From positions 1 to 64,000 of the forward strand of contig JACRPF010000003.1 in NCBI GenBank assembly GCA_016214035.1: a stretch of 64,000 nt of DNA, given 5' to 3'. The notes below the pieces were generated by a model. It saw only the letters and a program-made list of their open reading frames with translations, had not been told where the DNA came from and ran no database searches. This document shows positions 1-64,000 of this stretch, piece after piece. A program made the translations under genes and the position numbers. The stretch is from Spirochaetota bacterium (GTDB lineage: Bacteria; Spirochaetota; Brachyspiria; Brachyspirales; JACRPF01). How positions within the stretch are numbered: position 1 is the first letter of the stretch; every line of letters starts with the position of its first letter.

Positions 1-726
1 CCGCTCGGTGCCGTGTTTTTGGTCGACGTCATTACGGCTGCGATTGCCATCACCATACTGGGGTTCTTCCTGCCGGTGGCGCCGCATGAAAAAGCAAAGC
101 AGCCGCAGACGACGTCATACTTCACCGATATGAAAATGGGATTCCGGTACATCCGTGATCACCGGTATCTGATGACGTTCTTCGCGTATATCTCCGTCAT
201 TTTCTTTCTCATCACACCGGCGGCATTCCTGACACCGCTGCAGACGGTGCGCAGTTTCGGCTCCGATGTCTGGCGGTTGACCGCTATCGAGATTGTTTTC
301 TCCGTGGGTATGATGCTGGGCGGCGGTATTATCGCGTCGTGGGGCGGATTCAAAAACCGCATGTACACGATGCTCCTGTCGAACAGCATCATGGCGATCT
401 GCACCATTGCGCTCGGTATCGCGCCGATTTTCTGGCTGTATCTCGTATTCATGGGCATTTTCGGTATAGCGATGCCGTTCTACAATACGCCGTCCACGGT
501 GATGATACAGGAACATGTTGAGGAGGCATACCTCGGACGCGTGTTCAGCGTCATGACGATGCTTTCAACATCGCTTATGCCGCTTGGTATGCTGCTGTTC
601 GGTCCGCTTGCCGAGGTCATCCGCATTGAAACGCTGCTTCTTGTCACCGGAGCGCTCATGCTGCTTCTGGCGTTCACGATTCCGTTCAACCGTACCCTGG
701 TTCAATCCGGTATCCCGCGCGTATAA
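1..726 (+). CDS. MFS transporter, MefA/enterobactin-exporter-like, 5' end cut off by window
   Basis: This is the C-terminal part of a major facilitator superfamily drug or metabolite exporter in the inner membrane. The reading frame is open from base 1, so the true start and the first membrane helices lie upstream of the window. About 240 residues remain. They hold hydrophobic spans separated by short loops, a central cytoplasmic segment (HEKAKQPQTTSYFTDMKMGFRYIRDH) typical of the linker between the two six-helix halves, and the second six-helix half with the HVEEAYLGRVFSVMTMLSTSLMPLG segment common in MefA-like proton-driven efflux proteins. It ends with a short hydrophilic tail at 726. The next gene is convergent, 7 nt away, so this gene ends its transcription unit. 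The family call is secure; the substrate cannot be read. Confidence 0.85.
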   Translation, partial: PLGAVFLVDVITAAIAITILGFFLPVAPHEKAKQPQTTSYFTDMKMGFRYIRDHRYLMTFFAYISVIFFLITPAAFLTPLQTVRSFGSDVWRLTAIEIVFSVGMMLGGGIIASWGGFKNRMYTMLLSNSIMAICTIALGIAPIFWLYLVFMGIFGIAMPFYNTPSTVMIQEHVEEAYLGRVFSVMTMLSTSLMPLGMLLFGPLAEVIRIETLLLVTGALMLLLAFTIPFNRTLVQSGIPRV

Positions 727-733
727 ACGCACG

Positions 734-1636
734 TTATCTGTAGATCTCTTTTAAGAAACAGTTTTTTACCGCATCAACATCTCTGATCGTTTGAACTTTG
801 TATGCGCCGGTTTTGCTTAACAGAACCTTGAATTGTCCCCTATACTCGCCCGTATCGGTAAAACGGATATCACAGCTCGGGAAATCGTAGTATTCGGGAT
901 TGGTTACGGCCATGATCGTATTCGGGTCATGAAGAGAGAAAGCCCCTTTTGTGACGCTGTCAAATCCGCCCGCTATCATTTTGGCGATCAGCACATCTTT
1001 TTCCTTGTGAACTTCGTGATTAATAAAGATTGATTTCGCGATGCAGCTTTGGTGTCCTAATTCCATCGGACTGAAGATGACCGGTATGCCGCTATCAAGA
1101 ACTTTTCTTACGGCGTCGGGATCGCAATAGGCGTTGAATTCGGCATGCGGAACGATGTTGCCACGGCCGTCGAATGACCCGATCATGGAATACATCACTG
1201 CAATGGTATCCGTGACCGCCGGATAGGTATCGATCAGGTTGGCGATATTGGTAAGCGGTCCGAGTGTTATTACGGTGATTTTCTCTCGTGCAGCATCGAG
1301 GATATCTTTGATAGCCTCAACCGCATCTGTTTCGATAGGCCGTTTCGTAATGTCATCAGGAATTATGAAATCGCCCAGGCCGTTTACGCCATGAACGTCG
1401 TCGGCTTTTGCCATTGCCCCGCCGATAGCGGAGACGGCACCGGCTGCTACGGGAATACCATAGCCGTATTTTTCAACCAGATATAAAGCGTTATGTGTGG
1501 TTTTTTCAAGCGCAACATTTCCCGCCGTAGTGGTGATGAGTTTTATATCCAGCACATCGCTTTGGAACGCCAGCAGCAGCGCCAGCGCATCATCAATGCC
1601 GGGGTAGGTGTCAATTATAACGGGTATTTTTTTCAT
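734..1636 (-). CDS. Nucleoside hydrolase family protein (IunH/RihA-like) with altered DxDPG motif
   Basis: The protein belongs to the inosine/uridine-preferring nucleoside hydrolase family, which splits the N-glycosidic bond of ribonucleosides in the cytoplasm. The 300-residue length is normal. The N-terminal signature reads DTYPGIDDA (residues 9-17) where the family has DxDPGxDDA. The third residue, a calcium ligand and proposed catalytic Asp (Asp10 in the Crithidia enzyme), is therefore Tyr, by a clean TAC codon. The other expected pieces are present: the AEFNAYCDPDA segment with the conserved Asn, and the C-terminal HDP segment with the last metal-ligand Asp. The ATG at 1636 is preferred over an in-frame TTG at 1654. 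The gene overlaps the upstream URO-D-family gene by 26 nt, so the two are coupled. Activity may be altered or lost. Confidence 0.85.
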   Translation of the reverse strand: MKKIPVIIDTYPGIDDALALLLAFQSDVLDIKLITTTAGNVALEKTTHNALYLVEKYGYGIPVAAGAVSAIGGAMAKADDVHGVNGLGDFIIPDDITKRPIETDAVEAIKDILDAAREKITVITLGPLTNIANLIDTYPAVTDTIAVMYSMIGSFDGRGNIVPHAEFNAYCDPDAVRKVLDSGIPVIFSPMELGHQSCIAKSIFINHEVHKEKDVLIAKMIAGGFDSVTKGAFSLHDPNTIMAVTNPEYYDFPSCDIRFTDTGEYRGQFKVLLSKTGAYKVQTIRDVDAVKNCFLKEIYR

Positions 1637-2636
1637 GATGTGCAAACTTCGCAAATGTTTTCACATTCTCATCCGATGTTCCGCGCGGAATCTCACAGCC
1701 GGCTCCGACAATATAGTTCGGTCCCGCCTCGTCAGCGCATTGCTGCAATGCGGCGTAGATGAGATCCGGAGTGCCGTTTTTCACCACGGTTACGGGATTC
1801 ACGTTGCCGAGGAGCACCTGGTTGATACCGGTTTTTTTGCGGGCATGTTTCATAGTGACCATGGAATCCACATCCACTATTTCCGCTCCGAGCTTCCCTA
1901 TCTGTACGAGGCTATCGGCGATGTTTCCGCAGATATGCAGCCGCACCATGCCGCCCATGGCGTGAATCTGGTCGATAAGCCGTTTCTCGTACGGGTATAC
2001 GAACTCTTCGTAGATCTGCGGTCCCACCAGCGACGCCGCCGCATCGCCCACGCCGATGATGTCAGCACCCGCCTCGATCTGATATTTCGCAAAGTTCACG
2101 GCGTTCGCGACGACAAGCTCGAACAGGTCGGTGATGAAGCCGGGATCGTCGAAGAAGTCGGTCATGATATTGTTGATGCCGCGCAGATCTGCCGCCTCGG
2201 CGCATGGTCCCTCAAGCCATCCTTCGATGAGGATATTATCCCCGGTTTTCTGTTTGAACAGTGCAACACCCTGTATTCTGTCGTGCATCCTTCCACCGGC
2301 CAGCGGGTCGGGAAGTTTCAGTCCGGCAAGTCTTTTCTTGTCGGTAAAAAAAGCGTTTGATTCGTCCACCGCCGGCGGCTGATCCGGAAAATAGTGTATC
2401 ATGGCGCCGAAGTCGGCCGCCTCTCGTGCGGGATCGGATATCACGGAAACGTGATCGAATCCGAATTTTTCAGCGGTAGCCATTTGCGCCTCAACCAGCA
2501 CCCGGTAATCCTTCGCATACTCAACGTACGGACTGCCGGTCTGGTCCGCGGCGAACATCATGGTTATCGGCATGACGGGAGAACGCGTTCGTGTTTTCTC
2601 CTTTAGGAGGTCTATAACGATTTCTTTTTTCGTCAT
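1611..2636 (-). CDS. Uroporphyrinogen decarboxylase family protein (MtaA/CmuA-like)
   Basis: This 341-residue TIM-barrel protein belongs to the URO-D superfamily. The version here resembles the MtaA/CmuA-type corrinoid or coenzyme-M methyltransferase branch rather than haem-pathway HemE. The sequence shows MMFAADQTG near the N-terminus, a central FFDDPGFITDLFELVVANAVNFAKYQIEAGADIIGVGDA block, and the H-x-C of RLHICGN (about residue 240) with a later Cys in VGAGCEIP. These are the zinc-ligand pattern of the methyltransferase members. No corrinoid protein or MtaB-like partner is visible next door. It is first in a two-gene unit with the nucleoside hydrolase, from a promoter at 2709-2737. In such environmental genomes these proteins often accompany carbohydrate or methyl-group catabolism. 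The exact reaction is unknown. Confidence 0.82.
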   Translation of the reverse strand: MTKKEIVIDLLKEKTRTRSPVMPITMMFAADQTGSPYVEYAKDYRVLVEAQMATAEKFGFDHVSVISDPAREAADFGAMIHYFPDQPPAVDESNAFFTDKKRLAGLKLPDPLAGGRMHDRIQGVALFKQKTGDNILIEGWLEGPCAEAADLRGINNIMTDFFDDPGFITDLFELVVANAVNFAKYQIEAGADIIGVGDAAASLVGPQIYEEFVYPYEKRLIDQIHAMGGMVRLHICGNIADSLVQIGKLGAEIVDVDSMVTMKHARKKTGINQVLLGNVNPVTVVKNGTPDLIYAALQQCADEAGPNYIVGAGCEIPRGTSDENVKTFAKFAHHEKNTRYN

Positions 2637-2708
2637 GAAATTCTCCGCGGTTGTTACATCGTCGTGCGATTATCTCAGATAACATCCAGAAATGTAGATC
2701 GCCGTGAC

Positions 2709-2737
2709 AGTATACTCATACAGCGGTGCTTTGTAAA
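2709..2737 (-). promoter_or_regulatory. Sigma-70-type promoter for the URO-D/nucleoside hydrolase pair
   Basis: On the minus strand, TTTACA (2732-2737) and TATACT (2709-2714) are separated by 17 nt. They lie about 75 nt upstream of the ATG at 2636. Found by eye. Confidence 0.5.
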
Positions 2738-2826
2738 CAGGCGATATTGCGATTGTATTGTAGTATGTTGCTGTCACAGAGCATAGCCGGATAGTACGGT
2801 TGTATCGAAGTATATGGAACTGTCGC

Positions 2827-2854
2827 TGGACATATTTTTCCGGTGCGATATACT
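2827..2854 (+). promoter_or_regulatory. Sigma-70-type promoter for the CsgG-PEGA gene
   Basis: TGGACA (2827-2832) and TATACT (2849-2854) are spaced by 16 nt. The predicted start of transcription is near 2861, 35 nt before the ATG at 2896. The 2640-2895 gap holds this and the divergent promoter and nothing else recognised. Confidence 0.45.
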
Positions 2855-2895
2855 ATTTGCATTGATCTTATACATACGTACGCGAGAGGTGTTCC

Positions 2896-4026
2896 ATGAA
2901 ACCGCTGATACTGATAGCGCTTGTCCTTATCTGCATGCAGCCGTTATTTACCGCTGTCGAAAAAAAGATACGCGTTGGTGTCATCGACTTCACCCCGAAG
3001 GGGATATCGGATATCGAATCATCGGCGGCAAGCGATATTTTCCGCAATGAACTTGTCGCGAGCGAACGTTTTGACGTACTCGACCGCAATAATATGGAAA
3101 ACATACTGAAGGAGCAGGCGCTGCAGCAGACCGGGTGTACCGAAAGCGCCTGCGCGGTGAAGATAGGCCGGGTGCTCAATATGCAGTACATGTTCTACGG
3201 TACATTCCTCAAGATGGGTACTGCGATGTATATCGCCGTGGACATGATTAACGTGGAGACGGCCAAGATTGAAAAGTCGGCGCGCGTCAAGGTTGAGAGT
3301 ATTGACACCGCCGAAGATTCCATCAAGGACCTTGTAGCGCAGTTTTCCGGAAAAAAACAGCAGAAGAAGGCGTCATCATATGTGACCAAGGGATTCGGTG
3401 TGCTCTCGGTTACTTCGAGCCCGTCCGACGCGGATGTGTACGTGGACGGAGCGTTCGCCGGGAAAACAAAACTTTTTCAGGAAGTGCGGACAGGGAACCA
3501 CAGGATAAAAGTCGCAAGGCCGGGCTGTCTGCCGAAAGAATTCGAAGAGATCGTCGAGGAAGGCCAGACGCGCGAGATTAATATAATATTGCAGAAAGGC
3601 ATAGGGATTGATGAGGCTGAAGCGCAGAAGACCGCAACGTTCACTGGAATACTCTGGAAGGGCGGCACATCCGCGGCGCTGTTCGGGCTTATGACGACGG
3701 GTCTCCTTCTGGGCCGCATGTATGCCGGCGAAAGCGACAATCTGCTTACCTCATATAATGCAGACCTGATAACCGCGAGCGCCACCTCACTGGGCGATCG
3801 AATTGCCGGCGGATATGATGTGGCGGATGCGTGGTACCTCATTGCCGAGTCGAGCATGGTCGCCGCGATTGCGTTTGCCGTATGGACGGGATTTGATGTT
3901 TACTTTCACCTGTACTACAGCGATCTCACCTCAAAATTGAAATCATCGAAGACATCGTTTTCCGTTCTGCCGCGTATTGACGCGGTCAACGGCGCATACG
4001 GTCTCACCGCAGCGATACGGTTTTAG
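2896..4026 (+). CDS. CsgG-like N-terminal plus PEGA domain envelope protein
   Basis: The 376-residue protein has a signal peptide (MKPLILIALVLICMQPLFTAVE). A CsgG/FlgO-like domain follows at about residues 22-155, with a VGVIDFTPKG start, ELVASERFDVLDRNNMENILKEQ, and QYMFYGTFLKMGTAMYIAVDMINVETAKI. A PEGA domain lies at about residues 170-230 (GVLSVTSSPSDADVYVDGAFAGKT, a short beta-sandwich that often contacts cell-surface polymers). The C-terminal third has two hydrophobic stretches (about 250-275 and 315-335). CsgG-type domains are periplasmic or outer-membrane lipoprotein modules, but no lipobox Cys is seen here. The start is supported by GAGAGGTG upstream. The gene lies 9 nt before the giant beta-helix gene and shares its promoter, so a role in exporting or anchoring that protein is plausible. 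That role is inference. Confidence 0.8.
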   Translation: MKPLILIALVLICMQPLFTAVEKKIRVGVIDFTPKGISDIESSAASDIFRNELVASERFDVLDRNNMENILKEQALQQTGCTESACAVKIGRVLNMQYMFYGTFLKMGTAMYIAVDMINVETAKIEKSARVKVESIDTAEDSIKDLVAQFSGKKQQKKASSYVTKGFGVLSVTSSPSDADVYVDGAFAGKTKLFQEVRTGNHRIKVARPGCLPKEFEEIVEEGQTREINIILQKGIGIDEAEAQKTATFTGILWKGGTSAALFGLMTTGLLLGRMYAGESDNLLTSYNADLITASATSLGDRIAGGYDVADAWYLIAESSMVAAIAFAVWTGFDVYFHLYYSDLTSKLKSSKTSFSVLPRIDAVNGAYGLTAAIRF

Positions 4027-4035
4027 GAGTAACGC

Positions 4036-7000
4036 ATGAAACGCACATTCACCGCGGCTTTTTTTATCATCACTTCGATATCCATCGCCTTTGCATCCAT
4101 TCTTTTTTACAAGAAACCCAAAGCGGATGACTGGCGCAAGAATCCCGTTGACCGGGGAAGTTCCTTCTTTAAGACCAACACAACGGACGGCGGCGGCGGC
4201 ATACCGGCATTCACTTGGAGTGCGGCGCTTGCGCTGACCGAGGTGGGGATAACGGTGAGCGGTATCGACACAAACATAGCAAGCGAGATTGCGGTGAGCA
4301 TGGACCCCGCGGGAACCTTCACGGGAAGTGAGTGGCGTCCGTTCGCGAATAGTTTCACCGCGGCGGGTTCCGGCTATACCATCAATACGCTCGTGACGCT
4401 CAAGGTGCGGTTCAGAAACGGCCGCGAGAGCGCCGCATCAAGTAAATATCCGCTTCCGGCCGGAGTGATATACGTTTCCACGCTCGGCGATAATTTCGCG
4501 AACAACGGACTTTCCGCGGCATCTCCGATACAGTCGCTGCAGCTTGCGGTGAACAAGGTGCGGGAACTCGGCTATAATTACATCTATATCACTGGGGGCG
4601 TATACACGCGCACCACCGGCCTCAATAACGCGAACCAGGGTCTCGTGATCACGAACCTGAGCCGTCTGCATATCATCGGCGGCTGGAATGCGTCTTTTAC
4701 GGACCGTCCGGCGTCAACCTACAGTATATTCGATAATACCGGCAATAATAATACGGTTATCTATATGTCCGCCGTTTCATCGAACACACTTGAGGGTATC
4801 GTCGTGAGGAACGGCGGCGGGAATTTCGGCGCGGGGATATATCTGAGCGACGCGACGAACTGTACGGTGACGAACTGCGTCATCTCGAATAACAGCGCGG
4901 TTATCGCCGGCGGCGGCATATGTCTCACCAATGCGGCATCGAACATTGCCATCCATGCGAACATAGCGGGCAATACGTCCGGTTCATACGGCGGCGGGGT
5001 GTATGCCGGCGGTACCGGCGGACACAGGGTTGCGGGTTTTCTGTCAAATAACAGCGCGAATATGGGCGGCGGCATCTACGCAGCGGCGCCCGGACTTGCG
5101 TTGATGGCTGCGGTTGCCGGGAACAGTGCGTCGAACGGCGGCGGGGTTTCCATGATGGCGGCACACGCGGGCGTCATCAGCGGGCCGGTGTTCAACAATA
5201 CCGCAACGAACGGCGGCGGCATCATGATAGCTTTCTGCTCGAATACCACGGTCACCGGTGACATAACCGGTAATACGGCATCGAATGCTTCGGCTCTCCT
5301 CGATATGCAGACATCGAACACCATGATATCGGCGCGCATTCTAGGGAACGCATCAACGGGGGGGATCACGATAGTCTTCGCATCAAATACGAATGCGGCG
5401 CTCGTTTCGTCGGTTGTGACGAACAACACCGGCGGCGCCAATGACATACTGCTCCTGCTCATGGGGGCGGATACAACCCTGATATCGAATAACCTGTTTG
5501 CCGCGGTGACGAACACGAACGCCGTCGCGCTGTATGAATTGAATGCTGTCAGCGGGCATCGCATTCTCAATAATACATTCTATTCGGAACTATTATTCGC
5601 TTCATACCGGGATTCAGTGAACAGCTACATCATTCCTACAAGTAATTGGCAGATGATCAACAGCAATTCATTCATGGGGACAATCGGCGCAAATGGAAAT
5701 ATCTATCTGCCGCCGCTTGACGGCTCATTTGTGTCACTATCCGGTAGCGATGCGAATACCGGTATCAGCCGTCTCGTACCGGTGCGGACGATCCAACAGG
5801 GTGTATATATCGCGGCAAGCAATGGACTGCCGAAGGTGTATGTGTCCGCGGGCATCTACACGCAGGGCAGCGGTCTGCTTTCCGGCACAGCGGGACTGCT
5901 GCTTACCAACAGCGGCATCGCCGTACTCGGCGGTTGGGGCAATTCGTTCGTCGAGCAGACCAATGTGAGTGTGCTTGACGGACGGAACAACCTTTGTCAT
6001 GTGGTTGCCGTGAGCAATATCACTAATGTCAGCATGGAACGTTTCGTCATTACCGGCGGCGCTGCGGGTGCGGAACTGACGGGAGGCGGCATGCAGTGCA
6101 CGTTCGCGACGAATGTCGTTATAAGCAACTGTTCATTTCTGAGCAATACGGCAAGCAACGGCGCGGGGGTATGGTTCGCGTCATCCTCGAATTGCATTCT
6201 TGCTGATAGTTCAATCTGTAATAATACAGCATTGGCGTCCGGCGGCGGAATGGGGCTGTCGAATTCCCGCGGCATGTCCGTTCGCGGAAACTCATTTATC
6301 GGTAATGCCGCATCCAACGGTGGAGGAATATCTCTCTTCTCATGCATGAACGCACTGTTCACGAATTGTATATTCGCTACCAATGCTGCCGTGGAAGGGG
6401 CGGGCATTTATGCCGAGGGGCTCAGCGGATCAGTCATCAATGGTGCAGTGTTCAGAAACACCGCCTCGTTGAACGGAGCCGGGTTCCTTTTGCGATATTC
6501 GGACAGCAATACACTGCAGCTCTTTGCCGCGACCAACAGCGCCGTGAGCAACGGCGGCGGTGGTTTTATCGACTGCGGTTTCGGCAACAGCATCACGGGT
6601 GTCTTTTACAGCAATGCCGCGGGAACGGGTGCCGGGGGATTATATGTTTCCGCTGCGAGCAATATGCTTATCAACGCAGCTGTACGTATGAATAAAACAG
6701 CAAGCGGCAGCGGTCCGGGGGGTGTATACCTGATTGCAGGTGTTAGCAACACCATAAGCGGTGATATCTCCTGTCATACGAATACCAATTCCATCGGCGG
6801 TGGTGTTCGTATAGAAAACTCAAGGTATACCGTTATGTCGAATTGCACGATACAAAGTAATTACGCATACCGTGGCGGTGGACTCAGTATGTTGACAATG
6901 GTCGGTACCATTATCACCGGATGCGCATTTACCAATAATTATGCATATTCCGGCAGCGGCGGAGGCATGAACATATCACAGGCGGTCGACATGGTAATAA

Positions 7001-8427
7001 CTAACTGTTCATTAAAGGGTAATTACGGTGATTACGGCGGCGGCGGTATAATGCTTGATCGTCTTACCAATATCGTTATTTCCGCGGTTTCTATGATAGC
7101 GAATGCGGGAGACGGCATGACAGTGCAATATGTAAGCAATCTCACGATTACTGCAGTCACCTGTTCTATGAATTATAATGGCGGGTTTGGAGGGGGAATA
7201 ATACTGACGAAGTGCAGCGGAATTTTGATGTCAAATGTCTTTATTTCCAGCAACCGTTCTTCAGGCGGCGGATTGCCCTGCAGCGGCGGAGGTATGTATA
7301 TTGAGAGATGCGCGGATGCCCTTTTTGATGTGACGGTCTGCAGTAACTACGCGCTCCATAATGCCGGCGGGATGATGGTTAGACTAGCTACGAATATCGT
7401 CATTGCAGGAAGCTTCTTCAGTAACTACGCCAGCGCGAACGGTGGGGGGCTCTTTGTGTCTAACTCAACAAGCAATGTAACGATACGCGCAGCGGTGACG
7501 AAGAACAGGGCGATAAACGGCGGCGGTATCTATCTTGACGGAATGGACTATACGGTGAGCAATACGATTGTGATGAGCAATACAGCAAGCAGCAGCGGCG
7601 GTGGTATCTATATTGTCGGCGGTCCGCATATGGTGACCAATGCCGTCATAGCGAGCAATACCGCGACCTACGACGGCGGAGGATGTACTGTCTACGGCTC
7701 GAACAACACGATCAGCGCACAGATCATCGGGAATACGGTTTCTCTGCAGCACGCGACATCCTGGGACCACGGCGGCGGCGGTGTGTTCATGGAGGCGAAT
7801 AATTGTACCATTCTGCCCAATACCGTCATGGCATCGAATGTAAGCGCGGGACCCGGCGGCGGTCTCTTCGTACACCTCGGCGCGAGCCACAATGTCACAG
7901 GGACATATCTGATGAATACTCCGGCCGGCGTGCATACGTTCTACGGGACATCCAATACGTTCAGTAATCTCATCGTCTACGGCAATTATCCGCTGGCGTT
8001 CAGCACGAGCAAGAGCATCAGCAATGTGGTGATCAACAGTGTGTTCACCGGGAACTCGAACGGCATGTTCATATCGAATACCGCGTATCTGACCGTCACC
8101 AACTGCGCCATCACGAATAACGGCGGGACGGATGCGATCGCGCTCTTCCGTTCGCAGCCGGAGGATATCTACGGGCTCGTGCTCGCGGGCAATCTGATCG
8201 GGTGCGCTTCAACGAACGGTACCGCCGGCATTGCGGAATACGGAACCAATGATATCTTCGGTCAGGTGATACGGAACAATCAGTTCGGCACGAACTATAC
8301 GCAGTACCTGTACCGGGATTATCTGAATGCGCATATCGTGACCAATGATGCGTCATGTGCGAATATCAATGATACGAATTATTCAGGCGCGGAGACAGCA
8401 TCGGGGAATACGGTCGCGGTATGGTAG
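4036..8427 (+). CDS. Giant secreted right-handed parallel beta-helix repeat protein
   Basis: The 1463-residue protein has a clear signal peptide (MKRTFTAAFFIITSISIAFA). Nearly all of the rest is short repeats of about 20-25 residues built on Asn ladders and GGG turns (patterns such as NNSAxxxGGGIxL, ISNCSFxxNTASNGGG). This is typical of right-handed parallel beta-helices (Pfam Beta_helix, PbH1, polymorphic outer-membrane-type repeats). Two larger modules start alike: YVSTLGDNFANNG at about residue 145 and FVSLSGSDANTGIS at about residue 564. Each continues into a GGVYT or AGIYT turn and a GGWN or GGWG motif, which indicates internal duplication (a DUF1565-like start). No catalytic lyase motif, autotransporter barrel, LPXTG or PEP-CTERM tail was found. 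The likely role is a surface adhesin or polysaccharide-binding or -degrading protein. It follows the CsgG-PEGA gene by 9 nt. Confidence 0.85.
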   Translation: MKRTFTAAFFIITSISIAFASILFYKKPKADDWRKNPVDRGSSFFKTNTTDGGGGIPAFTWSAALALTEVGITVSGIDTNIASEIAVSMDPAGTFTGSEWRPFANSFTAAGSGYTINTLVTLKVRFRNGRESAASSKYPLPAGVIYVSTLGDNFANNGLSAASPIQSLQLAVNKVRELGYNYIYITGGVYTRTTGLNNANQGLVITNLSRLHIIGGWNASFTDRPASTYSIFDNTGNNNTVIYMSAVSSNTLEGIVVRNGGGNFGAGIYLSDATNCTVTNCVISNNSAVIAGGGICLTNAASNIAIHANIAGNTSGSYGGGVYAGGTGGHRVAGFLSNNSANMGGGIYAAAPGLALMAAVAGNSASNGGGVSMMAAHAGVISGPVFNNTATNGGGIMIAFCSNTTVTGDITGNTASNASALLDMQTSNTMISARILGNASTGGITIVFASNTNAALVSSVVTNNTGGANDILLLLMGADTTLISNNLFAAVTNTNAVALYELNAVSGHRILNNTFYSELLFASYRDSVNSYIIPTSNWQMINSNSFMGTIGANGNIYLPPLDGSFVSLSGSDANTGISRLVPVRTIQQGVYIAASNGLPKVYVSAGIYTQGSGLLSGTAGLLLTNSGIAVLGGWGNSFVEQTNVSVLDGRNNLCHVVAVSNITNVSMERFVITGGAAGAELTGGGMQCTFATNVVISNCSFLSNTASNGAGVWFASSSNCILADSSICNNTALASGGGMGLSNSRGMSVRGNSFIGNAASNGGGISLFSCMNALFTNCIFATNAAVEGAGIYAEGLSGSVINGAVFRNTASLNGAGFLLRYSDSNTLQLFAATNSAVSNGGGGFIDCGFGNSITGVFYSNAAGTGAGGLYVSAASNMLINAAVRMNKTASGSGPGGVYLIAGVSNTISGDISCHTNTNSIGGGVRIENSRYTVMSNCTIQSNYAYRGGGLSMLTMVGTIITGCAFTNNYAYSGSGGGMNISQAVDMVITNCSLKGNYGDYGGGGIMLDRLTNIVISAVSMIANAGDGMTVQYVSNLTITAVTCSMNYNGGFGGGIILTKCSGILMSNVFISSNRSSGGGLPCSGGGMYIERCADALFDVTVCSNYALHNAGGMMVRLATNIVIAGSFFSNYASANGGGLFVSNSTSNVTIRAAVTKNRAINGGGIYLDGMDYTVSNTIVMSNTASSSGGGIYIVGGPHMVTNAVIASNTATYDGGGCTVYGSNNTISAQIIGNTVSLQHATSWDHGGGGVFMEANNCTILPNTVMASNVSAGPGGGLFVHLGASHNVTGTYLMNTPAGVHTFYGTSNTFSNLIVYGNYPLAFSTSKSISNVVINSVFTGNSNGMFISNTAYLTVTNCAITNNGGTDAIALFRSQPEDIYGLVLAGNLIGCASTNGTAGIAEYGTNDIFGQVIRNNQFGTNYTQYLYRDYLNAHIVTNDASCANINDTNYSGAETASGNTVAVW

Positions 8428-8463
8428 TGACGGTCGCGCGGGATGATATGACCGTGCAGCGTA

Positions 8464-9813
8464 TTACCGCGGCAGCGCAATATCGTAGAGATATTTGAAT
8501 CCACGGAGGATGATCTCTTTGTCGACAATAGCCGCGGATGCCGAGAACTGATCGTTGAGCACATTTTCGGCGACAACCGCTCCCGGTTCCGATGCTTTTA
8601 TCACCGCGGTCACGCCGTTGCGTCCGGTGATATAGACATATCCTGCTGCCGCCACCGGTGATGCGTATACGCCTTTCAGCCCTGACAGTTTATGGCCGGA
8701 GATGACCGGCGCACCCGTCTTTGCGTTGAGCACGGAGAGTGTCGCGTCGTTGCCTTTGAGAAACCACACATTGTCGGCATAGAGCAGTATCGACGGGACA
8801 TACGGTGTGTCCTGCGCGTGTTTCCAGATTATCGCCGCTGAATCACTGATGTCGCCTTTTGCGTTGTCAGGGCGTATAGCCAGGAGCGCATTGCCCTGAA
8901 AACCGCTTGCCGCATAGATGATGCCGTTGTAATAGACCGGCGTCGGGATGACGTTCGCCGTCATGCCGGCGCATTCCCAGATGAGTGCACCGGAGGCGGG
9001 ATCGTAACTCCTGATGCGCTTCGTTGCGCTTGCGATGATCTCTTCCCTGCCGTTTACATTGATGACAGCCGGTGTAGCCCACGATGTCTTCTCGTCGCGG
9101 TCGGACCTCCAGAGCTCCTTGCCCGTTGCCTTTTCGAGCGCGGTGATGAACGATTTTCCTTCATGGTCCCAGACCACGATAAGTCTATTGCCCGAGAGTG
9201 CCGGCGAACTGCCTTCGCCGAACGCCATCTTGGTGCTCATCCGTCCGAACTCCTTCTGCCAGATGATCTTGCCCGACATATCGAGACAGTAAAGACCGCG
9301 TGATCCGAAATATGCGTAGATGCGTTCGCCGTCGGTCACCGGAGAGTTCGACGCCCAGCTTCCGTCGTTGTGTATCCCTTCGTGCGGCACTTCCTCGCGC
9401 ACCGTTTTTTCCCAGATCACTTTGCCGGTGGTCCGGTCGATGGCCATGACGACGAAACGATATGACGAGCCGGGGGCTTTTCCCATCATCTTACGCCACA
9501 TCGGGAGCTTGTTCTCGGCGGCTTTTGCTTCCTCGACACCGTCCTTTATTTCGCCTTCGACGGCGGTGAGCACGATGATCATATTCCCCCAGACGACGGG
9601 CGATGCATGTCCCTTGCCGGGTATCTCAATCTTCCAGTGTATATTCTCTGTTTCACTCCACTGTACCGGCGGCGTACCGGTTTCGGAGACGCCGTTCGCG
9701 TCGGGTCCGCGCCATGCGGGCCAGCTCTTTTCAGCCGTGTCAGCAGCCTCAGTGGCGAGTGTGCCGAGCAGCAGTGTTCCAATAACAGCCGCAGTTGTAA
9801 GGGGTCTTTTCAT
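8464..9813 (-). CDS. Secreted PQQ-like beta-propeller repeat protein
   Basis: This is a 449-residue secreted protein with signal peptide MKRPLTTAAVIGTLLLGTLATEA followed by WPAWRGPDANGVSETGTPPVQWSETENIHWKIEIPGKGHASPVVWGN. That is the hallmark entry of the outer-membrane-assembly/PQQ-like beta-propeller proteins common in heterotrophs with many sulfatases and glycosidases. Repeating blades contain TGKVIWEKT, DMSGKIIWQKEF, TGKELWRSD, SGALIWEC and AKTGAPVISG. Such proteins may act as periplasmic scaffolds or PQQ-independent propellers. No dehydrogenase-specific cytochrome domain is present. The start at 9813 is chosen for GGAG 9 nt upstream and because the signal peptide begins there; an upstream in-frame codon gives a non-signal extension. 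It is convergent with the beta-helix gene, with a 36-nt gap. Confidence 0.85.
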   Translation of the reverse strand: MKRPLTTAAVIGTLLLGTLATEAADTAEKSWPAWRGPDANGVSETGTPPVQWSETENIHWKIEIPGKGHASPVVWGNMIIVLTAVEGEIKDGVEEAKAAENKLPMWRKMMGKAPGSSYRFVVMAIDRTTGKVIWEKTVREEVPHEGIHNDGSWASNSPVTDGERIYAYFGSRGLYCLDMSGKIIWQKEFGRMSTKMAFGEGSSPALSGNRLIVVWDHEGKSFITALEKATGKELWRSDRDEKTSWATPAVINVNGREEIIASATKRIRSYDPASGALIWECAGMTANVIPTPVYYNGIIYAASGFQGNALLAIRPDNAKGDISDSAAIIWKHAQDTPYVPSILLYADNVWFLKGNDATLSVLNAKTGAPVISGHKLSGLKGVYASPVAAAGYVYITGRNGVTAVIKASEPGAVVAENVLNDQFSASAAIVDKEIILRGFKYLYDIALPR

Positions 9814-9850
9814 GTGATGAACTCCGTGGGCTTGATGTGGCAGGAGTGGA

Positions 9851-9879
9851 ATTATACTGTCGGGTTGGATTATGGTCAA
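9851..9879 (-). promoter_or_regulatory. Sigma-70-type promoter for the PQQ-propeller gene
   Basis: On the minus strand, TTGACC (9874-9879) and a perfect TATAAT (9851-9856) are separated by 17 nt. They lie about 40 nt upstream of the ATG at 9813. Confidence 0.65.
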
Positions 9880-10138
9880 GCAACCGCGTATTCATTTTTC
9901 ATGGAGTGAAGCATGGCAAAACGTGAACAGAAAGACACGGATGCCCGATGGATGCATGAAATAAAAAGATAGAATATTGAATGAGTATGGTATCGAATTG
10001 TCATATGCGATATTTATATTGATAAATCACGGCGAGTATTTATCTCGAGGGTCGGCAGCATGGGGGCCATAAGTCCGATGGTCTCGCTAGTATCCGCTAC
10101 TTAGTTAATGCGCTAAATGAAATTCAGCTACGCTGGAT
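9880..10138 (+). other. Gene-free stretch with possible decayed small gene
   Basis: No intact gene lies between the propeller promoter and the tRNA-Pro terminator. A mini-ORF with a good Shine-Dalgarno (GGAG at 9903-9906, ATG at 9913, stop at 9972) encodes the 19-residue charged peptide MAKREQKDTDARWMHEIKR. Directly after it, in other frames, come protein-like stretches: ILNEYGIELSYAIFILINHGEYL (about 9977-10045), then LEGRQHGGHKSDGLASIRYL and VNALNEIQLRWIKRN (about 10040-10145). Together they read like one small gene broken by a stop and frameshifts. This rests only on the look of the translations. Confidence 0.25.
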
Positions 10139-10179
10139 AAAAAGAAACCTCGACTTTCCATTGGAAAATCGAGGTTTCA
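10139..10179 (-). terminator. Intrinsic terminator of tRNA-Pro(GGG)
   Basis: On the minus strand, a strong hairpin (arms AAACCTCGATTTTCC and GGAAAGTCGAGGTTT, AAT loop) is followed by a TCTTTTT tract. It begins 4 nt after the tRNA discriminator base. Confidence 0.85.
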
Positions 10180-10181
10180 TG

Positions 10182-10255
10182 TCGGGATAGTCGGACTTGA
10201 ACCGACGACCACTTGCCCCCCAGACAAGTACGCTAGCCAACTGCGCCATATCCCG
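10182..10255 (-). tRNA. tRNA-Pro (anticodon GGG)
   Basis: This is a 74-nt cloverleaf on the minus strand. The acceptor stem CGGGATA pairs with TATCCCG, followed by discriminator A. The D arm contains GCGCAGTTGGCTAGCGT. The anticodon stem encloses loop CTGGGGG, giving anticodon GGG with G37 as expected for proline. The T arm has GGTTCAAGTCC. CCA is not encoded. It reads CCC and CCU codons. It has its own promoter (10296-10323) and terminator. Confidence 0.95.
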
Positions 10256-10295
10256 GATATTCCTCACGTCAACGCCGCAATCTGTATGGTGTTGG

Positions 10296-10323
10296 ATTAT
10301 AGGGAAAAAACGATAAAAAGCAA
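10296..10323 (-). promoter_or_regulatory. Promoter of tRNA-Pro(GGG)
   Basis: On the minus strand, TTGCTT (10318-10323) and TATAAT (10296-10301) are spaced by 16 nt. They lie 40 nt upstream of the mature tRNA start. Confidence 0.6.
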
Positions 10324-10350
10324 GTGCAGGTAATCGATTCATCATATTCC

Positions 10351-10378
10351 TTTACTAATGAAATACATGTGGTATACT
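10351..10378 (+). promoter_or_regulatory. Promoter of the lipoprotein operon
   Basis: TTTACT (10351-10356) and TATACT (10373-10378) are spaced by 16 nt. Transcription would begin at about 10385. The ATG at 10386 would then be leaderless, which favours the in-frame ATGs at 10410 or 10428 as the lipoprotein start. Confidence 0.5.
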
Positions 10379-10409
10379 TCGTATCATGAGAAAGTACTTT
10401 AATCTCCGC

Positions 10410-11432
10410 ATGAATCCGCTGCGTCGTATGCAATATATGTTGATATGCGCTGCACTCATTGTATCCTGTGCCGCGCCGGAGCGCAGGGAGACACCGGGTC
10501 TGTCGGCGAAGATCATCATCGACGCGGTATACCACATGCCGAGAAAAGGCGATGTGCACCTGTATAAAATCTATATCGACAGCACGCCGCAGGGGCTCAG
10601 GTCGTTCACGTATCTTCCGCTCGATTTTGCCGTCGATAATCCCGTCGCACGGTCGTATCGCCCGGCGGATCTCTACCGCTATGTTGATCATGACCTCATC
10701 ACCGCGGCAGGCAAGGAGCGGTTTTTCGAGGCGCTCACCGATGATGCGGGAAGGATAGCGGCATACATCGTCAAAGACAAGTACCGGCAGCCGGCCGGTG
10801 TTGTGCGCATCAGCAACGATATCTCCGGACGTCCGGTGTCGCAGCGGTATACCGACGCGTATGAACGTGAACTCGGTGCGTGGTCGTATGCGTATGATAT
10901 GGAAGGCAGGCTCACGTCGTATTCAAGGACGCTCGGCGCGGTACGGACGGAAAAGACCTATACCTATCGTCCCTCATACGACGCCCGCTACCGGAATGTT
11001 ATGCGGTATTTCACCGATGCTTTTATCAGCGGGTATGCGTACCGGGGCACCATCGCCCGTATGGTTATAAACGGTCCTGACGGCAGGCAGAGCGGCGTTT
11101 TCCGTTATGATGATAAACGGGTTGAGACGGTATTTACTGACGACGCCGGAAAAGAAACCGCATCGTGGTTCTTTTCGCTTGAGGCCGACGGGACCATATC
11201 CGAAATAAAACAGGTTACGCCGGAACTTGAGATACTCACGGTAAACACGGTGTCCTCGGGTGTGATCACGAAGACCGAGGTATATCATAACGGGGCTATG
11301 CAGTATGCGGTGACATTCGACTATGACGGCGGATCAGTCACCGGCGAACATCTCCTCACCGCCATCGGCGCTCCTATAATGGATATCAGTACAACGATTT
11401 CAACTAAGGTGAATACTGCACCTGTCCGATAA
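10410..11432 (+). CDS. Predicted lipoprotein of unknown function
   Basis: The gene encodes about 340 residues starting MNPLRRMQYMLICAALIVSCAAPER: a basic n-region, a hydrophobic core and a lipobox (IVSC) that predicts lipid attachment at the Cys. The mature part is rich in Tyr, Arg and Asp with sequence such as YDMEGRLTSYSRTLGAVRTEKTYTYR, FRYDDKRVETVFTDDAGKE and VTFDYDGG. These YD-like strands resemble MORN/RHS-style beta-hairpin repeats, but no named domain is certain. The frame is open from an ATG at 10386. 10410 is chosen because the promoter leaves no leader for 10386; no good Shine-Dalgarno is seen for either. It is first of three plus-strand genes, 7 nt before the next. Confidence 0.7.
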   Translation: MNPLRRMQYMLICAALIVSCAAPERRETPGLSAKIIIDAVYHMPRKGDVHLYKIYIDSTPQGLRSFTYLPLDFAVDNPVARSYRPADLYRYVDHDLITAAGKERFFEALTDDAGRIAAYIVKDKYRQPAGVVRISNDISGRPVSQRYTDAYERELGAWSYAYDMEGRLTSYSRTLGAVRTEKTYTYRPSYDARYRNVMRYFTDAFISGYAYRGTIARMVINGPDGRQSGVFRYDDKRVETVFTDDAGKETASWFFSLEADGTISEIKQVTPELEILTVNTVSSGVITKTEVYHNGAMQYAVTFDYDGGSVTGEHLLTAIGAPIMDISTTISTKVNTAPVR

Positions 11433-11439
11433 TAGGTGT

Positions 11440-12051
11440 ATGAAGAAGTTCTGCGTACTACTGCTTATCGCGGGCGGCATCCTGTCCGCCCGTACCGATA
11501 TCAAACGCGAACCGCTTGTCACCGACAGGGATTTCGGTCCCATCGTCTATGCCGAGGATTATTATCGCCTCTACAGCCTGCCGCTGTATTATAATGAAGA
11601 AGACCTGCTCAATAATGTCGCTTTCCTGCAGCGTGCCATCGAAGCGCCGAACGATTTTGTGAACCGGTCACTGTGCATCGTTGAGACCGAAAAGCAGTAT
11701 ACAAAATATAAAGACGTCCTGCAGATGCAGTTCAATTATCTGATCACGCAGAACCTGGTTTTTCTCGCCGGTTTGTACGACAAGGAACATTATTACTTCT
11801 ATAACGACCAGTTCAAGGAAGATATTTCCAACAGTCTCGCCTTCGCCCGGTATTATTACAAAGAGGCTGAAAAATACTGGCAGACCGCGGTGACATTCGC
11901 CGTGAAGGTCTCAAAGAATAACGAAAAACTCGGCCTTGATATGCTGGTTGATGAAGCCAAGAAGATACGCTACGGCGACATAGACTATTCAAAGACAATA
12001 CGCCGCCGGCTCAAAGCCATAGACGGCATGCTCGCCGCCATACAGAAATAA
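11440..12051 (+). CDS. Secreted hypothetical protein
   Basis: The gene encodes 203 residues with a signal peptide (MKKFCVLLLIAGGILSARTD). The remainder is helix-rich and strongly charged (for example NSLAFARYYYKEAEKYWQTAVTFAVKVSKNNEKLGLDMLVDEAKKIRYGDIDYSKTIRRRLKAIDGML). It resembles a TPR-like or coiled helical periplasmic protein, but no named family was recognised. AGGT precedes the ATG and the gene starts 7 nt after the lipoprotein gene, so the two are surely co-transcribed. They may form a periplasmic or outer-membrane-associated pair. Function unknown. Confidence 0.7.
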   Translation: MKKFCVLLLIAGGILSARTDIKREPLVTDRDFGPIVYAEDYYRLYSLPLYYNEEDLLNNVAFLQRAIEAPNDFVNRSLCIVETEKQYTKYKDVLQMQFNYLITQNLVFLAGLYDKEHYYFYNDQFKEDISNSLAFARYYYKEAEKYWQTAVTFAVKVSKNNEKLGLDMLVDEAKKIRYGDIDYSKTIRRRLKAIDGMLAAIQK

Positions 12052-12079
12052 ACTTTTCCCATTAACACCGGAGCCCCTT

Positions 12080-13234
12080 GTGCCTGCACACAGAGAATTC
12101 GCTTTCTTCACCGGTGTGAACGCTGTCCATGGGTTTGTCACCCGCATGGTCGGTTTTCTCATGCCGGTGTATCTCATGTCACTCGGCCTTACCGGCGTGC
12201 AGATAGGCATCTACTACGCGATGGCCGCGGTATCAACGCTTATCTTCGCGCTCCCCATGGGTATCACGAGCGACCGCATACCGGTGCGGCGCATCATTGC
12301 GGCAAGTTTCATCATCATCGCCGCCGGGTATATCGGTTTTTTCTATGCGCGCACGTTCGCCGTATTCTGCATCTTCGGGCTCCTCAGCAGTTTCGGCGGC
12401 AGATTCCACGGCATCGCATCGAACGCGATGTACTTCAAGATACACCGTGACGCCATACGCGACGCGGGTTCGTACAACTTCGTGCAGCTCCTCGCGCAGG
12501 GCAGCGGCATGATAATCGGCGCGGCCTTCATCTCGGCGGTTGGATATACGGCGCTCTTCGGGCTGAATGCGGTTGTCTTCATCGTGCTTGCCGTACTTGC
12601 GCTTCTGGTGCTCCCGCGAACCGAGACGGTGAGCGTGTCACTGGCCGAATACCGTGATCTCGTGCTGTCGCCGGCGGTCATCTTCGTTACGGTGATATTC
12701 ACGCTTTCAAGTCTGCACTGGGGAGCCGAGATGACATCCTACGGGCTTTTCCTCAAGACGGTGCTGCATCTGACGCCCATGCAGATTGGCCTTTACAGCG
12801 GCGCGGGGCTTGTCATGGTGGGCATCGCATCGTATCTCGGCATGCTCGCGTATACGAGGAAGCTGGTGAAAAACATGACCACCATCATGATCATCGGGTT
12901 TCTCATGTCGGGGATCTTTCATATACTCATGTGCGTGCCGTCGCTCTGGCTGTCGTTCACCTTCCGCATGCTGCATGAATGCGGTGACGGGCTCATATCG
13001 CTGTCGTTCCTGTACGGCGTGGCGAAGCTGTTCCGCATCGAACGCATCGGCGGTATCAGCGCGTTCATAACGCTCGGCATGAGCGCGGGTTCTATGGCGA
13101 GTTCCATACTGTTCGGCTATCTCAACGACTGCTTCGGCCCGTCGATACCGCTCATCGTCTCAGGCGCCGTGCTCATCATCATTCCGCTCGTGCTGCTCGA
13201 GGGACGTCGGCGGAATATCGTGCAGTTCGGATGA
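12080..13234 (+). CDS. Major facilitator superfamily transporter
   Basis: This 384-residue inner-membrane transporter has about 12 hydrophobic helices in two halves. The start is GTG at 12080, preceded by CCGGAG. The loop between helices 2 and 3 reads MGITSDRIPVRRI, the GxxxDRxxRR-type MFS signature A. The central loop holds PRTETVSVSLAEYRDLVLSP. Few charges occur within the helices, so the substrate cannot be inferred. It lies 28 nt downstream of the secreted hypothetical gene, probably as the last gene of the lipoprotein operon. It is a different MFS subfamily from the transporter at the left edge of the window. Confidence 0.85.
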   Translation: MPAHREFAFFTGVNAVHGFVTRMVGFLMPVYLMSLGLTGVQIGIYYAMAAVSTLIFALPMGITSDRIPVRRIIAASFIIIAAGYIGFFYARTFAVFCIFGLLSSFGGRFHGIASNAMYFKIHRDAIRDAGSYNFVQLLAQGSGMIIGAAFISAVGYTALFGLNAVVFIVLAVLALLVLPRTETVSVSLAEYRDLVLSPAVIFVTVIFTLSSLHWGAEMTSYGLFLKTVLHLTPMQIGLYSGAGLVMVGIASYLGMLAYTRKLVKNMTTIMIIGFLMSGIFHILMCVPSLWLSFTFRMLHECGDGLISLSFLYGVAKLFRIERIGGISAFITLGMSAGSMASSILFGYLNDCFGPSIPLIVSGAVLIIIPLVLLEGRRRNIVQFG

Positions 13235-13243
13235 AAAAACCGC

Positions 13244-13272
13244 TTGCAAATACGCATCCATGGATATACACT
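13244..13272 (+). promoter_or_regulatory. Possible promoter of the OmpA-family gene
   Basis: TTGCAA (13244-13249) and TACACT (13267-13272) are spaced by 17 nt, starting just after the MFS stop codon. This suggests the next gene has its own transcript. Confidence 0.4.
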
Positions 13273-13301
13273 TGTCCGCAGGTGACGGCAGGAGATAATT
13301 G

Positions 13302-15938
13302 ATGAGAATTCTTTTTATTATTGCGGTGTTCATCGCGGCCGCAACTACGGCATTGCCGCAGCTCATGCAGGCCGAGAACCTCGGATCGAACGTCAACTCT
13401 GCGTTCGACGAACTTTCTCCGGTCATCGCGCCGGACGGGAAGATGCTGTATTTTGTGCGCCAGAATCATCCGGAGAATAAACTCGAGGGTAAACGTACGC
13501 TCGCTATCTGGACGAGTGAACTTGATGCCGCGGGAAAGATGAAACAGGCGATACACCTCGGTGACCCGTTCAATCAGACGGTGTATAACAGCATCTTCAG
13601 CGTTACCCCCAGCGGATCGCTCCTCATTCTCGGCGCATATGAGAACGGCGTCTATCAGGGGTCCGGATTTTCAATCGTGTCACGCGCAAAGGACGGCGGA
13701 TGGAATGCCGCTAAGAAGATAGTGATTCAGGGGTATGAGACACTTGAGAAAAAATCATCGCCTGACGCCGATGAAAGCCGGCTTCGCAGCGCGTATCTGG
13801 CCAACGATGAAAAAACGCTTCTTTTTTCCGCATCAAGCGGCGGGGATGAGAACGACAGCGATATCTACATCTCATTGCTGAGCAACGGCGTGTGGACGAA
13901 GCCAGTCAATCTCGGTACGCAGCTCAACTCAGAGGCGAATGAGATAACACCGTTCCTCGCATCGGACGGCGAGACGCTCTATTTCTCAAGCGACCGCGGC
14001 GGCAATTACGATATTTATATCGCACGGCGTCTTGAGAAGAACTGGAAAAAATGGTCGAAGCCCATAGCGCTGCCCGCACCCATCAACAGCCCCGCGTGGG
14101 AGGCGTATTTCTCAACCGACGCGCTGGGCGAGAATGCGTACGTGGTGTCCTATAAGAACTCCATCGGCCGCGGCGATATCGTACGGGTGAAGATGACGCC
14201 CGATCTGCGCCCGGCACCGGTGATACTCGGCGCGGCGGGGGCGGTTGTCAAACGGGCCGAGATAGAACCGGGAATGCCGGTATTTTCGCCCAACGGCGAC
14301 GGCAGAAAGGATACGATAACATTCACGCCGAAACTCACCGTGCCCGCGGGCGTTCAGTCTATTGTCATTACCGTGAGCGAACAGAAGTCGAAGCGCGTAG
14401 TATTCACCGCAAGCAACGCTTCCATTTCGCCGCTCGTATGGAACGGCACCGGGTCCGACGGTTCACCGGTTTCCGACGGTGATTATGCGGTAAAACTTAC
14501 CGCCTATTACAGTGCGGTGGCGTCGATAACATCCGAGCCCAAACCGTTTTCCATCGACACCGTACCGCCGCTCTTTGAGATAAGCGCGGCGAATCTCACG
14601 TTCTCACCCAACGGCGCCGTCGCCGCAAAACGAATCAAAATTGATCATCACCGTATATCGCCGAAGGAGCCCGATGAAGTGCTCCGCGGGTCGTTTGCCG
14701 ATAGTAACGGGATAGTGGTGCTCGCAAAGGAATTCGCGGCCGAGCCGTCGGTATTGAATTGGAGCGGACGCAATGACAGCAATGAAATACGCCAGGGGAT
14801 ATACACCTATACATTCAGTACCGCCGATGCAGCCGGTAATGAGACGAATTATTCCATAGCCGGCATCACCCTTATCGCCGAGACACCGAAGGTAGCAATC
14901 GCCTGTTCCGCGGCGCGGTTCTCACCGAACGGCGACGGCATCGCTGATATGGCGGTGTTCACGCCCGAGCTTTCATCGAAGAAGGGGCTGATGTACTGGG
15001 ACTTTTCGATACATGATGCGTCGGGCGCTGCCGTGTATGAAGCGAAAGCGTCCAATGCTTCCGTACCGGCATCGTTCAGCTGGAACGGGAAGAACGGCAG
15101 CACGTATGTATCCGACGGGACGTATACCGCGGGGCTTTCCGTGACCTATGATATCGGCACTTCGGCTGAAGGTTTTACGAATGTCGTCGCCGACGTTACG
15201 CCTCCGGTCATCGTGCTCACCAATTCGCCGCCGCTGTTCTCACCGGATGCCGACGGTGATAATGATACGCTTACCATCATCGCGTCCGCAAGTGATGTGT
15301 CCGGTGTTTCCAACTGGCAGATAATCGTCTATCCGGTGACCAACGGCGCGATAGTGAGCAACTCGTTCAAGACGTATGGCGGCATAGGCGCTGTAAGTAC
15401 GAACATTATATGGGACGGTTTCGGGGATGACACGCCTACGAATTCAACCGATGACAAATATCTTGTCGCTTCCGCATCGGACTATGCGATAGTGGCGACG
15501 GCATCCGACACGCTCGGAAATAAAACGTCGACCGTGCCGATCATCGTGCATGTGGATATTCTCGTCATCAAAACGGCGTACGGCTACAAGATACGCATCA
15601 GCTCGATACAGTTCGAGAGCGGCAAGGCCGTGGTGCTTTCGAAATATGACCCGATACTGTCGCGGCTTTCGGAAGTACTCGGGAAATATCCGCAGTACAC
15701 CATACGCATCGAAGGGCATACGGACGGCGTTGGTCCCGACGCTTACAATAAAGACCTGTCGAAGAACCGAGCGAACGCCGTGCTTGAGTCGCTCGTTCTG
15801 AAAGGCCTCGAACGCACGCGCTTCAAGGGCGAAGGTATGGGGAAGACTCGTCTCCTCTTCGAAGAGAAAAAGGGCGATCCCGAGCTTGAGGAAAAACGCG
15901 CGCAGAACAGACGCGTCGAGTTCTATCTGCAGAAATAA
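13302..15938 (+). CDS. Large envelope protein: PD40 propeller, FlgD-like Ig repeats and C-terminal OmpA domain
   Basis: The protein has 878 residues and a signal peptide (MRILFIIAVFIAAATTALPQ). Residues of about 30-290 are a WD40-like PD40 propeller (LSPVIAPDGKMLYFVRQ, ITPFLASDGETLYFSSDRGGNYDIYIARR). Residues of about 325-750 contain at least four Ig-like units with the FSPNGDGxxD calcium-type signature (FSPNGDGRKDTITFTP, FSPNGAVAAKRIK, FSPNGDGIADMAVFTP, FSPDADGDNDTLTI), as in FlgD-like/CHU_C repeats. The last 110 residues are an OmpA domain (IQFESGKAVVLSKYDPILSRL, RIEGHTDGVGPDAYNKDLSKNRANAV, QNRRVEFYL) that should bind peptidoglycan. The ATG at 13302 with GGAG 7 nt upstream is preferred over a TTG one codon earlier. 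The likely role is a periplasm-spanning or outer-membrane-linked structural protein. Confidence 0.88.
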   Translation: MRILFIIAVFIAAATTALPQLMQAENLGSNVNSAFDELSPVIAPDGKMLYFVRQNHPENKLEGKRTLAIWTSELDAAGKMKQAIHLGDPFNQTVYNSIFSVTPSGSLLILGAYENGVYQGSGFSIVSRAKDGGWNAAKKIVIQGYETLEKKSSPDADESRLRSAYLANDEKTLLFSASSGGDENDSDIYISLLSNGVWTKPVNLGTQLNSEANEITPFLASDGETLYFSSDRGGNYDIYIARRLEKNWKKWSKPIALPAPINSPAWEAYFSTDALGENAYVVSYKNSIGRGDIVRVKMTPDLRPAPVILGAAGAVVKRAEIEPGMPVFSPNGDGRKDTITFTPKLTVPAGVQSIVITVSEQKSKRVVFTASNASISPLVWNGTGSDGSPVSDGDYAVKLTAYYSAVASITSEPKPFSIDTVPPLFEISAANLTFSPNGAVAAKRIKIDHHRISPKEPDEVLRGSFADSNGIVVLAKEFAAEPSVLNWSGRNDSNEIRQGIYTYTFSTADAAGNETNYSIAGITLIAETPKVAIACSAARFSPNGDGIADMAVFTPELSSKKGLMYWDFSIHDASGAAVYEAKASNASVPASFSWNGKNGSTYVSDGTYTAGLSVTYDIGTSAEGFTNVVADVTPPVIVLTNSPPLFSPDADGDNDTLTIIASASDVSGVSNWQIIVYPVTNGAIVSNSFKTYGGIGAVSTNIIWDGFGDDTPTNSTDDKYLVASASDYAIVATASDTLGNKTSTVPIIVHVDILVIKTAYGYKIRISSIQFESGKAVVLSKYDPILSRLSEVLGKYPQYTIRIEGHTDGVGPDAYNKDLSKNRANAVLESLVLKGLERTRFKGEGMGKTRLLFEEKKGDPELEEKRAQNRRVEFYLQK

Positions 15939-15957
15939 AATCGCTGTTACAGATGCG

Positions 15958-16971
15958 CTAGGGATTCCACGGGACTCTGCTTCCGGGCTGTTTTTCAAGC
16001 GTTCTGAGCATGCGGATATCCTCGGCTGCCATCTCCGCGCTTACGATGTCGCCGGGTAATGCGCTGTTCTGCTCCACCGCTTCAGCAAAGCGGTCGAAGA
16101 GTGTACCGGCTGGCGGTTTTGCAGTCCATGATTTCGTCTTTCCTTCCCGTGACGCTATGAGCGTCGCTCCTTCTTTACGCCATTCTTTCGTCAGACGATA
16201 CCCCTTGTCGGTAACCATATAGAAGACATCGATGTGCTCACGGTCATTGCCGTCGGTGGAGCGTACCTCAAGGTCGGCGGCCCAGGTGATGAAGAGATAC
16301 GCGGTACCTCCTCCGGCAAAATCCACTTTCATCGCTTCCGTGTCCGCGCAGGTGAGACCGGGATGCGCCAGATTGTCGGAGAAAAATGTCGCACCGGACA
16401 CCGGGCGGTCCATGAGATAACGGGCGAGATTCAGATTATGTATCATCGCATCCATGAAGGGGCCGCCGTTTTTCACCGGGTCAAGCGCCCAGGTGTTCCA
16501 CTGCGGATAGTGATGCAGCCAGTCCTGCCGGTAAAGCGCAAGTCTGCCGATTTCATCCGAGGCAAAGAGGTCATGTGTCATTACGGAAAAGCCGTCGCCC
16601 GAGCGCCCGTAGATGACGCCCATGCGCACCTTCGAGCACGCCTTCACCATCGCTTCGGCATCCTCGATGGACGCGGCAAGCGGTTTGGTGGCGAGTATGT
16701 GTTTTCCAGCACGGGCCGCCTCTTCCGCAAGCGGACGCCTGAGCCAGGGCGGCACGAACAGACAGACGATATCGATAGACGGATCGTTCATGATGGCATC
16801 AGCTGATGCGACGGCAGTTCCGCCGAGTTCGTCCGCGAATTTCGCCGACCGCTCACGTGCCGGGTCGAAGAGCGATTTCACCGCAACGCGGCTGCTCTTT
16901 TTTATGGCCGGCGCCATCCAGCGGAGAAAATCGCCGCAGCCTATAATGCCCATATTCATCGGTGCGCCCAT
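15958..16971 (-). CDS. Gfo/Idh/MocA-family oxidoreductase
   Basis: This 337-residue NAD(P)-dependent sugar or cyclitol dehydrogenase-like protein has a Rossmann domain starting MNMGIIGCGDFLRW (G-x-G-x-x pattern) and the family EKP-like motif in the altered form ATKPLAASIEDAEAMVKACSKVRMGVIYGRS (the dinucleotide-contacting Lys is kept). The C-terminal domain contains HHYPQWNTWALDPVKNGGPFMDAMIHNLNLARYLM, where D and H (GxxxDxxxH) are the usual catalytic pair. The start has GAGAGG just upstream. It is the last gene of a three-gene minus-strand set with an SDR and a DUF4091 protein, consistent with sugar catabolism or remodelling. The substrate is not readable. Confidence 0.87.
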   Translation of the reverse strand: MGAPMNMGIIGCGDFLRWMAPAIKKSSRVAVKSLFDPARERSAKFADELGGTAVASADAIMNDPSIDIVCLFVPPWLRRPLAEEAARAGKHILATKPLAASIEDAEAMVKACSKVRMGVIYGRSGDGFSVMTHDLFASDEIGRLALYRQDWLHHYPQWNTWALDPVKNGGPFMDAMIHNLNLARYLMDRPVSGATFFSDNLAHPGLTCADTEAMKVDFAGGGTAYLFITWAADLEVRSTDGNDREHIDVFYMVTDKGYRLTKEWRKEGATLIASREGKTKSWTAKPPAGTLFDRFAEAVEQNSALPGDIVSAEMAAEDIRMLRTLEKQPGSRVPWNP

Positions 16972-17018
16972 ACATTCCTCTCACGTCATCACGTTACGTT
17001 CGGATACGTCCGAAATGC

Positions 17019-18020
17019 TCAGTGTTTGTTCCACTCGTTCAGTATTTTCGCCGCCGTATCGTTCGCTTCATCGTTCACACGGCAGCGTGCCGGGTCTGCT
17101 TCGAAATACGCAAGCGTACGCCTGATGCCCTGCGCGAACGGTATTGTCGCGCAGTATCCGGGTGCGAACCGCTTTATCTTGGAGTTGTCGAATATGACAC
17201 TCCAGCTTTTATCGCCCCAGAGCGTGCCGCGTATCCCGCCCATGCCGAGCTTTTCCGCGATGCGGCTGATATCCTCCGACGGTATATGCACGATGTTCGC
17301 CGTCACTCCCGCGGCGGCCGCCGTCGCCTGATAGTACTGATTCCATGTCAGGAGTTCATCGGTGGTGATATGGAATGCATGTCCCATCGTCTGCTGATGT
17401 CCGATAAGCGGCACAAACCCTTTCGCAAAGTCATCGGCGTGCGTGGTCTGCCAGATGCTCGTGCCGTCGCCGGGTACGATGACGGGTTTTCCTTTTTTCA
17501 TGCGGTCGATGATGGTATAATCCGTCCATCCGCCGAACGCGAGCGGGATGACGGTGTCATACGTGAGGCTCGGCCGGACAATGGTTGCCGGAAAACCGCT
17601 GTCCCGATATTCCTTCATGAGCCGTTCCTCGCAGGCAATCTTGTTGCGCGAGTACTCCCAGAACGGATTGGCGAGCGGCGTTGATTCGGTGATGATCGGA
17701 TGCGTCACCGGTTTCTGGTACACGCTCGCCGAACTGATGAAGATATACTGCTTCGTTTTTCCAGCGAAGAGCGCGATATCACGTTCAACATCGGCGGGCA
17801 GAAAGCCTATCCAGTCGACAACCGCATCCCACGTATGTCCTTCCAACACATTTGCTGCAGCGGCAGCGTTTTTAATGTCGGCGTGTATCGATTTTGCACC
17901 CGCGATTTCCTGTTTACCGGTGCCGCGGTTAAGATGATAGAGGTCTATACCCTGCGAAAGTGCGAAGCGGCTAACCGCCGAACTGATATTGCCCGTCCCG
18001 CCGATGAATAATACTTTCAT
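17019..18020 (-). CDS. NAD-dependent epimerase/dehydratase (extended/atypical SDR)
   Basis: This 333-residue protein has an N-terminal Rossmann fold with GGTGNISSAVSRFALSQG (GGxGxIS as in atypical/extended SDRs) followed by HLNRGTGKQEIAGAKSIHADI. The catalytic region shows FISSASVYQKPVTHPIITES, and an N-K segment lies in WEYSRNKIACEERLM in place of a classical YxxxK; the Tyr of WEYSRNK gives Y-x-x-x-K. RPSLTYD is the typical SDR RPxxxYG-like segment. Such proteins act on nucleotide sugars or related substrates in the cytoplasm. It begins 10 nt after the DUF4091 gene and precedes the Gfo/Idh gene by 47 nt. Confidence 0.85.
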   Translation of the reverse strand: MKVLFIGGTGNISSAVSRFALSQGIDLYHLNRGTGKQEIAGAKSIHADIKNAAAAANVLEGHTWDAVVDWIGFLPADVERDIALFAGKTKQYIFISSASVYQKPVTHPIITESTPLANPFWEYSRNKIACEERLMKEYRDSGFPATIVRPSLTYDTVIPLAFGGWTDYTIIDRMKKGKPVIVPGDGTSIWQTTHADDFAKGFVPLIGHQQTMGHAFHITTDELLTWNQYYQATAAAAGVTANIVHIPSEDISRIAEKLGMGGIRGTLWGDKSWSVIFDNSKIKRFAPGYCATIPFAQGIRRTLAYFEADPARCRVNDEANDTAAKILNEWNKH

Positions 18021-18030
18021 AATGTTCTCC

Positions 18031-20448
18031 TTACTTACTGCCGGCTATAAGCGATTCTATCATGTCGCCGATACGGTTTCGCAGGTCGTGTGTCGCGGCT
18101 GCACGGTCGTCAGGGTTGCGGAAATCGTTCACGGTATAGACATCGGGTACCAGCGCACGCGCCTCGGCGAGCAGACGTTCTGCATTTGTTTTCACCGCAC
18201 CGGCCGGAGCCTGCGCGGTCAGCCGTTCAAGCAGATGCAGATATTCATTGTCCTCAAGCCCTTCACGGGTGAGCTCGAAACGGAGCGTCGACAGCGGCCC
18301 CGCCTCGTTCGGCAGCACCCAGCTTGCGGAGCGGTGCGCATCGGCGGTGTCCTGTGTACTCAGTTCGGACCATGTGTTGATGCTTCCCTGCATGACGGCG
18401 CCGATATGTTCTTTCCAGAGCCACCAGTAGAAGAGGCGAACCGATGCCCCGGGCGCGTCGAGCTGATACCCCGGCGGCGCATAGACCCATGTCGCTTTTC
18501 CCTTTTCGCGGAGCGGACGCATGACGGCGGGGTTGTATGCGCGTGCGGGCACGGAGATGACGGAGAGCACATCCGCGAGCGCCGATGCGTAGAGACCCGA
18601 CGCCATGAAGCGCCAGTCGGCGTCGATGCTGCGCAAAAGCTTTGCGTAGTCGGTGACGGTTTTTACGTGTTCGGGATACGGGTCTTCGAAGAGCGTGAAT
18701 ATCACGCGGCTGTTCCACCGCTTCTCACGCAGGTGCAGCGATAATGCGCGGGCGAAATTGGTTGCACGCGCCGTCCACACCGGGGTGAGTATCTCGCTTT
18801 TCGAGCCAAAACGGTTGTTCTGGATCGCGCGAGAATACCCGATCTGAAAGCAGTTGAGCAGCACGAACGGGTATCCGGTGCGGGTGAGATATGAATCCAC
18901 CGCGGTGTCGAATTCCGTGAAATCGATATTGTTGGTGATGACGCCGTTGCTCGCATACCGTGTAATCGGCGCCGCGCCGGACCACATTAGCGAGGTCTTG
19001 TAGAGCGGTGATGACGGTGCCGCGCGATTGTCGATGCAGAAATCCGCGTACCGGTCGCGCATGACCTGCCCTTCCGACTTGCCGTAGTACTGATCGAGCT
19101 GCGTACTGCGCGTGTCGAAGAACGCCGCCGTGCTACGATTGGTGACGGCGAACAGGCGCACCATTACGGATAAAGGGATGTCGATGACGGTACGCTTCGT
19201 CGACATGATGCTGATGCCGCCGTGATAGACGCCTGCGGGAGTCGCCGCCGGAACCCGGACGGTTATCCAGAGCGGCTGATGTATGGCGGGAGCGCAGTTG
19301 AACGCCCGTCCTTTTTTCAGATTGTCCGGGACATCGCCGGCCCAGCCGCCGTCCATGCTTTCGCCGACAATAGCTGAATCGACGATGGACCACGACAGCT
19401 GCTCCGGTCCGATACTGTTCGTGCCGTTGGTGAGCGCAGTGTATTTCGGTATCAGCATGCTGAGCGGGAAGCCGGTGGATATGACGAGGGTAAACGATTC
19501 CGTCTCGCCCTGAGCCGCGGAAAGCATAATGGGCTCTTTTCGTTCAGGGACAGGGTCGCAGCGGAATACCTTCGCTGTTGAGACATCCCACCATGCCTGC
19601 ACCCGTCCCGACACAGCCGCGATTGCCGCCGTGGGTGATGCATGCCGGTTCGAAGACGTATAGTGCGTGTAGACCGCCGCGCATTCATTCGTGCCTTCAA
19701 CCGGCGAAATGGTCATTGAACTTGCAAATGCGGTCTCCGGCCTGTCGAAACGAAACGCTCCGGAGATCGTCGTTTTTTGATGCCCTACGGAGAACCAGTA
19801 CGGACCTCCGGAGGTGAAGCGTATCCCGCCGGTCCGTTCCATGACAGCGAACACCGGACTCAGATGCTCTGACGGTGACGATACCGCGGGCGACTGCGGC
19901 GGAATTTCAGCGGTCATCCGCGTGACGAACCCGTCGTTCTCAAGGAAACGTTCGACATAGTATAACCGCGTATTCGTTTCGGCCAGGGTGAAATACTCCG
20001 TATATCCAGACACCGGGGCAGTACGATCCATAATCGCTTCGCATGATACGCTCAGATCCGCATCCGTACCGAGTGTATAGCGGCGGGTGATGCGCGCCGA
20101 TGCGTTCGTCATACTCACGCTGAGTGATGCCGATGTTCGTGCGGTGTTCGTCTCAATTCGCGCCACCGCGAAATTGGTTGCGCTCTCACGCATCCATTGA
20201 TTCGTATTGTTGACGCAGGCGAATCCCTGCCAGGTGACGGCACGGGCCTTTGTGCCGGTCCGTTTGACGGAACTCAGGAGATAGTTGCGTCGCGTATCGA
20301 ACTGATATTCCGCCGCCGTATTTGACATGATGATGACGGAGCCTTTCTTCTCGATCACCGCGGAAACGAGCGGTAATCCAAGGGGTAATGTCAGGGCGAG
20401 TATGCAGATATTCCGGCCGGTCCGGCGGACAATACGACCGTGCGGCAT
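18031..20448 (-). CDS. DUF4091 / GH123-like secreted protein
   Basis: The protein has about 805 residues, with N-terminal MPHGRIVRRTGRNICILALTLPLGLPLVSAV acting as a signal peptide. The first half is beta-rich (WQGFACVNNTNQWMRESATNFAVARIETN). A sandwich follows (AQGETESFTLVISTGFPLSM ... VPAATPAGVYHGGISI), which is the family module before the catalytic region. The C-terminal half is the DUF4091 (GH123-like) barrel, ending in FELTREGLEDNEYLHLLERL, a strong family signature. It may process glycans outside the cytoplasm. The open frame extends to 20568, but the promoter at 20510-20537 lies inside that extension, so 20448 is chosen. The gene leads the operon with the SDR and Gfo/Idh genes. Confidence 0.82.
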   Translation of the reverse strand: MPHGRIVRRTGRNICILALTLPLGLPLVSAVIEKKGSVIIMSNTAAEYQFDTRRNYLLSSVKRTGTKARAVTWQGFACVNNTNQWMRESATNFAVARIETNTARTSASLSVSMTNASARITRRYTLGTDADLSVSCEAIMDRTAPVSGYTEYFTLAETNTRLYYVERFLENDGFVTRMTAEIPPQSPAVSSPSEHLSPVFAVMERTGGIRFTSGGPYWFSVGHQKTTISGAFRFDRPETAFASSMTISPVEGTNECAAVYTHYTSSNRHASPTAAIAAVSGRVQAWWDVSTAKVFRCDPVPERKEPIMLSAAQGETESFTLVISTGFPLSMLIPKYTALTNGTNSIGPEQLSWSIVDSAIVGESMDGGWAGDVPDNLKKGRAFNCAPAIHQPLWITVRVPAATPAGVYHGGISIMSTKRTVIDIPLSVMVRLFAVTNRSTAAFFDTRSTQLDQYYGKSEGQVMRDRYADFCIDNRAAPSSPLYKTSLMWSGAAPITRYASNGVITNNIDFTEFDTAVDSYLTRTGYPFVLLNCFQIGYSRAIQNNRFGSKSEILTPVWTARATNFARALSLHLREKRWNSRVIFTLFEDPYPEHVKTVTDYAKLLRSIDADWRFMASGLYASALADVLSVISVPARAYNPAVMRPLREKGKATWVYAPPGYQLDAPGASVRLFYWWLWKEHIGAVMQGSINTWSELSTQDTADAHRSASWVLPNEAGPLSTLRFELTREGLEDNEYLHLLERLTAQAPAGAVKTNAERLLAEARALVPDVYTVNDFRNPDDRAAATHDLRNRIGDMIESLIAGSK

Positions 20449-20509
20449 GCATGAACGGCGGGTAGAGGATTCCGGGGATTGCTCAGATAATCTGCACTGC
20501 ATACACGGG

Positions 20510-20537
20510 ATTATAGTGCACCCACCGGTACCGTCAA
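20510..20537 (-). promoter_or_regulatory. Strong sigma-70-type promoter for the DUF4091-SDR-Gfo/Idh operon
   Basis: On the minus strand, TTGACG (20532-20537) and TATAAT (20510-20515) are spaced by 16 nt. Transcription would begin near 20503, giving a leader of about 55 nt to the ATG at 20448. It is divergent from the efflux promoter, with 21 nt between the boxes. Confidence 0.65.
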
Positions 20538-20558
20538 GCTCGCTTTTCCGCCGTCCGC

Positions 20559-20587
20559 TTGCGCTCACGGTAATTACGCTATATACT
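20559..20587 (+). promoter_or_regulatory. Promoter of the TolC/ABC efflux operon
   Basis: TTGCGC (20559-20564) and TATACT (20582-20587) are spaced by 17 nt, about 45 nt upstream of the tolC-like ATG at 20639. Confidence 0.5.
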
Positions 20588-20638
20588 TTTCCTACAAGGT
20601 TGCGAGCATGTCAGCCCGCATCGTGCTGCGAGGATTGC

Positions 20639-22075
20639 ATGGCCATTGTTCGAATGCTGTTGCTGTTGTGCGCTGCCGGATGCGCTCTTGGCCGCACCAT
20701 CACCTTTTCCGAGATATACTCCCGATCAGTTTCCAATAATACGAGCATTCGTCTAGCTCAAAAGGACATCGACCAGCTCGCGCTCAACGGGAAGATGCTG
20801 ACGCACCGTTTTTTTCCGCAGCTTGCGGTATCATTCGACATTCCGAATTATAATCAGGTTTACCCGATCGTCTCCGCGCCGAGAAGCGTTTCACAGCAGC
20901 TGAGCGTCGATCCGCTGGGACGCGTCACCTACAATCAGAAGCTGCCGTTCAACGCCGCGTTCGCCGCATCATACGGAGTAGAGTATTACAAATACGTGAC
21001 GAACAGCGGGCGCACCGCCGCCGACAGGTTCGTGCACGACTTTTCAGCCGCCGTTTCGGCGACGCTCTTCCGTTCCGATACGCTCGATCGCGACTTTGCT
21101 TTCAACAATGAAGGCGTGAGGCTTAAGAAGCTCACGAAGACCACCGTGGAACGGTCATTCCGCTACGATGTGAAGCGCGCCTATTACGATTATCTCACGC
21201 GCCGCGAGATCTCGCAGAACGAGCGCCTCAGGCTTGACGGCGACGCGAAGAATATCGAGGTGGTGCGTCAGAAGTTCAAGTCGGGCATCATCTCCGAATA
21301 TGCGCTCATCGACTACGAGGCGGACTTTCACCGGTCGCTCGTGCTCGTGAAGGTGAGTGAGGATGCCGCACATACGAGCGAGAACAACCTCTACTATCTC
21401 ATCAACAGCGATCCGAATCCCGCGGACACGATAGCGGCGATTCCCGACGAGCGGGTTTCCGTGGAGAAGCTTACGCTTCCGGTTGCGGCAATGCTCGTGA
21501 ACGTCATCAGCAACAGCGTGGATCTCGCCAATTACGGCTATACGATATTCCAGAACACGGAGAACATACGCTACTTCGAGCAGTCGTGTCTGCCGAAGAT
21601 TGTCCCTGCGGTGTCGGTCGACTTTCAGGTATCCAATAATGTGCTGAGCAGCTGGACCGCGCTGCCGCTTAACCTCCAGGCATCGGTGACCGTGGCCGTG
21701 CCGCTTTTCTACGAGTGGATAGCGGCGGCGCAGAGCATCGAGAACAACAGGATCACCATCGAGAGCGCACGCCTGCAGATGAACGAGAAGGTGCGAGCGC
21801 TCAAACTGAAAATGCGTAACGACATCATCACACTTGAGGGAGCGCATTTTCGTTTTTTTCACGCGAAGGAGCAGACGGAGCTCTACCGGCGCGATTATGA
21901 GATTGCCGTGGACCGCTTTAACGTCGGCTCCATCGGTTCGTGGGAGATGATTGATATCAAGAACCGTTTCTACGATAATTTCAACACGTACATCAGCGTG
22001 AAATACGCGTACCTTTCGCAGATAGCCCTCATCGAGCGTGATTACTACATCGATTACGGTGCCCGGTATGAATAA
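20639..22075 (+). CDS. TolC-family outer-membrane efflux protein
   Basis: This 478-residue outer-membrane factor has signal peptide MAIVRMLLLLCAAGCALG and then ITFSEIYSRSVSNNTSIRLAQKDIDQLALNG, the usual TolC entry into the first long helix. Later sequence has the alternating long coiled-coil helices and beta segments of two OEP repeats (FDVKRAYYDYLTRRE-like, ARLQMNEKVRALKLKMRNDIITLEGAHFRFFHAKEQTELYRRDYEIAVDRFNVGSIGSWEMIDIKNRFYDN). The start at 20639 is set by GAGGA 5 nt upstream and the signal peptide, although the frame is open far upstream. It overlaps the ABC ATPase gene by 8 nt. It forms the exit duct of the tripartite system encoded downstream. Confidence 0.88.
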   Translation: MAIVRMLLLLCAAGCALGRTITFSEIYSRSVSNNTSIRLAQKDIDQLALNGKMLTHRFFPQLAVSFDIPNYNQVYPIVSAPRSVSQQLSVDPLGRVTYNQKLPFNAAFAASYGVEYYKYVTNSGRTAADRFVHDFSAAVSATLFRSDTLDRDFAFNNEGVRLKKLTKTTVERSFRYDVKRAYYDYLTRREISQNERLRLDGDAKNIEVVRQKFKSGIISEYALIDYEADFHRSLVLVKVSEDAAHTSENNLYYLINSDPNPADTIAAIPDERVSVEKLTLPVAAMLVNVISNSVDLANYGYTIFQNTENIRYFEQSCLPKIVPAVSVDFQVSNNVLSSWTALPLNLQASVTVAVPLFYEWIAAAQSIENNRITIESARLQMNEKVRALKLKMRNDIITLEGAHFRFFHAKEQTELYRRDYEIAVDRFNVGSIGSWEMIDIKNRFYDNFNTYISVKYAYLSQIALIERDYYIDYGARYE

Positions 22076-22769
22076 GCCCGTGCTCATCGAGCTGGTGGAT
22101 CTTGAGAAGGCGTACTTTCTCGGCGCCGAAGAAGTGCCGGTGCTGAAGAAGATCAATCTGACGATACATGAGGGAGAGTTCATCGCCATCATGGGGACGT
22201 CGGGAAGCGGCAAGTCGACGCTCATGAACGTGCTCGGCTTTCTCGACAGGCCGACGCGCGGGAAGTATCTGCTCAAGGGGAGCGACGTGAGCAACCTTAC
22301 CGACGAGGACGAGGCGCGGATACGCAACCGGGAGATCGGCTTTATATTCCAGACGTTTAATCTGCTCTCGCAGTACACCTCATACGAGAACGTGGCGCTG
22401 CCGCTCATGTACCGCGACGAAGAGGTCGATCACGGACGGGTGATGCGCGCCGTGGAGACGGTGGGGCTAACGCACCGCATCCATCATAAACCTTCGGAGA
22501 TATCCGGCGGTCAGCGTCAGCGGGTGGCCATCGCGCGGGCACTCGTCACCGACCCGGCGATACTCCTCGCCGACGAGCCTACGGGCAATCTCGATTCCAA
22601 GACAAGCATAGAGATAATGGAGCTGTTTCTCAATCTTCATAAGACGGGCGCGACGATAATACTCGTGACGCACGAGCCTGACATCGCGCATTACAGTGAA
22701 CGCATCATTCATATCAAGGACGGAGAGATACATGAAGACGAACGACTCGTTCGCAAAAAACGCCGCTAA
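22068..22769 (+). CDS. ABC transporter ATPase, MacB/LolD type
   Basis: This 233-residue ATPase has Walker A GTSGSGKST, Q-loop FIFQTFNLLSQYT, signature SGGQRQRVAIARAL, Walker B AILLADEPTGNLDSKT and switch His in VTHEPDIAHY. The sequence is typical of the stand-alone MacB/LolD/FtsE class that drives periplasmic mechanotransmission rather than membrane passage. ATG 22068 overlaps the tolC-like stop, and the following adaptor gene overlaps it by 38 nt, so translational coupling is likely throughout. The partner permease is the MacB-like gene at 24227. Confidence 0.92.
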   Translation: MNKPVLIELVDLEKAYFLGAEEVPVLKKINLTIHEGEFIAIMGTSGSGKSTLMNVLGFLDRPTRGKYLLKGSDVSNLTDEDEARIRNREIGFIFQTFNLLSQYTSYENVALPLMYRDEEVDHGRVMRAVETVGLTHRIHHKPSEISGGQRQRVAIARALVTDPAILLADEPTGNLDSKTSIEIMELFLNLHKTGATIILVTHEPDIAHYSERIIHIKDGEIHEDERLVRKKRR

Positions 22770-24240
22770 GGTACAGCATAAGCGCGCGCGCATAGCCATC
22801 GCCGACGTATCAGCGAAAAACCGTACGGCAGTGACAACCGTGTATATCGCCGAGACCGGTATGCGCAGGTCGCCGCTGGCCGTGATTGCCGCGTTTTTTA
22901 AAAACATCGGTGCGTTCCTGTCTCCCGTGATTCAGAAGATTATCCCTGTTGTCCGGAGAAAGCGTTTCATCGTGACGGCATCAATCATCGCGGCGGCAAC
23001 GGTCATCATCGTCGTGCTCGTGATGCTAGCCGGAAAGGGAAAACGCGGCAACGAGGTGTTCTATACCGTGGCGGCGAAGGAGCCGGTATCGATAAAGCTC
23101 ATCGGCAACGGCGTGCTCGATTCGGAAAGCTCGGTGAATGTGATATCACCCATGGTCTCAAAATACCGGCGGCTTCTTATCTGGCTGATACCGGAAGGTT
23201 CGGTGGTCCGCAGGGGCGATGTGCTCGCGCGATGCGACATCTCCGATATGGAAAAGGCGGCCGAAGACATACGGCTCGATCGCGGCTCACTCCGGGCGAA
23301 ATATAAGGACACCGAGGTCGCGTTTCAGATAAGCATTGATGAGCTGAACGCGCGGCTTGAGAACAAGAAGCAGAATGAAAAAGTGTCGAAACTCACCTTT
23401 GACAGTATGGCATACGCGGCGGAACTCGATCGGCAGAAGTCGCTCATCAATCTCAACCAGGCGAGCGCCGATGTCGAGATTGCCAAAAGCCGCATCAGTC
23501 AGGAGCAGAACAAGCGGGACGTGCAGCTCAGGCAGATCAGCAACGACATCGAAGATCGTTCCACGAAACTCGAGGAGATGAGCAATTCCATAAGGAAGTT
23601 CACCGTATACGCTCCCGCCGAGGGTCTTGTCGTATATCCATTGGTCAAGGTGGACGGTCAGGAGCGTAAGATTCAGGTGGGCGACTCGCTCTACTACGGG
23701 CAGGTGTTCCTCACGCTTCCCGATCTTTTTCATATGATTGTGAAGATCGAGGTGGGCGAGGAGGACATTAAAAAGATCACCATGGGGCAGAAGGCGGAGA
23801 TTGTCCTTGAGGCGTACAAGGATAAAAAGTATACCGGCTATATCTATAACGTGAGTAATCTGGCGCAGGTGAAACTCAATAATAAATATGTCAAAGTATT
23901 CACAGTCAAGATACGCATCAACGAGCAGGACCTCACGCGGCTTAAACCGGGCATGAACACCATGGTGACGGTATTCGTCCGGGAATATCCCGACGCGTAT
24001 ACGCTTCCCGTCGAGTTCGTCTCCGGTGAGCGCGAGGACACCTCGGTATGCGTGATCAGCAACCGCCGCATCGTGCGAAGGCATATCAGCGTTGCCGATT
24101 ACACCGCGGATGCCGCGGTGCTGACCAATGCGCTCACCGAACGGGTCATACTCATGACGAAGGAGAACGCGCCGCTCCTGACAGCGAGCAATTTCACCAT
24201 CGACACCATAGAACTCACGGAGTACCATGCAGCTCGTTAA
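22732..24240 (+). CDS. HlyD/MacA-type periplasmic adaptor with long cytoplasmic N-terminus
   Basis: This 502-residue membrane fusion protein carries one transmembrane helix at about residues 79-98 (FIVTASIIAAATVIIVVLVML). Next come a lipoyl/barrel-sandwich half (GNGVLDSESSVNVISPMVSKYRRLLIWLIPEGSVVRRGDVLARCD), a coiled-coil hairpin (about 180-290), the second lipoyl half (FTVYAPAEGLVVYPLV) and a beta-barrel region (KIEVGEEDIKKITMGQKAEIVLEAYKDKKYTG). The 78 residues before the helix are basic and far longer than in MacA, so they lie in the cytoplasm. The start is fixed by GGAGAG upstream of ATG 22732, inside the end of the ATPase gene. It is the first of two adaptors in this operon. Confidence 0.87.
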   Translation: MKTNDSFAKNAAKVQHKRARIAIADVSAKNRTAVTTVYIAETGMRRSPLAVIAAFFKNIGAFLSPVIQKIIPVVRRKRFIVTASIIAAATVIIVVLVMLAGKGKRGNEVFYTVAAKEPVSIKLIGNGVLDSESSVNVISPMVSKYRRLLIWLIPEGSVVRRGDVLARCDISDMEKAAEDIRLDRGSLRAKYKDTEVAFQISIDELNARLENKKQNEKVSKLTFDSMAYAAELDRQKSLINLNQASADVEIAKSRISQEQNKRDVQLRQISNDIEDRSTKLEEMSNSIRKFTVYAPAEGLVVYPLVKVDGQERKIQVGDSLYYGQVFLTLPDLFHMIVKIEVGEEDIKKITMGQKAEIVLEAYKDKKYTGYIYNVSNLAQVKLNNKYVKVFTVKIRINEQDLTRLKPGMNTMVTVFVREYPDAYTLPVEFVSGEREDTSVCVISNRRIVRRHISVADYTADAAVLTNALTERVILMTKENAPLLTASNFTIDTIELTEYHAAR

Positions 24241-25441
24241 GTACATCGCGGTGGCTCAGAAGTCGCTCCTTGACCACAAGCTGCGTTCGTTTCTGACGAT
24301 ACTCGGGATAATATTCGGCGTCGCCGCGGTCATCGCCATGATGTCCATCGGCGAAGGCGCCAAACGGGAGGCGCTTGAGCAGATTCAGGAGATGGGCATC
24401 AATAATATTTTCGTGCAGGACAGGCCTGAGGAACGCAAAAACGCGTCCAAACAGGGGAAATATTTTTCCGACGGGCTTTCCGACGCGGATATACGGTTCA
24501 TCCGCACCGTGCTCACCCCCATCACCGCCCACACGAAGATGAAAAAGATCGACGGCTATATTCAGACCGAGATATATAATAACAATGCCGTGATCGCGGG
24601 CGTGGACCATAACTATCGCGATGTGCTTTCCATTGAGATGAAGCAGGGTCGTTTCATCCATCTCAAGGATATAGAGGAAGGGCGCAATGTATGCGTGGTG
24701 ATGGAGTCGCTCTACGGCAAACTTACCAGGAAGGCATCCGCCGAAAAGGATACGAAGAAGGACGAATACCTTCGCATCAACAATCAGTATTTCAGGATCG
24801 TGGGCGTGGCGAAGGACAAACAGGGGTATATGGATCACGTGTACGTGCCCCTTTCCGCAATGGTGCTTTCCGAGTTGTTCACGCCGTTCACCGCACCGGT
24901 GAGCGAAGTTATCTTCCGTATTGACGATGTGCAGCTCATCTCCCGTTCGGTGAATGTGATTAAAACGATACTCATGCGGCGGCATTATACCATCGAGGAT
25001 TTCGAACTCATCGTTCCGGAGATGCTCCTCAGGCAGCGTGAGAAGACGAAAAATCTTTTTAACATCATCATGCTTCTCATCACAAGCATATCGCTTATCG
25101 TGGGCGGCATCGGCATCATGAATATCATGCTCGCGTCGGTGCTCGAGCGTACGCGCGAGATCGGTATACGGCGCGCCATCGGGGCCACCAAACGCGATAT
25201 ACGCATGCAGTTCCTCATCGAATCGATACTGCTCTGTCTTGCGGGCGGCGTCATCGGCGTCGTTACCGGCATTACACTCACGAAGGTGATAGAGCTTATC
25301 ACGCATTGGACTACGTATCTGCCTGTCGCGGCCATCATTATCGCGTTCAGCGTGTCCGCCGGCATCGGCGTGATTTTCGGCTACTACCCGGCGAAGAACG
25401 CGAGCGAACTGAACCCCATCGAGGCGCTCAGGCATGAATAA
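24227..25441 (+). CDS. MacB/FtsX-type ABC permease
   Basis: This 404-residue permease has an N-terminal helix (LRSFLTILGIIFGVAAVIAMMSIGEGAKREALEQIQEMG, the MacB-PCD start). A periplasmic domain of about 220 residues follows. Three C-terminal helices (about 275-300, 325-350, 365-390) carry the FtsX signature LERTREIGIRRAIGATKRDI. It pairs with the ATPase at 22068. MacB-type complexes use ATP hydrolysis to push periplasmic substrates through TolC. The ATPase is not fused at the N-terminus as it is in E. coli MacB. The gene overlaps the preceding adaptor by 14 nt and the following adaptor by 8 nt. Confidence 0.92.
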   Translation: MQLVKYIAVAQKSLLDHKLRSFLTILGIIFGVAAVIAMMSIGEGAKREALEQIQEMGINNIFVQDRPEERKNASKQGKYFSDGLSDADIRFIRTVLTPITAHTKMKKIDGYIQTEIYNNNAVIAGVDHNYRDVLSIEMKQGRFIHLKDIEEGRNVCVVMESLYGKLTRKASAEKDTKKDEYLRINNQYFRIVGVAKDKQGYMDHVYVPLSAMVLSELFTPFTAPVSEVIFRIDDVQLISRSVNVIKTILMRRHYTIEDFELIVPEMLLRQREKTKNLFNIIMLLITSISLIVGGIGIMNIMLASVLERTREIGIRRAIGATKRDIRMQFLIESILLCLAGGVIGVVTGITLTKVIELITHWTTYLPVAAIIIAFSVSAGIGVIFGYYPAKNASELNPIEALRHE

Positions 25442-26666
25442 GCGCTTTGTCATCATCGCGGCATCTGTTGCGGCTGTCATCCTCGTCGTCGTGGTATTCG
25501 TACTTCCCCGGCTGGCAACCACCGGCACGTACATCGACACACCGGTACGTTACGGCACCTTCGTCGATACTCTTTCGTCAACCGGAGAGATTGATTCACT
25601 GAAATATGTCAGCGTCACCGCGCCCAAAGCGCCGTATCTGCGTCAGCTCATCTACTGCATGGAGGAGGGCAAGCAGGTGCAGGCGGGCGAGCTTGTCGCG
25701 CGTTTTGACCCGTCGCCGGTGTTCGATCACATTGACGCGGCGAGCAACAATATCACGAGGCTTTCAAACAATCTCATCTCCGACATCATCGACTGGGATA
25801 TGAAGATATTCAGTTACTCGATGGAACTTTCCAACGCCATCGAACAGCGGAAGATCTACGAGCTCAATCTCTCCACGGTGAAATTCGAGTCGAAGTACCG
25901 GCGGTCGGTTGCCGAAGCGAGTTACCGCAACTCAAAGCTCGACGTGGAGAACGCCGAACGGCGCATGCAGCAGACGAAATATCAGAAGGATTACACCACG
26001 CGCCGGCAGGTGGGATGGATTAAATACTGGTTTGACTACATCGAAAAAGACAAGGAATATCTCAAGCAGTATGAATGCTACGCCCCCATGAATTCCATCG
26101 TGGTGTATCCGGTGGTCACACTCGGCGGCGCATACCGGAAAGCGGTCATCGGCGATATGATTGAATACGGCAGGGAGTTTCTCCGGCTGCCCACGTTCTC
26201 GTCGTCGGCGGTGAAGATATCTGTTGAGGAGCGGTTCATCAATAAGGTGTATATGGGTATGAAGGCGGTCATACGTCCGCGTTCATTCCCCGATTACGTG
26301 ATACAGGGAACGGTGGCGTCGGTTGCAGGATATGCGGCCGAGGATATCATCATCAAGGACAAACGGTTCTTCGAGGTTATCATCGCCATGCAGGGTACGC
26401 CCAATCCGAACTACGTGAAACCGGGCATGACGATGAACGTGGACCTCGTCATACGCGAATACACGAACGTGTATATGGTGCCGAAGGATTTCGTGAAGGT
26501 GAAACATCTTGTGCCCTATGTCTACTCGATGAGCGGTCCCGCCGCCCGGGAGTACGTGCTTCCGGTGGATAAGGAGACCGACGACTATTATCTCGTATTC
26601 AAGGCAACCGCCGCGTCAAACCGGCTGTTCGGCGGGTTTGCACCGAAGGTGGTGTTTGTGCCGTGA
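25434..26666 (+). CDS. Second HlyD/MacA-type periplasmic adaptor
   Basis: This 410-residue protein has an N-terminal helix (VIIAASVAAVILVVVVFVLPRL) directly after MNKRF, so it is a normal single-pass adaptor. Lipoyl-like halves (GEIDSLKYVSVTAPKAPYLRQLIYCMEEGKQVQAGELVARFDPSPVF and YECYAPMNSIVVYPVVTLGG) flank a helical hairpin. Beta-barrel sequence follows (VKISVEERFINKVYMGMKAVIRPRSFPDYVIQGTV). It differs strongly from the first adaptor at 22732 and lacks that protein's cytoplasmic extension, so a mixed adaptor ring is possible. It is the last gene of the five-gene unit. A 310-nt gap follows that holds the structured inverted repeat. Confidence 0.85.
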   Translation: MNKRFVIIAASVAAVILVVVVFVLPRLATTGTYIDTPVRYGTFVDTLSSTGEIDSLKYVSVTAPKAPYLRQLIYCMEEGKQVQAGELVARFDPSPVFDHIDAASNNITRLSNNLISDIIDWDMKIFSYSMELSNAIEQRKIYELNLSTVKFESKYRRSVAEASYRNSKLDVENAERRMQQTKYQKDYTTRRQVGWIKYWFDYIEKDKEYLKQYECYAPMNSIVVYPVVTLGGAYRKAVIGDMIEYGREFLRLPTFSSSAVKISVEERFINKVYMGMKAVIRPRSFPDYVIQGTVASVAGYAAEDIIIKDKRFFEVIIAMQGTPNPNYVKPGMTMNVDLVIREYTNVYMVPKDFVKVKHLVPYVYSMSGPAAREYVLPVDKETDDYYLVFKATAASNRLFGGFAPKVVFVP

Positions 26667-26698
26667 GCCGTGGCGGCGGGTGCGCGGTAGTGCTCGTC

Positions 26699-26804
26699 GG
26701 GAATGTCTTTTTCTTCGATGCACCGCTCGGCGCTCATCATCCTGATGAATCACTCGCTCTCGCGGCATCCGTGCCGCTCGTGCATCTCAGAAAAAGACAT
26801 TCCC
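26699..26804. repeat. Structured 106-nt inverted repeat with internal hairpins (possible ncRNA or mobile mini-element)
   Basis: A 16-nt arm GGGAATGTCTTTTTCT (26699-26714) is perfectly repeated in reverse complement at 26789-26804. After a 3x3 internal loop the stem continues for 6 bp (ATGCAC 26718-26723 with GTGCAT 26780-26785). Inside the closed stem are at least two perfect hairpins: CATCA-TCC-TGATG (26735-26747) and GCGGCA-TCCG-TGCCGC (26762-26777). A minor CGC-TCG-GCG stem also occurs at 26724-26732. The whole folds as a multibranched junction. It lies 33 nt after the efflux operon. There is no T tract after the stem on the plus strand, so it is not an ordinary terminator. The remaining bases to 26976 show nothing recognisable. 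Confidence 0.6.
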
Positions 26805-26976
26805 TTACTCGCTGTACGCGCATTTTTGATGAGTGTGTGGTCTGGTTCGCATGGAATATTAAAATTTTCTGTTTTCTACGTTCTCCGAATCAACTATATT
26901 CCATATATCAGCGTGGTTACGCTTGTGCGGCAACGTTCTAAGCTATCTTATAACGATTCTACACTGGTATATATAG

Positions 26977-27615
26977 CTATTCCTTAATACCTGCTTTTAT
27001 TCGTTTCACCGTATCCGATATATCGTTTGCTGAGGTGATCTCACTTACCAAGGCCACGCATTTCGCGCCATGCGCAAGTACTTCCGATAGAGTATGCTCT
27101 TTTATACCGCCGATAGCAACAAAAGGAATACTGATATTGTCCACGGCATAATCGAGATATGCGAGACCAACCGGCGCGCACACATCTACTTTTGTATTTG
27201 TGCGGTATAGCGGGCCGACACCGATGTAGTCGGCACCGTCGGCAACCGCCGTGCACGCCTGCTCCGGCGTATGTGTGGAGACACCGATGATCATATTGTT
27301 TCCAACCAATGAACGCACGATTGCTATCGGCATATCATCCTGGCCGATGTGGACGCCGTCGGCATGTACCGCAAGCGCAATATCGGCGTGATCATTGACA
27401 ATAAACGTCGCGCCCGCCGCATCGGTGAGTTTACGCACCAGCATGCACTCGCAATATTGCTGTTTTATCGATATGCTTTTTTCACGATACTGAATGATTT
27501 TTGCGCCGCCATCAAGCATGGCGCGAACAACGGCTTCTGTTGAACGCCCGTTTGAGAATTCGCGTGCGGTGATGCAATATAACGGGTAATTCAATTTCTG
27601 TAATCGAGCGTTCAT
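26977..27615 (-). CDS. thiE: Thiamine-phosphate synthase ThiE
   Basis: ThiE joins HMP diphosphate and thiazole phosphate to form thiamin monophosphate in the cytoplasm. The 212 residues match the usual length. Visible motifs are YCITAREFSNGR, the QYREK phosphate-contacting segment (GGAKIIQYREKS), FIVNDHADIALAVHADGVHIGQDDMP (the DH and HxGQ(E/D)D motifs), IIGVSTHTPEQA and GADYIGVGPLYRTNTK with VAIGGI near the end. It overlaps thiF by 4 nt and is the last gene of the thiSGHFE operon under TPP riboswitch control. Confidence 0.95.
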   Translation of the reverse strand: MNARLQKLNYPLYCITAREFSNGRSTEAVVRAMLDGGAKIIQYREKSISIKQQYCECMLVRKLTDAAGATFIVNDHADIALAVHADGVHIGQDDMPIAIVRSLVGNNMIIGVSTHTPEQACTAVADGADYIGVGPLYRTNTKVDVCAPVGLAYLDYAVDNISIPFVAIGGIKEHTLSEVLAHGAKCVALVSEITSANDISDTVKRIKAGIKE

Positions 27616-28217
27616 TGCAACACCCAGGAAAGAACAACGTCAGCCTCTTTTGCCGCAGCAACCATCACGCGTGGCGCACATGGAGGCTGATCGGAACCAA
27701 CGGCGGTCTTGCCGTCGCCGATGAGGGCGAATTGCCCGTGAACCCAGCGGGTGACGATCGCGTCGGCATTGCCCCAGCCTGCAAGTCCCGATGCCGACAC
27801 GTACAGCTTGTCCGATCGTGCGTATGTCTCGGCCAGCATTCGTTTACCCGCTGCCGTATCGAGCGCCTCAATAACAATGTCGCACTTCCGGTAGAGCGTG
27901 CTTGTATTTGTTTCAGTTATCCTTGTCATATGCGCTTCAACGTTAATCAAGGGGTTAATGCGAAAAAGATTCGCCTGCAATGCGTGAACTTTCGGCGTGC
28001 CAATCTGGTCGGCGAAATAAAATTGGCGGTTCAGATTCGACGCTTCCACGATATCGTAATCACAAATGGTGAAATGGATAAAACCGCTGCGCACGAGACA
28101 TGCCGCCGCGTTCGATCCGAGACCACCAGCTCCGACAATCCCGACGTGTGCATTTTGAATCGCCTTAAGTTTTTCAATTCCATAACAAATCTCTAACGCA
28201 TCAGTGAATGAACTCAT
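27612..28217 (-). CDS. thiF: ThiS adenylyltransferase ThiF (short form)
   Basis: ThiF is an E1-like enzyme that adenylates the C-terminal Gly of ThiS for sulfur transfer. The 201-residue product is the short ThiF form found with thiSGH in many anaerobes. It has the nucleotide-binding GIVGAGGLGSNAAACLVRSGF, the DYDIVEASNLNRQFYF segment (Asp and the NRQ arginine finger) and DIVIEALDTAAGKRM. The zinc-type CxxC pairs of longer MoeB-like E1s are not seen; one Cys occurs in QPPCAPRV. ATG 28217 follows GGAGGG and begins 1 nt after the thiH stop; an upstream in-frame start is less likely. Confidence 0.93.
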   Translation of the reverse strand: MSSFTDALEICYGIEKLKAIQNAHVGIVGAGGLGSNAAACLVRSGFIHFTICDYDIVEASNLNRQFYFADQIGTPKVHALQANLFRINPLINVEAHMTRITETNTSTLYRKCDIVIEALDTAAGKRMLAETYARSDKLYVSASGLAGWGNADAIVTRWVHGQFALIGDGKTAVGSDQPPCAPRVMVAAAKEADVVLSWVLQ

Positions 28218-28218
28218 G

Positions 28219-29334
28219 TCACCCTCCAAGATTCTGCCAGTCATGCATTACCGGTTGATATCCTTTCGCGGTAATTGCGGCGCAAAACTCCGTAACGCTT
28301 CGCGTGTCGGCAACATCGAATTGGCCAGTATCATGGATGGAATCAGCATAACCGCCGACGGATGTTTTTGAGCCGGCAGACATCCGTGTCGCTCCGATGC
28401 CTATCAATTTATCACGGAACGATGACCGCTCACGTGTCGAGATTGTGATGCCGGCATGCGGAAGAAACAGACGAAATGCAAGCATCATCTGCACGAATGA
28501 CTCATCGTCGACCGCATACGGTGCCCGGTATCCTCCCGCTTCAGGACGTATACGCGGCATCGAAACGCCCAGTTCGATATAGGGATATGTATTTTCGAGA
28601 TATCGTGCATGCAGCGCTGTCATAGCCGCATCGGTTCGCCATTCACTCAGTCCCATGAGAGCGCCGATAGTAATTGTGCGGCAACGGGCGCGAGCCGCAC
28701 GGTCGGGTGTATCAAGGCGATAGCGGAAATTGCGTTTCGGGCCGCTCGGGTGCAATTCCAGATAACGTAATTCGTCGTATGTTTCCTGGTATATCGTCAA
28801 CCCGTCAACGCCCACCCGGAAAAGCGTTTCATATTCACCCTGTTCAAGCGGATAAATTTCAACCGCGATATACGGAAAATATGCTTTCAAAATCAATACA
28901 CATTCCTGAATATATGAAACGGAAGAGGCGCCGCGGGATTCTCCCGTCAATATGAGGATATTTCTGATTCCCGTTCCTGCGATAGCTTCCGCCTCGCGAC
29001 GTACATCATCTATTGACAGTGTCGTACGAGTGATGTCATTTGTATCGCGATAACCACAATACGCGCATTGATTCACGCAATAATTGGAAAGGTACAGCGG
29101 GGCGTACAATGATATCACACGACCGAAATTTCGAAGCGTTATTTCCTTCGCACGTCGCGCCATCAATTCAAGATGGTGCAATGCCGACGGTGACAGCAAG
29201 GCAAACAGATCTGACGTGGCCAGTGTGTCTTTCTCAATAGCGCACAACACCTGACGTGATGTGTAGATAGAAAAATCGATGTTTTCAAATTGCCGCAGAT
29301 AGTCGTAAATGCTGTTTGATAATTCATCATTCAT
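28219..29334 (-). CDS. thiH: 2-iminoacetate synthase ThiH (radical SAM)
   Basis: ThiH uses a [4Fe-4S] cluster and SAM to cleave tyrosine to dehydroglycine (2-iminoacetate) plus p-cresol, supplying the glycine-derived part of the thiazole. The 371 residues are normal length. The radical-SAM motif reads C-V-N-Q-C-A-Y-C in APLYLSNYCVNQCAYCGYRD (about residue 83). The family sequences ILILTGESRGASSVSYI and EIYPLEQGEYETLFRVGVDGLTIYQETYD are clear. The enzyme (rather than the aerobic glycine oxidase ThiO) is typical of anaerobic or facultative bacteria. The gene sits between thiG (24 nt upstream) and thiF. Confidence 0.96.
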   Translation of the reverse strand: MNDELSNSIYDYLRQFENIDFSIYTSRQVLCAIEKDTLATSDLFALLSPSALHHLELMARRAKEITLRNFGRVISLYAPLYLSNYCVNQCAYCGYRDTNDITRTTLSIDDVRREAEAIAGTGIRNILILTGESRGASSVSYIQECVLILKAYFPYIAVEIYPLEQGEYETLFRVGVDGLTIYQETYDELRYLELHPSGPKRNFRYRLDTPDRAARARCRTITIGALMGLSEWRTDAAMTALHARYLENTYPYIELGVSMPRIRPEAGGYRAPYAVDDESFVQMMLAFRLFLPHAGITISTRERSSFRDKLIGIGATRMSAGSKTSVGGYADSIHDTGQFDVADTRSVTEFCAAITAKGYQPVMHDWQNLGG

Positions 29335-29358
29335 GCTGTATTCCGCCTGATCAATGTC

Positions 29359-30126
29359 TCAATGTAAAAAACCGGTCAAGGGTGAAGATGCTTGCGCGAT
29401 ATCGTTTATTGCGCCGAGACCTGCGCGAAAACCTTCACGGCCGCCTTCCACCGCGAGCGAGAACGCGCGGGCTATACGAACCGGATCTTCCGCTGTTGCA
29501 ACTGCGGTGTTTGCAAGCACCGCAGCCGCACCAATCTCCATTGCTTCCGCCGCTTGCGATGGGCGTCCGATTCCCGCATCCACCACCACGGGCAATGCGA
29601 TTTCATTGATAATAATTTTGATGATCTCGCGGGTTGTCATCCCTTTATTCGTTCCGATGGGCGCACCAAGCGGCATAATCGTCGCTGCACCGGCATCGCG
29701 TAAACGTCGTGCGTCCATTAGATCCGGGTTCATATACGGCATAACGATGAAACCTCGTTTGGCAAGCGTTTCGGTTGCGCGTATTGTTTCGTAATTATCG
29801 GGTAAAAGATATTTATTATCCGAAATCACCTCAACCTTGATCCACTTTGTCCTGCATAACTCACGGGCAATTTCGGCGATTCGCACCGCCTCTTCCGCGG
29901 TTCTCGCACCGGAGGTATTCGGCATAAGGATACAATCCGATGGAATGTAATCAAGCACATTCTCTTTATTTGATGCGGTATCCACCCGACGCAGGGCGAC
30001 GGTTACGATGTGCGCGCGTGAGGCTTCTATCACCTGTCGCATCAATTCGTATGATCCGAATTTCCCAGAACCGATAAAAAAACGATTCCTGATTGGGTGC
30101 CCTTGTATCACCAATATATCTTCCAT
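29359..30126 (-). CDS. thiG: Thiazole synthase ThiG
   Basis: ThiG forms the thiazole ring from DXP, dehydroglycine and ThiS thiocarboxylate. The 255 residues show [37 protein letters not shown], the catalytic-Lys segment [35 protein letters not shown] and [35 protein letters not shown], which are textbook family motifs. The ATG shares one base with the thiS stop (TAATG overlap), so ThiS and ThiG are made in a coupled way, as expected for a complex. Confidence 0.97.
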
Positions 30127-30326
30127 TAGCCGCCTCCGACAAAAGAAAGTAATTCAATCTGATCGCCATTTCCCACGACAGTGGTGTCCCAGTTTTCACG
30201 TCTGACAATATGCATATTCTGCTCAACGACAACGCTGAGCGGATCAAGCTTCTGCTCGGCAACTACTGCGGCAATCGTCATCAACTCGCGAACAACGACT
30301 TCATTGCCGTTCAGGTGAATGATCAT
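30126..30326 (-). CDS. thiS: Sulfur carrier protein ThiS
   Basis: This 66-residue ubiquitin-like sulfur carrier starts [12 protein letters not shown] and ends FVGGG; the final Gly-Gly is adenylated by ThiF and then thiocarboxylated. The ATG at 30326 has GGAGGC just upstream; the longer open frame reaches back through the riboswitch terminator and is not real. It is the first gene of the operon, 18 nt after the intrinsic terminator of the TPP riboswitch. Confidence 0.95.
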
Positions 30327-30343
30327 AACGCCTCCGTAATGAA

Positions 30344-30377
30344 GATAAAAAAAAACAGACCCTTTTGAGGGGCCTGC
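30344..30377 (-). terminator. Riboswitch-controlled intrinsic terminator
   Basis: On the minus strand, CAGGCCCCT and AGGGTCTG arms around a short loop are followed by a run of nine T. It lies between the TPP aptamer and thiS, so transcription attenuation is the expected mechanism. Confidence 0.88.
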
Positions 30378-30389
30378 TATTTGACGTAA

Positions 30390-30480
30390 AACGTAGGTTC
30401 CCTCCGCCGGCATTACCCGGTTCAGGTTGTGTGGGTGTGATCTCAGCCGATGTATCGAAACATTGGCACCCCAACCGATG
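30390..30480 (-). promoter_or_regulatory. TPP riboswitch (THI element)
   Basis: On the minus strand the aptamer shows all core pieces in order: GGGGTGCC, GGCTGAGATCACACCC, ACCTGAACCGGGTAATGCC and GGCGGAGGGAAC. These match the thi-box consensus. It is placed between the promoter at 30506-30533 and the terminator at 30344-30377, upstream of thiSGHFE. High TPP should promote the terminator and switch the operon off. Confidence 0.97.
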
Positions 30481-30505
30481 AAATGTAAAAGATCAATTAA
30501 TCACT

Positions 30506-30533
30506 ATTATATGTGCTTTGTAATAATATTCAA
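30506..30533 (-). promoter_or_regulatory. Promoter of the thiSGHFE operon
   Basis: On the minus strand, TTGAAT (30528-30533) and TATAAT (30506-30511) are spaced by 16 nt, about 25 nt upstream of the TPP aptamer. The rest of 30534-30668 holds nothing recognisable. Confidence 0.6.
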
Positions 30534-30668
30534 TGCCAGTGCCAATTGAAAATCAGTATCTATTCCGCACCCGTATCCTTCCACTTGAAAAACACCATCT
30601 ACAACGACGCAGTCACATACTGCGCCACCGGCATCCGCTCCGTAAAAAGTACGTTACCTATTATCAAG

Positions 30669-31544
30669 TTATCTCCCGCTCCGTACAACGCGGAATCCCG
30701 TGTCATACATCGAGGTGAGCGGCGATGTGTAGCTCCGTGCCGACGAGCGCAGTGAATTGTTCTGATCGGGGATGCCGCCGCCGCGCTGGATACGGTATTC
30801 TCCGGAGGGCGGTCCCTTCGGGTCGGCGATGCTTTTTATGTCGTAATCGTCAAAGAAGTCGAAGCACCACTCGGATGCATTGCCCGACATGTCATAGAGT
30901 CCGAAAGTGTTCGGTTTTTTCTGACCGACGGGATGCGTTTGTCCGCCGCAGTTGGCGTAATTCCAGAAATAGTCGCCCGTGACTTCGATTCCCCAGTAGT
31001 AGCGGTTGGTTGATCCGGCGCGGCACGCATATTCCCATTCCGCCTCGGTGGGAAGCCGGAAGCCGCCGGCGTTCCACTGCACACATGCGGGTGATATGTC
31101 GATGGCTCCTTTGCGATACACGTCTTTTTTCTGTGCCGTTGTGTAGTAGCAGGGACGAAGCCCGTGCATTTCCGACGCAGCATTACACCACTTCACAGCG
31201 CAGTACCAGTTCACGGCGGTCACCGGTTCATTATCGTCATGCGATACCGGTTTGAAAAGATGGCCGCCCATGGCGCCGGGTGTCTCAAAATCATAGCCGT
31301 GCTGCATCGCCCAGTCGGCGACTTTTTTCCAGACATTGTACGTGGTCTCATATTTCGCCATGGTGAAGGGCGATACCGTCACGGTGCGATTGGGCTTTTC
31401 AATGATTTCGTACGAGGAGCCCATTACGAAACTGCCGCCGGGAATATCGACCATGATGATGAGGTTTGTTTCCGCGGGAATGGCTGATACCGTTATCGCG
31501 CAGATAATGAGCGCGAGTGATGTCGCGTACAGGGGATGTCTCAT
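30669..31544 (-). CDS. SUMF1/FGE-superfamily protein, non-catalytic type, secreted
   Basis: The gene encodes 291 residues with signal peptide MRHPLYATSLALIICAITVSAIPAE. A formylglycine-generating-enzyme-like domain follows: DIPGGSFVMGSSYEIIEKPNRTVTVSPFTMAKYETTYNVWKKVADWA, PVTAVNWYCAVKWCNAASEMHG, GFRLPTEAEWEYACRAGS, NTFGLYDMSGNASEWCFDFF and RGGGIPDQNNSLRSSARSY. The two catalytic cysteines of true FGE, expected in the G-G-S-x-x-C region, are absent (GGGIPDQNN). It is therefore a binding or other SUMF1-fold protein, not a sulfatase activator. An in-frame ATG 18 nt upstream lies within the DUF3108 gene; 31544 fits the signal peptide better and starts 1 nt after that gene's stop. Confidence 0.88.
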   Translation of the reverse strand: MRHPLYATSLALIICAITVSAIPAETNLIIMVDIPGGSFVMGSSYEIIEKPNRTVTVSPFTMAKYETTYNVWKKVADWAMQHGYDFETPGAMGGHLFKPVSHDDNEPVTAVNWYCAVKWCNAASEMHGLRPCYYTTAQKKDVYRKGAIDISPACVQWNAGGFRLPTEAEWEYACRAGSTNRYYWGIEVTGDYFWNYANCGGQTHPVGQKKPNTFGLYDMSGNASEWCFDFFDDYDIKSIADPKGPPSGEYRIQRGGGIPDQNNSLRSSARSYTSPLTSMYDTGFRVVRSGR

Positions 31545-31545
31545 G

Positions 31546-32343
31546 CTACTGCCCCGTCTCATACTTCACAAGCCGCGCCTGTGCAACCAGCGAGAAGCCC
31601 GCGAATTTCAACGCGGGGATGGTGAGCGTGAGCGGAATGGCGTCACGTTCATCCGCCAGTTTCGCGGTGATGCCGAAATATTCTTTTTCGCTTATTTCCA
31701 CGGCGGGTACGGGTTTTCTGCCGAACGCCTTCACCCGCACGGCGTCGGACGCGGCGAAGGTGAAATGCACTTCATGCAGCCGGTCATAGTTAATCCAGAC
31801 AAAATCGTACGGTATGGATCTGTTCCGTGTGCGCAGCGTAAAAAGTGCCGTGATGATATCCGCGCTGTTTTTCGGATAGCGCATCTTTTTGCCGAAGGTG
31901 TTCCGCCGGTCATAATATATGCCGGTGTTCGACGTGGCGGTGGCGAATGCCGGGAGATTTGTCAGGAGTGTATGATTGGTCCATTTACCCTGATGTACGA
32001 AACATTCAATGCGGTACGGTGTTCCGGTTTCGGCGTCGAACCACGAATGATACTCGCTGTTGAACGGATAGAGTGAGTTGATGATGTCAATTGAGGTGAT
32101 GCGCGCACATGCGTGATAGACAATGCGCGATGCGATGTTCGTCCGCTCGAGGATGAACAGATCCACGCTGCCGATCTTTCCCGAGATGTTGAGTTCGGGA
32201 ATATCAATGGAGAAATCATATGTCAGATGTTCGCCGGTATTGAACGCGGATGCGGATGCGGCGGTGAGAAGGAGCACCAGCATTAACAGCAGGTGTGCCG
32301 TGATGCAGTGCGGCAATGGACGTCGGGGATGCGTCAATAACAT
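31546..32343 (-). CDS. DUF3108 domain-containing secreted protein
   Basis: This 265-residue protein has a hydrophobic N-terminus (CITAHLLLMLVLLLTAASASAF). The mature sequence has DUF3108 features: FNTGEHLTYDFSIDIPELNISGKIGSVDLFI at the start, SEYHSWFDAETGTPYRIECFVHQGKW, and the central PKNSADIITALFTLRTR. It is a periplasmic or outer-membrane-facing protein of unknown biochemical function. The gene lies 1 nt upstream of the SUMF1-like gene and the two are led by a promoter at 32382-32410, so they probably work in the same envelope process. Confidence 0.8.
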   Translation of the reverse strand: MLLTHPRRPLPHCITAHLLLMLVLLLTAASASAFNTGEHLTYDFSIDIPELNISGKIGSVDLFILERTNIASRIVYHACARITSIDIINSLYPFNSEYHSWFDAETGTPYRIECFVHQGKWTNHTLLTNLPAFATATSNTGIYYDRRNTFGKKMRYPKNSADIITALFTLRTRNRSIPYDFVWINYDRLHEVHFTFAASDAVRVKAFGRKPVPAVEISEKEYFGITAKLADERDAIPLTLTIPALKFAGFSLVAQARLVKYETGQ

Positions 32344-32381
32344 CAGGCAGTATTCCTCAGAGGCGACAAGACGTATGCTAC

Positions 32382-32410
32382 AGTATAGAGCTCCGTGTCA
32401 GTCACGTCAA
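32382..32410 (-). promoter_or_regulatory. Promoter of the DUF3108/SUMF1 pair
   Basis: On the minus strand, TTGACG (32405-32410) and TATACT (32382-32387) are spaced by 17 nt, about 40 nt upstream of the ATG at 32343. Confidence 0.6.
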
Positions 32411-32481
32411 GCGCTGATGTATTATCGCGCCCTTGTTCGTTTATACGGTATTCGCGCGCATCGTCAATGTACTATCCATTG

Positions 32482-33447
32482 TCAGAAATGGTCTGCGTGA
32501 TAAAAAGTGAAATCGCCGTCACGTTCAACCGACGCGATGAACGATTCGGTCGACTGAATACCGGAAGACGGCAACAATGCAAGATACATACCTTCAGGAC
32601 GCGTGCCCGCGGTGAAAGCGATGCCGTTCGTCGTCAATAATGCCGGAATATCGTTTCCACCGGAAATGTCGAGTTCAACTGCCTGCAGGCTTTTTGAATA
32701 TGCGAGCGCAGCAAGCAGCACTATTTCATGTTTCCCGTCGGCCGCAGCGATCTCACCGATGCGGAAGGGGATGCCCTGTGCATCATAGCGCATATGGAAA
32801 TATCCGGCGGCATGTCCGCCGTCTATCACGGTGAAAAAACGCGGAGAACGCAGCCGGAAGCCGAGTACAAAACGGCGGAAGTATTCACGCGAACGGATGA
32901 TTGTGCCGGAGCGTCCACTGTTGTACTGCGCATAGATAGCCGCATAGTGTTCCAGGTCGTCATCGACATAGGGGCGGATAGTCGCGGATACGTTGAGCGC
33001 CGGCACGGTGATGCGGGAGTATGCCGCGCTGATATTCCGGTATCCAAAACGTTCATAGAGCTTTTGATCGCCGAAAAGGTATGAGAGCGCATAACCTTCG
33101 GAACGCATAAACGATACGGCCGCTTCCATGACATTACGCATGAGTCCCTGACCGCGGAAATCGGGATGTGTGGCTACACTGCCGATGCATCCTACGCGCA
33201 TATCCCCGCTTTTAAAACGCTGCGTGCGATCGAATACGACAAGACCCGATGCAACGCGTCCGTTCTTGCGAAGCAGTATGACATTGCGCCGGTGTGCCGT
33301 ATTGTCGAAGCAGGGGTCGTTTGCGATGATGTCGGCAAAGAATTCCCGTGAGGTACGCGGAGCGAAAGCGGCGGCGCAGAGGTCGTGCATGGCCTCGATG
33401 TCCGCGTCGTTCTGCGGCGAATACAGTTCAATAGCGGATTCCTGCAT
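32482..33447 (-). CDS. GNAT-family N-acetyltransferase (Eis-like two-domain)
   Basis: This 321-residue protein has an N-terminal GNAT domain with the acetyl-CoA loop VGCIGSVATHPDFRGQGLMRNVMEAAVSFMRSEGYALSYLFGDQKLYERFGY (R/Q-x-x-G-x-G/A region). A second acyltransferase-like half starts at about residue 150 (PYVDDDLEHYAAIYAQYNSGRSGTIIRSREYFRRFVLGFRLRSP), as in Eis-type proteins. It likely acetylates an amine-bearing small molecule; the substrate is unknown. It starts 16 nt after the end of the large glycosidase gene with GAGGAG upstream, so it is probably co-transcribed with that gene. Confidence 0.85.
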   Translation of the reverse strand: MQESAIELYSPQNDADIEAMHDLCAAAFAPRTSREFFADIIANDPCFDNTAHRRNVILLRKNGRVASGLVVFDRTQRFKSGDMRVGCIGSVATHPDFRGQGLMRNVMEAAVSFMRSEGYALSYLFGDQKLYERFGYRNISAAYSRITVPALNVSATIRPYVDDDLEHYAAIYAQYNSGRSGTIIRSREYFRRFVLGFRLRSPRFFTVIDGGHAAGYFHMRYDAQGIPFRIGEIAAADGKHEIVLLAALAYSKSLQAVELDISGGNDIPALLTTNGIAFTAGTRPEGMYLALLPSSGIQSTESFIASVERDGDFTFYHADHF

Positions 33448-33463
33448 GGTTATTTCACTCCTC

Positions 33464-36400
33464 TCATCGCGGTACTTCTTCGCCGGCTTGCCGCAATGAG
33501 TTCAGGTCGCCGTAATAATATACCCCGGTTTCCTTGGAGTCCAAATGCACCGTAAATTCCCGCGTTCCTCGGGCCACGACGCTTTTACTGAACCAATCGT
33601 ATACGTCCGCTGAGCGGGGGAGCGCGATTTTCTTTTCACCGGAAAAAAACGAATGAACCATGATCATATTTCTGTTTGCAAAAACCACATCGTCGCCGTC
33701 GGAGTAGCAATGAATATTCGCCGCTTTCGCTATTGTGCGGATAACCTGATAACTGAGATAGACCGATCCAAAGTAGATCGATGTCCATTCCGGAAATTGT
33801 TTCAGGGCGAAAGCGGGTTCGTTGTTATCATCCCAGGTGCCGAGAATGGTTGCATCCGGGTCATGTACCGAGAATATCGGATTGATTATTTTCATCGTAC
33901 CCAGAAGCTGATTTTTCGGGATTCCGTTCAGAATGCCGTGGGCGTTCGCGGACACCCGTATTGCGCCGGAATGGTTTTCCGCCAGGGCGCGAATACGAAT
34001 CCCGGTGAGGTCGGTCATATTCTTGCTGTCGGGAACGGTACTGATCAGGCCCGAGGCGTAGAGCCAAACGGCCGTTTTGCTGTTTTTTCTGAGTTTGCGG
34101 GCGATTATTGCCCGGTCTTCGTCAGAGATGTGATAGCAATTGTAAAAGATATATACTTTATATTCGGGAAAATCGGGATGATGCAAAAAATCGCTCAGCA
34201 GATATTCATGATAGGGAATGCCCGAACGTCTCATCTGGTGTTGGAAATGGGCGGTCGACTCCGACAGTGCCGGGGTAGCCGTCATATAATGCAGACTCTC
34301 AGGGTCGTATATTAAGACCATATCCGCCGTTCTTTCAAGACCTAGTTCCATCATCCGGGTGCCGATTTCCTTCATGCGCCGCATGACGGCGACTACCGAT
34401 TCGTCGAGCATATAGGTGTCGGCACGTATCCTGTCGAGCAGCTGCTCTTCCTCGCCGGTGACCTGCAGCGGCTGATTCAGCCGTGAGGGGTCGACAGCAT
34501 TCCACCAGTCGCGGAAACCGGGAACCCGTTTCATGCCCCATTCGAAGGAGTTACCCTCATCAAACTGCATGTGATAATAGCCAAGACCTTCGATTATATA
34601 TGCGGCGGTATCTCTTTTATAGATTTCTCTTGTTTCACGTGCATTCTCCTGTCTTCCGCCTTCCGCAAGCCGTCCGCGGAGGGGATTTCTTTGCGCCATG
34701 TATCCTGTCGCATCATATTCGACGACGGGTATCACGCCGTGCAGCAGATAGGAATCCCAGCAGATCAGCGGAATGGATATTCCGCCGGCGTGATAATAAT
34801 AGCGGGACGGACAACCGACGATCATATCCCATGCTTTCGTGTTCAGCATTCTTCCAAGGGAAAGGTTCATATGAGAGAGCGTTTTGGGTGATCGCAGGTT
34901 ATTCGGCGTTATACGATAGTACGTGTTGAGAATATATTTATTTCCGCACAGCTCCCTTGCCGACGAACCTATTGCTGCGCTCATGTCCACCATATGGTTG
35001 TTATACGCTTCCTGGAAATCGATCACATCCATGCTTTGCCGGGGTGCGCGAAATACGCCCAGCGATGATTCCGAATTCCTTCTGGCGATGACGGGGATTT
35101 GTATGTCATTCCAGGCTATCTTCCGTTCCCAGACGGCTTGAAGTTTTTCAACGGTGACATATTTCTCTTTCAGCCAGGCAATAAAATACCGTCTCATGGA
35201 CTCGCTGTAATCCCCGATTTTTGTATCTCCGGAAAGACTGCTGTATTCCGGCGGATAGGTCTCGTTTTCCGCTTCAAGACAAAGACCGAATAACCTATCT
35301 GCATACGGGCTGTCGAGGATGTGACGGACAAGCGCTTTTGTGTTTTGGCTTATCATCGATTTATAGTACGGCGACGCAAACGACGGAACGTCAAATTTTT
35401 TCGTTTTGCGCTCTTTCGGAATTGTGCCGTGGTTCGACTCGATAACCAGTTTTTCGTTTTCCGGTATATCGAGCCAGTTTTCGATGGTAGTGCCATTCGT
35501 CGACGATGCGAAATAGTATTCCGGCGTGGCCAAGATCATGAATCGGGCATCCGGCGCGGCGCCCAGACGTATACGCATATTTTTGTCGAGCTGCGAAAAG
35601 TCGAGTGTGCCGTCGGCATTGCGCGGGAATGATCCGAAATTCCCGACGAAGCGAAGCAGATCAAAACCGGAGGTGGCGGCAATATCCCACGTGCGATCAT
35701 ACAAGGCGCGGCCGCATGCAAAAAAAATCGGCATGACGGGTTTGTTATGGATGAAAAACACTTTCCGTCCTTTATAATTGCCGACATGCGTATCGGGGTT
35801 TTGCCCGGCAGGATAGATCGCTGGTTTGAGTACGGTAACCGTGCCCATAATGAATGACTCGATCCATCCGCGCCAATTGAGGCGGATGGAATCCTGTGTC
35901 GAGGCTTTTGCGATGATGCTGTATTTTTTCTCATCAGCCCATACCGGAATCGGTAAATGCAGGACAGCAACGCCGTTTTTAAATGCATTTTTAATGTTCG
36001 TCTGGACGATAGTCGTTTCCGGTTCACTGGGTTCGGGTGTGGCTATGGCGACATACAGGTTACGCGGAGCGGGGAGAACATCGGATGATTTCCTGATTCT
36101 GAATGTCAGGGTGATTTCATCTCCCGCCGAAACCCGCTCCGGGGCGGGGTCCATCACCAGCGGTATTTCCATCGCGGCTAGAAGTTTTTCCTTCAGAAAT
36201 ACCTCAAGAAGTTTTTTGTTTCTCTCGGATGTGTCATCCGATACTCGATTGAGAATTGCATCCGCCCGGTTATTGTCGATAAATATCGCCTCATTGAAAA
36301 TATGCTCTTCCTCCTTTTCAATCTTTTTCTTCGCGGCAAGCTTTTCCTCAGGCGATACCGTTATCGCGGTAACGGCCAGCGAACTGAACGCGATATTGAC

Positions 36401-36871
36401 GTCCTTCGGCATGATGATGCGGAAATCCTTGCCGTTGCATCGTCCGCCGAAACGCGCATCGGTGACGGTGACTTCGGCGGTTTTCCATAATTTGCTGTCG
36501 CCGAGTACGGCAAGGCGTATGGGTTTGAATGCGCCGGGAATAGTCGCCGCGTCGAGTGAATCATATTCGACAGCAAGTTCTCCGGAACCTTCATCATAGT
36601 AGGTGATGCTGAACCTTGCCGATGGCGCCGCGCCGTTCTTCAGTGTCGTGTCGGTTATGGCTGCATAGCAGAATTTTCCCGATGAGCCTCCGGGAAGACA
36701 TCGCCATGCCGGTTTCCCGTCAATGGTGACGGCTTTCATGATGCCTTCGGATGTTTCTGCCGCTACGCGCAGTCCGTTCTCGACGGGCGGAGACAATAGT
36801 GTTACCGATACGGCATGTAATGATGTTATAAGTGCTGTCGCAAATGTTGCCGGAACGAGGTGAATATGCAT
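33464..36871 (-). CDS. Large secreted glycoside hydrolase-like protein (GH42-like region)
   Basis: The protein has 1135 residues with signal peptide MHIHLVPATFATALITSLHAV. The N-terminal third is beta-rich (carbohydrate-binding or sandwich-like). Residues of about 370-830 look like a (beta/alpha)8 glycosidase of the beta-galactosidase GH42 type (FFIHNKPVMPIFFACGRALYDRTWD, ETYPPEYSSLSGDTKIGDYSESMRRYFIAWLKEKYVTVEKLQAVWERKIAW, YYHMQFDEGNSFEWGMKRVPGFRDWW). A trimerisation-like domain follows (VYIFYNCYHISDEDRAIIARKLRKNSKTAVWLYASG). Catalytic Glu residues cannot be assigned with certainty by eye. GTGGAG 8 nt before ATG 36871 fixes the start over a GTG four codons upstream. The likely role is extracytoplasmic polysaccharide breakdown; GH family approximate. 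Confidence 0.75.
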   Translation of the reverse strand: MHIHLVPATFATALITSLHAVSVTLLSPPVENGLRVAAETSEGIMKAVTIDGKPAWRCLPGGSSGKFCYAAITDTTLKNGAAPSARFSITYYDEGSGELAVEYDSLDAATIPGAFKPIRLAVLGDSKLWKTAEVTVTDARFGGRCNGKDFRIIMPKDVNIAFSSLAVTAITVSPEEKLAAKKKIEKEEEHIFNEAIFIDNNRADAILNRVSDDTSERNKKLLEVFLKEKLLAAMEIPLVMDPAPERVSAGDEITLTFRIRKSSDVLPAPRNLYVAIATPEPSEPETTIVQTNIKNAFKNGVAVLHLPIPVWADEKKYSIIAKASTQDSIRLNWRGWIESFIMGTVTVLKPAIYPAGQNPDTHVGNYKGRKVFFIHNKPVMPIFFACGRALYDRTWDIAATSGFDLLRFVGNFGSFPRNADGTLDFSQLDKNMRIRLGAAPDARFMILATPEYYFASSTNGTTIENWLDIPENEKLVIESNHGTIPKERKTKKFDVPSFASPYYKSMISQNTKALVRHILDSPYADRLFGLCLEAENETYPPEYSSLSGDTKIGDYSESMRRYFIAWLKEKYVTVEKLQAVWERKIAWNDIQIPVIARRNSESSLGVFRAPRQSMDVIDFQEAYNNHMVDMSAAIGSSARELCGNKYILNTYYRITPNNLRSPKTLSHMNLSLGRMLNTKAWDMIVGCPSRYYYHAGGISIPLICWDSYLLHGVIPVVEYDATGYMAQRNPLRGRLAEGGRQENARETREIYKRDTAAYIIEGLGYYHMQFDEGNSFEWGMKRVPGFRDWWNAVDPSRLNQPLQVTGEEEQLLDRIRADTYMLDESVVAVMRRMKEIGTRMMELGLERTADMVLIYDPESLHYMTATPALSESTAHFQHQMRRSGIPYHEYLLSDFLHHPDFPEYKVYIFYNCYHISDEDRAIIARKLRKNSKTAVWLYASGLISTVPDSKNMTDLTGIRIRALAENHSGAIRVSANAHGILNGIPKNQLLGTMKIINPIFSVHDPDATILGTWDDNNEPAFALKQFPEWTSIYFGSVYLSYQVIRTIAKAANIHCYSDGDDVVFANRNMIMVHSFFSGEKKIALPRSADVYDWFSKSVVARGTREFTVHLDSKETGVYYYGDLNSLRQAGEEVPR

Positions 36872-37084
36872 GAGAAACTCCACAAGGAATAAATCCCGTC
36901 AATCTATCCTATTGATAATGGAAAAAAATATGAATAGTGTACTATGTAATAGTACGTATGAGTGTATAATAAGCAATACAGAGAACTGATAAAAAATTAC
37001 ACTGAATTGACAGTAACGATGTGCGTTAGCGCATCGCCGTATGCCGGATCGTAATTAATACATCACTGAAACTTTAAATATCGG

Positions 37085-37113
37085 CTTGACGTGGTGGATT
37101 TGTGCGTTACACT
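37085..37113 (+). promoter_or_regulatory. Possible promoter of the alpha/beta hydrolase gene
   Basis: TTGACG (37085-37090) is followed by TACACT (37107-37112), 16 nt apart. The gap 36872-37180 is AT-rich with short palindromes; no other feature was recognised in it. Confidence 0.35.
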
Positions 37114-37180
37114 ATCTGTAAAGCTATGCGTGGTAAAATAAAATACCATTTTTCAAGCAGCACAAAAGGTGATATTCGAT

Positions 37181-38212
37181 ATGATGAAACAGTCTCAATT
37201 CAACGGAAGGAACGTGACCCGATGTGCCGTAGTAAGCTGCATATTTGCAGTGGCTGTCGCTTCGTTATACGCGGAAGACAGGAGTGCCTTGCGCGCACGG
37301 TACAATGAGGCAATCGCCGTCAAACTCGGCTGGGAGATCATTACGGTCATCGTTGGAACGGCCGAACGGAAGCTCATCTGGAAAGGGCCGAGGCTGTGGA
37401 CAAAAGGCGCCGTCATCGTCATGCATGGCGGAAGCGGCACCGCGGTTGACTGGTGCTCAGCGACAAAGACCGGCATTGCGGATATAGACGCTTCGATGCA
37501 GGCGCAGGTTGCGTTCAGCCGCGAGGCGATGGAGAACGGGTTCGCCGTGTTCTCACTTGATTCAAGCGCCGGTCTGGTCACTGACGATAAGGGCATTCCC
37601 TGCGGCAAACGGTTCGACGCTGTCGTTGTTGAAGGACGTGATAATGTGGATCTTCCATTTATAGAAAAGGTCATTCGTGAAGTGATGACATCAAAACGTC
37701 CGAAGGGGAGCAGTCCATCGGTATTCATTACCGGAGAATCAACGGGCGGTTTTATGGCTGTGCGCGCAGGAACACATTTCGACGGGCTTGTTGCCGCGTT
37801 CGCGCCGGGCGCCGCCTGTGATCCCTACGGCACGTATTTCGACGCATCGGTGGATACCGGACGCGAGGCGCGCGGTGTCGGCATAGACAGGGATACGGGT
37901 AAGCAGATCACAGAGGACGGCGCGGGCGGGCTGCCGGACGCGTTGTATTCCAATGAAAAACCATGGGAGACGATGAATCCTGCAAAGAAACCGCCGTTCT
38001 TGGGACTTCATCATCGCGATGACGGCATCGTCGATATCAGCTGCCATCAGAAACTCGTGCGTCAGCTCATTGCCCACGGTTATGTGATTGAGGAGGATTT
38101 CATCATGCCGGGTGCCGGTAAGAAAAATGTTCTCGCCCACCTCTGGCAGCCGGAGTATAATTCCCGGATAGTGAAATTCTTTGCGAAGTATTCCGTTTCG
38201 GGAAATGACTGA
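37181..38212 (+). CDS. Secreted alpha/beta-hydrolase (polyhydroxybutyrate depolymerase/esterase-like)
   Basis: The gene encodes about 343 residues; ATG-ATG at 37181 is preceded by AAAGGTG. The signal peptide is MMKQSQFNGRNVTRCAVVSCIFAVAVASLYAED. The oxyanion-region HGG motif is present (VIVMHGGSGTAVDWCS). The nucleophile elbow GESTGGFMAV (G-x-S-x-G, Ser at about residue 192), a likely acid Asp in LHHRDDGIVDIS and a terminal His in VLAHLW complete an alpha/beta-hydrolase. This arrangement resembles LpqC/PHB-depolymerase-type esterases. A weak hairpin terminator follows the gene. It is flanked by intergenic regions on both sides, so it is probably monocistronic. Confidence 0.82.
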   Translation: MMKQSQFNGRNVTRCAVVSCIFAVAVASLYAEDRSALRARYNEAIAVKLGWEIITVIVGTAERKLIWKGPRLWTKGAVIVMHGGSGTAVDWCSATKTGIADIDASMQAQVAFSREAMENGFAVFSLDSSAGLVTDDKGIPCGKRFDAVVVEGRDNVDLPFIEKVIREVMTSKRPKGSSPSVFITGESTGGFMAVRAGTHFDGLVAAFAPGAACDPYGTYFDASVDTGREARGVGIDRDTGKQITEDGAGGLPDALYSNEKPWETMNPAKKPPFLGLHHRDDGIVDISCHQKLVRQLIAHGYVIEEDFIMPGAGKKNVLAHLWQPEYNSRIVKFFAKYSVSGND

Positions 38213-38231
38213 TGAGATTCGGGTCTTTTTC

Positions 38232-38260
38232 AAACGGTATACGCTCAGTAACCGTTTTTT
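38232..38260 (+). terminator. Possible intrinsic terminator after the alpha/beta hydrolase
   Basis: AAACGGT and ACCGTTT arms (38232-38238 and 38250-38256, 11-nt loop) are followed by a T run. The remaining gap to 38538 shows nothing else recognisable. Confidence 0.45.
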
Positions 38261-38538
38261 GTATCAAATTCGGGTATATATACCTATAGCCTTATTGCTA
38301 TAATATTCATATACTATATTTGTTTCCGGTTGCAGTCGTGCGTTACGTCAGATTCCGGGAATTTGACGAAAAACGGGAATCGTTTATAATGAAGATCCCG
38401 TACGCTGGATATATAGATTCGTCATTCTTTTCTTTTCCGTGATGGCATGTTTCATACGATCGCGTATGCACAGATACTGCTGATATGTGTTACCACGCTT
38501 ACGCGAAAAAGAATCGCATAAAAACACATGGAGTGTAT

Positions 38539-39606
38539 ATGAAAGTGCCGTCGCTCAAAATCGGTTCCATCGAGATCAAAGTCCCGCTGCTTCAGGGCGG
38601 CATGGGAGTGAAAGTATCGCTCTCGTCGCTTGCCGCAGCCGTTTCCAACGAAGGATGCATGGGTACGATATCCAGCATCGGGCTCGGAGACGTTGAAAAA
38701 TCAAAGACAGGCTATGAAGTCGAGTCGCGGGAGAATTTCATCCGCGAGATACGCACCGCCCGGGAAATGACCAAGGGACCCATAGCGGTCAATGTCATGG
38801 GTGTGCTCAGTAATTCGGACGATCTGGTTCTTACCGCCGCTCGTGAAAAAGTGGACTGCATCGCCTACGGCGCGGGGATTCCGTTTAATCTTCCGCTGCT
38901 TGTCAAAGACTACCCCGTCAATCTGATGCCGATAATCAGCTCCGACAGACTGGCGTCTATCATTCTCAAGAACTGGGACCGCAAGGCCAATCGCGTGCCC
39001 GATGCGTTCATCCTGGAAGGCCCGAAAGCGGGCGGACATCTCGGTTTCTCGCCGGAGCAGCTGGAAAATATCGATGAGAATTCGCTCGAACTGATCCTGC
39101 CGAAGATCCTTGAGACGGTTAAGCCGTTTGAAGACAAGTATGGAAGAAAGATTCCCGTCATCGTGGCGGGTGGAATTTTCTCGGGCGCGGACATCGCTGC
39201 GATGCTCCGGCTGGGCGCTTCCGGCGTTCAGATGGCGTCGCGCTTTGTGTGCACGCATGAATGCGGTGTATCGGAGAACTTCAAACAGGCGTATATCAAG
39301 GCGACCGAGGATGATATCGTCATCATCAAATCACCCGTCGGTATGCCGGGCCGGGCGATAAAGAACGACTTCCTGCGCGCACTTGAAACGGAAGTACGCA
39401 AACCCATCAAGTGCGATTTCAGATGCCTCACCGCATGTCAGGCGCAGGACGCGCAATACTGCATCGCGCTTGCGCTGGTAAAATCGTATATCGGCGATGT
39501 CGATAACGGATTGTTATTCTGCGGAGCGAGCACACACCGGATAAAGGAAATAGTTTCGGTGAAGGAGCTGGTGGCTGAACTGGTGCGGGATATCGAAGCC
39601 GCTTAA
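38539..39606 (+). CDS. Nitronate monooxygenase / FabK-type flavoprotein
   Basis: The gene encodes 355 residues. MKVPSLKIGSIEIKVPLLQGGMGV is the FMN TIM-barrel entry of the NMO/FabK family. GPKAGGHLGF carries the family His, and VIVAGGIFSGADIAAMLRLGASGVQMASRF is the phosphate-binding region. Near the C-terminus is a Cys cluster (CDFRCLTACQAQDAQYC) found in a branch common in anaerobes. The reaction could be nitronate oxidation or enoyl-ACP reduction; the sequence alone does not separate these. GGAG lies 8 nt before ATG 38539; an upstream in-frame ATG at 38485 lacks support. It ends in a 4-nt overlap with the convergent acyltransferase gene. Confidence 0.85.
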   Translation: MKVPSLKIGSIEIKVPLLQGGMGVKVSLSSLAAAVSNEGCMGTISSIGLGDVEKSKTGYEVESRENFIREIRTAREMTKGPIAVNVMGVLSNSDDLVLTAAREKVDCIAYGAGIPFNLPLLVKDYPVNLMPIISSDRLASIILKNWDRKANRVPDAFILEGPKAGGHLGFSPEQLENIDENSLELILPKILETVKPFEDKYGRKIPVIVAGGIFSGADIAAMLRLGASGVQMASRFVCTHECGVSENFKQAYIKATEDDIVIIKSPVGMPGRAIKNDFLRALETEVRKPIKCDFRCLTACQAQDAQYCIALALVKSYIGDVDNGLLFCGASTHRIKEIVSVKELVAELVRDIEAA

Positions 39607-40310
39607 CTCTTAATCAGTTTTTCCGTTGCAGTTTCAATAGTATCTTCAAGCTTCTGCATAAAGACATCTTTATCCAGACCGGGCGCGATGGGGTCGAGAA
39701 TCTCGATCACTGCCGTACCCGGACGCTTGGTGAATCCCCGTCGTTTCCAGAACACACCGGTATTCAGCGCTATCGGTATGCACGGCACTTTCAGATATTT
39801 ATAGAGCGCGGCGACACCCGGATTGTACGCCGCTTTCTCACCCACGGCCACGCGTGTGCCCTCGGGGAATATCGCCACCGAACGGCCGTTCTTTATCTGC
39901 CGCTGCGCGCGTTCAAGCATGGTCTTGATCGTTTTGAATCCCGCCTTTCTGTCAACGAATATCATGCCTATCTTCGCCGCGTGCCAGCCGTAGAGCGGGA
40001 TATAACTCAGCTCTTTTTTCAACACGAACGCCGCGTGATACAGTATGCCCGGCAATACAACCGTTTCGAGCATGGACTGATGTTTGCTCGCGAACAGGAA
40101 TTGACCGGTTTTTATCTTATCAAGGCCCCGTATCTCGATCTTTAAATTCAGGATCAGGCGCATAAGAACGATGATGCTGTGCGTCCAGATGCGCAGACCC
40201 GTTTCAACAAAAATACGCGGCAGGAGCAGACAGGGTAAAAAGAGTATTCCGACGATGATCGTTACGATGTAAAGCGCGATGTTGAAGAGCAGTGATCTGA
40301 TGAAAAGCAT
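39603..40310 (-). CDS. plsC: 1-acyl-sn-glycerol-3-phosphate acyltransferase (PlsC-like)
   Basis: This 235-residue inner-membrane enzyme has an N-terminal hydrophobic segment (LFIRSLLFNIALYIVTIIVGILFLPCLLL). The acyltransferase core follows: block I KHQSMLET (H-x4-E; the more common form is H-x4-D, but H-x4-E also occurs in the KHQSAWET group), the block II-like segment GMIFVDRKAGFKTIKTM and block III FPEGTRVAVGE. It probably makes phosphatidic acid for membrane lipid synthesis. ATG 40310 is chosen for the hydrophobic start, with AGGT upstream. It lies on the same strand as typA, 78 nt after that gene's stop. Confidence 0.86.
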   Translation of the reverse strand: MLFIRSLLFNIALYIVTIIVGILFLPCLLLPRIFVETGLRIWTHSIIVLMRLILNLKIEIRGLDKIKTGQFLFASKHQSMLETVVLPGILYHAAFVLKKELSYIPLYGWHAAKIGMIFVDRKAGFKTIKTMLERAQRQIKNGRSVAIFPEGTRVAVGEKAAYNPGVAALYKYLKVPCIPIALNTGVFWKRRGFTKRPGTAVIEILDPIAPGLDKDVFMQKLEDTIETATEKLIKS

Positions 40311-40388
40311 ATGGTACCTAACCTTATGATAGTGTATGCAAAGCAGGCACGGTTGCCTCACCGCGCCTGCGTGTTGCCAGTGTCATAT

Positions 40389-42236
40389 TCATCCCGCCGT
40401 CGGCGCCGCTTTTGCCAGAATACGGGTCGTTTTCGAATTCCGTATCTGCGCCTGAAGTATTATTTTTCTGACCCGGATAGATAGCGGTGTCACTTCGATT
40501 ATCTCGTCGTCGCGGATGAATTCGATGGCCTTTTCAAGCGACAACTGCTGCACCCGCGTAAGCGTGACGTTCTCATCCTTGAGGACGGTGCGTATATTGG
40601 TGAGCTTTTTCCCGCGGCAGATGTTCACGTCAAGATCGCAGTCCTTGTTGTGCTCGCCCACCACCATGCCTTCATAGACGTCATCGCCGGGCTGCACGAG
40701 CATGCGCCCGCGCGGTTCAAGGTTGAAAATGGCGTAGGGTATGGCGTTGCCGGTGCGGTCGGCCACGAGCGATCCGGTGAACCGCGTTGCATAGTCGCCG
40801 TAATGCGGTTCATAGCCTTTGAGATACGAGCTCATGATGCCCGTACCCTTGGTGTCGGTGAGGAATTGATTGCGGTAGCCGATGAGCGAACGTGAGGGGA
40901 TGAAGAATTCAAGGCGCACACGGGCTCCGTGGTTTATCAGCTTGGCAAGTTTGCCTTTCCTGCGTGAAAGTTTTTCGGAGACCACGCCGACGAATGCCTC
41001 ATCGCAATCGATGAACACATGCTCGATGGGTTCACAGAGCACGCCGTTCTCCATTTTATAAATTACCGTCGGACGCCCGATGGAAAGCTCAAAACCTTCG
41101 CGGCGCATCGTCTCGACGATAATCGCCATCTGCAGTTCTCCGCGGCCTTTCACCATGAATATGTTCTCGGCGCCTTTGCGTTCAACTTTGATGCCCACAT
41201 TCCGGAGCGCTTCTTTCTGGAGGCGTTCCCATATGCGCGACGCCTGAACGATGGTCCCGTCGCGTCCGGCCAGCGGCGATGTGTTGACGCTGAACTCCAT
41301 GGATACGGTGGGCGGGTCGATGGTGAGCCGCGGCAGCGCTTTGGGATGTTCCTCGGTGGCTATGGTGTCGCCGATGGCCACATTGTCTATGCCCGCGAGT
41401 ATGACAATGTCCCCCGCGTCGGCCGAGGGTGTTTCGGCGAATACGACGCCTTCATAGATCTGAAGCCGCGTAATGGTAAGCGGCACGGTGCGCGCATCCT
41501 CTTTCACGCACACGAGCTTTTCGTTTACATGCGCGTTGCCGTGCACTACGCGGCCGATGGCCAATCGTCCGAGATAGTCGGAATAGTCGAGGTCGCAGAC
41601 GAGCATCTGAAACGGTTCGTCGGTATCGTATGACGGTGCGGGGATGTGTTCAAGGATGGCGTCAAAGAGAATATGCAGATCGGTTGCCGTATCGTCGAGG
41701 TTCTTTTTCACGATGCCTTCACGGCCTATTGCGTACAGCACCGGAAAATCGATGTGCCGGTCTTCAGCGTCAAGATCGATGAACATGTCGTAGATCTCGC
41801 TCAGTACTTCCGCCGGGCGTGCATCAGCGCGGTCTATTTTGTTGATGACGACGATGATGCTGATATTGCGCTCAAGCGCTTTCTGAAGGACGAAGCGCGT
41901 CTGCGGGAGCGGTCCTTCCGCGGCGTCCACGAGGAGTATCGCGCCCTCGACCATGGCGAGCGCACGTTCCACCTCGCCGCCGAAATCGGCGTGTCCGGGT
42001 GTGTCGAGGATGTTGATGCGAATACCGTTCCAGCGCACCGAACAGTTCTTCGCCGATATGGTGATGCCGCGTTCCATCTCAAGCGCCATGTTGTCCATGA
42101 CGCGTTCTTTCATTTCCTGCGAGACGCGGAACGTGCCGCTCTGCCGGAAGAGATGATCCACGAGTGTTGTTTTCCCGTGGTCGACGTGCGCGATGATGGC
42201 GATGTTTCTGATGCCGGAATTGTGCTCGATGCTCAT
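40389..42236 (-). CDS. typA: GTP-binding protein TypA/BipA
   Basis: The 615-residue translational GTPase matches the family length. G1 reads AHVDHGKTT, switch regions lie around ERGITI, G3 reads DTPGHADF and G4 reads NKID. The C-terminal domain has the TypA-specific [24 protein letters not shown]. TypA acts on the 70S ribosome and in large-subunit assembly, especially under stress. AAGG lies 7 nt before the ATG. The gene is divergent from tRNA-Asp and rpsT and precedes plsC. Confidence 0.97.
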
Positions 42237-42386
42237 GTATGCCTTGGTGCAGATCGTATGTCTGCGGCGAGATACGGTATGAAGGGCGTATAGTATAGTT
42301 CACCTGCGGGCATTGTCAATGAAGATGTTGGCAAAAACGGCAATTCCGGAGGCCTTTTTTTTATGTTGTTTTTATCATCGCGGCGA

Positions 42387-42414
42387 TTGACAAAAAAGCG
42401 ATTCATGGTATAGT
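42387..42414 (+). promoter_or_regulatory. Strong promoter of tRNA-Asp and rpsT
   Basis: A perfect TTGACA (42387-42392) and TATAGT (42409-42414) are spaced by 16 nt, about 22 nt before the mature tRNA-Asp. Confidence 0.75.
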
Positions 42415-42435
42415 GTCCGCCGTCACTGAGACAAC

Positions 42436-42509
42436 GGAGTTGTAGTTCAGCTGGTTAGAACGCCTGCCTGTCACGCAGGAGGTCGCGAGTTCGAATCTCG
42501 TCAACTCCG
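42436..42509 (+). tRNA. tRNA-Asp (anticodon GTC)
   Basis: This is a 74-nt cloverleaf: acceptor GGAGTTG/CAACTCC, discriminator G (the Asp identity base), D arm GTTCAGCTGGTTAGAAC, anticodon loop CTGTCAC between CCTGC and GCAGG, and T loop TTCGAAT. CCA is not encoded. No terminator lies between it and rpsT 36 nt downstream, so the two are probably one transcript. Confidence 0.96.
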
Positions 42510-42545
42510 CATCGAATTGTATTATACCGGCATGAGGAGAATGAT

Positions 42546-42821
42546 ATGCCAAACATCGCATCAGCGGCTAAAAAAATGCGCCAGGCGGATCGCGCCCGGC
42601 TTCGCAACCGCAAGGTGAAAAGCTCGCTGCATACACTGTCGCTGCACGTGACCGCCATGGTCGAACAGCGCAATATTGATGGAGCCAAAAAAGCACTCGT
42701 CGATTTTTCAAGTGCCATCGACCGCGCATCGTCCAACGGTGTTGTCCACAAGAATACCGCTTCGCGGAAAATTGCACGCCTTCAGAAGAAGGTCAACGCG
42801 CTTTCACCCGTTCAAAAATAA
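42546..42821 (+). CDS. rpsT: Ribosomal protein S20
   Basis: This 91-residue basic protein begins MPNIASAAKKMRQADRARLRNRKVKSSLHT, with S20 features: a basic N-terminal helix and the C-terminal KNTASRKIARLQKKVNAL segment. It binds the 5' domain of 16S rRNA in the 30S subunit. GAGGAGAATGAT lies directly upstream of the ATG. It follows tRNA-Asp by 36 nt, probably on the same transcript, and precedes coaD by 33 nt. Confidence 0.96.
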   Translation: MPNIASAAKKMRQADRARLRNRKVKSSLHTLSLHVTAMVEQRNIDGAKKALVDFSSAIDRASSNGVVHKNTASRKIARLQKKVNALSPVQK

Positions 42822-42854
42822 GTCCGGGCCGTTGCCCGTCCGGGGGCGCACAGC

Positions 42855-43337
42855 ATGAAAACGCCGCACGCCGTATATGCGGGGAGCTTTGACCCGTTCA
42901 CACTCGGCCACTATGATATCCTGATACGCGCACTGTCGCTCTTTGATGCAGTGACTGTTGCAATTGCCGTCAATCCTGAAAAAAAATCACGCTATACGTT
43001 TGCCGCCCGCGAAGAGATGATACGCGCATCCGTAACGGATGATCGTCTTTCAGTGGTGTCGTTTGACGGGCTTCTCACCGATTTTATGAAACAAAAATCG
43101 ATTACTGCCGCCGTACGCGGTATCCGCAACGGCAACGATCTTGTGTATGAATCGCAGATGGCCGCCGCTAACCGCACGTTGTATCCGGCTATGGAAACGG
43201 TGTTCCTCGTCAGCGATCCCCGGTATGCGCATATCAGCGCAACGCTCGTGCGCGATGTCATGAATCATGGCGGCGATATCAGCGCGTTCGTGCCGGAAGC
43301 CGCAGCCGCCGTCATACATCGCGAACAGCAGCGTTAA
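42855..43337 (+). CDS. coaD: Phosphopantetheine adenylyltransferase CoaD
   Basis: CoaD transfers AMP from ATP to 4'-phosphopantetheine to form dephospho-CoA. The 160 residues match the family. YAGSFDPFTLGHYDIL has the T-x-G-H nucleotide-binding motif, RGIRNGNDLVYESQMAAANRTL the substrate segment, and ISATLVRDVMNHGGD the C-terminal I-S-S/A-T-x-V-R motif. It follows rpsT by 33 nt and overlaps the convergent amidase gene by 4 nt. A GC-rich palindrome lies between rpsT and coaD. Confidence 0.97.
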   Translation: MKTPHAVYAGSFDPFTLGHYDILIRALSLFDAVTVAIAVNPEKKSRYTFAAREEMIRASVTDDRLSVVSFDGLLTDFMKQKSITAAVRGIRNGNDLVYESQMAAANRTLYPAMETVFLVSDPRYAHISATLVRDVMNHGGDISAFVPEAAAAVIHREQQR

Positions 43338-43990
43338 TCAAGAAGCATCAGTCCTTTCTGCGCCACCCGCGTCCGTAGTGCGCTCATGAACGTCCAGCCG
43401 GGATCGCCCTTCTGGTACGGCGTATACGCGGTGTCGTTGATCTGCATTAATTTATAATGCGCCCGCATGTTGTCGTTGTATTCATGATGCCCGATGAGAT
43501 ATTTTATAGATGGGATAATGGTGCTCAGATAGGTGACCAGTTCCGCGGAGCTTTCAAGCTGCGGCGTTGTCAGCGATTCGTTGTTTACGGCCACGTTCTC
43601 GATGCCGATAGCGGTATGGTTGAACCCGATGGTGTGCCGCGCCATATAATTGAGCGGAATGAAACTGTACACCGTGCCGTCCCTGTCGATGATGAAATGC
43701 ACGCCCACATTGAGCGAACCTCCCTGCTCTATCTCCTTGCGGCCGGTGAGCATGGTGTTCCGGAAGAACGCTATCGTCTGTTCGAGCGTGGGGCTGTCGG
43801 TGGCATGCATGACGATGACTTCCGGCCGTATCAGCCGGAACGAATCCGATGCGTAATGCTGTTTCGCATAACTTTTCGCGAATGCCCGATAGGTGGCCGT
43901 TGGTTCTAGCTGATAACGGCAGTCGATGGAAAACGGCGCAGAGAATACCGTGCCTGCCGCTATGATCAGTAGAATCAATATGGTACGCAT
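43334..43990 (-). CDS. N-acetylmuramoyl-L-alanine amidase (Amidase_2), secreted
   Basis: This 218-residue protein has signal peptide MRTILILLIIAAGTVFSAPFS. The amidase_2/PGRP-like zinc domain shows VIVMHATDSPTLEQTIAFF (first His ligand), GVHFIIDRDGTVYSFIPLNYMARHTIGFNHTAIGIENV (central strands with H and N) and YLIGHHEYND (second His ligand). It cleaves the bond between MurNAc and L-Ala in peptidoglycan, in the periplasm. No cell-wall-binding domain is fused. No strong Shine-Dalgarno is seen, but the signal peptide supports the ATG at 43990. Confidence 0.9.
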   Translation of the reverse strand: MRTILILLIIAAGTVFSAPFSIDCRYQLEPTATYRAFAKSYAKQHYASDSFRLIRPEVIVMHATDSPTLEQTIAFFRNTMLTGRKEIEQGGSLNVGVHFIIDRDGTVYSFIPLNYMARHTIGFNHTAIGIENVAVNNESLTTPQLESSAELVTYLSTIIPSIKYLIGHHEYNDNMRAHYKLMQINDTAYTPYQKGDPGWTFMSALRTRVAQKGLMLLD

Positions 43991-44044
43991 GTTTGTTACT
44001 ATACAACACCGGATGCCAATTGTAAAGAGCGTTACAGCGGCGAA

Positions 44045-44539
44045 TCACTTCATCCGTGAAACGGCATTCGTGTACACGGAAAACCGGTTCGACATGCCGA
44101 CGGCTGTGTATGCGAAAACATCGGCATATGCCGCGGTGCCGTTGGTGAATATGAAAAAACCGCATGAACCGGGCGGTACCGAGAATGATGCGGATGCAAT
44201 GCCGTCAGTGTCGAGATAATACGGCGCATCCGGCTCATTATTCCTGAACATCGTGATGATGAACCCGTGTATGAATCCCGGAACCTTTGAAATATCTCCG
44301 ATGCGTATGATGGGGGTATTCGTCCCTGCCGCCCGTTGCAGCGCGGCATAATGGACTTGTGAATAGTCGGCGCTTTCGCGAACGCGGTATACGGCGATGA
44401 CGGCGTTCGAACGCGTGAGCGGCAGCGATGAGAGTTTGCCGCCGAATTGGTCGTTCACGGTGAATGCGGGGAGCCGCATGACGTCTGCTGCCGACAGCGC
44501 GGCACTGAGCAATGACAATGCGATAAGTATGCGTTTCAT
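44045..44539 (-). CDS. Secreted thioredoxin-fold-like hypothetical protein
   Basis: The gene encodes 164 residues with signal peptide MKRILIALSLLSAALSAADVM. The mature part begins RLPAFTVNDQFGGKLSSLPLTRSNAVIAVYRVRESADYSQVHYAALQRAAGTNTPIIRIGDISKVPGF. This resembles the layout of a peroxiredoxin- or AhpC/TlpA-like fold (an F-x-x-x-D-x-x-G-x-x start), but no CxxC or peroxidatic Cys is present. The assignment is tentative and the protein is probably not redox-active. The open frame extends to 44611, but the ATG at 44539 starts the signal peptide. It is divergent from cheX. Confidence 0.6.
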   Translation of the reverse strand: MKRILIALSLLSAALSAADVMRLPAFTVNDQFGGKLSSLPLTRSNAVIAVYRVRESADYSQVHYAALQRAAGTNTPIIRIGDISKVPGFIHGFIITMFRNNEPDAPYYLDTDGIASASFSVPPGSCGFFIFTNGTAAYADVFAYTAVGMSNRFSVYTNAVSRMK

Positions 44540-44605
44540 ATACTCAGGATATAAAAAAAGCGCCGTAAATGCAAATCGGCCGGAACCCGTAACGGTGCGG
44601 AAAAT

Positions 44606-44633
44606 TTGCATTTTTCCCGTTTACCGGTATACT
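44606..44633 (+). promoter_or_regulatory. Promoter of the cheX-cheY-cheR-bactofilin cluster
   Basis: TTGCAT (44606-44611) and TATACT (44628-44633) are spaced by 16 nt, with transcription expected near 44640 and the cheX ATG at 44669. Confidence 0.6.
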
Positions 44634-44668
44634 TATATTTGTAGCGAAGCATAACACAGGGTATCATC

Positions 44669-45133
44669 ATGCGACTTGAATACATCAACCCGTTTGCCGA
44701 AGCCGCCTATGAGATCATGGGGACTTACCTCAAAGACGATATACGCATCAGCGATGTGACGCTGCGCGAAGGCGTTACGAACATATCCGGTGTGGGTATC
44801 GTTATCGGCATCACCGGTAATGCGAACGGCAATGTGCTTCTTGATATGGATGAGACCGTCGCCTGCAAGATCGCATCGGCGATGACCGAGACGGAGATAT
44901 TCAACGTGAGCCCGGCGGCGGTGAACGCGCTGAAAGAGCTTGCGAACATGGTGAGCGCGTCTGCAGTGACCAAAATATCGAAGATAGGCCGTGACCTGAA
45001 CGTCACCCCGCCCGCGGTGGTGCAGGGCAAGTCGGTGAGTTATCAGTCGTTCCAGAACGAATCGCTGTTAGTGAAAATAGACATCGCCAATATCGGTCAT
45101 ATGGACATATTCGTGGCGATTGTCGATAATTAA
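44669..45133 (+). CDS. cheX: CheX-type CheY-P phosphatase
   Basis: This 154-residue CheX/CheC-family phosphatase removes phosphate from CheY-P and ends a chemotaxis signal. Family motifs: INPFAEAAYEIMGTYL near the N-terminus, GNVLLDMDETVACKIASAM, and ALKELANMVSASAVTKISK, where the E-x-x-N of ELAN is the catalytic pair. CheX is characteristic of spirochaetes and Thermotoga. It leads the cluster and precedes cheY by 33 nt. Confidence 0.93.
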   Translation: MRLEYINPFAEAAYEIMGTYLKDDIRISDVTLREGVTNISGVGIVIGITGNANGNVLLDMDETVACKIASAMTETEIFNVSPAAVNALKELANMVSASAVTKISKIGRDLNVTPPAVVQGKSVSYQSFQNESLLVKIDIANIGHMDIFVAIVDN

Positions 45134-45166
45134 TAAACTGGTCGGGAGCTTGAGGAGGCATATCGC

Positions 45167-45601
45167 ATGAAAAACGTTGACATCAGCGCCAAGGTGAACG
45201 CAAAATCGCCGGATGGTATCTCGGACAACGGCAAGCCGTATCGCGTGCTCATCGTGGACGACTCCGCGTTCGTCATCAAGCAGCTGCAGCAGATATTCGT
45301 CTCCGAAGAGTATGAGGTTGTCGGGACCGCCGAGGACGGCGAGCAGGGCGTTATCATGTACAAGGAACTCAAACCCGATCTTATGACGCTCGATATCACC
45401 ATGCCGAAGATGGACGGCATCACCGCGCTTACGAAGATAATGGAATACGACAAGACCGCAAAAATAGTAATGATATCGGCGCTCGGCAAGGAAGACCTTG
45501 TTAAAAAGGCGCTCCTTACCGGTGCGAAGAACTATATCACGAAACCGCTCGACCGCAAGAAAGTGCTTGAGCGCGTGAAATCGGTGCTTGACAAGAACTA
45601 A
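45167..45601 (+). CDS. cheY: CheY-like response regulator
   Basis: This is a stand-alone receiver of 144 residues, without an output domain. VLIVDDSAFVIKQLQQIF gives the acidic pair, PDLMTLDITMPKMDGITAL the phosphorylated Asp, VMISALGKEDLVKKALLTGAKNYITKPLD the Ser and Lys switch positions. An N-terminal extension of about 24 residues (MKNVDISAKVNAKSPDGISDNGKP) precedes the fold and is longer than in E. coli CheY. GAGGAGG precedes the ATG. With CheX upstream and CheR downstream it is the probable motor-switch regulator. Confidence 0.93.
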   Translation: MKNVDISAKVNAKSPDGISDNGKPYRVLIVDDSAFVIKQLQQIFVSEEYEVVGTAEDGEQGVIMYKELKPDLMTLDITMPKMDGITALTKIMEYDKTAKIVMISALGKEDLVKKALLTGAKNYITKPLDRKKVLERVKSVLDKN

Positions 45602-45645
45602 TCAACGGATACGGCAATGCCGTCCGAACACCCAAGAGCAACTCA

Positions 45646-46461
45646 ATGGCGTTGACGCTGACCGATGAGTATTTTGAAAAATTCAAAACAACCGTTTATG
45701 AAGAAAGCGGCATTTGTTTCAATTCGGTCAACCGCGTGGTGCTTGAAGCGCGCATCAATGAAAATATAAAACGGAAAAGTCTTGCCGGATTCGACGCATA
45801 CTATCAGCTGGTGAAATCGAACAAAGAGGAACTTCGCGAATTTCTCGATTCTATCACAACAAATCTTACGAAATTTTTTAGAAATGAATCGCAGTTCGTG
45901 AGCCTCCGCCAAGTGCTGCCGCAGATTGCCGCAAAGAAAACGGCAGGGAACCGCGTTATACGCATCTGGAGCGCCGGCTGTTCAACGGGCGAAGAGCCGT
46001 ATTCCATCGCCATTACCGCCGGTGAACTGGGCGGCGCGCTCTCCGGCTGCACGGTGAGCATTTTCGCAAGCGATATCTCGCTCAAGTCACTGATTACTGC
46101 GAAAGAGGGGCGGTACCGCAAGGACCGTTTTGAGAACGTGGACAAGGCCATCGTCGAACGGTATTTCGATGTGATGCCCGAAGAGTGCGTCGCTCGCGAC
46201 AATATAAAAAAAATGATCACGTTCGATTATCACAATCTCAAACATCCGGTGACATTCAAGGACCTCGACATCATCTTCTGCAGGAACGTCATCATCTATT
46301 TCGATGCGGAATCGCAAAAACGCACCATCGACCGCTTTTATGAAGCACTGGGGCCCGCGGGCTACCTGTATCTCGGTCATTCCGAATCGCTGTTCGGCAT
46401 GACCACGAATTTTAAATTCAACAAGCTTGATGATGCCATCGTGTATACGAAAGGCATCTGA
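45646..46461 (+). CDS. cheR: Chemotaxis protein methyltransferase CheR
   Basis: This 271-residue SAM-dependent glutamate methyltransferase modifies chemoreceptors. The N-terminal helical domain begins LTDEYFEKFKTTVYEESGICFNSVNRVVLEARI. The catalytic domain holds RIWSAGCSTGEEPYSIAI (motif I), IFASDISLKSLITAKEGRY and DLDIIFCRNVIIYFDAESQKRTIDRFYEAL. No TPR tail is fused. Spacing from cheY is 44 nt and to the bactofilin gene 18 nt. No methyl-accepting receptor, CheA, CheW or CheB gene is in the window. Confidence 0.95.
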   Translation: MALTLTDEYFEKFKTTVYEESGICFNSVNRVVLEARINENIKRKSLAGFDAYYQLVKSNKEELREFLDSITTNLTKFFRNESQFVSLRQVLPQIAAKKTAGNRVIRIWSAGCSTGEEPYSIAITAGELGGALSGCTVSIFASDISLKSLITAKEGRYRKDRFENVDKAIVERYFDVMPEECVARDNIKKMITFDYHNLKHPVTFKDLDIIFCRNVIIYFDAESQKRTIDRFYEALGPAGYLYLGHSESLFGMTTNFKFNKLDDAIVYTKGI

Positions 46462-46479
46462 GGAAGCAAAGGAGTAACC

Positions 46480-46863
46480 ATGGCTGTGCAGCGCATGGAC
46501 ACCGCGGAAACGGTTATCGGCGAGAATTCATATTTCGAGGGACGGTTCTCGGTCAAGGGGACCATACGCATCGACGGCAAATACGAGGGCGCATACCTTG
46601 AGGTCGATCAGGTGTACATAGGCGTCAAGGGCCGGGTGAAGACGAATATAAAGGCGTCGAACGTCGTGGTGGAGGGCATTGTCGTGGGGAACATTCATGC
46701 CACCACCCGCATACTGCTTCTGCCCACGAGCCGCATACTCGGCGACATCAAGACACCCGAACTTATCATTCAGAACGGCGTCATCCTTGAGGGGCGCTGC
46801 ACGATATCGAACGACGTGGCCGCAAAGGCGTCCGAGCTTATCACGAAGATGTATGAAAGCTGA
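46480..46863 (+). CDS. Bactofilin family cytoskeletal protein
   Basis: This 127-residue bactofilin (DUF583) forms nucleotide-free filaments from a beta-helical core. The core is visible as ETVIGENSYFEGRFSVKGTIRIDGKYEGAYLEVDQVYIGVKGRVKTNIKASNVVVEGIVVGNIHATTRILLLPTSRILGDIKTPELIIQNGVILEGRCTI, with short tails. Bactofilins place envelope or motility machinery and shape cells, including in helical bacteria. AAGGAG precedes the ATG. The gene sits directly after cheR and overlaps pdxA by 11 nt. The chemotaxis neighbours suggest a role in placing the flagellum or receptors; this is inference. Confidence 0.92.
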   Translation: MAVQRMDTAETVIGENSYFEGRFSVKGTIRIDGKYEGAYLEVDQVYIGVKGRVKTNIKASNVVVEGIVVGNIHATTRILLLPTSRILGDIKTPELIIQNGVILEGRCTISNDVAAKASELITKMYES

Positions 46864-47896
46864 AGCACGGGGCAGGTCCCCGATCCGCAATATCATCCTT
46901 ACGCTCGGCGATCCGGCCGGTATATCCGGAGAGATAATCGTCGCCGCGTGGAAACAGCTTCAGCGTGCGACTTCGCCCCTGGCGCGCGACATCGTTTCGC
47001 TTAAAAAAAAGAAAAAGGTCAATATCTACGTCGCCGGAGATGCCGGATATCTGTCGCTCATTAAAAAGAAATTGCACAGCTCCATTCCGTTGGCGCCGAC
47101 ATCGTCATATTATCCATCGGTACGTCCGTTCACCAGCATCGATCTCTTTGATCTCACTGCGATAGACATGAAACGCTTTCGTTTCGGTGAGCCGTGCTAC
47201 GGCGAAGAATCGATGCGGTATCTCGATTTCGCCATCGATGAGAGCAGGGCAGGGCGCGTGAGCGCCATCGTCACCGCGCCCATCACCAAGGAAAGCGCCG
47301 CAAAGCATGTGCCGGGTTTTCTCGGCCATACCGATTATCTCGCGGAAAAACTGAACACGACGGTGTACCGCATGGCGTTCGCGACACCGTCATATCTCCT
47401 CGTACTCCAGACCATTCATCTGCCGCTGGCGGATGTGTCTCGTCATCTGTCCGTGGCGTCCATCGCCGAATCGATAGCCGTGCTTCATGCCGCGGGGAAA
47501 CGCATTTACGGAGGCGGCGTGCCGATAGCCGTGCTCGCGCTCAATCCTCATGCGGGTGAGCACGGGCTCATGGGTACCGAGGAAGCGGAAAAAATAATTC
47601 CAGCCATCAAACGTATGCGCTCGAAAGGCATCCGCGTTGACGGACCGTTCCCGGCCGATTCATTCTTCATCGACCGCTGGCGGCAGTATAAACTTATACT
47701 CGCGATGTATCACGATCAGGGGCTTGTCGCGGTGAAGACGATGTTCCCGCGCGCCTCGGTGAATGTCACCCTGGGACTGCCGGTGATACGTACATCGGTC
47801 GATCACGGGAGCGCGTATGATATCGCCGGCAAAGGTGTTGCAACGCCGGACGGACTTCTCACCGCGTTGAAAACAGCACTGGAACACCTGCGTTAG
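46853..47896 (+). CDS. pdxA: 4-hydroxythreonine-4-phosphate dehydrogenase PdxA
   Basis: PdxA oxidises 4-hydroxythreonine 4-phosphate with NAD to make the substrate for PdxJ in DXP-dependent vitamin B6 synthesis. Motifs: ILTLGDPAGISGEII at the start, PITKESAAKHVPGFLGHTDYLAEKL (metal-binding His), LNPHAGEHGLMGTEEAEKIIPAI, GPFPADSFF and the MYHDQGLVAVKT metal-binding block. The frame is open far upstream inside the bactofilin gene; the ATG at 46853 gives a normal 347 residues and overlaps the bactofilin gene by 11 nt. The Shine-Dalgarno is poor, so coupling is likely. An insertion-like Lys/Ser-rich segment (SLKKKKKVNIYVAG) lies at about residue 45. Confidence 0.93.
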   Translation: MKAEARGRSPIRNIILTLGDPAGISGEIIVAAWKQLQRATSPLARDIVSLKKKKKVNIYVAGDAGYLSLIKKKLHSSIPLAPTSSYYPSVRPFTSIDLFDLTAIDMKRFRFGEPCYGEESMRYLDFAIDESRAGRVSAIVTAPITKESAAKHVPGFLGHTDYLAEKLNTTVYRMAFATPSYLLVLQTIHLPLADVSRHLSVASIAESIAVLHAAGKRIYGGGVPIAVLALNPHAGEHGLMGTEEAEKIIPAIKRMRSKGIRVDGPFPADSFFIDRWRQYKLILAMYHDQGLVAVKTMFPRASVNVTLGLPVIRTSVDHGSAYDIAGKGVATPDGLLTALKTALEHLR

Positions 47897-47947
47897 TTAT
47901 TCGATCATTATCGATCTTTTGCATAGAAGATATATACGGGAGACGGT

Positions 47948-48931
47948 ATGCCCCAGATTGTAGTGGACAAACTTATAAAAACATTCAGCATTGCCGAGCG
48001 TACACGCGGACTCATCGGTGCGGTGAAAGGACTGATACACCGTAGCTACCGTACGGTTGAAGCGCTACGCGGACTTTCATTCACCGTGGAGAACGGGGAG
48101 CTTCTCGGGTATATCGGTCCTAACGGTGCGGGGAAATCGACCACGGTGAAAGTACTGTCGGGCATTCTCGTTCCCGACAGCGGCATCTGCACCGTGAACG
48201 GCATGACGCCGTGGAAACACCGCACGGAGTATGTCCGGTCCATCGGCGCCGTGTTCGGTCAGCGCACGCAGCTCTGGTGGGACCTGCCGGTGGCCGATTC
48301 GTTCGATCTGCTGCGCGATATTTACAGCATCGACACGAAGCGCTATCGGCATTCACGTGATGAACTGATCAGTACGCTTGATCTTGCGCCGTTCCTTGAC
48401 GTTCCAACACGTCAGTTGAGCCTCGGTCAGCGTATGCGCTGCGATCTTGCCGCATCGCTGCTGCATGAACCGAAGGTGCTGTTTCTTGACGAGCCGACCA
48501 TCGGTCTTGACGCCGTGAGCAAACTCGCCGTGCGCGATTTTATCAGGCGCATCAACGCTGAACGCTCGGTGACGGTGATGCTCACCACGCATGATATGGA
48601 CGATATCGAGGCGCTCTGCTCGCGCGTGGTGCTTATCGACAGCGGCGTGATATCCTTCGACGGTACCGTACGCGAACTGCGCGACGCCGTACCCCACGAG
48701 AGGAGCATCGTCGTTGACCTAATCGAGCCTATTGATCCGCCGCCGGTTGACGACCGCATCGCCTTTGTCCGCCGTGAAGGACATCGGGTATGGTTCTCCT
48801 ATGACCCGGATACCATGAATGCGCCGGCAGCTATTAAAGCGATTACTGCCGTGTGCGCCATCAGCGATCTTTTTCTTGAAAACCCGCCTATCGAACATAT
48901 CGTCGCATCGCTTTACGGGCAGCGGAAATGA
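47948..48931 (+). CDS. ABC-2-type exporter ATPase
   Basis: This 327-residue ATPase has Walker A GPNGAGKST, Q-loop GAVFGQRTQLWWDLPV, signature LSLGQRMRCDLAASLL, Walker B KVLFLDEPTIGLDAVSK and switch His TTHDMDD. The ABC-2/NatA-like class with the AxxGxRxxLWWDL sequence goes with permeases of the ABC2_membrane_6 type, as here. A C-terminal regulatory extension of about 90 residues ends FLENPPIEHIVASLY. GGGAG precedes the ATG. It overlaps the first permease gene by 4 nt. The substrate is unknown. Confidence 0.93.
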   Translation: MPQIVVDKLIKTFSIAERTRGLIGAVKGLIHRSYRTVEALRGLSFTVENGELLGYIGPNGAGKSTTVKVLSGILVPDSGICTVNGMTPWKHRTEYVRSIGAVFGQRTQLWWDLPVADSFDLLRDIYSIDTKRYRHSRDELISTLDLAPFLDVPTRQLSLGQRMRCDLAASLLHEPKVLFLDEPTIGLDAVSKLAVRDFIRRINAERSVTVMLTTHDMDDIEALCSRVVLIDSGVISFDGTVRELRDAVPHERSIVVDLIEPIDPPPVDDRIAFVRREGHRVWFSYDPDTMNAPAAIKAITAVCAISDLFLENPPIEHIVASLYGQRK

Positions 48932-49722
48932 GAGCGTATCTGTCGCTTCTGCGAGCACGCATGCTGACGCTGCTGCAGTACCGCGGGGCCGCGATAGCCG
49001 GTGTCATCACGCAGCTTTTCTGGGGGCTCATACGCATGATGGTGTTCACCGCGTTCTACGCCTCCGGCAATGCGGGCGGCGCGTCGATGAGTCTTCCGCA
49101 GACGGTGGGTTATGTGTGGCTCGGACAGGCGTTCCTCCTTCTCGTGCCGTGGACGATAGACAAGGACCTTGCGGAACAGTTCCGTTCCGGCGGCATCGCC
49201 TATGAACTCGTTCGGCCGCTCGATCTCTACTCGCTCTGGTTCGTGCGCGTGCTGTCGGTGCGTGTGGCACCGCTTGTCATGCGCGCCGTGCCCATCATCC
49301 TCGCGGCGGCACTGTTCTTCGGACTGCCGCCGCCTCCATCGATATATGCGCTGCTTGCCTCGGTACTCTCATTCCTGCTGGCGATTATCCTTTCCACTGC
49401 GGTCGCCACATTTGTTACGGTAACGCTCTTCTGGACCGTCGACGGCACCGGACTCGATAATTTCATCGCGTCACCGTTTATGTTCCTTTCGGGTCTCGTG
49501 GTGCCGCTGCCGCTGTTTCCGGTTTGGGCGCAGCAGATACTCGGCGTGCTGCCGTTCAGTCTCATCATCGACGTGCCGTTCCGGTTCTATCTGGGGCATC
49601 TTCAGCCTGAGCATATCGGTGAAAAACTGCTGCTGCAGGCAGGATGGATTATCATCCTTGTCGTATTCGGGCGCGTGCTCACATCGCGCGGGCTTCGCCG
49701 CACCGTGGTTCAGGGAGGCTGA
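48928..49722 (+). CDS. ABC-2 family permease, first subunit (ABC2_membrane_6-like)
   Basis: This 264-residue membrane protein begins MRAYLSLLRARMLTLLQYRGAAIAGVITQLFWG and has about six helices. The loop sequence EQFRSGGIAYELVRPLDLYSLWFVR (the RSG-x-ID/AY-L-xRP segment) is characteristic of the ABC2_membrane_6/DUF990 family. It forms a heterodimer with the next gene's product and is driven by the ATPase at 47948. The ATG overlaps the ATPase stop (ATGA). Confidence 0.88.
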   Translation: MRAYLSLLRARMLTLLQYRGAAIAGVITQLFWGLIRMMVFTAFYASGNAGGASMSLPQTVGYVWLGQAFLLLVPWTIDKDLAEQFRSGGIAYELVRPLDLYSLWFVRVLSVRVAPLVMRAVPIILAAALFFGLPPPPSIYALLASVLSFLLAIILSTAVATFVTVTLFWTVDGTGLDNFIASPFMFLSGLVVPLPLFPVWAQQILGVLPFSLIIDVPFRFYLGHLQPEHIGEKLLLQAGWIIILVVFGRVLTSRGLRRTVVQGG

Positions 49723-49723
49723 T

Positions 49724-50524
49724 ATGAACGGTTTCAATCTCTACGGACGATATTTCGCGGCGAACATGCGCGCGCAGATGCAGTATCGCATGTCGTTTCT
49801 GCTCCTCACCGCGGCGAGTTTCATCGGCACGGGCATCGAGGTGCTCGGGCTTCTGGCGCTCTTCGGACGCTTCGGCAGTCTCAAAGGGTTCAGCTTTCCG
49901 GAAATACTTTTTTTCTACGGTATCATCAACATAGCGTTTGCCTTCGCCGAATTCTTCGGCCGCGGGTTTATCACATTCTCGGCGATGGTGAAAAGCGGCA
50001 ATTTCGATCGCGTGCTGCTGCGCCCCCGGTCTGCTGCGCTGCAGATATCCGCCAACGAGCTTCAGTTCCGCCGCATCGGCCGTCTCGCGCAGGGCCTCGC
50101 CGCATTCGTCGCCGCGTGCGTGATATTGCCGGTGCACTGGCATCCGCTCTCGATTGTACTGCTTTTCGTGACAGTTGCCGGCGGTGCCGCGCTGTTCGTA
50201 GCGCTCTTCATGCTGCAGGCAACGCTCTGTTTCTGGTCTACTGAAACGCTTGAGATAGCGAATACGGTAACCTACGGCGGCGTGGAGACCGGACAATATC
50301 CGATGAGCATTTACAAACGCCGGTTCCGTGAGTTCTTTACGGTGATTATACCGCTTGCCTGTGTGAGCTTCTATCCGGCGCTCGCCATGCTCGGCAGAAC
50401 AGACCCTGGAGGCATGCCGCTGGTGCTGCAGTATCTCAGCCCCCTTGCCGGGTTCGTCTTTTTAGGATTTGCGCTCGTGGTGTGGAAATTCGGCGTCAGA
50501 CACTATCGATCAACGGGGAGTTAA
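49724..50524 (+). CDS. ABC-2 family permease, second subunit
   Basis: This 266-residue permease starts MNGFNLYGRYFAANMRAQMQYRMSFLLLTAASF. It has the companion signature FITFSAMVKSGNFDRVLLRPRSAALQISANELQFRRIGRLAQG and, near the end, ETGQYPMSIYKRRFREFFTVIIPLACVSFYPALAMLG, both typical of the second member of this pair. ATG 49724 follows GGGAGGC, 1 nt after the first permease gene's stop; the longer open frame upstream is inside that gene. The operon ends before the tRNA-Pro terminator, which is convergent. Confidence 0.88.
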   Translation: MNGFNLYGRYFAANMRAQMQYRMSFLLLTAASFIGTGIEVLGLLALFGRFGSLKGFSFPEILFFYGIINIAFAFAEFFGRGFITFSAMVKSGNFDRVLLRPRSAALQISANELQFRRIGRLAQGLAAFVAACVILPVHWHPLSIVLLFVTVAGGAALFVALFMLQATLCFWSTETLEIANTVTYGGVETGQYPMSIYKRRFREFFTVIIPLACVSFYPALAMLGRTDPGGMPLVLQYLSPLAGFVFLGFALVVWKFGVRHYRSTGS

Positions 50525-50546
50525 GTTTCAGCGGTAATTGGATAAA

Positions 50547-50583
50547 GAAAAACCCCCGATTCTTTTCAGAATCGAGGGTTCTT
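50547..50583 (-). terminator. Intrinsic terminator of tRNA-Pro(CGG), possibly bidirectional
   Basis: On the minus strand, AACCCTCGATTCT and AGAATCGGGGGTT arms (GAAA loop) are followed by TTTTTC. It may also stop the ABC exporter transcript on the plus strand, though no strong T run lies on that side. Confidence 0.85.
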
Positions 50584-50586
50584 ATG

Positions 50587-50659
50587 TCGGGATGGCCAGA
50601 CTTGAACTGGCGGCCCCTACGTCCCGAACGTAGTGCGCTACCAACTGCGCTACATCCCG
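50587..50659 (-). tRNA. tRNA-Pro (anticodon CGG)
   Basis: This is a 73-nt cloverleaf on the minus strand: acceptor CGGGATG/CATCCCG with discriminator A, D arm GCGCAGTTGGTAGCGC, anticodon loop TTCGGGA between CTACG and CGTAG (anticodon CGG) and T loop TTCAAGT. CCA is not encoded. It reads CCG. Its downstream hairpin closely resembles that of tRNA-Pro(GGG) at 10182-10255. Confidence 0.96.
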
Positions 50660-50708
50660 ATGATGTGTGATTGGCCTTTACGAGAAAAAATCAGTCGTGC
50701 GATACTGC

Positions 50709-51356
50709 CTACCACTTGATCTTGTCGATGGCTTCCACCGACGCCTGACGCACGACGTCAAGATTCCTGTCTTCCTGAGCGATGTTCAGGAGTTCAACGA
50801 ACGCGCTTTTATCGCCGATCTTGCCGAGCGATACAACCGCCTCATATAACACATTCTGCTGCTGTGCGAGACGGAGCGTGTCGAGCAGTACGGGTACCGC
50901 TATCGGGCTTCCTATCTCGCCGAGCGCGAAGATGATATTTATCTTTACGATAGGCTCGCGTTCACGGCGGAGCACATCGATGAGATTCGGTACCGCTTTA
51001 TCGGACTTGATGCGCGCAAGCGCGATAGCCGCTTCACGGCGTACTATCCAGGTGCTGTCCTGCTGAAACCCGCGTATCGCCGCGGCATAGTTGACGCCGT
51101 AACCGGCATACTGGATTATCTTGGCAAGCGAGTTCGTGTCTGAACTGCCGCCGCCTTCATATTTTTTCGCAAGCGCCGAAAGACAATCTGCCTTTACTTT
51201 GTCGTTGCCGCGTTCCATGCCGAGGAGGAGAAGATTTTCATTCTGGGAAGCAAGTACCTGATCAAGGCTTTTTTTCTTTGAACCGGCATCCTGTGCAAAC
51301 GCGGACGCGATAAGCAGACATACGGTAACGGTAAGAAGCATCAGCCGCTTTGTCAT
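50709..51356 (-). CDS. Secreted HEAT-repeat protein
   Basis: The gene encodes 215 residues with signal peptide MTKRLMLLTVTVCLLIASAFAQD. The mature part is made of HEAT/PBS-lyase-type helical repeats: DSTWIVRREAAIALARIKSDKAVPNLIDVLRR, EPIVKINIIFALGEIGSPIAVPVLLDTLR, NVLYEAVVSLGKIGDKSAFVELLNIAQ and NLDVVRQASVEAIDKIKW. These form a protein-binding solenoid, here in the periplasm. GAGGAG lies upstream of the ATG. It lies 40 nt after trpA on the same strand, but no functional link to tryptophan synthesis is evident. Confidence 0.88.
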   Translation of the reverse strand: MTKRLMLLTVTVCLLIASAFAQDAGSKKKSLDQVLASQNENLLLLGMERGNDKVKADCLSALAKKYEGGGSSDTNSLAKIIQYAGYGVNYAAAIRGFQQDSTWIVRREAAIALARIKSDKAVPNLIDVLRREREPIVKINIIFALGEIGSPIAVPVLLDTLRLAQQQNVLYEAVVSLGKIGDKSAFVELLNIAQEDRNLDVVRQASVEAIDKIKW

Positions 51357-51396
51357 GTTCGTGTTCTCCTCGGACGGGAATTATTCACTGATAATA

Positions 51397-52224
51397 TCAT
51401 TTTTTATTTTTTTTTGCAATGGCAGTATATGACAGCGGGAATGAGATGCTTTTCATGAAACCGGCGATGGCATCGGGCGCGTCTTTTTTACGTTCCGATA
51501 ATGTCACCAAATGACTGCCGATGACGGCGATATCCGCATGCGAAACCAGGTCGCGGACCTGAGTCGCGCTCGCTATGCCGAATCCCACGGCAAGCGGGGT
51601 GTTGGAACGCTTTTTTACGCGCTTCAGGAAGGGCTTAATTCCGTCCGATGAGGTTTTCGCCCCGGTGACGCCGATACGTGCGGTGACATAAATGAACCCC
51701 GTGGCCACTTCGTCGATGGCGGCGAAACGCTCAGGCGAGGTTACTTCGCTCACCACAGGAACCGAACAGATGCCTGCTTTTTTTGCCGCGATATAAAGCC
51801 CTTCGGCGTCGTCGAACGGGAGGTCGGGGACGATGATGCCCGCCGCGCCGCTTGCCGCCGCCTGTTTGCAGAAGGCCTCGATGCCGTACTGGAACGGGAT
51901 GTTCGCGTAGGTGATGAAGAGGAGCGGGATGTCGGTGAGTTCGCGCATGTGTTTCATGAACTCAAAGCATTTTTTAACCGTCATGCCCTGGGCGAGCGAG
52001 CGCTGATTCGCGTTGAGGATCACCGGGCCGTCAGCGATGGGGTCGGAGAACGGTATCTGCAGTTCGATGTAATCGGCGCCGTTGTCCGCCATGGTGCGCA
52101 CGGTGCGCGTGCAGTCCGTCACGGACGGATATCCGATGACCGTATGCGTCATGATGCCAATGGATTTACGCGCATGGATGTGCGCGAGGCGCTCACGTAC
52201 CCTGTCAATACCGCTCAATTTCAT
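51397..52224 (-). CDS. trpA: Tryptophan synthase alpha subunit
   Basis: TrpA splits indole-3-glycerol phosphate to indole, passed to TrpB. The 275 residues show IMTHTVIGYPSVTDCTRTVRTMADNGADYIELQIPFSDPIADGPVI with the catalytic Glu (ELQIPFSDP) and Asp (DPIADGP), GIIVPDLPFDDAEGL and GVTGAKTSSDGIKPFLKRVKKRSNTPLAVGFGIASATQVRDL. The ATG at 52224 is the natural start; longer frames run into trpB, which it overlaps by 20 nt. The end is unusually Lys-rich (KKNKK). Confidence 0.94.
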   Translation of the reverse strand: MKLSGIDRVRERLAHIHARKSIGIMTHTVIGYPSVTDCTRTVRTMADNGADYIELQIPFSDPIADGPVILNANQRSLAQGMTVKKCFEFMKHMRELTDIPLLFITYANIPFQYGIEAFCKQAAASGAAGIIVPDLPFDDAEGLYIAAKKAGICSVPVVSEVTSPERFAAIDEVATGFIYVTARIGVTGAKTSSDGIKPFLKRVKKRSNTPLAVGFGIASATQVRDLVSHADIAVIGSHLVTLSERKKDAPDAIAGFMKSISFPLSYTAIAKKNKK

Positions 52225-53434
52225 CGCGGAGGAACTCCTTCCAGTTTTTATCGCCGAGGGCTTTGGTGAGTATGAAGATGTCCTTGTCGCCGCGTCCGGA
52301 CACATTGATGACAACGAGTTCGTCGGCAAGCGAGCGGGCATGTTTTATGACATAGGCTACCGCATGCGCACTTTCAAGCGCCGGGATGATGCCTTCGGCG
52401 CGTGCGAGCGTTTTCACCGCGTCAAGCGCCTCGTCGTCAGTGGCGAAACGGAAATTGATGCGCTTGACGTCGTGCAGGTGCGCAAGTTCGGGGCCTACAC
52501 CTGCGTAGTCGAGACCGGCGGATATCGAATGTGTTTCGGCTATCTGCCCGTCATCGTCCTGCAGGAAATATGATTTATATGACTGAACGATGCCCACTTT
52601 TCCGCCCTGAAAACGTGCCGCATGCTTTTTATCGATGCCGGTGCCGCCCGCCTCGACACCTATCATCTTCACCTGCTCGTCGCCGAGGAAGGGATGAAAG
52701 AGACCGAGCGAGTTCGAACCGCCGCCGGTGCACGCTACAAGCGTGTCGGGAAGACGTCCCTCTTTTTCCATTATCTGGTCGCGCACTTCGCGGCCGATGA
52801 TGGACTGAAAATCACGTACGATGAGTGGGAACGGATACGGCCCGAGTGCCGAGCCGATGAGATAATGTGTGGTGCGGAACGTCGCGGCCCAATCCTTCAT
52901 CGCCGCGTTCACCGCATCTTTCAGCGTTTTGGTCCCGTCGGTAACAATGGTGACTTTCGCGCCGAGCATCTCCATCCAGAATACGTTGGGGCGCTGACGG
53001 CGATAGTCCGTTTCGCCCATGAATATCTCGCATTGCAGGCCGAGTTTTGCGCAGACGGTTGCCGTTGCAAGACCGTGCTGCCCCGCGCCTGTTTCGGCAA
53101 TTATCCGTGTTTTTCCCAGGTGGCGTGCCAGAAGCGCCTGACCGACCGCATTATTTATCTTATGTGCGCCGGTGTGCGTATGCCCCTCAAGTTTCAGATA
53201 TATCTTAGGTCCTTTGAGCTGGCGGGTGAGATTCTCGGCAAAAAGCAGCGGGGTAGGCCGGCCTACAAAATTTTTGTAGATTTCTTTGAGTTCATGCTTG
53301 AATTTCAGGTCATTTTTAAGTTTTGTATACGCGTTCTCGATCTCATCGAGCGTCGGTATAAGCATTTCCGGGACATATCGTCCGCCGTATACGCCGAAAT
53401 GACGGTTTTTTATATAGTTTTTATCAAATTCCAT
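52205..53434 (-). CDS. trpB: Tryptophan synthase beta subunit
   Basis: TrpB condenses indole and serine on PLP. The 409 residues carry GRPTPLLFAENLT, the PLP Lys in HTGAHKINNAVGQALLA (Lys 92), GAGQHGLATATVCAKLGL, the glycine-rich LVACTGGGSNSLGLFHPF phosphate cup and SAGLDYAGVGPELAHL. Just before the PLP Lys the segment reads E-G-H-T where most TrpB have E-D-L-x; the meaning is unclear. AGGTAGAG precedes ATG 53434. Only trpB and trpA are here; trpE, D, C and F are not in the window. Confidence 0.95.
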   Translation of the reverse strand: MEFDKNYIKNRHFGVYGGRYVPEMLIPTLDEIENAYTKLKNDLKFKHELKEIYKNFVGRPTPLLFAENLTRQLKGPKIYLKLEGHTHTGAHKINNAVGQALLARHLGKTRIIAETGAGQHGLATATVCAKLGLQCEIFMGETDYRRQRPNVFWMEMLGAKVTIVTDGTKTLKDAVNAAMKDWAATFRTTHYLIGSALGPYPFPLIVRDFQSIIGREVRDQIMEKEGRLPDTLVACTGGGSNSLGLFHPFLGDEQVKMIGVEAGGTGIDKKHAARFQGGKVGIVQSYKSYFLQDDDGQIAETHSISAGLDYAGVGPELAHLHDVKRINFRFATDDEALDAVKTLARAEGIIPALESAHAVAYVIKHARSLADELVVINVSGRGDKDIFILTKALGDKNWKEFLRDEIERY

Positions 53435-53452
53435 CGCTCTACCTGTAAATGC

Positions 53453-53480
53453 ATTCTATCATACATCCGGGATATCGCAA
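53453..53480 (-). promoter_or_regulatory. Promoter of trpBA
   Basis: On the minus strand, TTGCGA (53475-53480) and TAGAAT (53453-53458) are spaced by 16 nt, shortly upstream of the trpB ATG. No trp leader peptide or attenuator was seen. Confidence 0.45.
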
Positions 53481-53562
53481 GGCTGATACTTGTTTTATAT
53501 GCAATTATTTATAAATTCATTTTAGCTGTATTTAGGTTACATATTATAGGAAAAGAGAAGTT

Positions 53563-54372
53563 ATGAACCAGCGTGAAGGAAGCAAATCGATTCCGGGTGC
53601 AATGCCGGTGTTATTTATCGGTCATGGCAGTCCGATGAACGCCGTCGAAGACAACAGTTTCGTGCGCGTGTGGAAGGAAACCGCACGTCAGCTGCCGAAA
53701 GTCAAGGCGGTGCTCTGCATATCCGCGCACTGGGAGAGCGAAGGTACGTTTCTTTCCACGGCAAAGCATCCGTCGACGATATATGATTTTTACGGTTTTC
53801 CGGATGAGCTGTATTCGGTGCAGTATCCGGCCCCGGGGAGCATGTGGCTTGCCGATGAAGTGAAGCGGCTGGCAGGGTTTGTCCGGTTTGACGGTGAACG
53901 CGGACTGGACCACGGCTGCTGGGTGGTGATGCGGCGCTTTTTTCCGCAGGCCGATGTTCCTGTTGTGCAGCTCAGTCTTGATGTGACACACTCGCCGCAT
54001 GAGCAGTATGACCTGGCCGCACAGCTCATGCCGCTTCGCGACAAAGGGGTGCTGATACTTTGCAGCGGGAATATGGTTCACAATCTCGGGATGATAGCCG
54101 TACGCGGCGGCGATATCAATGAATCATACGGTTTTCCCTGGGCGTTGGAAGCATCTACGCTCATGAAAAAGCATATCGATGGACGTGACCACAAAGCGCT
54201 CATCGAATACAGAGAACTAGGCCCGGCCGTTCAGATGGCGGTGCCTACTTCAGAACATTATCTGCCGATGCTGTACGCGCTTGCGCTCCGTAAGGACGAC
54301 GAACCGCTTGTGTATTTCAACGATACCGCCATCGCTGGTTCGCTTACGATGACGTCATTCAGGATTGGCTGA
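53563..54372 (+). CDS. Class III extradiol dioxygenase family protein (YgiD/DODA-like)
   Basis: The 269 residues match the 4,5-DOPA-extradiol-dioxygenase-like family. Metal-binding His residues are seen in MPVLFIGHGSPMNAVED, VLCISAHWESEGTFLST and MAVPTSEHYLPMLYAL. YGFPDELYSVQYPAPGS and ERGLDHGCWVVMRRFFPQADVPVVQLSLDVTHSPHEQYDLAAQL are family sequences. E. coli YgiD is active on DOPA in vitro; the natural substrate is unknown in most bacteria. AAGAGAAG lies before the ATG. The gene is convergent with the GDPD gene, 7 nt away. Confidence 0.92.
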   Translation: MNQREGSKSIPGAMPVLFIGHGSPMNAVEDNSFVRVWKETARQLPKVKAVLCISAHWESEGTFLSTAKHPSTIYDFYGFPDELYSVQYPAPGSMWLADEVKRLAGFVRFDGERGLDHGCWVVMRRFFPQADVPVVQLSLDVTHSPHEQYDLAAQLMPLRDKGVLILCSGNMVHNLGMIAVRGGDINESYGFPWALEASTLMKKHIDGRDHKALIEYRELGPAVQMAVPTSEHYLPMLYALALRKDDEPLVYFNDTAIAGSLTMTSFRIG

Positions 54373-54379
54373 CCGGTTT

Positions 54380-55138
54380 TCAGTTGTGCAGTTTCCGTTC
54401 ACGAAGAAAGCGCAGCAGAAAATCCGGGTCGTTCGATGTGATGATGTCGATGTCCAATTCAATGGCGGCAGCAGCGGTTACCGCATCATCAACACACCAT
54501 ACACCGGGGATGATATGCTTTTCACGGAATGATGTTACCAGAGCGGCGTTTGCATCTTTGATATAGATGCCCACATAATCCATGACGGCATACGTGCCGT
54601 TACCGCCTTCAATGAAGTTGCGCAGGCTTTTTGCCGGAAATCCCTGCACCTTGGCGGATGGCCATGTCTTTTTAATCAGGTGAAGTATGCCCGCATCAAA
54701 ACAGGTGAATACCGCACGCGGTTCCATGTGCCGCTGTGCGAGCGCATTCATGATGATTTGTGCCGTGTCGAATGAGTCGTCCTTGATCTCGATATTGAGT
54801 ATGACGTCCGGATAGTTCATCGCAAGATCAAGTGTTTCATCGAGCGACGGGATGCGTATTCCGGCGAATGAAGGGTTCTTTTTTATACCTGCATCGACGG
54901 TGCGGAGTTCGGCGAATGTCCGCGATGAGACCGGGCCGGTACCGGTTGTTGTCCGATCGAGCGTGTGGTCATGCATGATTACCGGCACACCGTCGCTTGA
55001 AAGCATTACATCGAACTCAAGTATGTCAATGCCGATATCAAACGCAGCCTTGAACGACGGCAGCGTATTTTCGGGATATTTCACCGGCCAGCCGCGATGT
55101 CCCATAACAAGAATCTTCCCGGGAGTTTCATTACTCAT
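54380..55138 (-). CDS. Glycerophosphodiester phosphodiesterase
   Basis: This 252-residue GDPD (UgpQ-like, cytoplasmic, no signal peptide) has the catalytic signature GHRGWPVKYPENTLPSFKAAFDIGIDILEFDVMLSSDGVPVIMHDHTLDRTTTG, including His-Arg-Gly, the E-x-D metal pair (EFD) and the second His in MHDHTLDRTT. ILNIEIKD carries a further metal-ligand Glu. It hydrolyses glycerophosphodiesters to glycerol 3-phosphate and an alcohol, recycling phospholipid breakdown products. AAGG precedes the ATG. Confidence 0.94.
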   Translation of the reverse strand: MSNETPGKILVMGHRGWPVKYPENTLPSFKAAFDIGIDILEFDVMLSSDGVPVIMHDHTLDRTTTGTGPVSSRTFAELRTVDAGIKKNPSFAGIRIPSLDETLDLAMNYPDVILNIEIKDDSFDTAQIIMNALAQRHMEPRAVFTCFDAGILHLIKKTWPSAKVQGFPAKSLRNFIEGGNGTYAVMDYVGIYIKDANAALVTSFREKHIIPGVWCVDDAVTAAAAIELDIDIITSNDPDFLLRFLRERKLHN

Positions 55139-55170
55139 ATTTGTTAACCTTATGGTTTACCTGTGGTGAT

Positions 55171-55198
55171 AATATAATACAACCACGCGAATAGTCAA
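55171..55198 (-). promoter_or_regulatory. Promoter of the GDPD gene
   Basis: On the minus strand, TTGACT (55193-55198) and TATATT (55171-55176) are spaced by 16 nt, just upstream of the ATG at 55138. Confidence 0.6.
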
Positions 55199-55303
55199 GC
55201 GGTATATGATTTCTGCATTGTCTGATGTTCAAACATGCCATGAAAAGACATTCGAGTTCCGCCGCGGTATTGCGCGTGGCATATTATCCGGTAATGACTG
55301 CCG

Positions 55304-55864
55304 TCAGGGGATGATGCGGCGGCATAACGTGATGACCGCATCCGGCTTCCAATGCGAGACGAATCTGAATTCATCCGGATTGAACCCCTCTGCGGCTATG
55401 AGCTCCGCTGATGCTCCGCGTTGACGGAACGTGCATGACGACATGTCATAGCAGGCTCCGAGTCCGATTGTTTTTACGAACGATTCCTTGGCCGTCCAGA
55501 AGATCAGCGGTTCGCCGGTGCGTTCTTCGGCAGTGAAAAAAAGCTCCGCGGCTTCACGCGCGGCGTTCACCCGGGCGGTATCTTCAATATCGATGCCCAC
55601 CGCTCCTTCGTTCGATACGGCGAGCACCGCGGCCTTCGATGAATACGATATGCTGACATACCAGTGATGCCCCGGAACGAACGGCCGTCCGTAGTGCGTG
55701 TGTGTGATGGTTACCTGCCGCTCGTCGGCTGCGAACAGCGATGCGAGCGTTCGTCGTATCGGCCGTGCGGCAGCCGCGCGCACATTGTTTCTTCCGATGT
55801 CCGGGAAATTGAAACAGACACAGTATACTCCATCGGCAAGCGGCAGTAGTTCAGCGGTATCCAT
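55304..55864 (-). CDS. Sfp-type 4'-phosphopantetheinyl transferase, partner of the NRPS
   Basis: The 186 residues belong to the Sfp/AcpT superfamily, which loads phosphopantetheine from CoA onto carrier-protein Ser. Motifs: RRTLASLFAADERQVTITHTHYGRPFV, WYVSISYSSKAAVLAVSNEGAVGIDIED (G-x-D-x-E metal site) and FFTAEERTGEPLIFWTAKESFVKTIGLG (W-x-x-K-E-x-x-x-K). The ATG at 55864 starts 2 nt after the NRPS stop, so it is made with the NRPS and very probably activates its carrier domain. An in-frame start 16 codons upstream lies inside the NRPS gene and is not favoured. Confidence 0.9.
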   Translation of the reverse strand: MDTAELLPLADGVYCVCFNFPDIGRNNVRAAAARPIRRTLASLFAADERQVTITHTHYGRPFVPGHHWYVSISYSSKAAVLAVSNEGAVGIDIEDTARVNAAREAAELFFTAEERTGEPLIFWTAKESFVKTIGLGACYDMSSCTFRQRGASAELIAAEGFNPDEFRFVSHWKPDAVITLCRRIIP

Positions 55865-55866
55865 GA

Positions 55867-58800
55867 TCAGCGTTTCTGCGGTGTGACGCGCGAGACCGGT
55901 GAGCCGGTCCACGACGAATTCCGGCAGAGTGTTTCACCTTTCATCACGAGCGACAGATCGCCCACCTTAACGTCGTCCTCTATCTCGGTGTCGTAGAGTA
56001 CGAGTGTGGCGCTTCCCACCGAAACGCGCGATCCGATGTGTATCGCGCCGAGCTTCATGATACGGTCCTCGAAGAGGTGCGTCTGTATGGTACAGTCCTC
56101 GTTGAGCGCCACATCGTGTTCAAGGGTGACAAGATCGAACTCGGTGAAATCCATGGTGTGTATGCATGCCCGCTTGCCGATTTTCATTCCCATGAGTCTG
56201 AAATACCAGGGCAGGAATACCGTGCCCATCAGATGGTTGGCGAAGAACGGATTTGTGAAATTCTCTATGAATCCGGTCATAAGCTCGGTCTTCCATACGA
56301 AGGTGCTCCAGAGCGGATGCTCTCCGGGTTTATATTTGCCCACAATAATACGTTTCATGATTGCAGTCATGAACGCGGCACCGATGCCGAGTGCGGTGTA
56401 GATCAGCGGGAAAAGCAGTATGGTATGCATGAGCGGGATTTCGTCCTCGATGATGATGAAGAATGAGAGCAGCAGCGTGGTGAACAGCACATAGGCGGTT
56501 GACGGCAGTATGACGCGGAAGAATTCTATCGCGAGACGTTTGGCTATGAGCGGCGGCGGCGGCGCATAGGTTGTTTCCTCGGCGAAGAATGCGTCACGGC
56601 GTTCGCGTTTGGGAAGGAATACCGCCGGCGTACCCACCCATGAGGTGCCGTCTTTGACCGTGCTTTCCGGCGGGAGTGTGAGACAGCCGATGAGGCAGTC
56701 GCTGCCGACCGATGTGCCGATGGGGATGAACGCGCTGTTGCCGATGAATGTCCGCGCTCCGATGGCGGTTTTTTTCAGTGTCATCATGCCGTTTTCGACC
56801 TTGGCGGCACCGAGCCCCACGCCGTCGGCGATGAAACTCCGGTCATTAATCGACAGAAGATCCGGCAGGATGAACGATGCGGTGGAAACCTCGGCCCGGC
56901 TGCCGAGTTTGACGCCGAGTGCCCGATACCACGGCAGGAGATACAGCGTTGCATACAGCGAGCCGAGCATGCCGAGACTGATCTCCATGAACTTATCGAA
57001 CAGCCATTTACGCATGCGGAAAAAGCTTTTCAGCGGATAGACGCCCGTCTTCATCCGCCCGACGACGATCCACTTTACCGCGATGATCTGAAGCATCGAC
57101 AGCGATACGAAAATGATTCCCACGAATGGCGCGGACAACAGGTAAAAGTAGTTTTCCGTCGCGTAGTCGATATTGTACATGAACATGACGCCGGGGAATA
57201 TCGGCAGAAGCCCGAGCACCGGCAGAATGAAAAAACTGGCGCTGTAGAAGAAGAGTGCAAACGCTTCGGTGAGAGCGTTCCGGGGCCGGTGATGATGAAC
57301 CGGCTGTACCGGCGTGTGATCTTTACGTGCCGGAGAACCGCGCCAGCGTTCATATGCACCCACCGTCATGCCGGTTGCTATGCAGGTAAGATCTTCTATT
57401 ACGGCATTGTCGCCGATTGAGCTGCCCGCGGCAATGATGGCCCGGATGCCGACGGAAACATTGTTGCCGATGGTCACGCGTCCTATTTTGAGCAGCCCGT
57501 CCTCGATGCTGTGGCAGGAAATGTTCGCCTCGCTGTTGAGTGACGAGTTATCGCCGATGGCAAGTGTATCGAACCCGGCGATGAGGTCGGAATCGATATA
57601 GACGTCCTTGCCCACGCGGACGCCGAGAAGTTTCAGATAGAATCCGATGAGCGGAGTACCGGAGAGAAAATGCAATGGAATGTTCGACAGCATGCCGCGT
57701 ACAAAGAGCCAGCGCAGATAATACAGTCCCCACACCGGATGCTCACCTTCGCGCACGCGTCCGAGTACAATCCACTTGAGTGCTATTCCTGTCACGAGCA
57801 TCGTGGGATATACGAGCGCGAGCGCGGTGACCGCCGCGGCGAGTGATTCTATGTGGCCGTATTCGTAGGCGCGCAGATAACTGTACACCAGGAACGGCGT
57901 TACCCACTGCAGCGAATAAAACGCGAAATTGATGATGACGATGAACACTTGAATAAAACCGCTGGCGATGTACCTCCATCCGGGAACCGGGCGGAATGAA
58001 TCGGCCGGCCGTGCGGATGCAGATGATGCGGTATTTTTCTCCATGGTCCGTTCAAGCAGTTTCGCCATCGATGCTATTGTCGGGTTTTCGTAGAGGTCGC
58101 GCATGGACAGCCCCGGCCAGCGCCCGTCCTTGCGCATGCGGGATACGAACTGTGCCGCGAGAAGCGAATGGCCGCCGAGAGCGGTGAAAAAATCGTCGTG
58201 TTCGGTCATCGTTGGAAGTTTCAGTATGTCGCACCACGCGCGGAATATGGTGTTCTTTACCGGTGTCCCGAGATCTACGTCCTGTGACGATGCGGCAGCC
58301 GGCGGTGTGCGTTCCGGAAAGCCGTTGCGGTTCACCTTGCCGCTGGCGAGTTTCGGCAGCCGGTCAAGTATTTCGATGAATGCCGGCACCATATAGGGCG
58401 GCAGCTTTTTCCGGAGGAGTGTAAGCGTTTTCTGATCGTCGAACGCAGTACCTTTGCGTAATGTGACGAAGGCCGCGAGGAAGCGGCTTTCACCTTCGCC
58501 CTGCGCTACTACGGCGGCTTCAGCGATGCCCGGTACGGCCACGAGTTCAGCTTCTATCTCGCCCAGTTCAATGCGGTATCCGCGTATTTTCACCTGCGTA
58601 TCGATGCGCCCGAGATATTCGATCTCGCCGTTGATGCCGATGCGTGCGCGGTCGCCGGTACGGTAGAGGAGGAGACTTTCATCGCCGGTGACCGATGCAA
58701 GGCGGTTCATAATGAACTTTTCATGCGTGAGCTCATCGCGATTGAGATATCCGTTCGCAACCCCCGCGCCGCCGATGACGAGTTCTCCGTCTCTGCCGCG

Positions 58801-59835
58801 GTCGAGTATTGTGCCGTGCTCGTCCATGATGTATGCGGTGTAATTGGGCAGCGGTGTGCCGATGGTGACGGGGACGTCGGGATGCAGGCGGCTGAGCGTT
58901 GCGACAACGGTTGTCTCTGTGGGGCCGTAGGTGTTGAAGATTCTCCGGCCCATCGTGAACCACGGCTTGAGGAGATGCGGTATGCACGCCTCGCCGCCGA
59001 GAATGAGCAGCCGCACGGTAGGGATATCGCCGTCAAACATCGACAGGAATGACGGGACGCAGGAAAGCACGGTGACTCCGAGCGACGAGAGTACTTCCGG
59101 CATCTGCGGTCCCGACTGCATGATGTCGGGAGTGCCTGCGACGAGCGTGGCTCCCGCCTGAAAACACGTCCATATCTCTTCAACCGATGCGTCGAATGCC
59201 GGCGAGAAACCCTGCAGTACCTTGTCGGAAGCGCTGATGCGGTAGATGCTCTGTTCGGCGTTGATAAGATGATAGGCGTTGGTGTGGCGTATCATCACGC
59301 CTTTCGGCCGGCCGGTTGTTCCGGATGTGTAGATGACATATGCCTCGGCATGGGGCGTGAGCGCGAGCGGGTGCGGTTCCGCGCTGCATGCGTTGATGGC
59401 ATCGTTTGCGCGGTCGATGAACACGGGCCGTATTTCCCTGTGTTTCACGTGTTCCGCGAATGTTTCGGTGGTGACGATGTATTTCGCTCCGCTGTCATGC
59501 GCGATGAATGCAATGCGGTCTGCGGGATATGACGTATCCAGCGGGACATATGACGCGCCTGTTTTTAATATGCCGATGAGCGATGCGTAGAGGCCTATCG
59601 ATCGGGGTATCAGCACACAGACGCGGTCACCGTAGCCGATACCGAGCCCCCGCAGATAATGGGCGAACCGGTTCGCGCTCCGTTCAAGCGCCGCATAGGT
59701 TATTGTTGCGCCGTCGGAGATAACGGCGGTGTTGTCGGGATAGGACTTTACCGAGGATTCGAACAGCTGATGCAGGAGTCCGTCGCCCGGTATCTCCGGG
59801 TGCGGATTTGCTAGGAACGATGCGTCGCTCACCAT
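55867..59835 (-). CDS. Pls/PosA-family membrane NRPS (A-T-TM with three LbH-type C domains)
   Basis: The 1322-residue protein has an adenylation domain at residues 1 to about 510 (A3 YTSGTTGRPKG at 169-179; A4 FDASVEEIW; A5 NTYGPTETT; A10 LASGKVNRNG) and a carrier domain with Ser in GGHSLLAAQFVSRM (about 560). Transmembrane helices and three tandem left-handed-beta-helix-like domains follow (VRVGKDVYIDSDLIAG..., VKLGSRAEVSTASFI..., MKIGKRACIHTMDFT...), each after a helical pair. No classical condensation, epimerase or thioesterase domain is present. This is the layout of epsilon-poly-L-lysine synthetase Pls and PosA/TIGR02353 proteins, in which the C1-C3 domains polymerise the activated amino acid. 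A hand-aligned specificity code reads D-A-E-S-I-G-T-V-V-K; the Glu favours a basic amino acid. AGGA precedes ATG 59835. Confidence 0.9.
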   Translation of the reverse strand: MVSDASFLANPHPEIPGDGLLHQLFESSVKSYPDNTAVISDGATITYAALERSANRFAHYLRGLGIGYGDRVCVLIPRSIGLYASLIGILKTGASYVPLDTSYPADRIAFIAHDSGAKYIVTTETFAEHVKHREIRPVFIDRANDAINACSAEPHPLALTPHAEAYVIYTSGTTGRPKGVMIRHTNAYHLINAEQSIYRISASDKVLQGFSPAFDASVEEIWTCFQAGATLVAGTPDIMQSGPQMPEVLSSLGVTVLSCVPSFLSMFDGDIPTVRLLILGGEACIPHLLKPWFTMGRRIFNTYGPTETTVVATLSRLHPDVPVTIGTPLPNYTAYIMDEHGTILDRGRDGELVIGGAGVANGYLNRDELTHEKFIMNRLASVTGDESLLLYRTGDRARIGINGEIEYLGRIDTQVKIRGYRIELGEIEAELVAVPGIAEAAVVAQGEGESRFLAAFVTLRKGTAFDDQKTLTLLRKKLPPYMVPAFIEILDRLPKLASGKVNRNGFPERTPPAAASSQDVDLGTPVKNTIFRAWCDILKLPTMTEHDDFFTALGGHSLLAAQFVSRMRKDGRWPGLSMRDLYENPTIASMAKLLERTMEKNTASSASARPADSFRPVPGWRYIASGFIQVFIVIINFAFYSLQWVTPFLVYSYLRAYEYGHIESLAAAVTALALVYPTMLVTGIALKWIVLGRVREGEHPVWGLYYLRWLFVRGMLSNIPLHFLSGTPLIGFYLKLLGVRVGKDVYIDSDLIAGFDTLAIGDNSSLNSEANISCHSIEDGLLKIGRVTIGNNVSVGIRAIIAAGSSIGDNAVIEDLTCIATGMTVGAYERWRGSPARKDHTPVQPVHHHRPRNALTEAFALFFYSASFFILPVLGLLPIFPGVMFMYNIDYATENYFYLLSAPFVGIIFVSLSMLQIIAVKWIVVGRMKTGVYPLKSFFRMRKWLFDKFMEISLGMLGSLYATLYLLPWYRALGVKLGSRAEVSTASFILPDLLSINDRSFIADGVGLGAAKVENGMMTLKKTAIGARTFIGNSAFIPIGTSVGSDCLIGCLTLPPESTVKDGTSWVGTPAVFLPKRERRDAFFAEETTYAPPPPLIAKRLAIEFFRVILPSTAYVLFTTLLLSFFIIIEDEIPLMHTILLFPLIYTALGIGAAFMTAIMKRIIVGKYKPGEHPLWSTFVWKTELMTGFIENFTNPFFANHLMGTVFLPWYFRLMGMKIGKRACIHTMDFTEFDLVTLEHDVALNEDCTIQTHLFEDRIMKLGAIHIGSRVSVGSATLVLYDTEIEDDVKVGDLSLVMKGETLCRNSSWTGSPVSRVTPQKR

Positions 59836-59980
59836 GAAGCTTTCCTGGTCCTGCCTTTCCCTATATCGTACTGATTATACGGCATGAAAAAACGTTTTCC
59901 GATGCATTCGACGGGCATGGCGGTGATAAAGTTCCCCGGAATGATGTCTGTCAATTCGAACGCCTTCGCGGCAGCTCCGG

Positions 59981-60664
59981 CTATCGCAGGATAAATACGC
60001 GGAATTTCCCGTTTGCAATCATGAACCCGCAGGGGCTCCAGCCGTCGCGGGCCTTTTTGGTGAGATCGGCCTCAAGTTCATTGATGTTGTTATAGGTGGT
60101 GATGTCGTATTCTTCGATCTCAAGTTTCGGCCATTTCAGGAAAAAGACGGAAACTTCGCCGGTAACTGAATTCCAGTTGAAGCCCATCGGAAGATAATCT
60201 TTCTCGGCGTATTTTTCAAGAAGTGCGTCGAATGCACGCGGGCCTTTGACGTTTTCAAGTTTCCATTCGGTCACTTTCTCGGCGAAGCGTTGATACAGCA
60301 CATAATTCAACCGCTGTCCCCAGGCCATGTCGCCGGGAATCCATCCTTTTTTCAGCTCCGCATCGATTCCCTTAATAGCCTCGTTCGTCGATTTGTACGT
60401 GATGATGCGCCAATCCTTGATTTCCTTATCGGGGTCAACATCGAAGAGGACATAGATACCTTCATATGCGCCTGATTCGATGACCTCGATACCGACGGGC
60501 GAATAGCCTTCTTTCATGAACTCTTCAATATCATTGCGCAGTGTTTTTGAATCGAGCGGATACACTTTAAACGTTGCTGCAATAGCCGGCGTTTGTACCT
60601 GTGCAGTTGCCAGGGATACAGAAAATATCATCGCGGAGAAAATGATTACCAGAGTCCGGAACAT
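59981..60664 (-). CDS. Secreted hypothetical protein with internal repeat
   Basis: The gene encodes 227 residues with signal peptide MFRTLVIIFSAMIFSVSLATA and AGGAGG before ATG 60664. Three related segments follow: LDSKTLRNDIEEFMKEGYSPVGIEVI, STNEAIKGIDAELKKGWIPGDMAWG and NNINELEADLTKKARDGWSPCGFMIANGKFRVFIL. Each has a helix then a K/EGW-x-P turn, so the protein is an internal tandem repeat of a small alpha/beta unit, similar to DUF4177-like proteins (this likeness is tentative). The open frame reaches 60721, but the strong ribosome-binding site sets the start. It has its own promoter. Function unknown. Confidence 0.75.
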   Translation of the reverse strand: MFRTLVIIFSAMIFSVSLATAQVQTPAIAATFKVYPLDSKTLRNDIEEFMKEGYSPVGIEVIESGAYEGIYVLFDVDPDKEIKDWRIITYKSTNEAIKGIDAELKKGWIPGDMAWGQRLNYVLYQRFAEKVTEWKLENVKGPRAFDALLEKYAEKDYLPMGFNWNSVTGEVSVFFLKWPKLEIEEYDITTYNNINELEADLTKKARDGWSPCGFMIANGKFRVFILR

Positions 60665-60692
60665 GTGATGCCTCCTCTTGGCGAATGATAAT

Positions 60693-60721
60693 ACTATAAG
60701 TGATTTTTCATTAGAAATCAA
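60693..60721 (-). promoter_or_regulatory. Promoter of the repeat-containing secreted protein gene
   Basis: On the minus strand, TTGATT (60716-60721) and TATAGT (60693-60698) are spaced by 17 nt, 30 nt upstream of ATG 60664. Confidence 0.6.
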
Positions 60722-60750
60722 ATTTATGTACGCGTTTTTCCCGTGCGGTG

Positions 60751-62130
60751 TTACTGCTTCGGCTTTATCTCGATGACTACAGACCGGGGCCGGTTCGTCG
60801 CAAGCATTTCATCCATCAGGCGTTCGGTTTTCGCCATGAATTCATCCGTTTTGCTGTGCATGGCGATATAATTCGAATATACCGAGCGGTAATATGCCGC
60901 ATTGCCGCCCGTGGCGTTCTGCGCGATGCGATCGCTGATATACTTCATCACTACCTCATCGTTCGATACGTCCACGTTGGCGCGGCGCATACCGTGTTCC
61001 ACCTGCCGTATCCCGCGTATCATCCGTTCAGCCCCGAGCCGTTCCCAGTTCATCTTATGAAGCGCCAGCGCGTGCTGCTGATCAGGCCATGCTGCGTTGG
61101 TAGCCACATTGATGCCGGCCGCAAGCTCTGCGGATGTGTATGTGCCGATGGCGTTTCCGCCGCAGCTCATGGTATATGTCCCGTCAGCCAAATCGCTTAC
61201 GGCGATGCGTTCGCTATTGAAGTCCTTGGTCACGGGAACCAGCGCGTCGGCAGCCGCATACGCCCCGGCAACCGGCAGCGGAAGCGACAGCGCGGTATAG
61301 GTGAACGATATGCTGCCGTCGCCGACGGTCACTCCGGTTACGGTGCAGTTGCTTTGTATAAGTACTTTTTTAGCTTTCGCATCGATAACGGCGGCGGCCA
61401 CCGGCGTGTCGAGACCCTGGTCCTTGAGGAACCAGTATGCCATGAGAAAATGGCCGGGCTCACCGGGGTGTACGCGGTCGCGTCCAATCAGTGTCGCTTC
61501 GCTGTTGGTCTTCTGAATCTCGATGTTGAGCGCCGTCATCGGTCCGTTGAAGTCGATGACGCCGAGGCCGTATTTTTCAGCGAATGTCCGGCCCACGGAG
61601 CCGCAATACGCGAGCGCATCGTTGACGCCGAAAAGGTTTTTTTCCTTTACCGCCACCGTCTGGTCGTACGGCGAGGGCGTGATAACCGTCACGCGCACAT
61701 TGTTGGATATGAGACGGTTGATGAGGCGGTCCATATTGTTGGTATGTCCGTCGATGGCGCTCTTCCGTTTCGCGAGAAGATCATCCGCAGGCGATTCAAC
61801 GCCGTAGTAGCCGCGGTTCACGTCGTTCATCGCGAGCATGATGGTGGCGGCGGTGGCCTCCCGCGGCGCGATGTCCCAGTCGTATCGCGAGTTGGCTCCG
61901 GAAGCCGTGTCGCCGGAGATGCCGCAGTTATAGAACCGGAATGATTTTCCGGGAAACCGCGTGATATAAAAATCATACACGACCGCGTGATACGAACCGC
62001 CGTGTGTGATGCTGTCTCCGATGAGCGCAACCCGGTCTCCATCACGGAACGGTTCGGCTTTTCCCGCCCCGGTGAGCGTGAACGCTGCGATGATAAGCAA
62101 TGCTGCGGCGGATATGCGGTTAGATTTCAT
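60751..62130 (-). CDS. Secreted SGNH/GDSL-family hydrolase
   Basis: The gene encodes 459 residues with signal peptide MKSNRISAAALLIIAAFTLTGAGKAEP. Block I GDSITHG (nucleophile Ser), block II NCGISGDTASGANSRYDWD (Gly), block III TIMLAMNDVNRGYYG (Asn) and block V DRVHPGEPGH (Asp-His) are all present, so it is probably an active esterase of carbohydrate or lipid substrates outside the cytoplasm. The C-terminal 220 residues add a beta-rich portion and a helical tail. It follows ppnP by 35 nt, so the two share one transcript. Confidence 0.9.
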   Translation of the reverse strand: MKSNRISAAALLIIAAFTLTGAGKAEPFRDGDRVALIGDSITHGGSYHAVVYDFYITRFPGKSFRFYNCGISGDTASGANSRYDWDIAPREATAATIMLAMNDVNRGYYGVESPADDLLAKRKSAIDGHTNNMDRLINRLISNNVRVTVITPSPYDQTVAVKEKNLFGVNDALAYCGSVGRTFAEKYGLGVIDFNGPMTALNIEIQKTNSEATLIGRDRVHPGEPGHFLMAYWFLKDQGLDTPVAAAVIDAKAKKVLIQSNCTVTGVTVGDGSISFTYTALSLPLPVAGAYAAADALVPVTKDFNSERIAVSDLADGTYTMSCGGNAIGTYTSAELAAGINVATNAAWPDQQHALALHKMNWERLGAERMIRGIRQVEHGMRRANVDVSNDEVVMKYISDRIAQNATGGNAAYYRSVYSNYIAMHSKTDEFMAKTERLMDEMLATNRPRSVVIEIKPKQ

Positions 62131-62165
62131 GGCGGCGCTCCTGTTATTCTTTGATGCGCTTGTGC

Positions 62166-62441
62166 TTATTTGTATCGGCAGAGATAGGCGACATCGCCGT
62201 TGGCGGTCACCGTGAATTTTGTGTTTGCGGGGACGATGAAGTGCTGACCGGCTTTGTACGCGCGCGTCTTCTGCCCCGGCACCGTAGCCGTGAGCACTCC
62301 TTCGACTATCTCCATGCGCTCCTCGGTGGCGGTTGAGAACTCATAGGTGCCCGGAACGATGACGCCGACGGTGGCATTGCCGGTTTTTGCGGTGAGCGAG
62401 AGGCTCTGTACGTTGCCGTCGAAATAGGTGTTGTGTTTCAT
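62166..62441 (-). CDS. ppnP: Pyrimidine/purine nucleoside phosphorylase PpnP (DUF1255)
   Basis: This 91-residue cupin-like protein has the family pattern NTYFDGNVQSLSL, NATVGVIVPGTYEFSTATEERMEIVEGVLTATVPG, GQHFIVPANTKFTVTANGDVAYLCRY. PpnP (formerly YaiE) phosphorolyses nucleosides. It is the first gene of a two-gene unit with the SGNH hydrolase. Confidence 0.93.
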   Translation of the reverse strand: MKHNTYFDGNVQSLSLTAKTGNATVGVIVPGTYEFSTATEERMEIVEGVLTATVPGQKTRAYKAGQHFIVPANTKFTVTANGDVAYLCRYK

Positions 62442-62502
62442 AACGTGTCCTTCAGTGGATTCTCCGGCCGCAATTCGTGCGGCATACGGATGATGTTGCT
62501 AG

Positions 62503-62530
62503 ATACTATCGCGCCGCCGGGAAATGTCAA
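62503..62530 (-). promoter_or_regulatory. Promoter of ppnP and the SGNH hydrolase gene
   Basis: On the minus strand, a perfect TTGACA (62525-62530) and TAGTAT (62503-62508) are spaced by 16 nt, about 60 nt upstream of the ppnP ATG. Confidence 0.5.
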
Positions 62531-62549
62531 TTATCCAACGCTGCGGCAA

Positions 62550-62577
62550 TTGTTTTTTTTATTCAGCGGCATATAAT
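62550..62577 (+). promoter_or_regulatory. Promoter of the KAS III gene
   Basis: TTGTTT (62550-62555) and TATAAT (62572-62577) are spaced by 16 nt, about 67 nt upstream of ATG 62644. It is divergent from the ppnP promoter, 19 nt away. Confidence 0.55.
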
Positions 62578-62643
62578 CTGAAAATCTGAGAAATGAGAGC
62601 CGTCATGACTATTTTCGATTTCTGAAAACTGGAGTGGGACACG

Positions 62644-63684
62644 ATGGAATATGCTAAGATTATTGGAACGGGGTCCTATCTTCCCGATGAAGGGGTCAGT
62701 AATGAGAAACTGCTTGGAAAGATACAGAACTTCGACGCCGACAAGGCCCGCGCATCACTCGAGCGGGGCGGCGTAGACGTAAGCAAGTTCACGATAAGCG
62801 ACGTTTTTAAAACATGGGTGAAGGGCGTCACCGGCATTGTGCAGCGGTATTTTACCAAGGTGTCCACCGAAGAGATGGCGGCGATAGCCTCGCGCGAGGC
62901 GCTGGCAGCGGCCAATATTCCGGCATCCGACATCGAATACATCATCTTCGCAAGCTTCACGCCGTTCCGTGAGATACCGAATCCCGCGTGCACGCTTGCC
63001 GGAACACTCGGCATCAATGCGGGCGGTATTCAGACGAACACGGCATGCTGCGGATTCGTGGATGCGCTCATCACCGCCGACGCATACATCAAGTCGCAGA
63101 AATATAAGACCATACTCGTCGTTGCCGCCGAGGCGCTTACCAAGAAAGTGAATTATAACGACCCCACCACCGCGATACTGTTCGGCGATGGTGCCGGTGC
63201 GGCGATACTGCAGGCGAGTAAGGCCCCGGGCATCATCAGCACGTTTCAGAAATCCAATTATGATCCGGGCAATATCACGCTCGAGGCTAACGGGACGATC
63301 AGGATGGGCGGAGGACCGCTCGTGCTCAAGAAAGCGGTGAACGCCATGAAGGAGTCCGCGCTGGCGGCTCTGGAAAAAGCAAAGACCCACGCGAAACATA
63401 AAAACGCCGAAGATGTCCTCATGCACGAAGTGGATTTCATCATCCCGCATCAGGCGAACGAACGCATCATCGACAGCCTGCGCGAGAATCTCGCGGTGCC
63501 GAAGGAGAAATTCTGCAAAACGATATCGGAGATCGGCAACGTTTCCGGCGCGTCGGGTGCCATAACGCTCGACAAACTCATACGGGGAAAACTCGCCGGA
63601 CAGACCGTGAAGCGCGGCAACCGGCTCCTCTTCACCTCGGTAGGCGGCGGGTATACGCTCGGCGCCGTGTACATGATTTACTGA
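62644..63684 (+). CDS. fabH: 3-oxoacyl-ACP synthase III (KAS III, FabH-like)
   Basis: The 346 residues have the KAS III fold and catalytic triad: Cys in NTACCGFVDALIT, His in FIIPHQANERIIDSL and Asn in EIGNVSGASGAITLDKL. The start is AKIIGTGSYLPDEGVSNEKL. KAS III starts fatty-acid synthesis by joining acetyl-CoA and malonyl-ACP, but paralogues make 3-oxoacyl units for other products. No fab neighbours are visible, so it may be a specialised paralogue; the symbol is therefore tentative. GGAG lies upstream of the ATG. It is followed by a Gfo/Idh oxidoreductase gene, 22 nt away. Confidence 0.88.
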   Translation: MEYAKIIGTGSYLPDEGVSNEKLLGKIQNFDADKARASLERGGVDVSKFTISDVFKTWVKGVTGIVQRYFTKVSTEEMAAIASREALAAANIPASDIEYIIFASFTPFREIPNPACTLAGTLGINAGGIQTNTACCGFVDALITADAYIKSQKYKTILVVAAEALTKKVNYNDPTTAILFGDGAGAAILQASKAPGIISTFQKSNYDPGNITLEANGTIRMGGGPLVLKKAVNAMKESALAALEKAKTHAKHKNAEDVLMHEVDFIIPHQANERIIDSLRENLAVPKEKFCKTISEIGNVSGASGAITLDKLIRGKLAGQTVKRGNRLLFTSVGGGYTLGAVYMIY

Positions 63685-63706
63685 CACGGAGAAGAAGCGG
63701 AATAAA

Positions 63707-64000
63707 ATGTCAAACTACAATGTCGCGATAATCGGGACGGCGGGACACGGCGGATATGTGAAAAGTGTTTCCGCGGATAACGCGTTCCGCATAAATATCA
63801 CTGCCGTTTCGGGGAATGCGAATGAACTGACGGTACTCACCGCGTCGTATCCGGGAGCGGTGCCGTATGCGTCGCTTGTGGAACTCGTCGCCAAAGAGCG
63901 CATCCATATCGCGGTGGTCAATCCCGAATTCTCGCTTCTCGCCGAGACGGCGTCGCTCTTCATAAGGAACCGCATACCCGTGTTCATGGATAAGCCCTTT
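63707..64000 (+). CDS. Gfo/Idh/MocA-family oxidoreductase, cut by window end
   Basis: The first 98 residues lie in the window: MSNYNVAIIGTAGHGGYVKSVSADN is the Rossmann nucleotide-binding start (G-x-A-G-H-G-G), and VVNPEFSLLAETASLFIRNRIPVFMDKPF ends with the family D/E-K-P motif. The rest lies beyond 64000. The start ATG has only a weak Shine-Dalgarno (GAAGAAG). It is co-directional with KAS III. The product is a sugar or cyclitol NAD(P) oxidoreductase; substrate unknown. Confidence 0.85.
   Translation, partial: MSNYNVAIIGTAGHGGYVKSVSADNAFRINITAVSGNANELTVLTASYPGAVPYASLVELVAKERIHIAVVNPEFSLLAETASLFIRNRIPVFMDKPF

Follow-up and report, generated by a model that had tools for sequence, protein, structure and literature searches.

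We propose that the window analysed here, a 64,000-nucleotide stretch of a Spirochaetota contig, encodes an intact epsilon-poly-L-lysine synthetase of the Pls/PosA family, which probably forms an operon with its activating 4'-phosphopantetheinyl transferase (PPTase). We regard this reading as likely. The pair occupies positions 55304-59835, as a reading of the sequence alone had reported without giving the strand; both genes lie on the minus strand. The features considered below are:

55867..59835, minus strand: Pls/PosA-type poly(amino acid) synthetase, 1322 aa, ATG start
58336..59193, minus strand: the ten substrate-code codons of the synthetase (residues 215-500; D A E S I G T V V K), placed by alignment to 7WEW and 8G95/8G97
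56062..56085, minus strand: QTHLFEDR motif in the third left-handed beta-helix (LbH) domain (residues 1251-1258), candidate catalytic site
55304..55864, minus strand: Sfp-type PPTase, 186 aa, ATG start, PF01648
59981-60664, minus strand: secreted 227-aa protein with four alpha-beta-beta repeats (GYxPxGI...), upstream of the synthetase

The synthetase consists of an adenylation (A) domain (approximately residues 20-505), a carrier (T) domain (530-594) and a C-terminal membrane/LbH polymerisation domain (619-1322). Pfam recognized AMP-binding (25-364), AMP-binding_C (426-500), PP-binding (530-594) and a single Hexapep stretch (787-814), and reported neither a condensation nor a thioesterase domain, in agreement with the earlier description of one A domain, one T domain with a GGHSL motif and no condensation or thioesterase domain. 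The NCBIfam model TIGR02353 (‘Pls/PosA family’) scored 602 bits, 179 above its curated cut-off of 423, and matched over its whole length (residues 628-1314, profile positions 2-695 of 695), while TIGR01733 matched at 402 bits; with E-values as low as 1e-180, chance is excluded. The frame is open across all 1322 codons and retains every one of the 124 positions that are near-invariant in a set of 83 sequences (the window, the same-family genome G147, relatives from genome contigs and 12 homologues from plasmids, PosA and Streptomyces sequences among them). The family model, the substrate code, this full conservation and the predicted fold together support the assignment of the pair as a Pls/PosA-type synthetase with a PPTase.

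The substrate code points to lysine. In the pocket alignment the window synthetase and the epsilon-poly-L-lysine synthase A domain of PDB 7WEW both read DAESIGTVV, with Lys500 as the tenth code residue of the window enzyme, whereas PosA, the delta-poly-L-ornithine synthetase of Acinetobacter baumannii (8G95/8G97), reads DMEHNGTVS with the tenth position gapped. Because this PosA reading equals the published code (PMC10522769), we consider the mapping valid, and it confirms the string that the sequence-only reading had aligned by hand. In this family the pocket Asp and Glu at code positions 1 and 3 bind both amines; mutants of PosA show that they are essential, and code position 2 is Ala for lysine, Met for ornithine and Phe for shorter diamino acids (PMC10522769). 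The window enzyme has this Asp and Glu as D215 and E219. A PosA-type ornithine pocket (DMEHNGTVSK or TK) was rejected, as position 2 of the window code is Ala and S-I stands in place of H-N; a neutral amino-acid specificity was likewise rejected on the Glu kept at the GrsA 239 position, which had first been read as a sign of a Lys/Orn/Dab-type domain and which the code match now narrows to lysine. Since the code matches that of 7WEW and differs from that of PosA, L-lysine is the best-predicted substrate. The same code occurs in three Streptomyces homologues, one of them adjoining an M1 peptidase gene. Elsewhere in the family, a homologue on a plasmid of Streptomyces sp. NBC_00060 (L130, 2868-6887) has the code DSECYGGVTK, also that of a Bdellovibrionales enzyme reported to activate arginine weakly (PMC10522769).

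It appears unlikely that the enzyme, while still making a cationic homopolymer as a member of this family, takes a different diamino acid as its substrate, be it ornithine, beta-lysine, diaminobutyrate or some unusual analogue of lysine. Stachelhaus codes are predictive only in part, and the family uses several such substrates, with PosA activating some lysine besides ornithine (PMC10522769). Yet the window enzyme has the 7WEW code, and the known non-lysine codes all differ from it: PosA, the poly-beta-lysine enzyme (DGESISVVNK; PMC10522769) and a homologue adjoining diaminobutyrate genes (DFECLSAVTK).

The PPTase was identified by the Pfam ACPS model (PF01648; 41.2 bits against a cut-off of 25), the sole domain found, and its translation contains VGIDIED (GxDxE type) and FWTAKESFVK (WxxKExxxK type), so that the catalytic motif is intact. 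At the junction the synthetase stop TGA is followed by TC and then by the PPTase ATG; the domain score, the motifs and this 2-nt gap bear out the Sfp-type PPTase noted from the sequence. The window genome has two ACPS-family matches, of which this PPTase is one. A PPTase lies directly downstream of the synthetase in at least about 45 of 80 named loci, a lower bound as some loci end early, so that an adjoining PPTase is not an unusual trait. Such pairing is found chiefly in an ornithine-code Sphingomonas/Agrobacterium group, but also in Bacteroidota, Verrucomicrobiota and Eisenbacteria, and in annotated Rhizobium and Sphingomonas plasmids. Because the window PPTase is at most approximately 31% identical to those adjoining related synthetases, the synthetase–PPTase pairs need not be of common descent, and the pairing may have arisen or been lost several times. 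Two other spirochaete genomes with the synthetase, G147 and G011 (both incomplete bins), have one ACPS-family match each; the window PPTase as query found no convincing relative in either bin, and a weak match in G147 (E 0.002), in an unrelated-looking 358-aa protein, was rejected. With no Sfp-type PPTase detectable in these two genomes, the pairing appears not to be essential in relatives, which counts against the proposed reading. Either the carrier domain of these enzymes is served by AcpS, or the incomplete bins hide a PPTase that escaped detection.

The C-terminal half of the synthetase contains six membrane helices in alternation with three LbH domains, as hydropathy, AlphaFold2 and Foldseek indicate. 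Three pairs of hydrophobic segments were found at approximately residues 621-692, 855-928 and 1105-1166, and an AlphaFold2 model of residues 619-1322, built from a 50-sequence alignment, had a mean pLDDT of 92.3 and a pTM of 0.91. Hydropathy and model thus uphold the alternating membrane segments and LbH-like domains proposed earlier, and the structure prediction resolves the three C domains as three repeats, each combining a pair of long helices and two shorter ones with a beta-helix (LbH). Published AlphaFold and RoseTTAFold models of PosA are consistent with this (PMC10522769). The best PDB matches of the window model in Foldseek were LbH acyltransferases and gamma-class carbonic anhydrases; in a PDB sequence search with the C-terminal half the better matches were all soluble LbH proteins, with no solved homologue of the whole domain among them. 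The soluble domains share the fold of serine acetyltransferase, maltose acetyltransferase and type B chloramphenicol acetyltransferase, but the window chain fuses three LbH copies with six membrane helices, and only the third copy contains the invariant QTHLFEDR motif. This motif is the strongest cluster of near-invariant positions in the family alignment: its Q, H and D never vary among the 82 sequences that have letters there, while the equivalent stretches of LbH domains 1 and 2 are variable. We infer from this conservation that the amide-forming site may lie in the third LbH domain, with His1253 as a candidate base, and the motif offers a concrete target for study of the polymerisation step.

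If the enzyme is an epsilon-poly-L-lysine synthetase, the PPTase would place phosphopantetheine on the T-domain serine, and the A domain (DAESIGTVVK) would activate L-lysine with ATP and transfer it, in thioester linkage, to the T domain. The three LbH domains, assembled in the membrane, would then link lysines singly via the epsilon-amine, and the chain would be released by hydrolysis or transfer. By this scheme lysine would be the actual substrate, the linkage an isopeptide bond and the product a polymer, not a dimer or a conjugate, presumably an antimicrobial or surface-active polycation.

Comparison with characterized systems both supports and qualifies this. The window synthetase shares with Streptomyces Pls (A domain 7WEW) the A-T-(membrane-helix pairs plus three LbH) layout, the substrate code, the conserved motifs and the absence of condensation and thioesterase domains. 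Against the lysine reading, it is only approximately 31% identical to the lysine-code Streptomyces homologues, falls in a separate clade and lacks an adjoining gene like the pldII-type peptidase that accompanies pls in Streptomyces and Corynebacterium (PMC8117764), having a PPTase instead; its T-domain motif is GGHSL rather than the GGTSL or GGSSL of those homologues. With PosA (8G95-8G98) it shares the family, the architecture, the essential pocket Asp and Glu, the GGHSL carrier motif and QTHLFEDR, but the two are 34% identical, the pocket is DAESIGTVVK rather than DMEHNGTVSK, and PosA is described as a single-gene operon (PMC10522769) where the window synthetase is followed by its PPTase. 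The lysine-code homologues from an uncultured Elusimicrobia bin and from Methylococcaceae (L040, L042 and L043) are closer, with 57-58% identity over the C-terminal half and a Lys-type code, but have no detected adjoining PPTase.

The neighbourhood was surveyed for genes that might handle a product. Pfam found no peptidase (pldII type), export, immunity or degradation gene adjoining the synthetase in the window, and a search of the window genome with a Streptomyces M1 peptidase, a query run without a positive control, gave no match. Such a peptidase is a feature of genomic context rather than of the synthetase itself. Downstream of the pair lies a glycerophosphodiester phosphodiesterase (Pfam). 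The secreted protein upstream (59981-60664) matches no Pfam family above cut-off (weak DUF1737, E 0.0087). A homologue also adjoins the synthetase in G147, and one further paralogue occurs elsewhere in each of these two genomes, but distant relatives are found in spirochaete genomes without the synthetase; as the family occurs in its absence, we rejected the protein as a polymer-specific partner, and it is probably unrelated. A KAS III-like (FabH family) protein is encoded approximately 2.8 kb from the synthetase (62644-63684, plus strand), its 232 bits just below the NCBIfam beta-ketoacyl-ACP synthase 3 cut-off of 249. In the two Methylococcaceae loci a similar, single-pass-looking membrane protein of approximately 440 aa (L040:4749-6062, L042:4706-6055) precedes the synthetase by 13-21 nt on the same strand, and is absent from the window.

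A lysine-specific enzyme with its own PPTase and no peptidase could conceivably serve a role other than a secreted antibiotic, e.g. in making a surface polycation or an envelope lysine conjugate, although we think this improbable. It is also unlikely that lysine is activated only for the enzyme to make short oligomers, or to pass lysine, or oligolysine, on to an acceptor in the envelope such as a lipid or sugar. The likeness of the C-terminal domain to LbH acyltransferases acting on small acceptors, the esterification by Pls of its own chains to alcohols such as glycerol (PMC9606270) and the lack of adjoining export, immunity and degradation genes are compatible with such transfer; however, homopolymers are what characterized members with this complete architecture produce (PMC10522769, PMC8117764), and none of the near-invariant residues is lost in the window synthetase.

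Among 393 sampled Spirochaetota genomes only three, G011 among them, have a synthetase above the TIGR02353 cut-off. Both sampled genomes of the window's family (the window genome and G147) carry it, while no genome of the other sampled family in the order passes the cut-off. The nearest relative is that of G147, 64-65% identical in the C-terminal half and with the same substrate code, followed by those of the Elusimicrobia bin and Methylococcaceae. In the tree (SH-aLRT support from a quick search, root arbitrary) the window and G147 sequences group at 99 and are joined by the Elusimicrobia bin and two Methylococcaceae at 100. The codes of all five members are of the lysine type and end in VVK, or in one case in VIK, and the clade stands apart from both the Streptomyces lysine-code clade and PosA. 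We found no characterized member of this spirochaete/Elusimicrobia/Methylococcaceae clade. The shared code in G147 and the recurrence of PPTase pairing across phyla support the epsilon-poly-L-lysine synthetase reading. The mixed phyla of the clade suggest that a deeper transfer between phyla is likely, within the limits set by bins and submitter titles; recent acquisition by the window genome is unsupported, with G+C and third-position G+C both unremarkable. A contig titled Klebsiella pneumoniae (L114), probably through a mistake in bin labelling, carries a homologue nearly the same as that of a Proteobacteria bin (L054, WB5_2B_004) and grouping with Verrucomicrobia.

Bin contamination (4.65% for this bin, and the closest relatives outside the family belong to other phyla) or a decaying gene copy is very improbable and was rejected, given the open 1322-codon frame with its near-invariant residues all kept, a 221,722-base contig on which the locus has a composition like its neighbours, and the separate same-family copy in G147.

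The TIGR02353 family is widespread, occurring in Pseudomonadota, Planctomycetota, Verrucomicrobiota, Bacteroidota and others, and spirochaete members have already been mentioned in print (PMC10522769), so that the view of this role as unusual outside actinomycetes and some other groups does not hold. Literature searches for poly-lysine with spirochaetes, for the TIGR number and for the code strings returned no matches. Epsilon-polylysine is a food preservative and a commercially used antimicrobial polymer. If the synthetase works as predicted, a spirochaete would make this polymer or a close relative, widening the range of producers; and because several clades outside the actinobacteria also have the lysine code, lysine use may have been an early trait of the Pls/PosA family.
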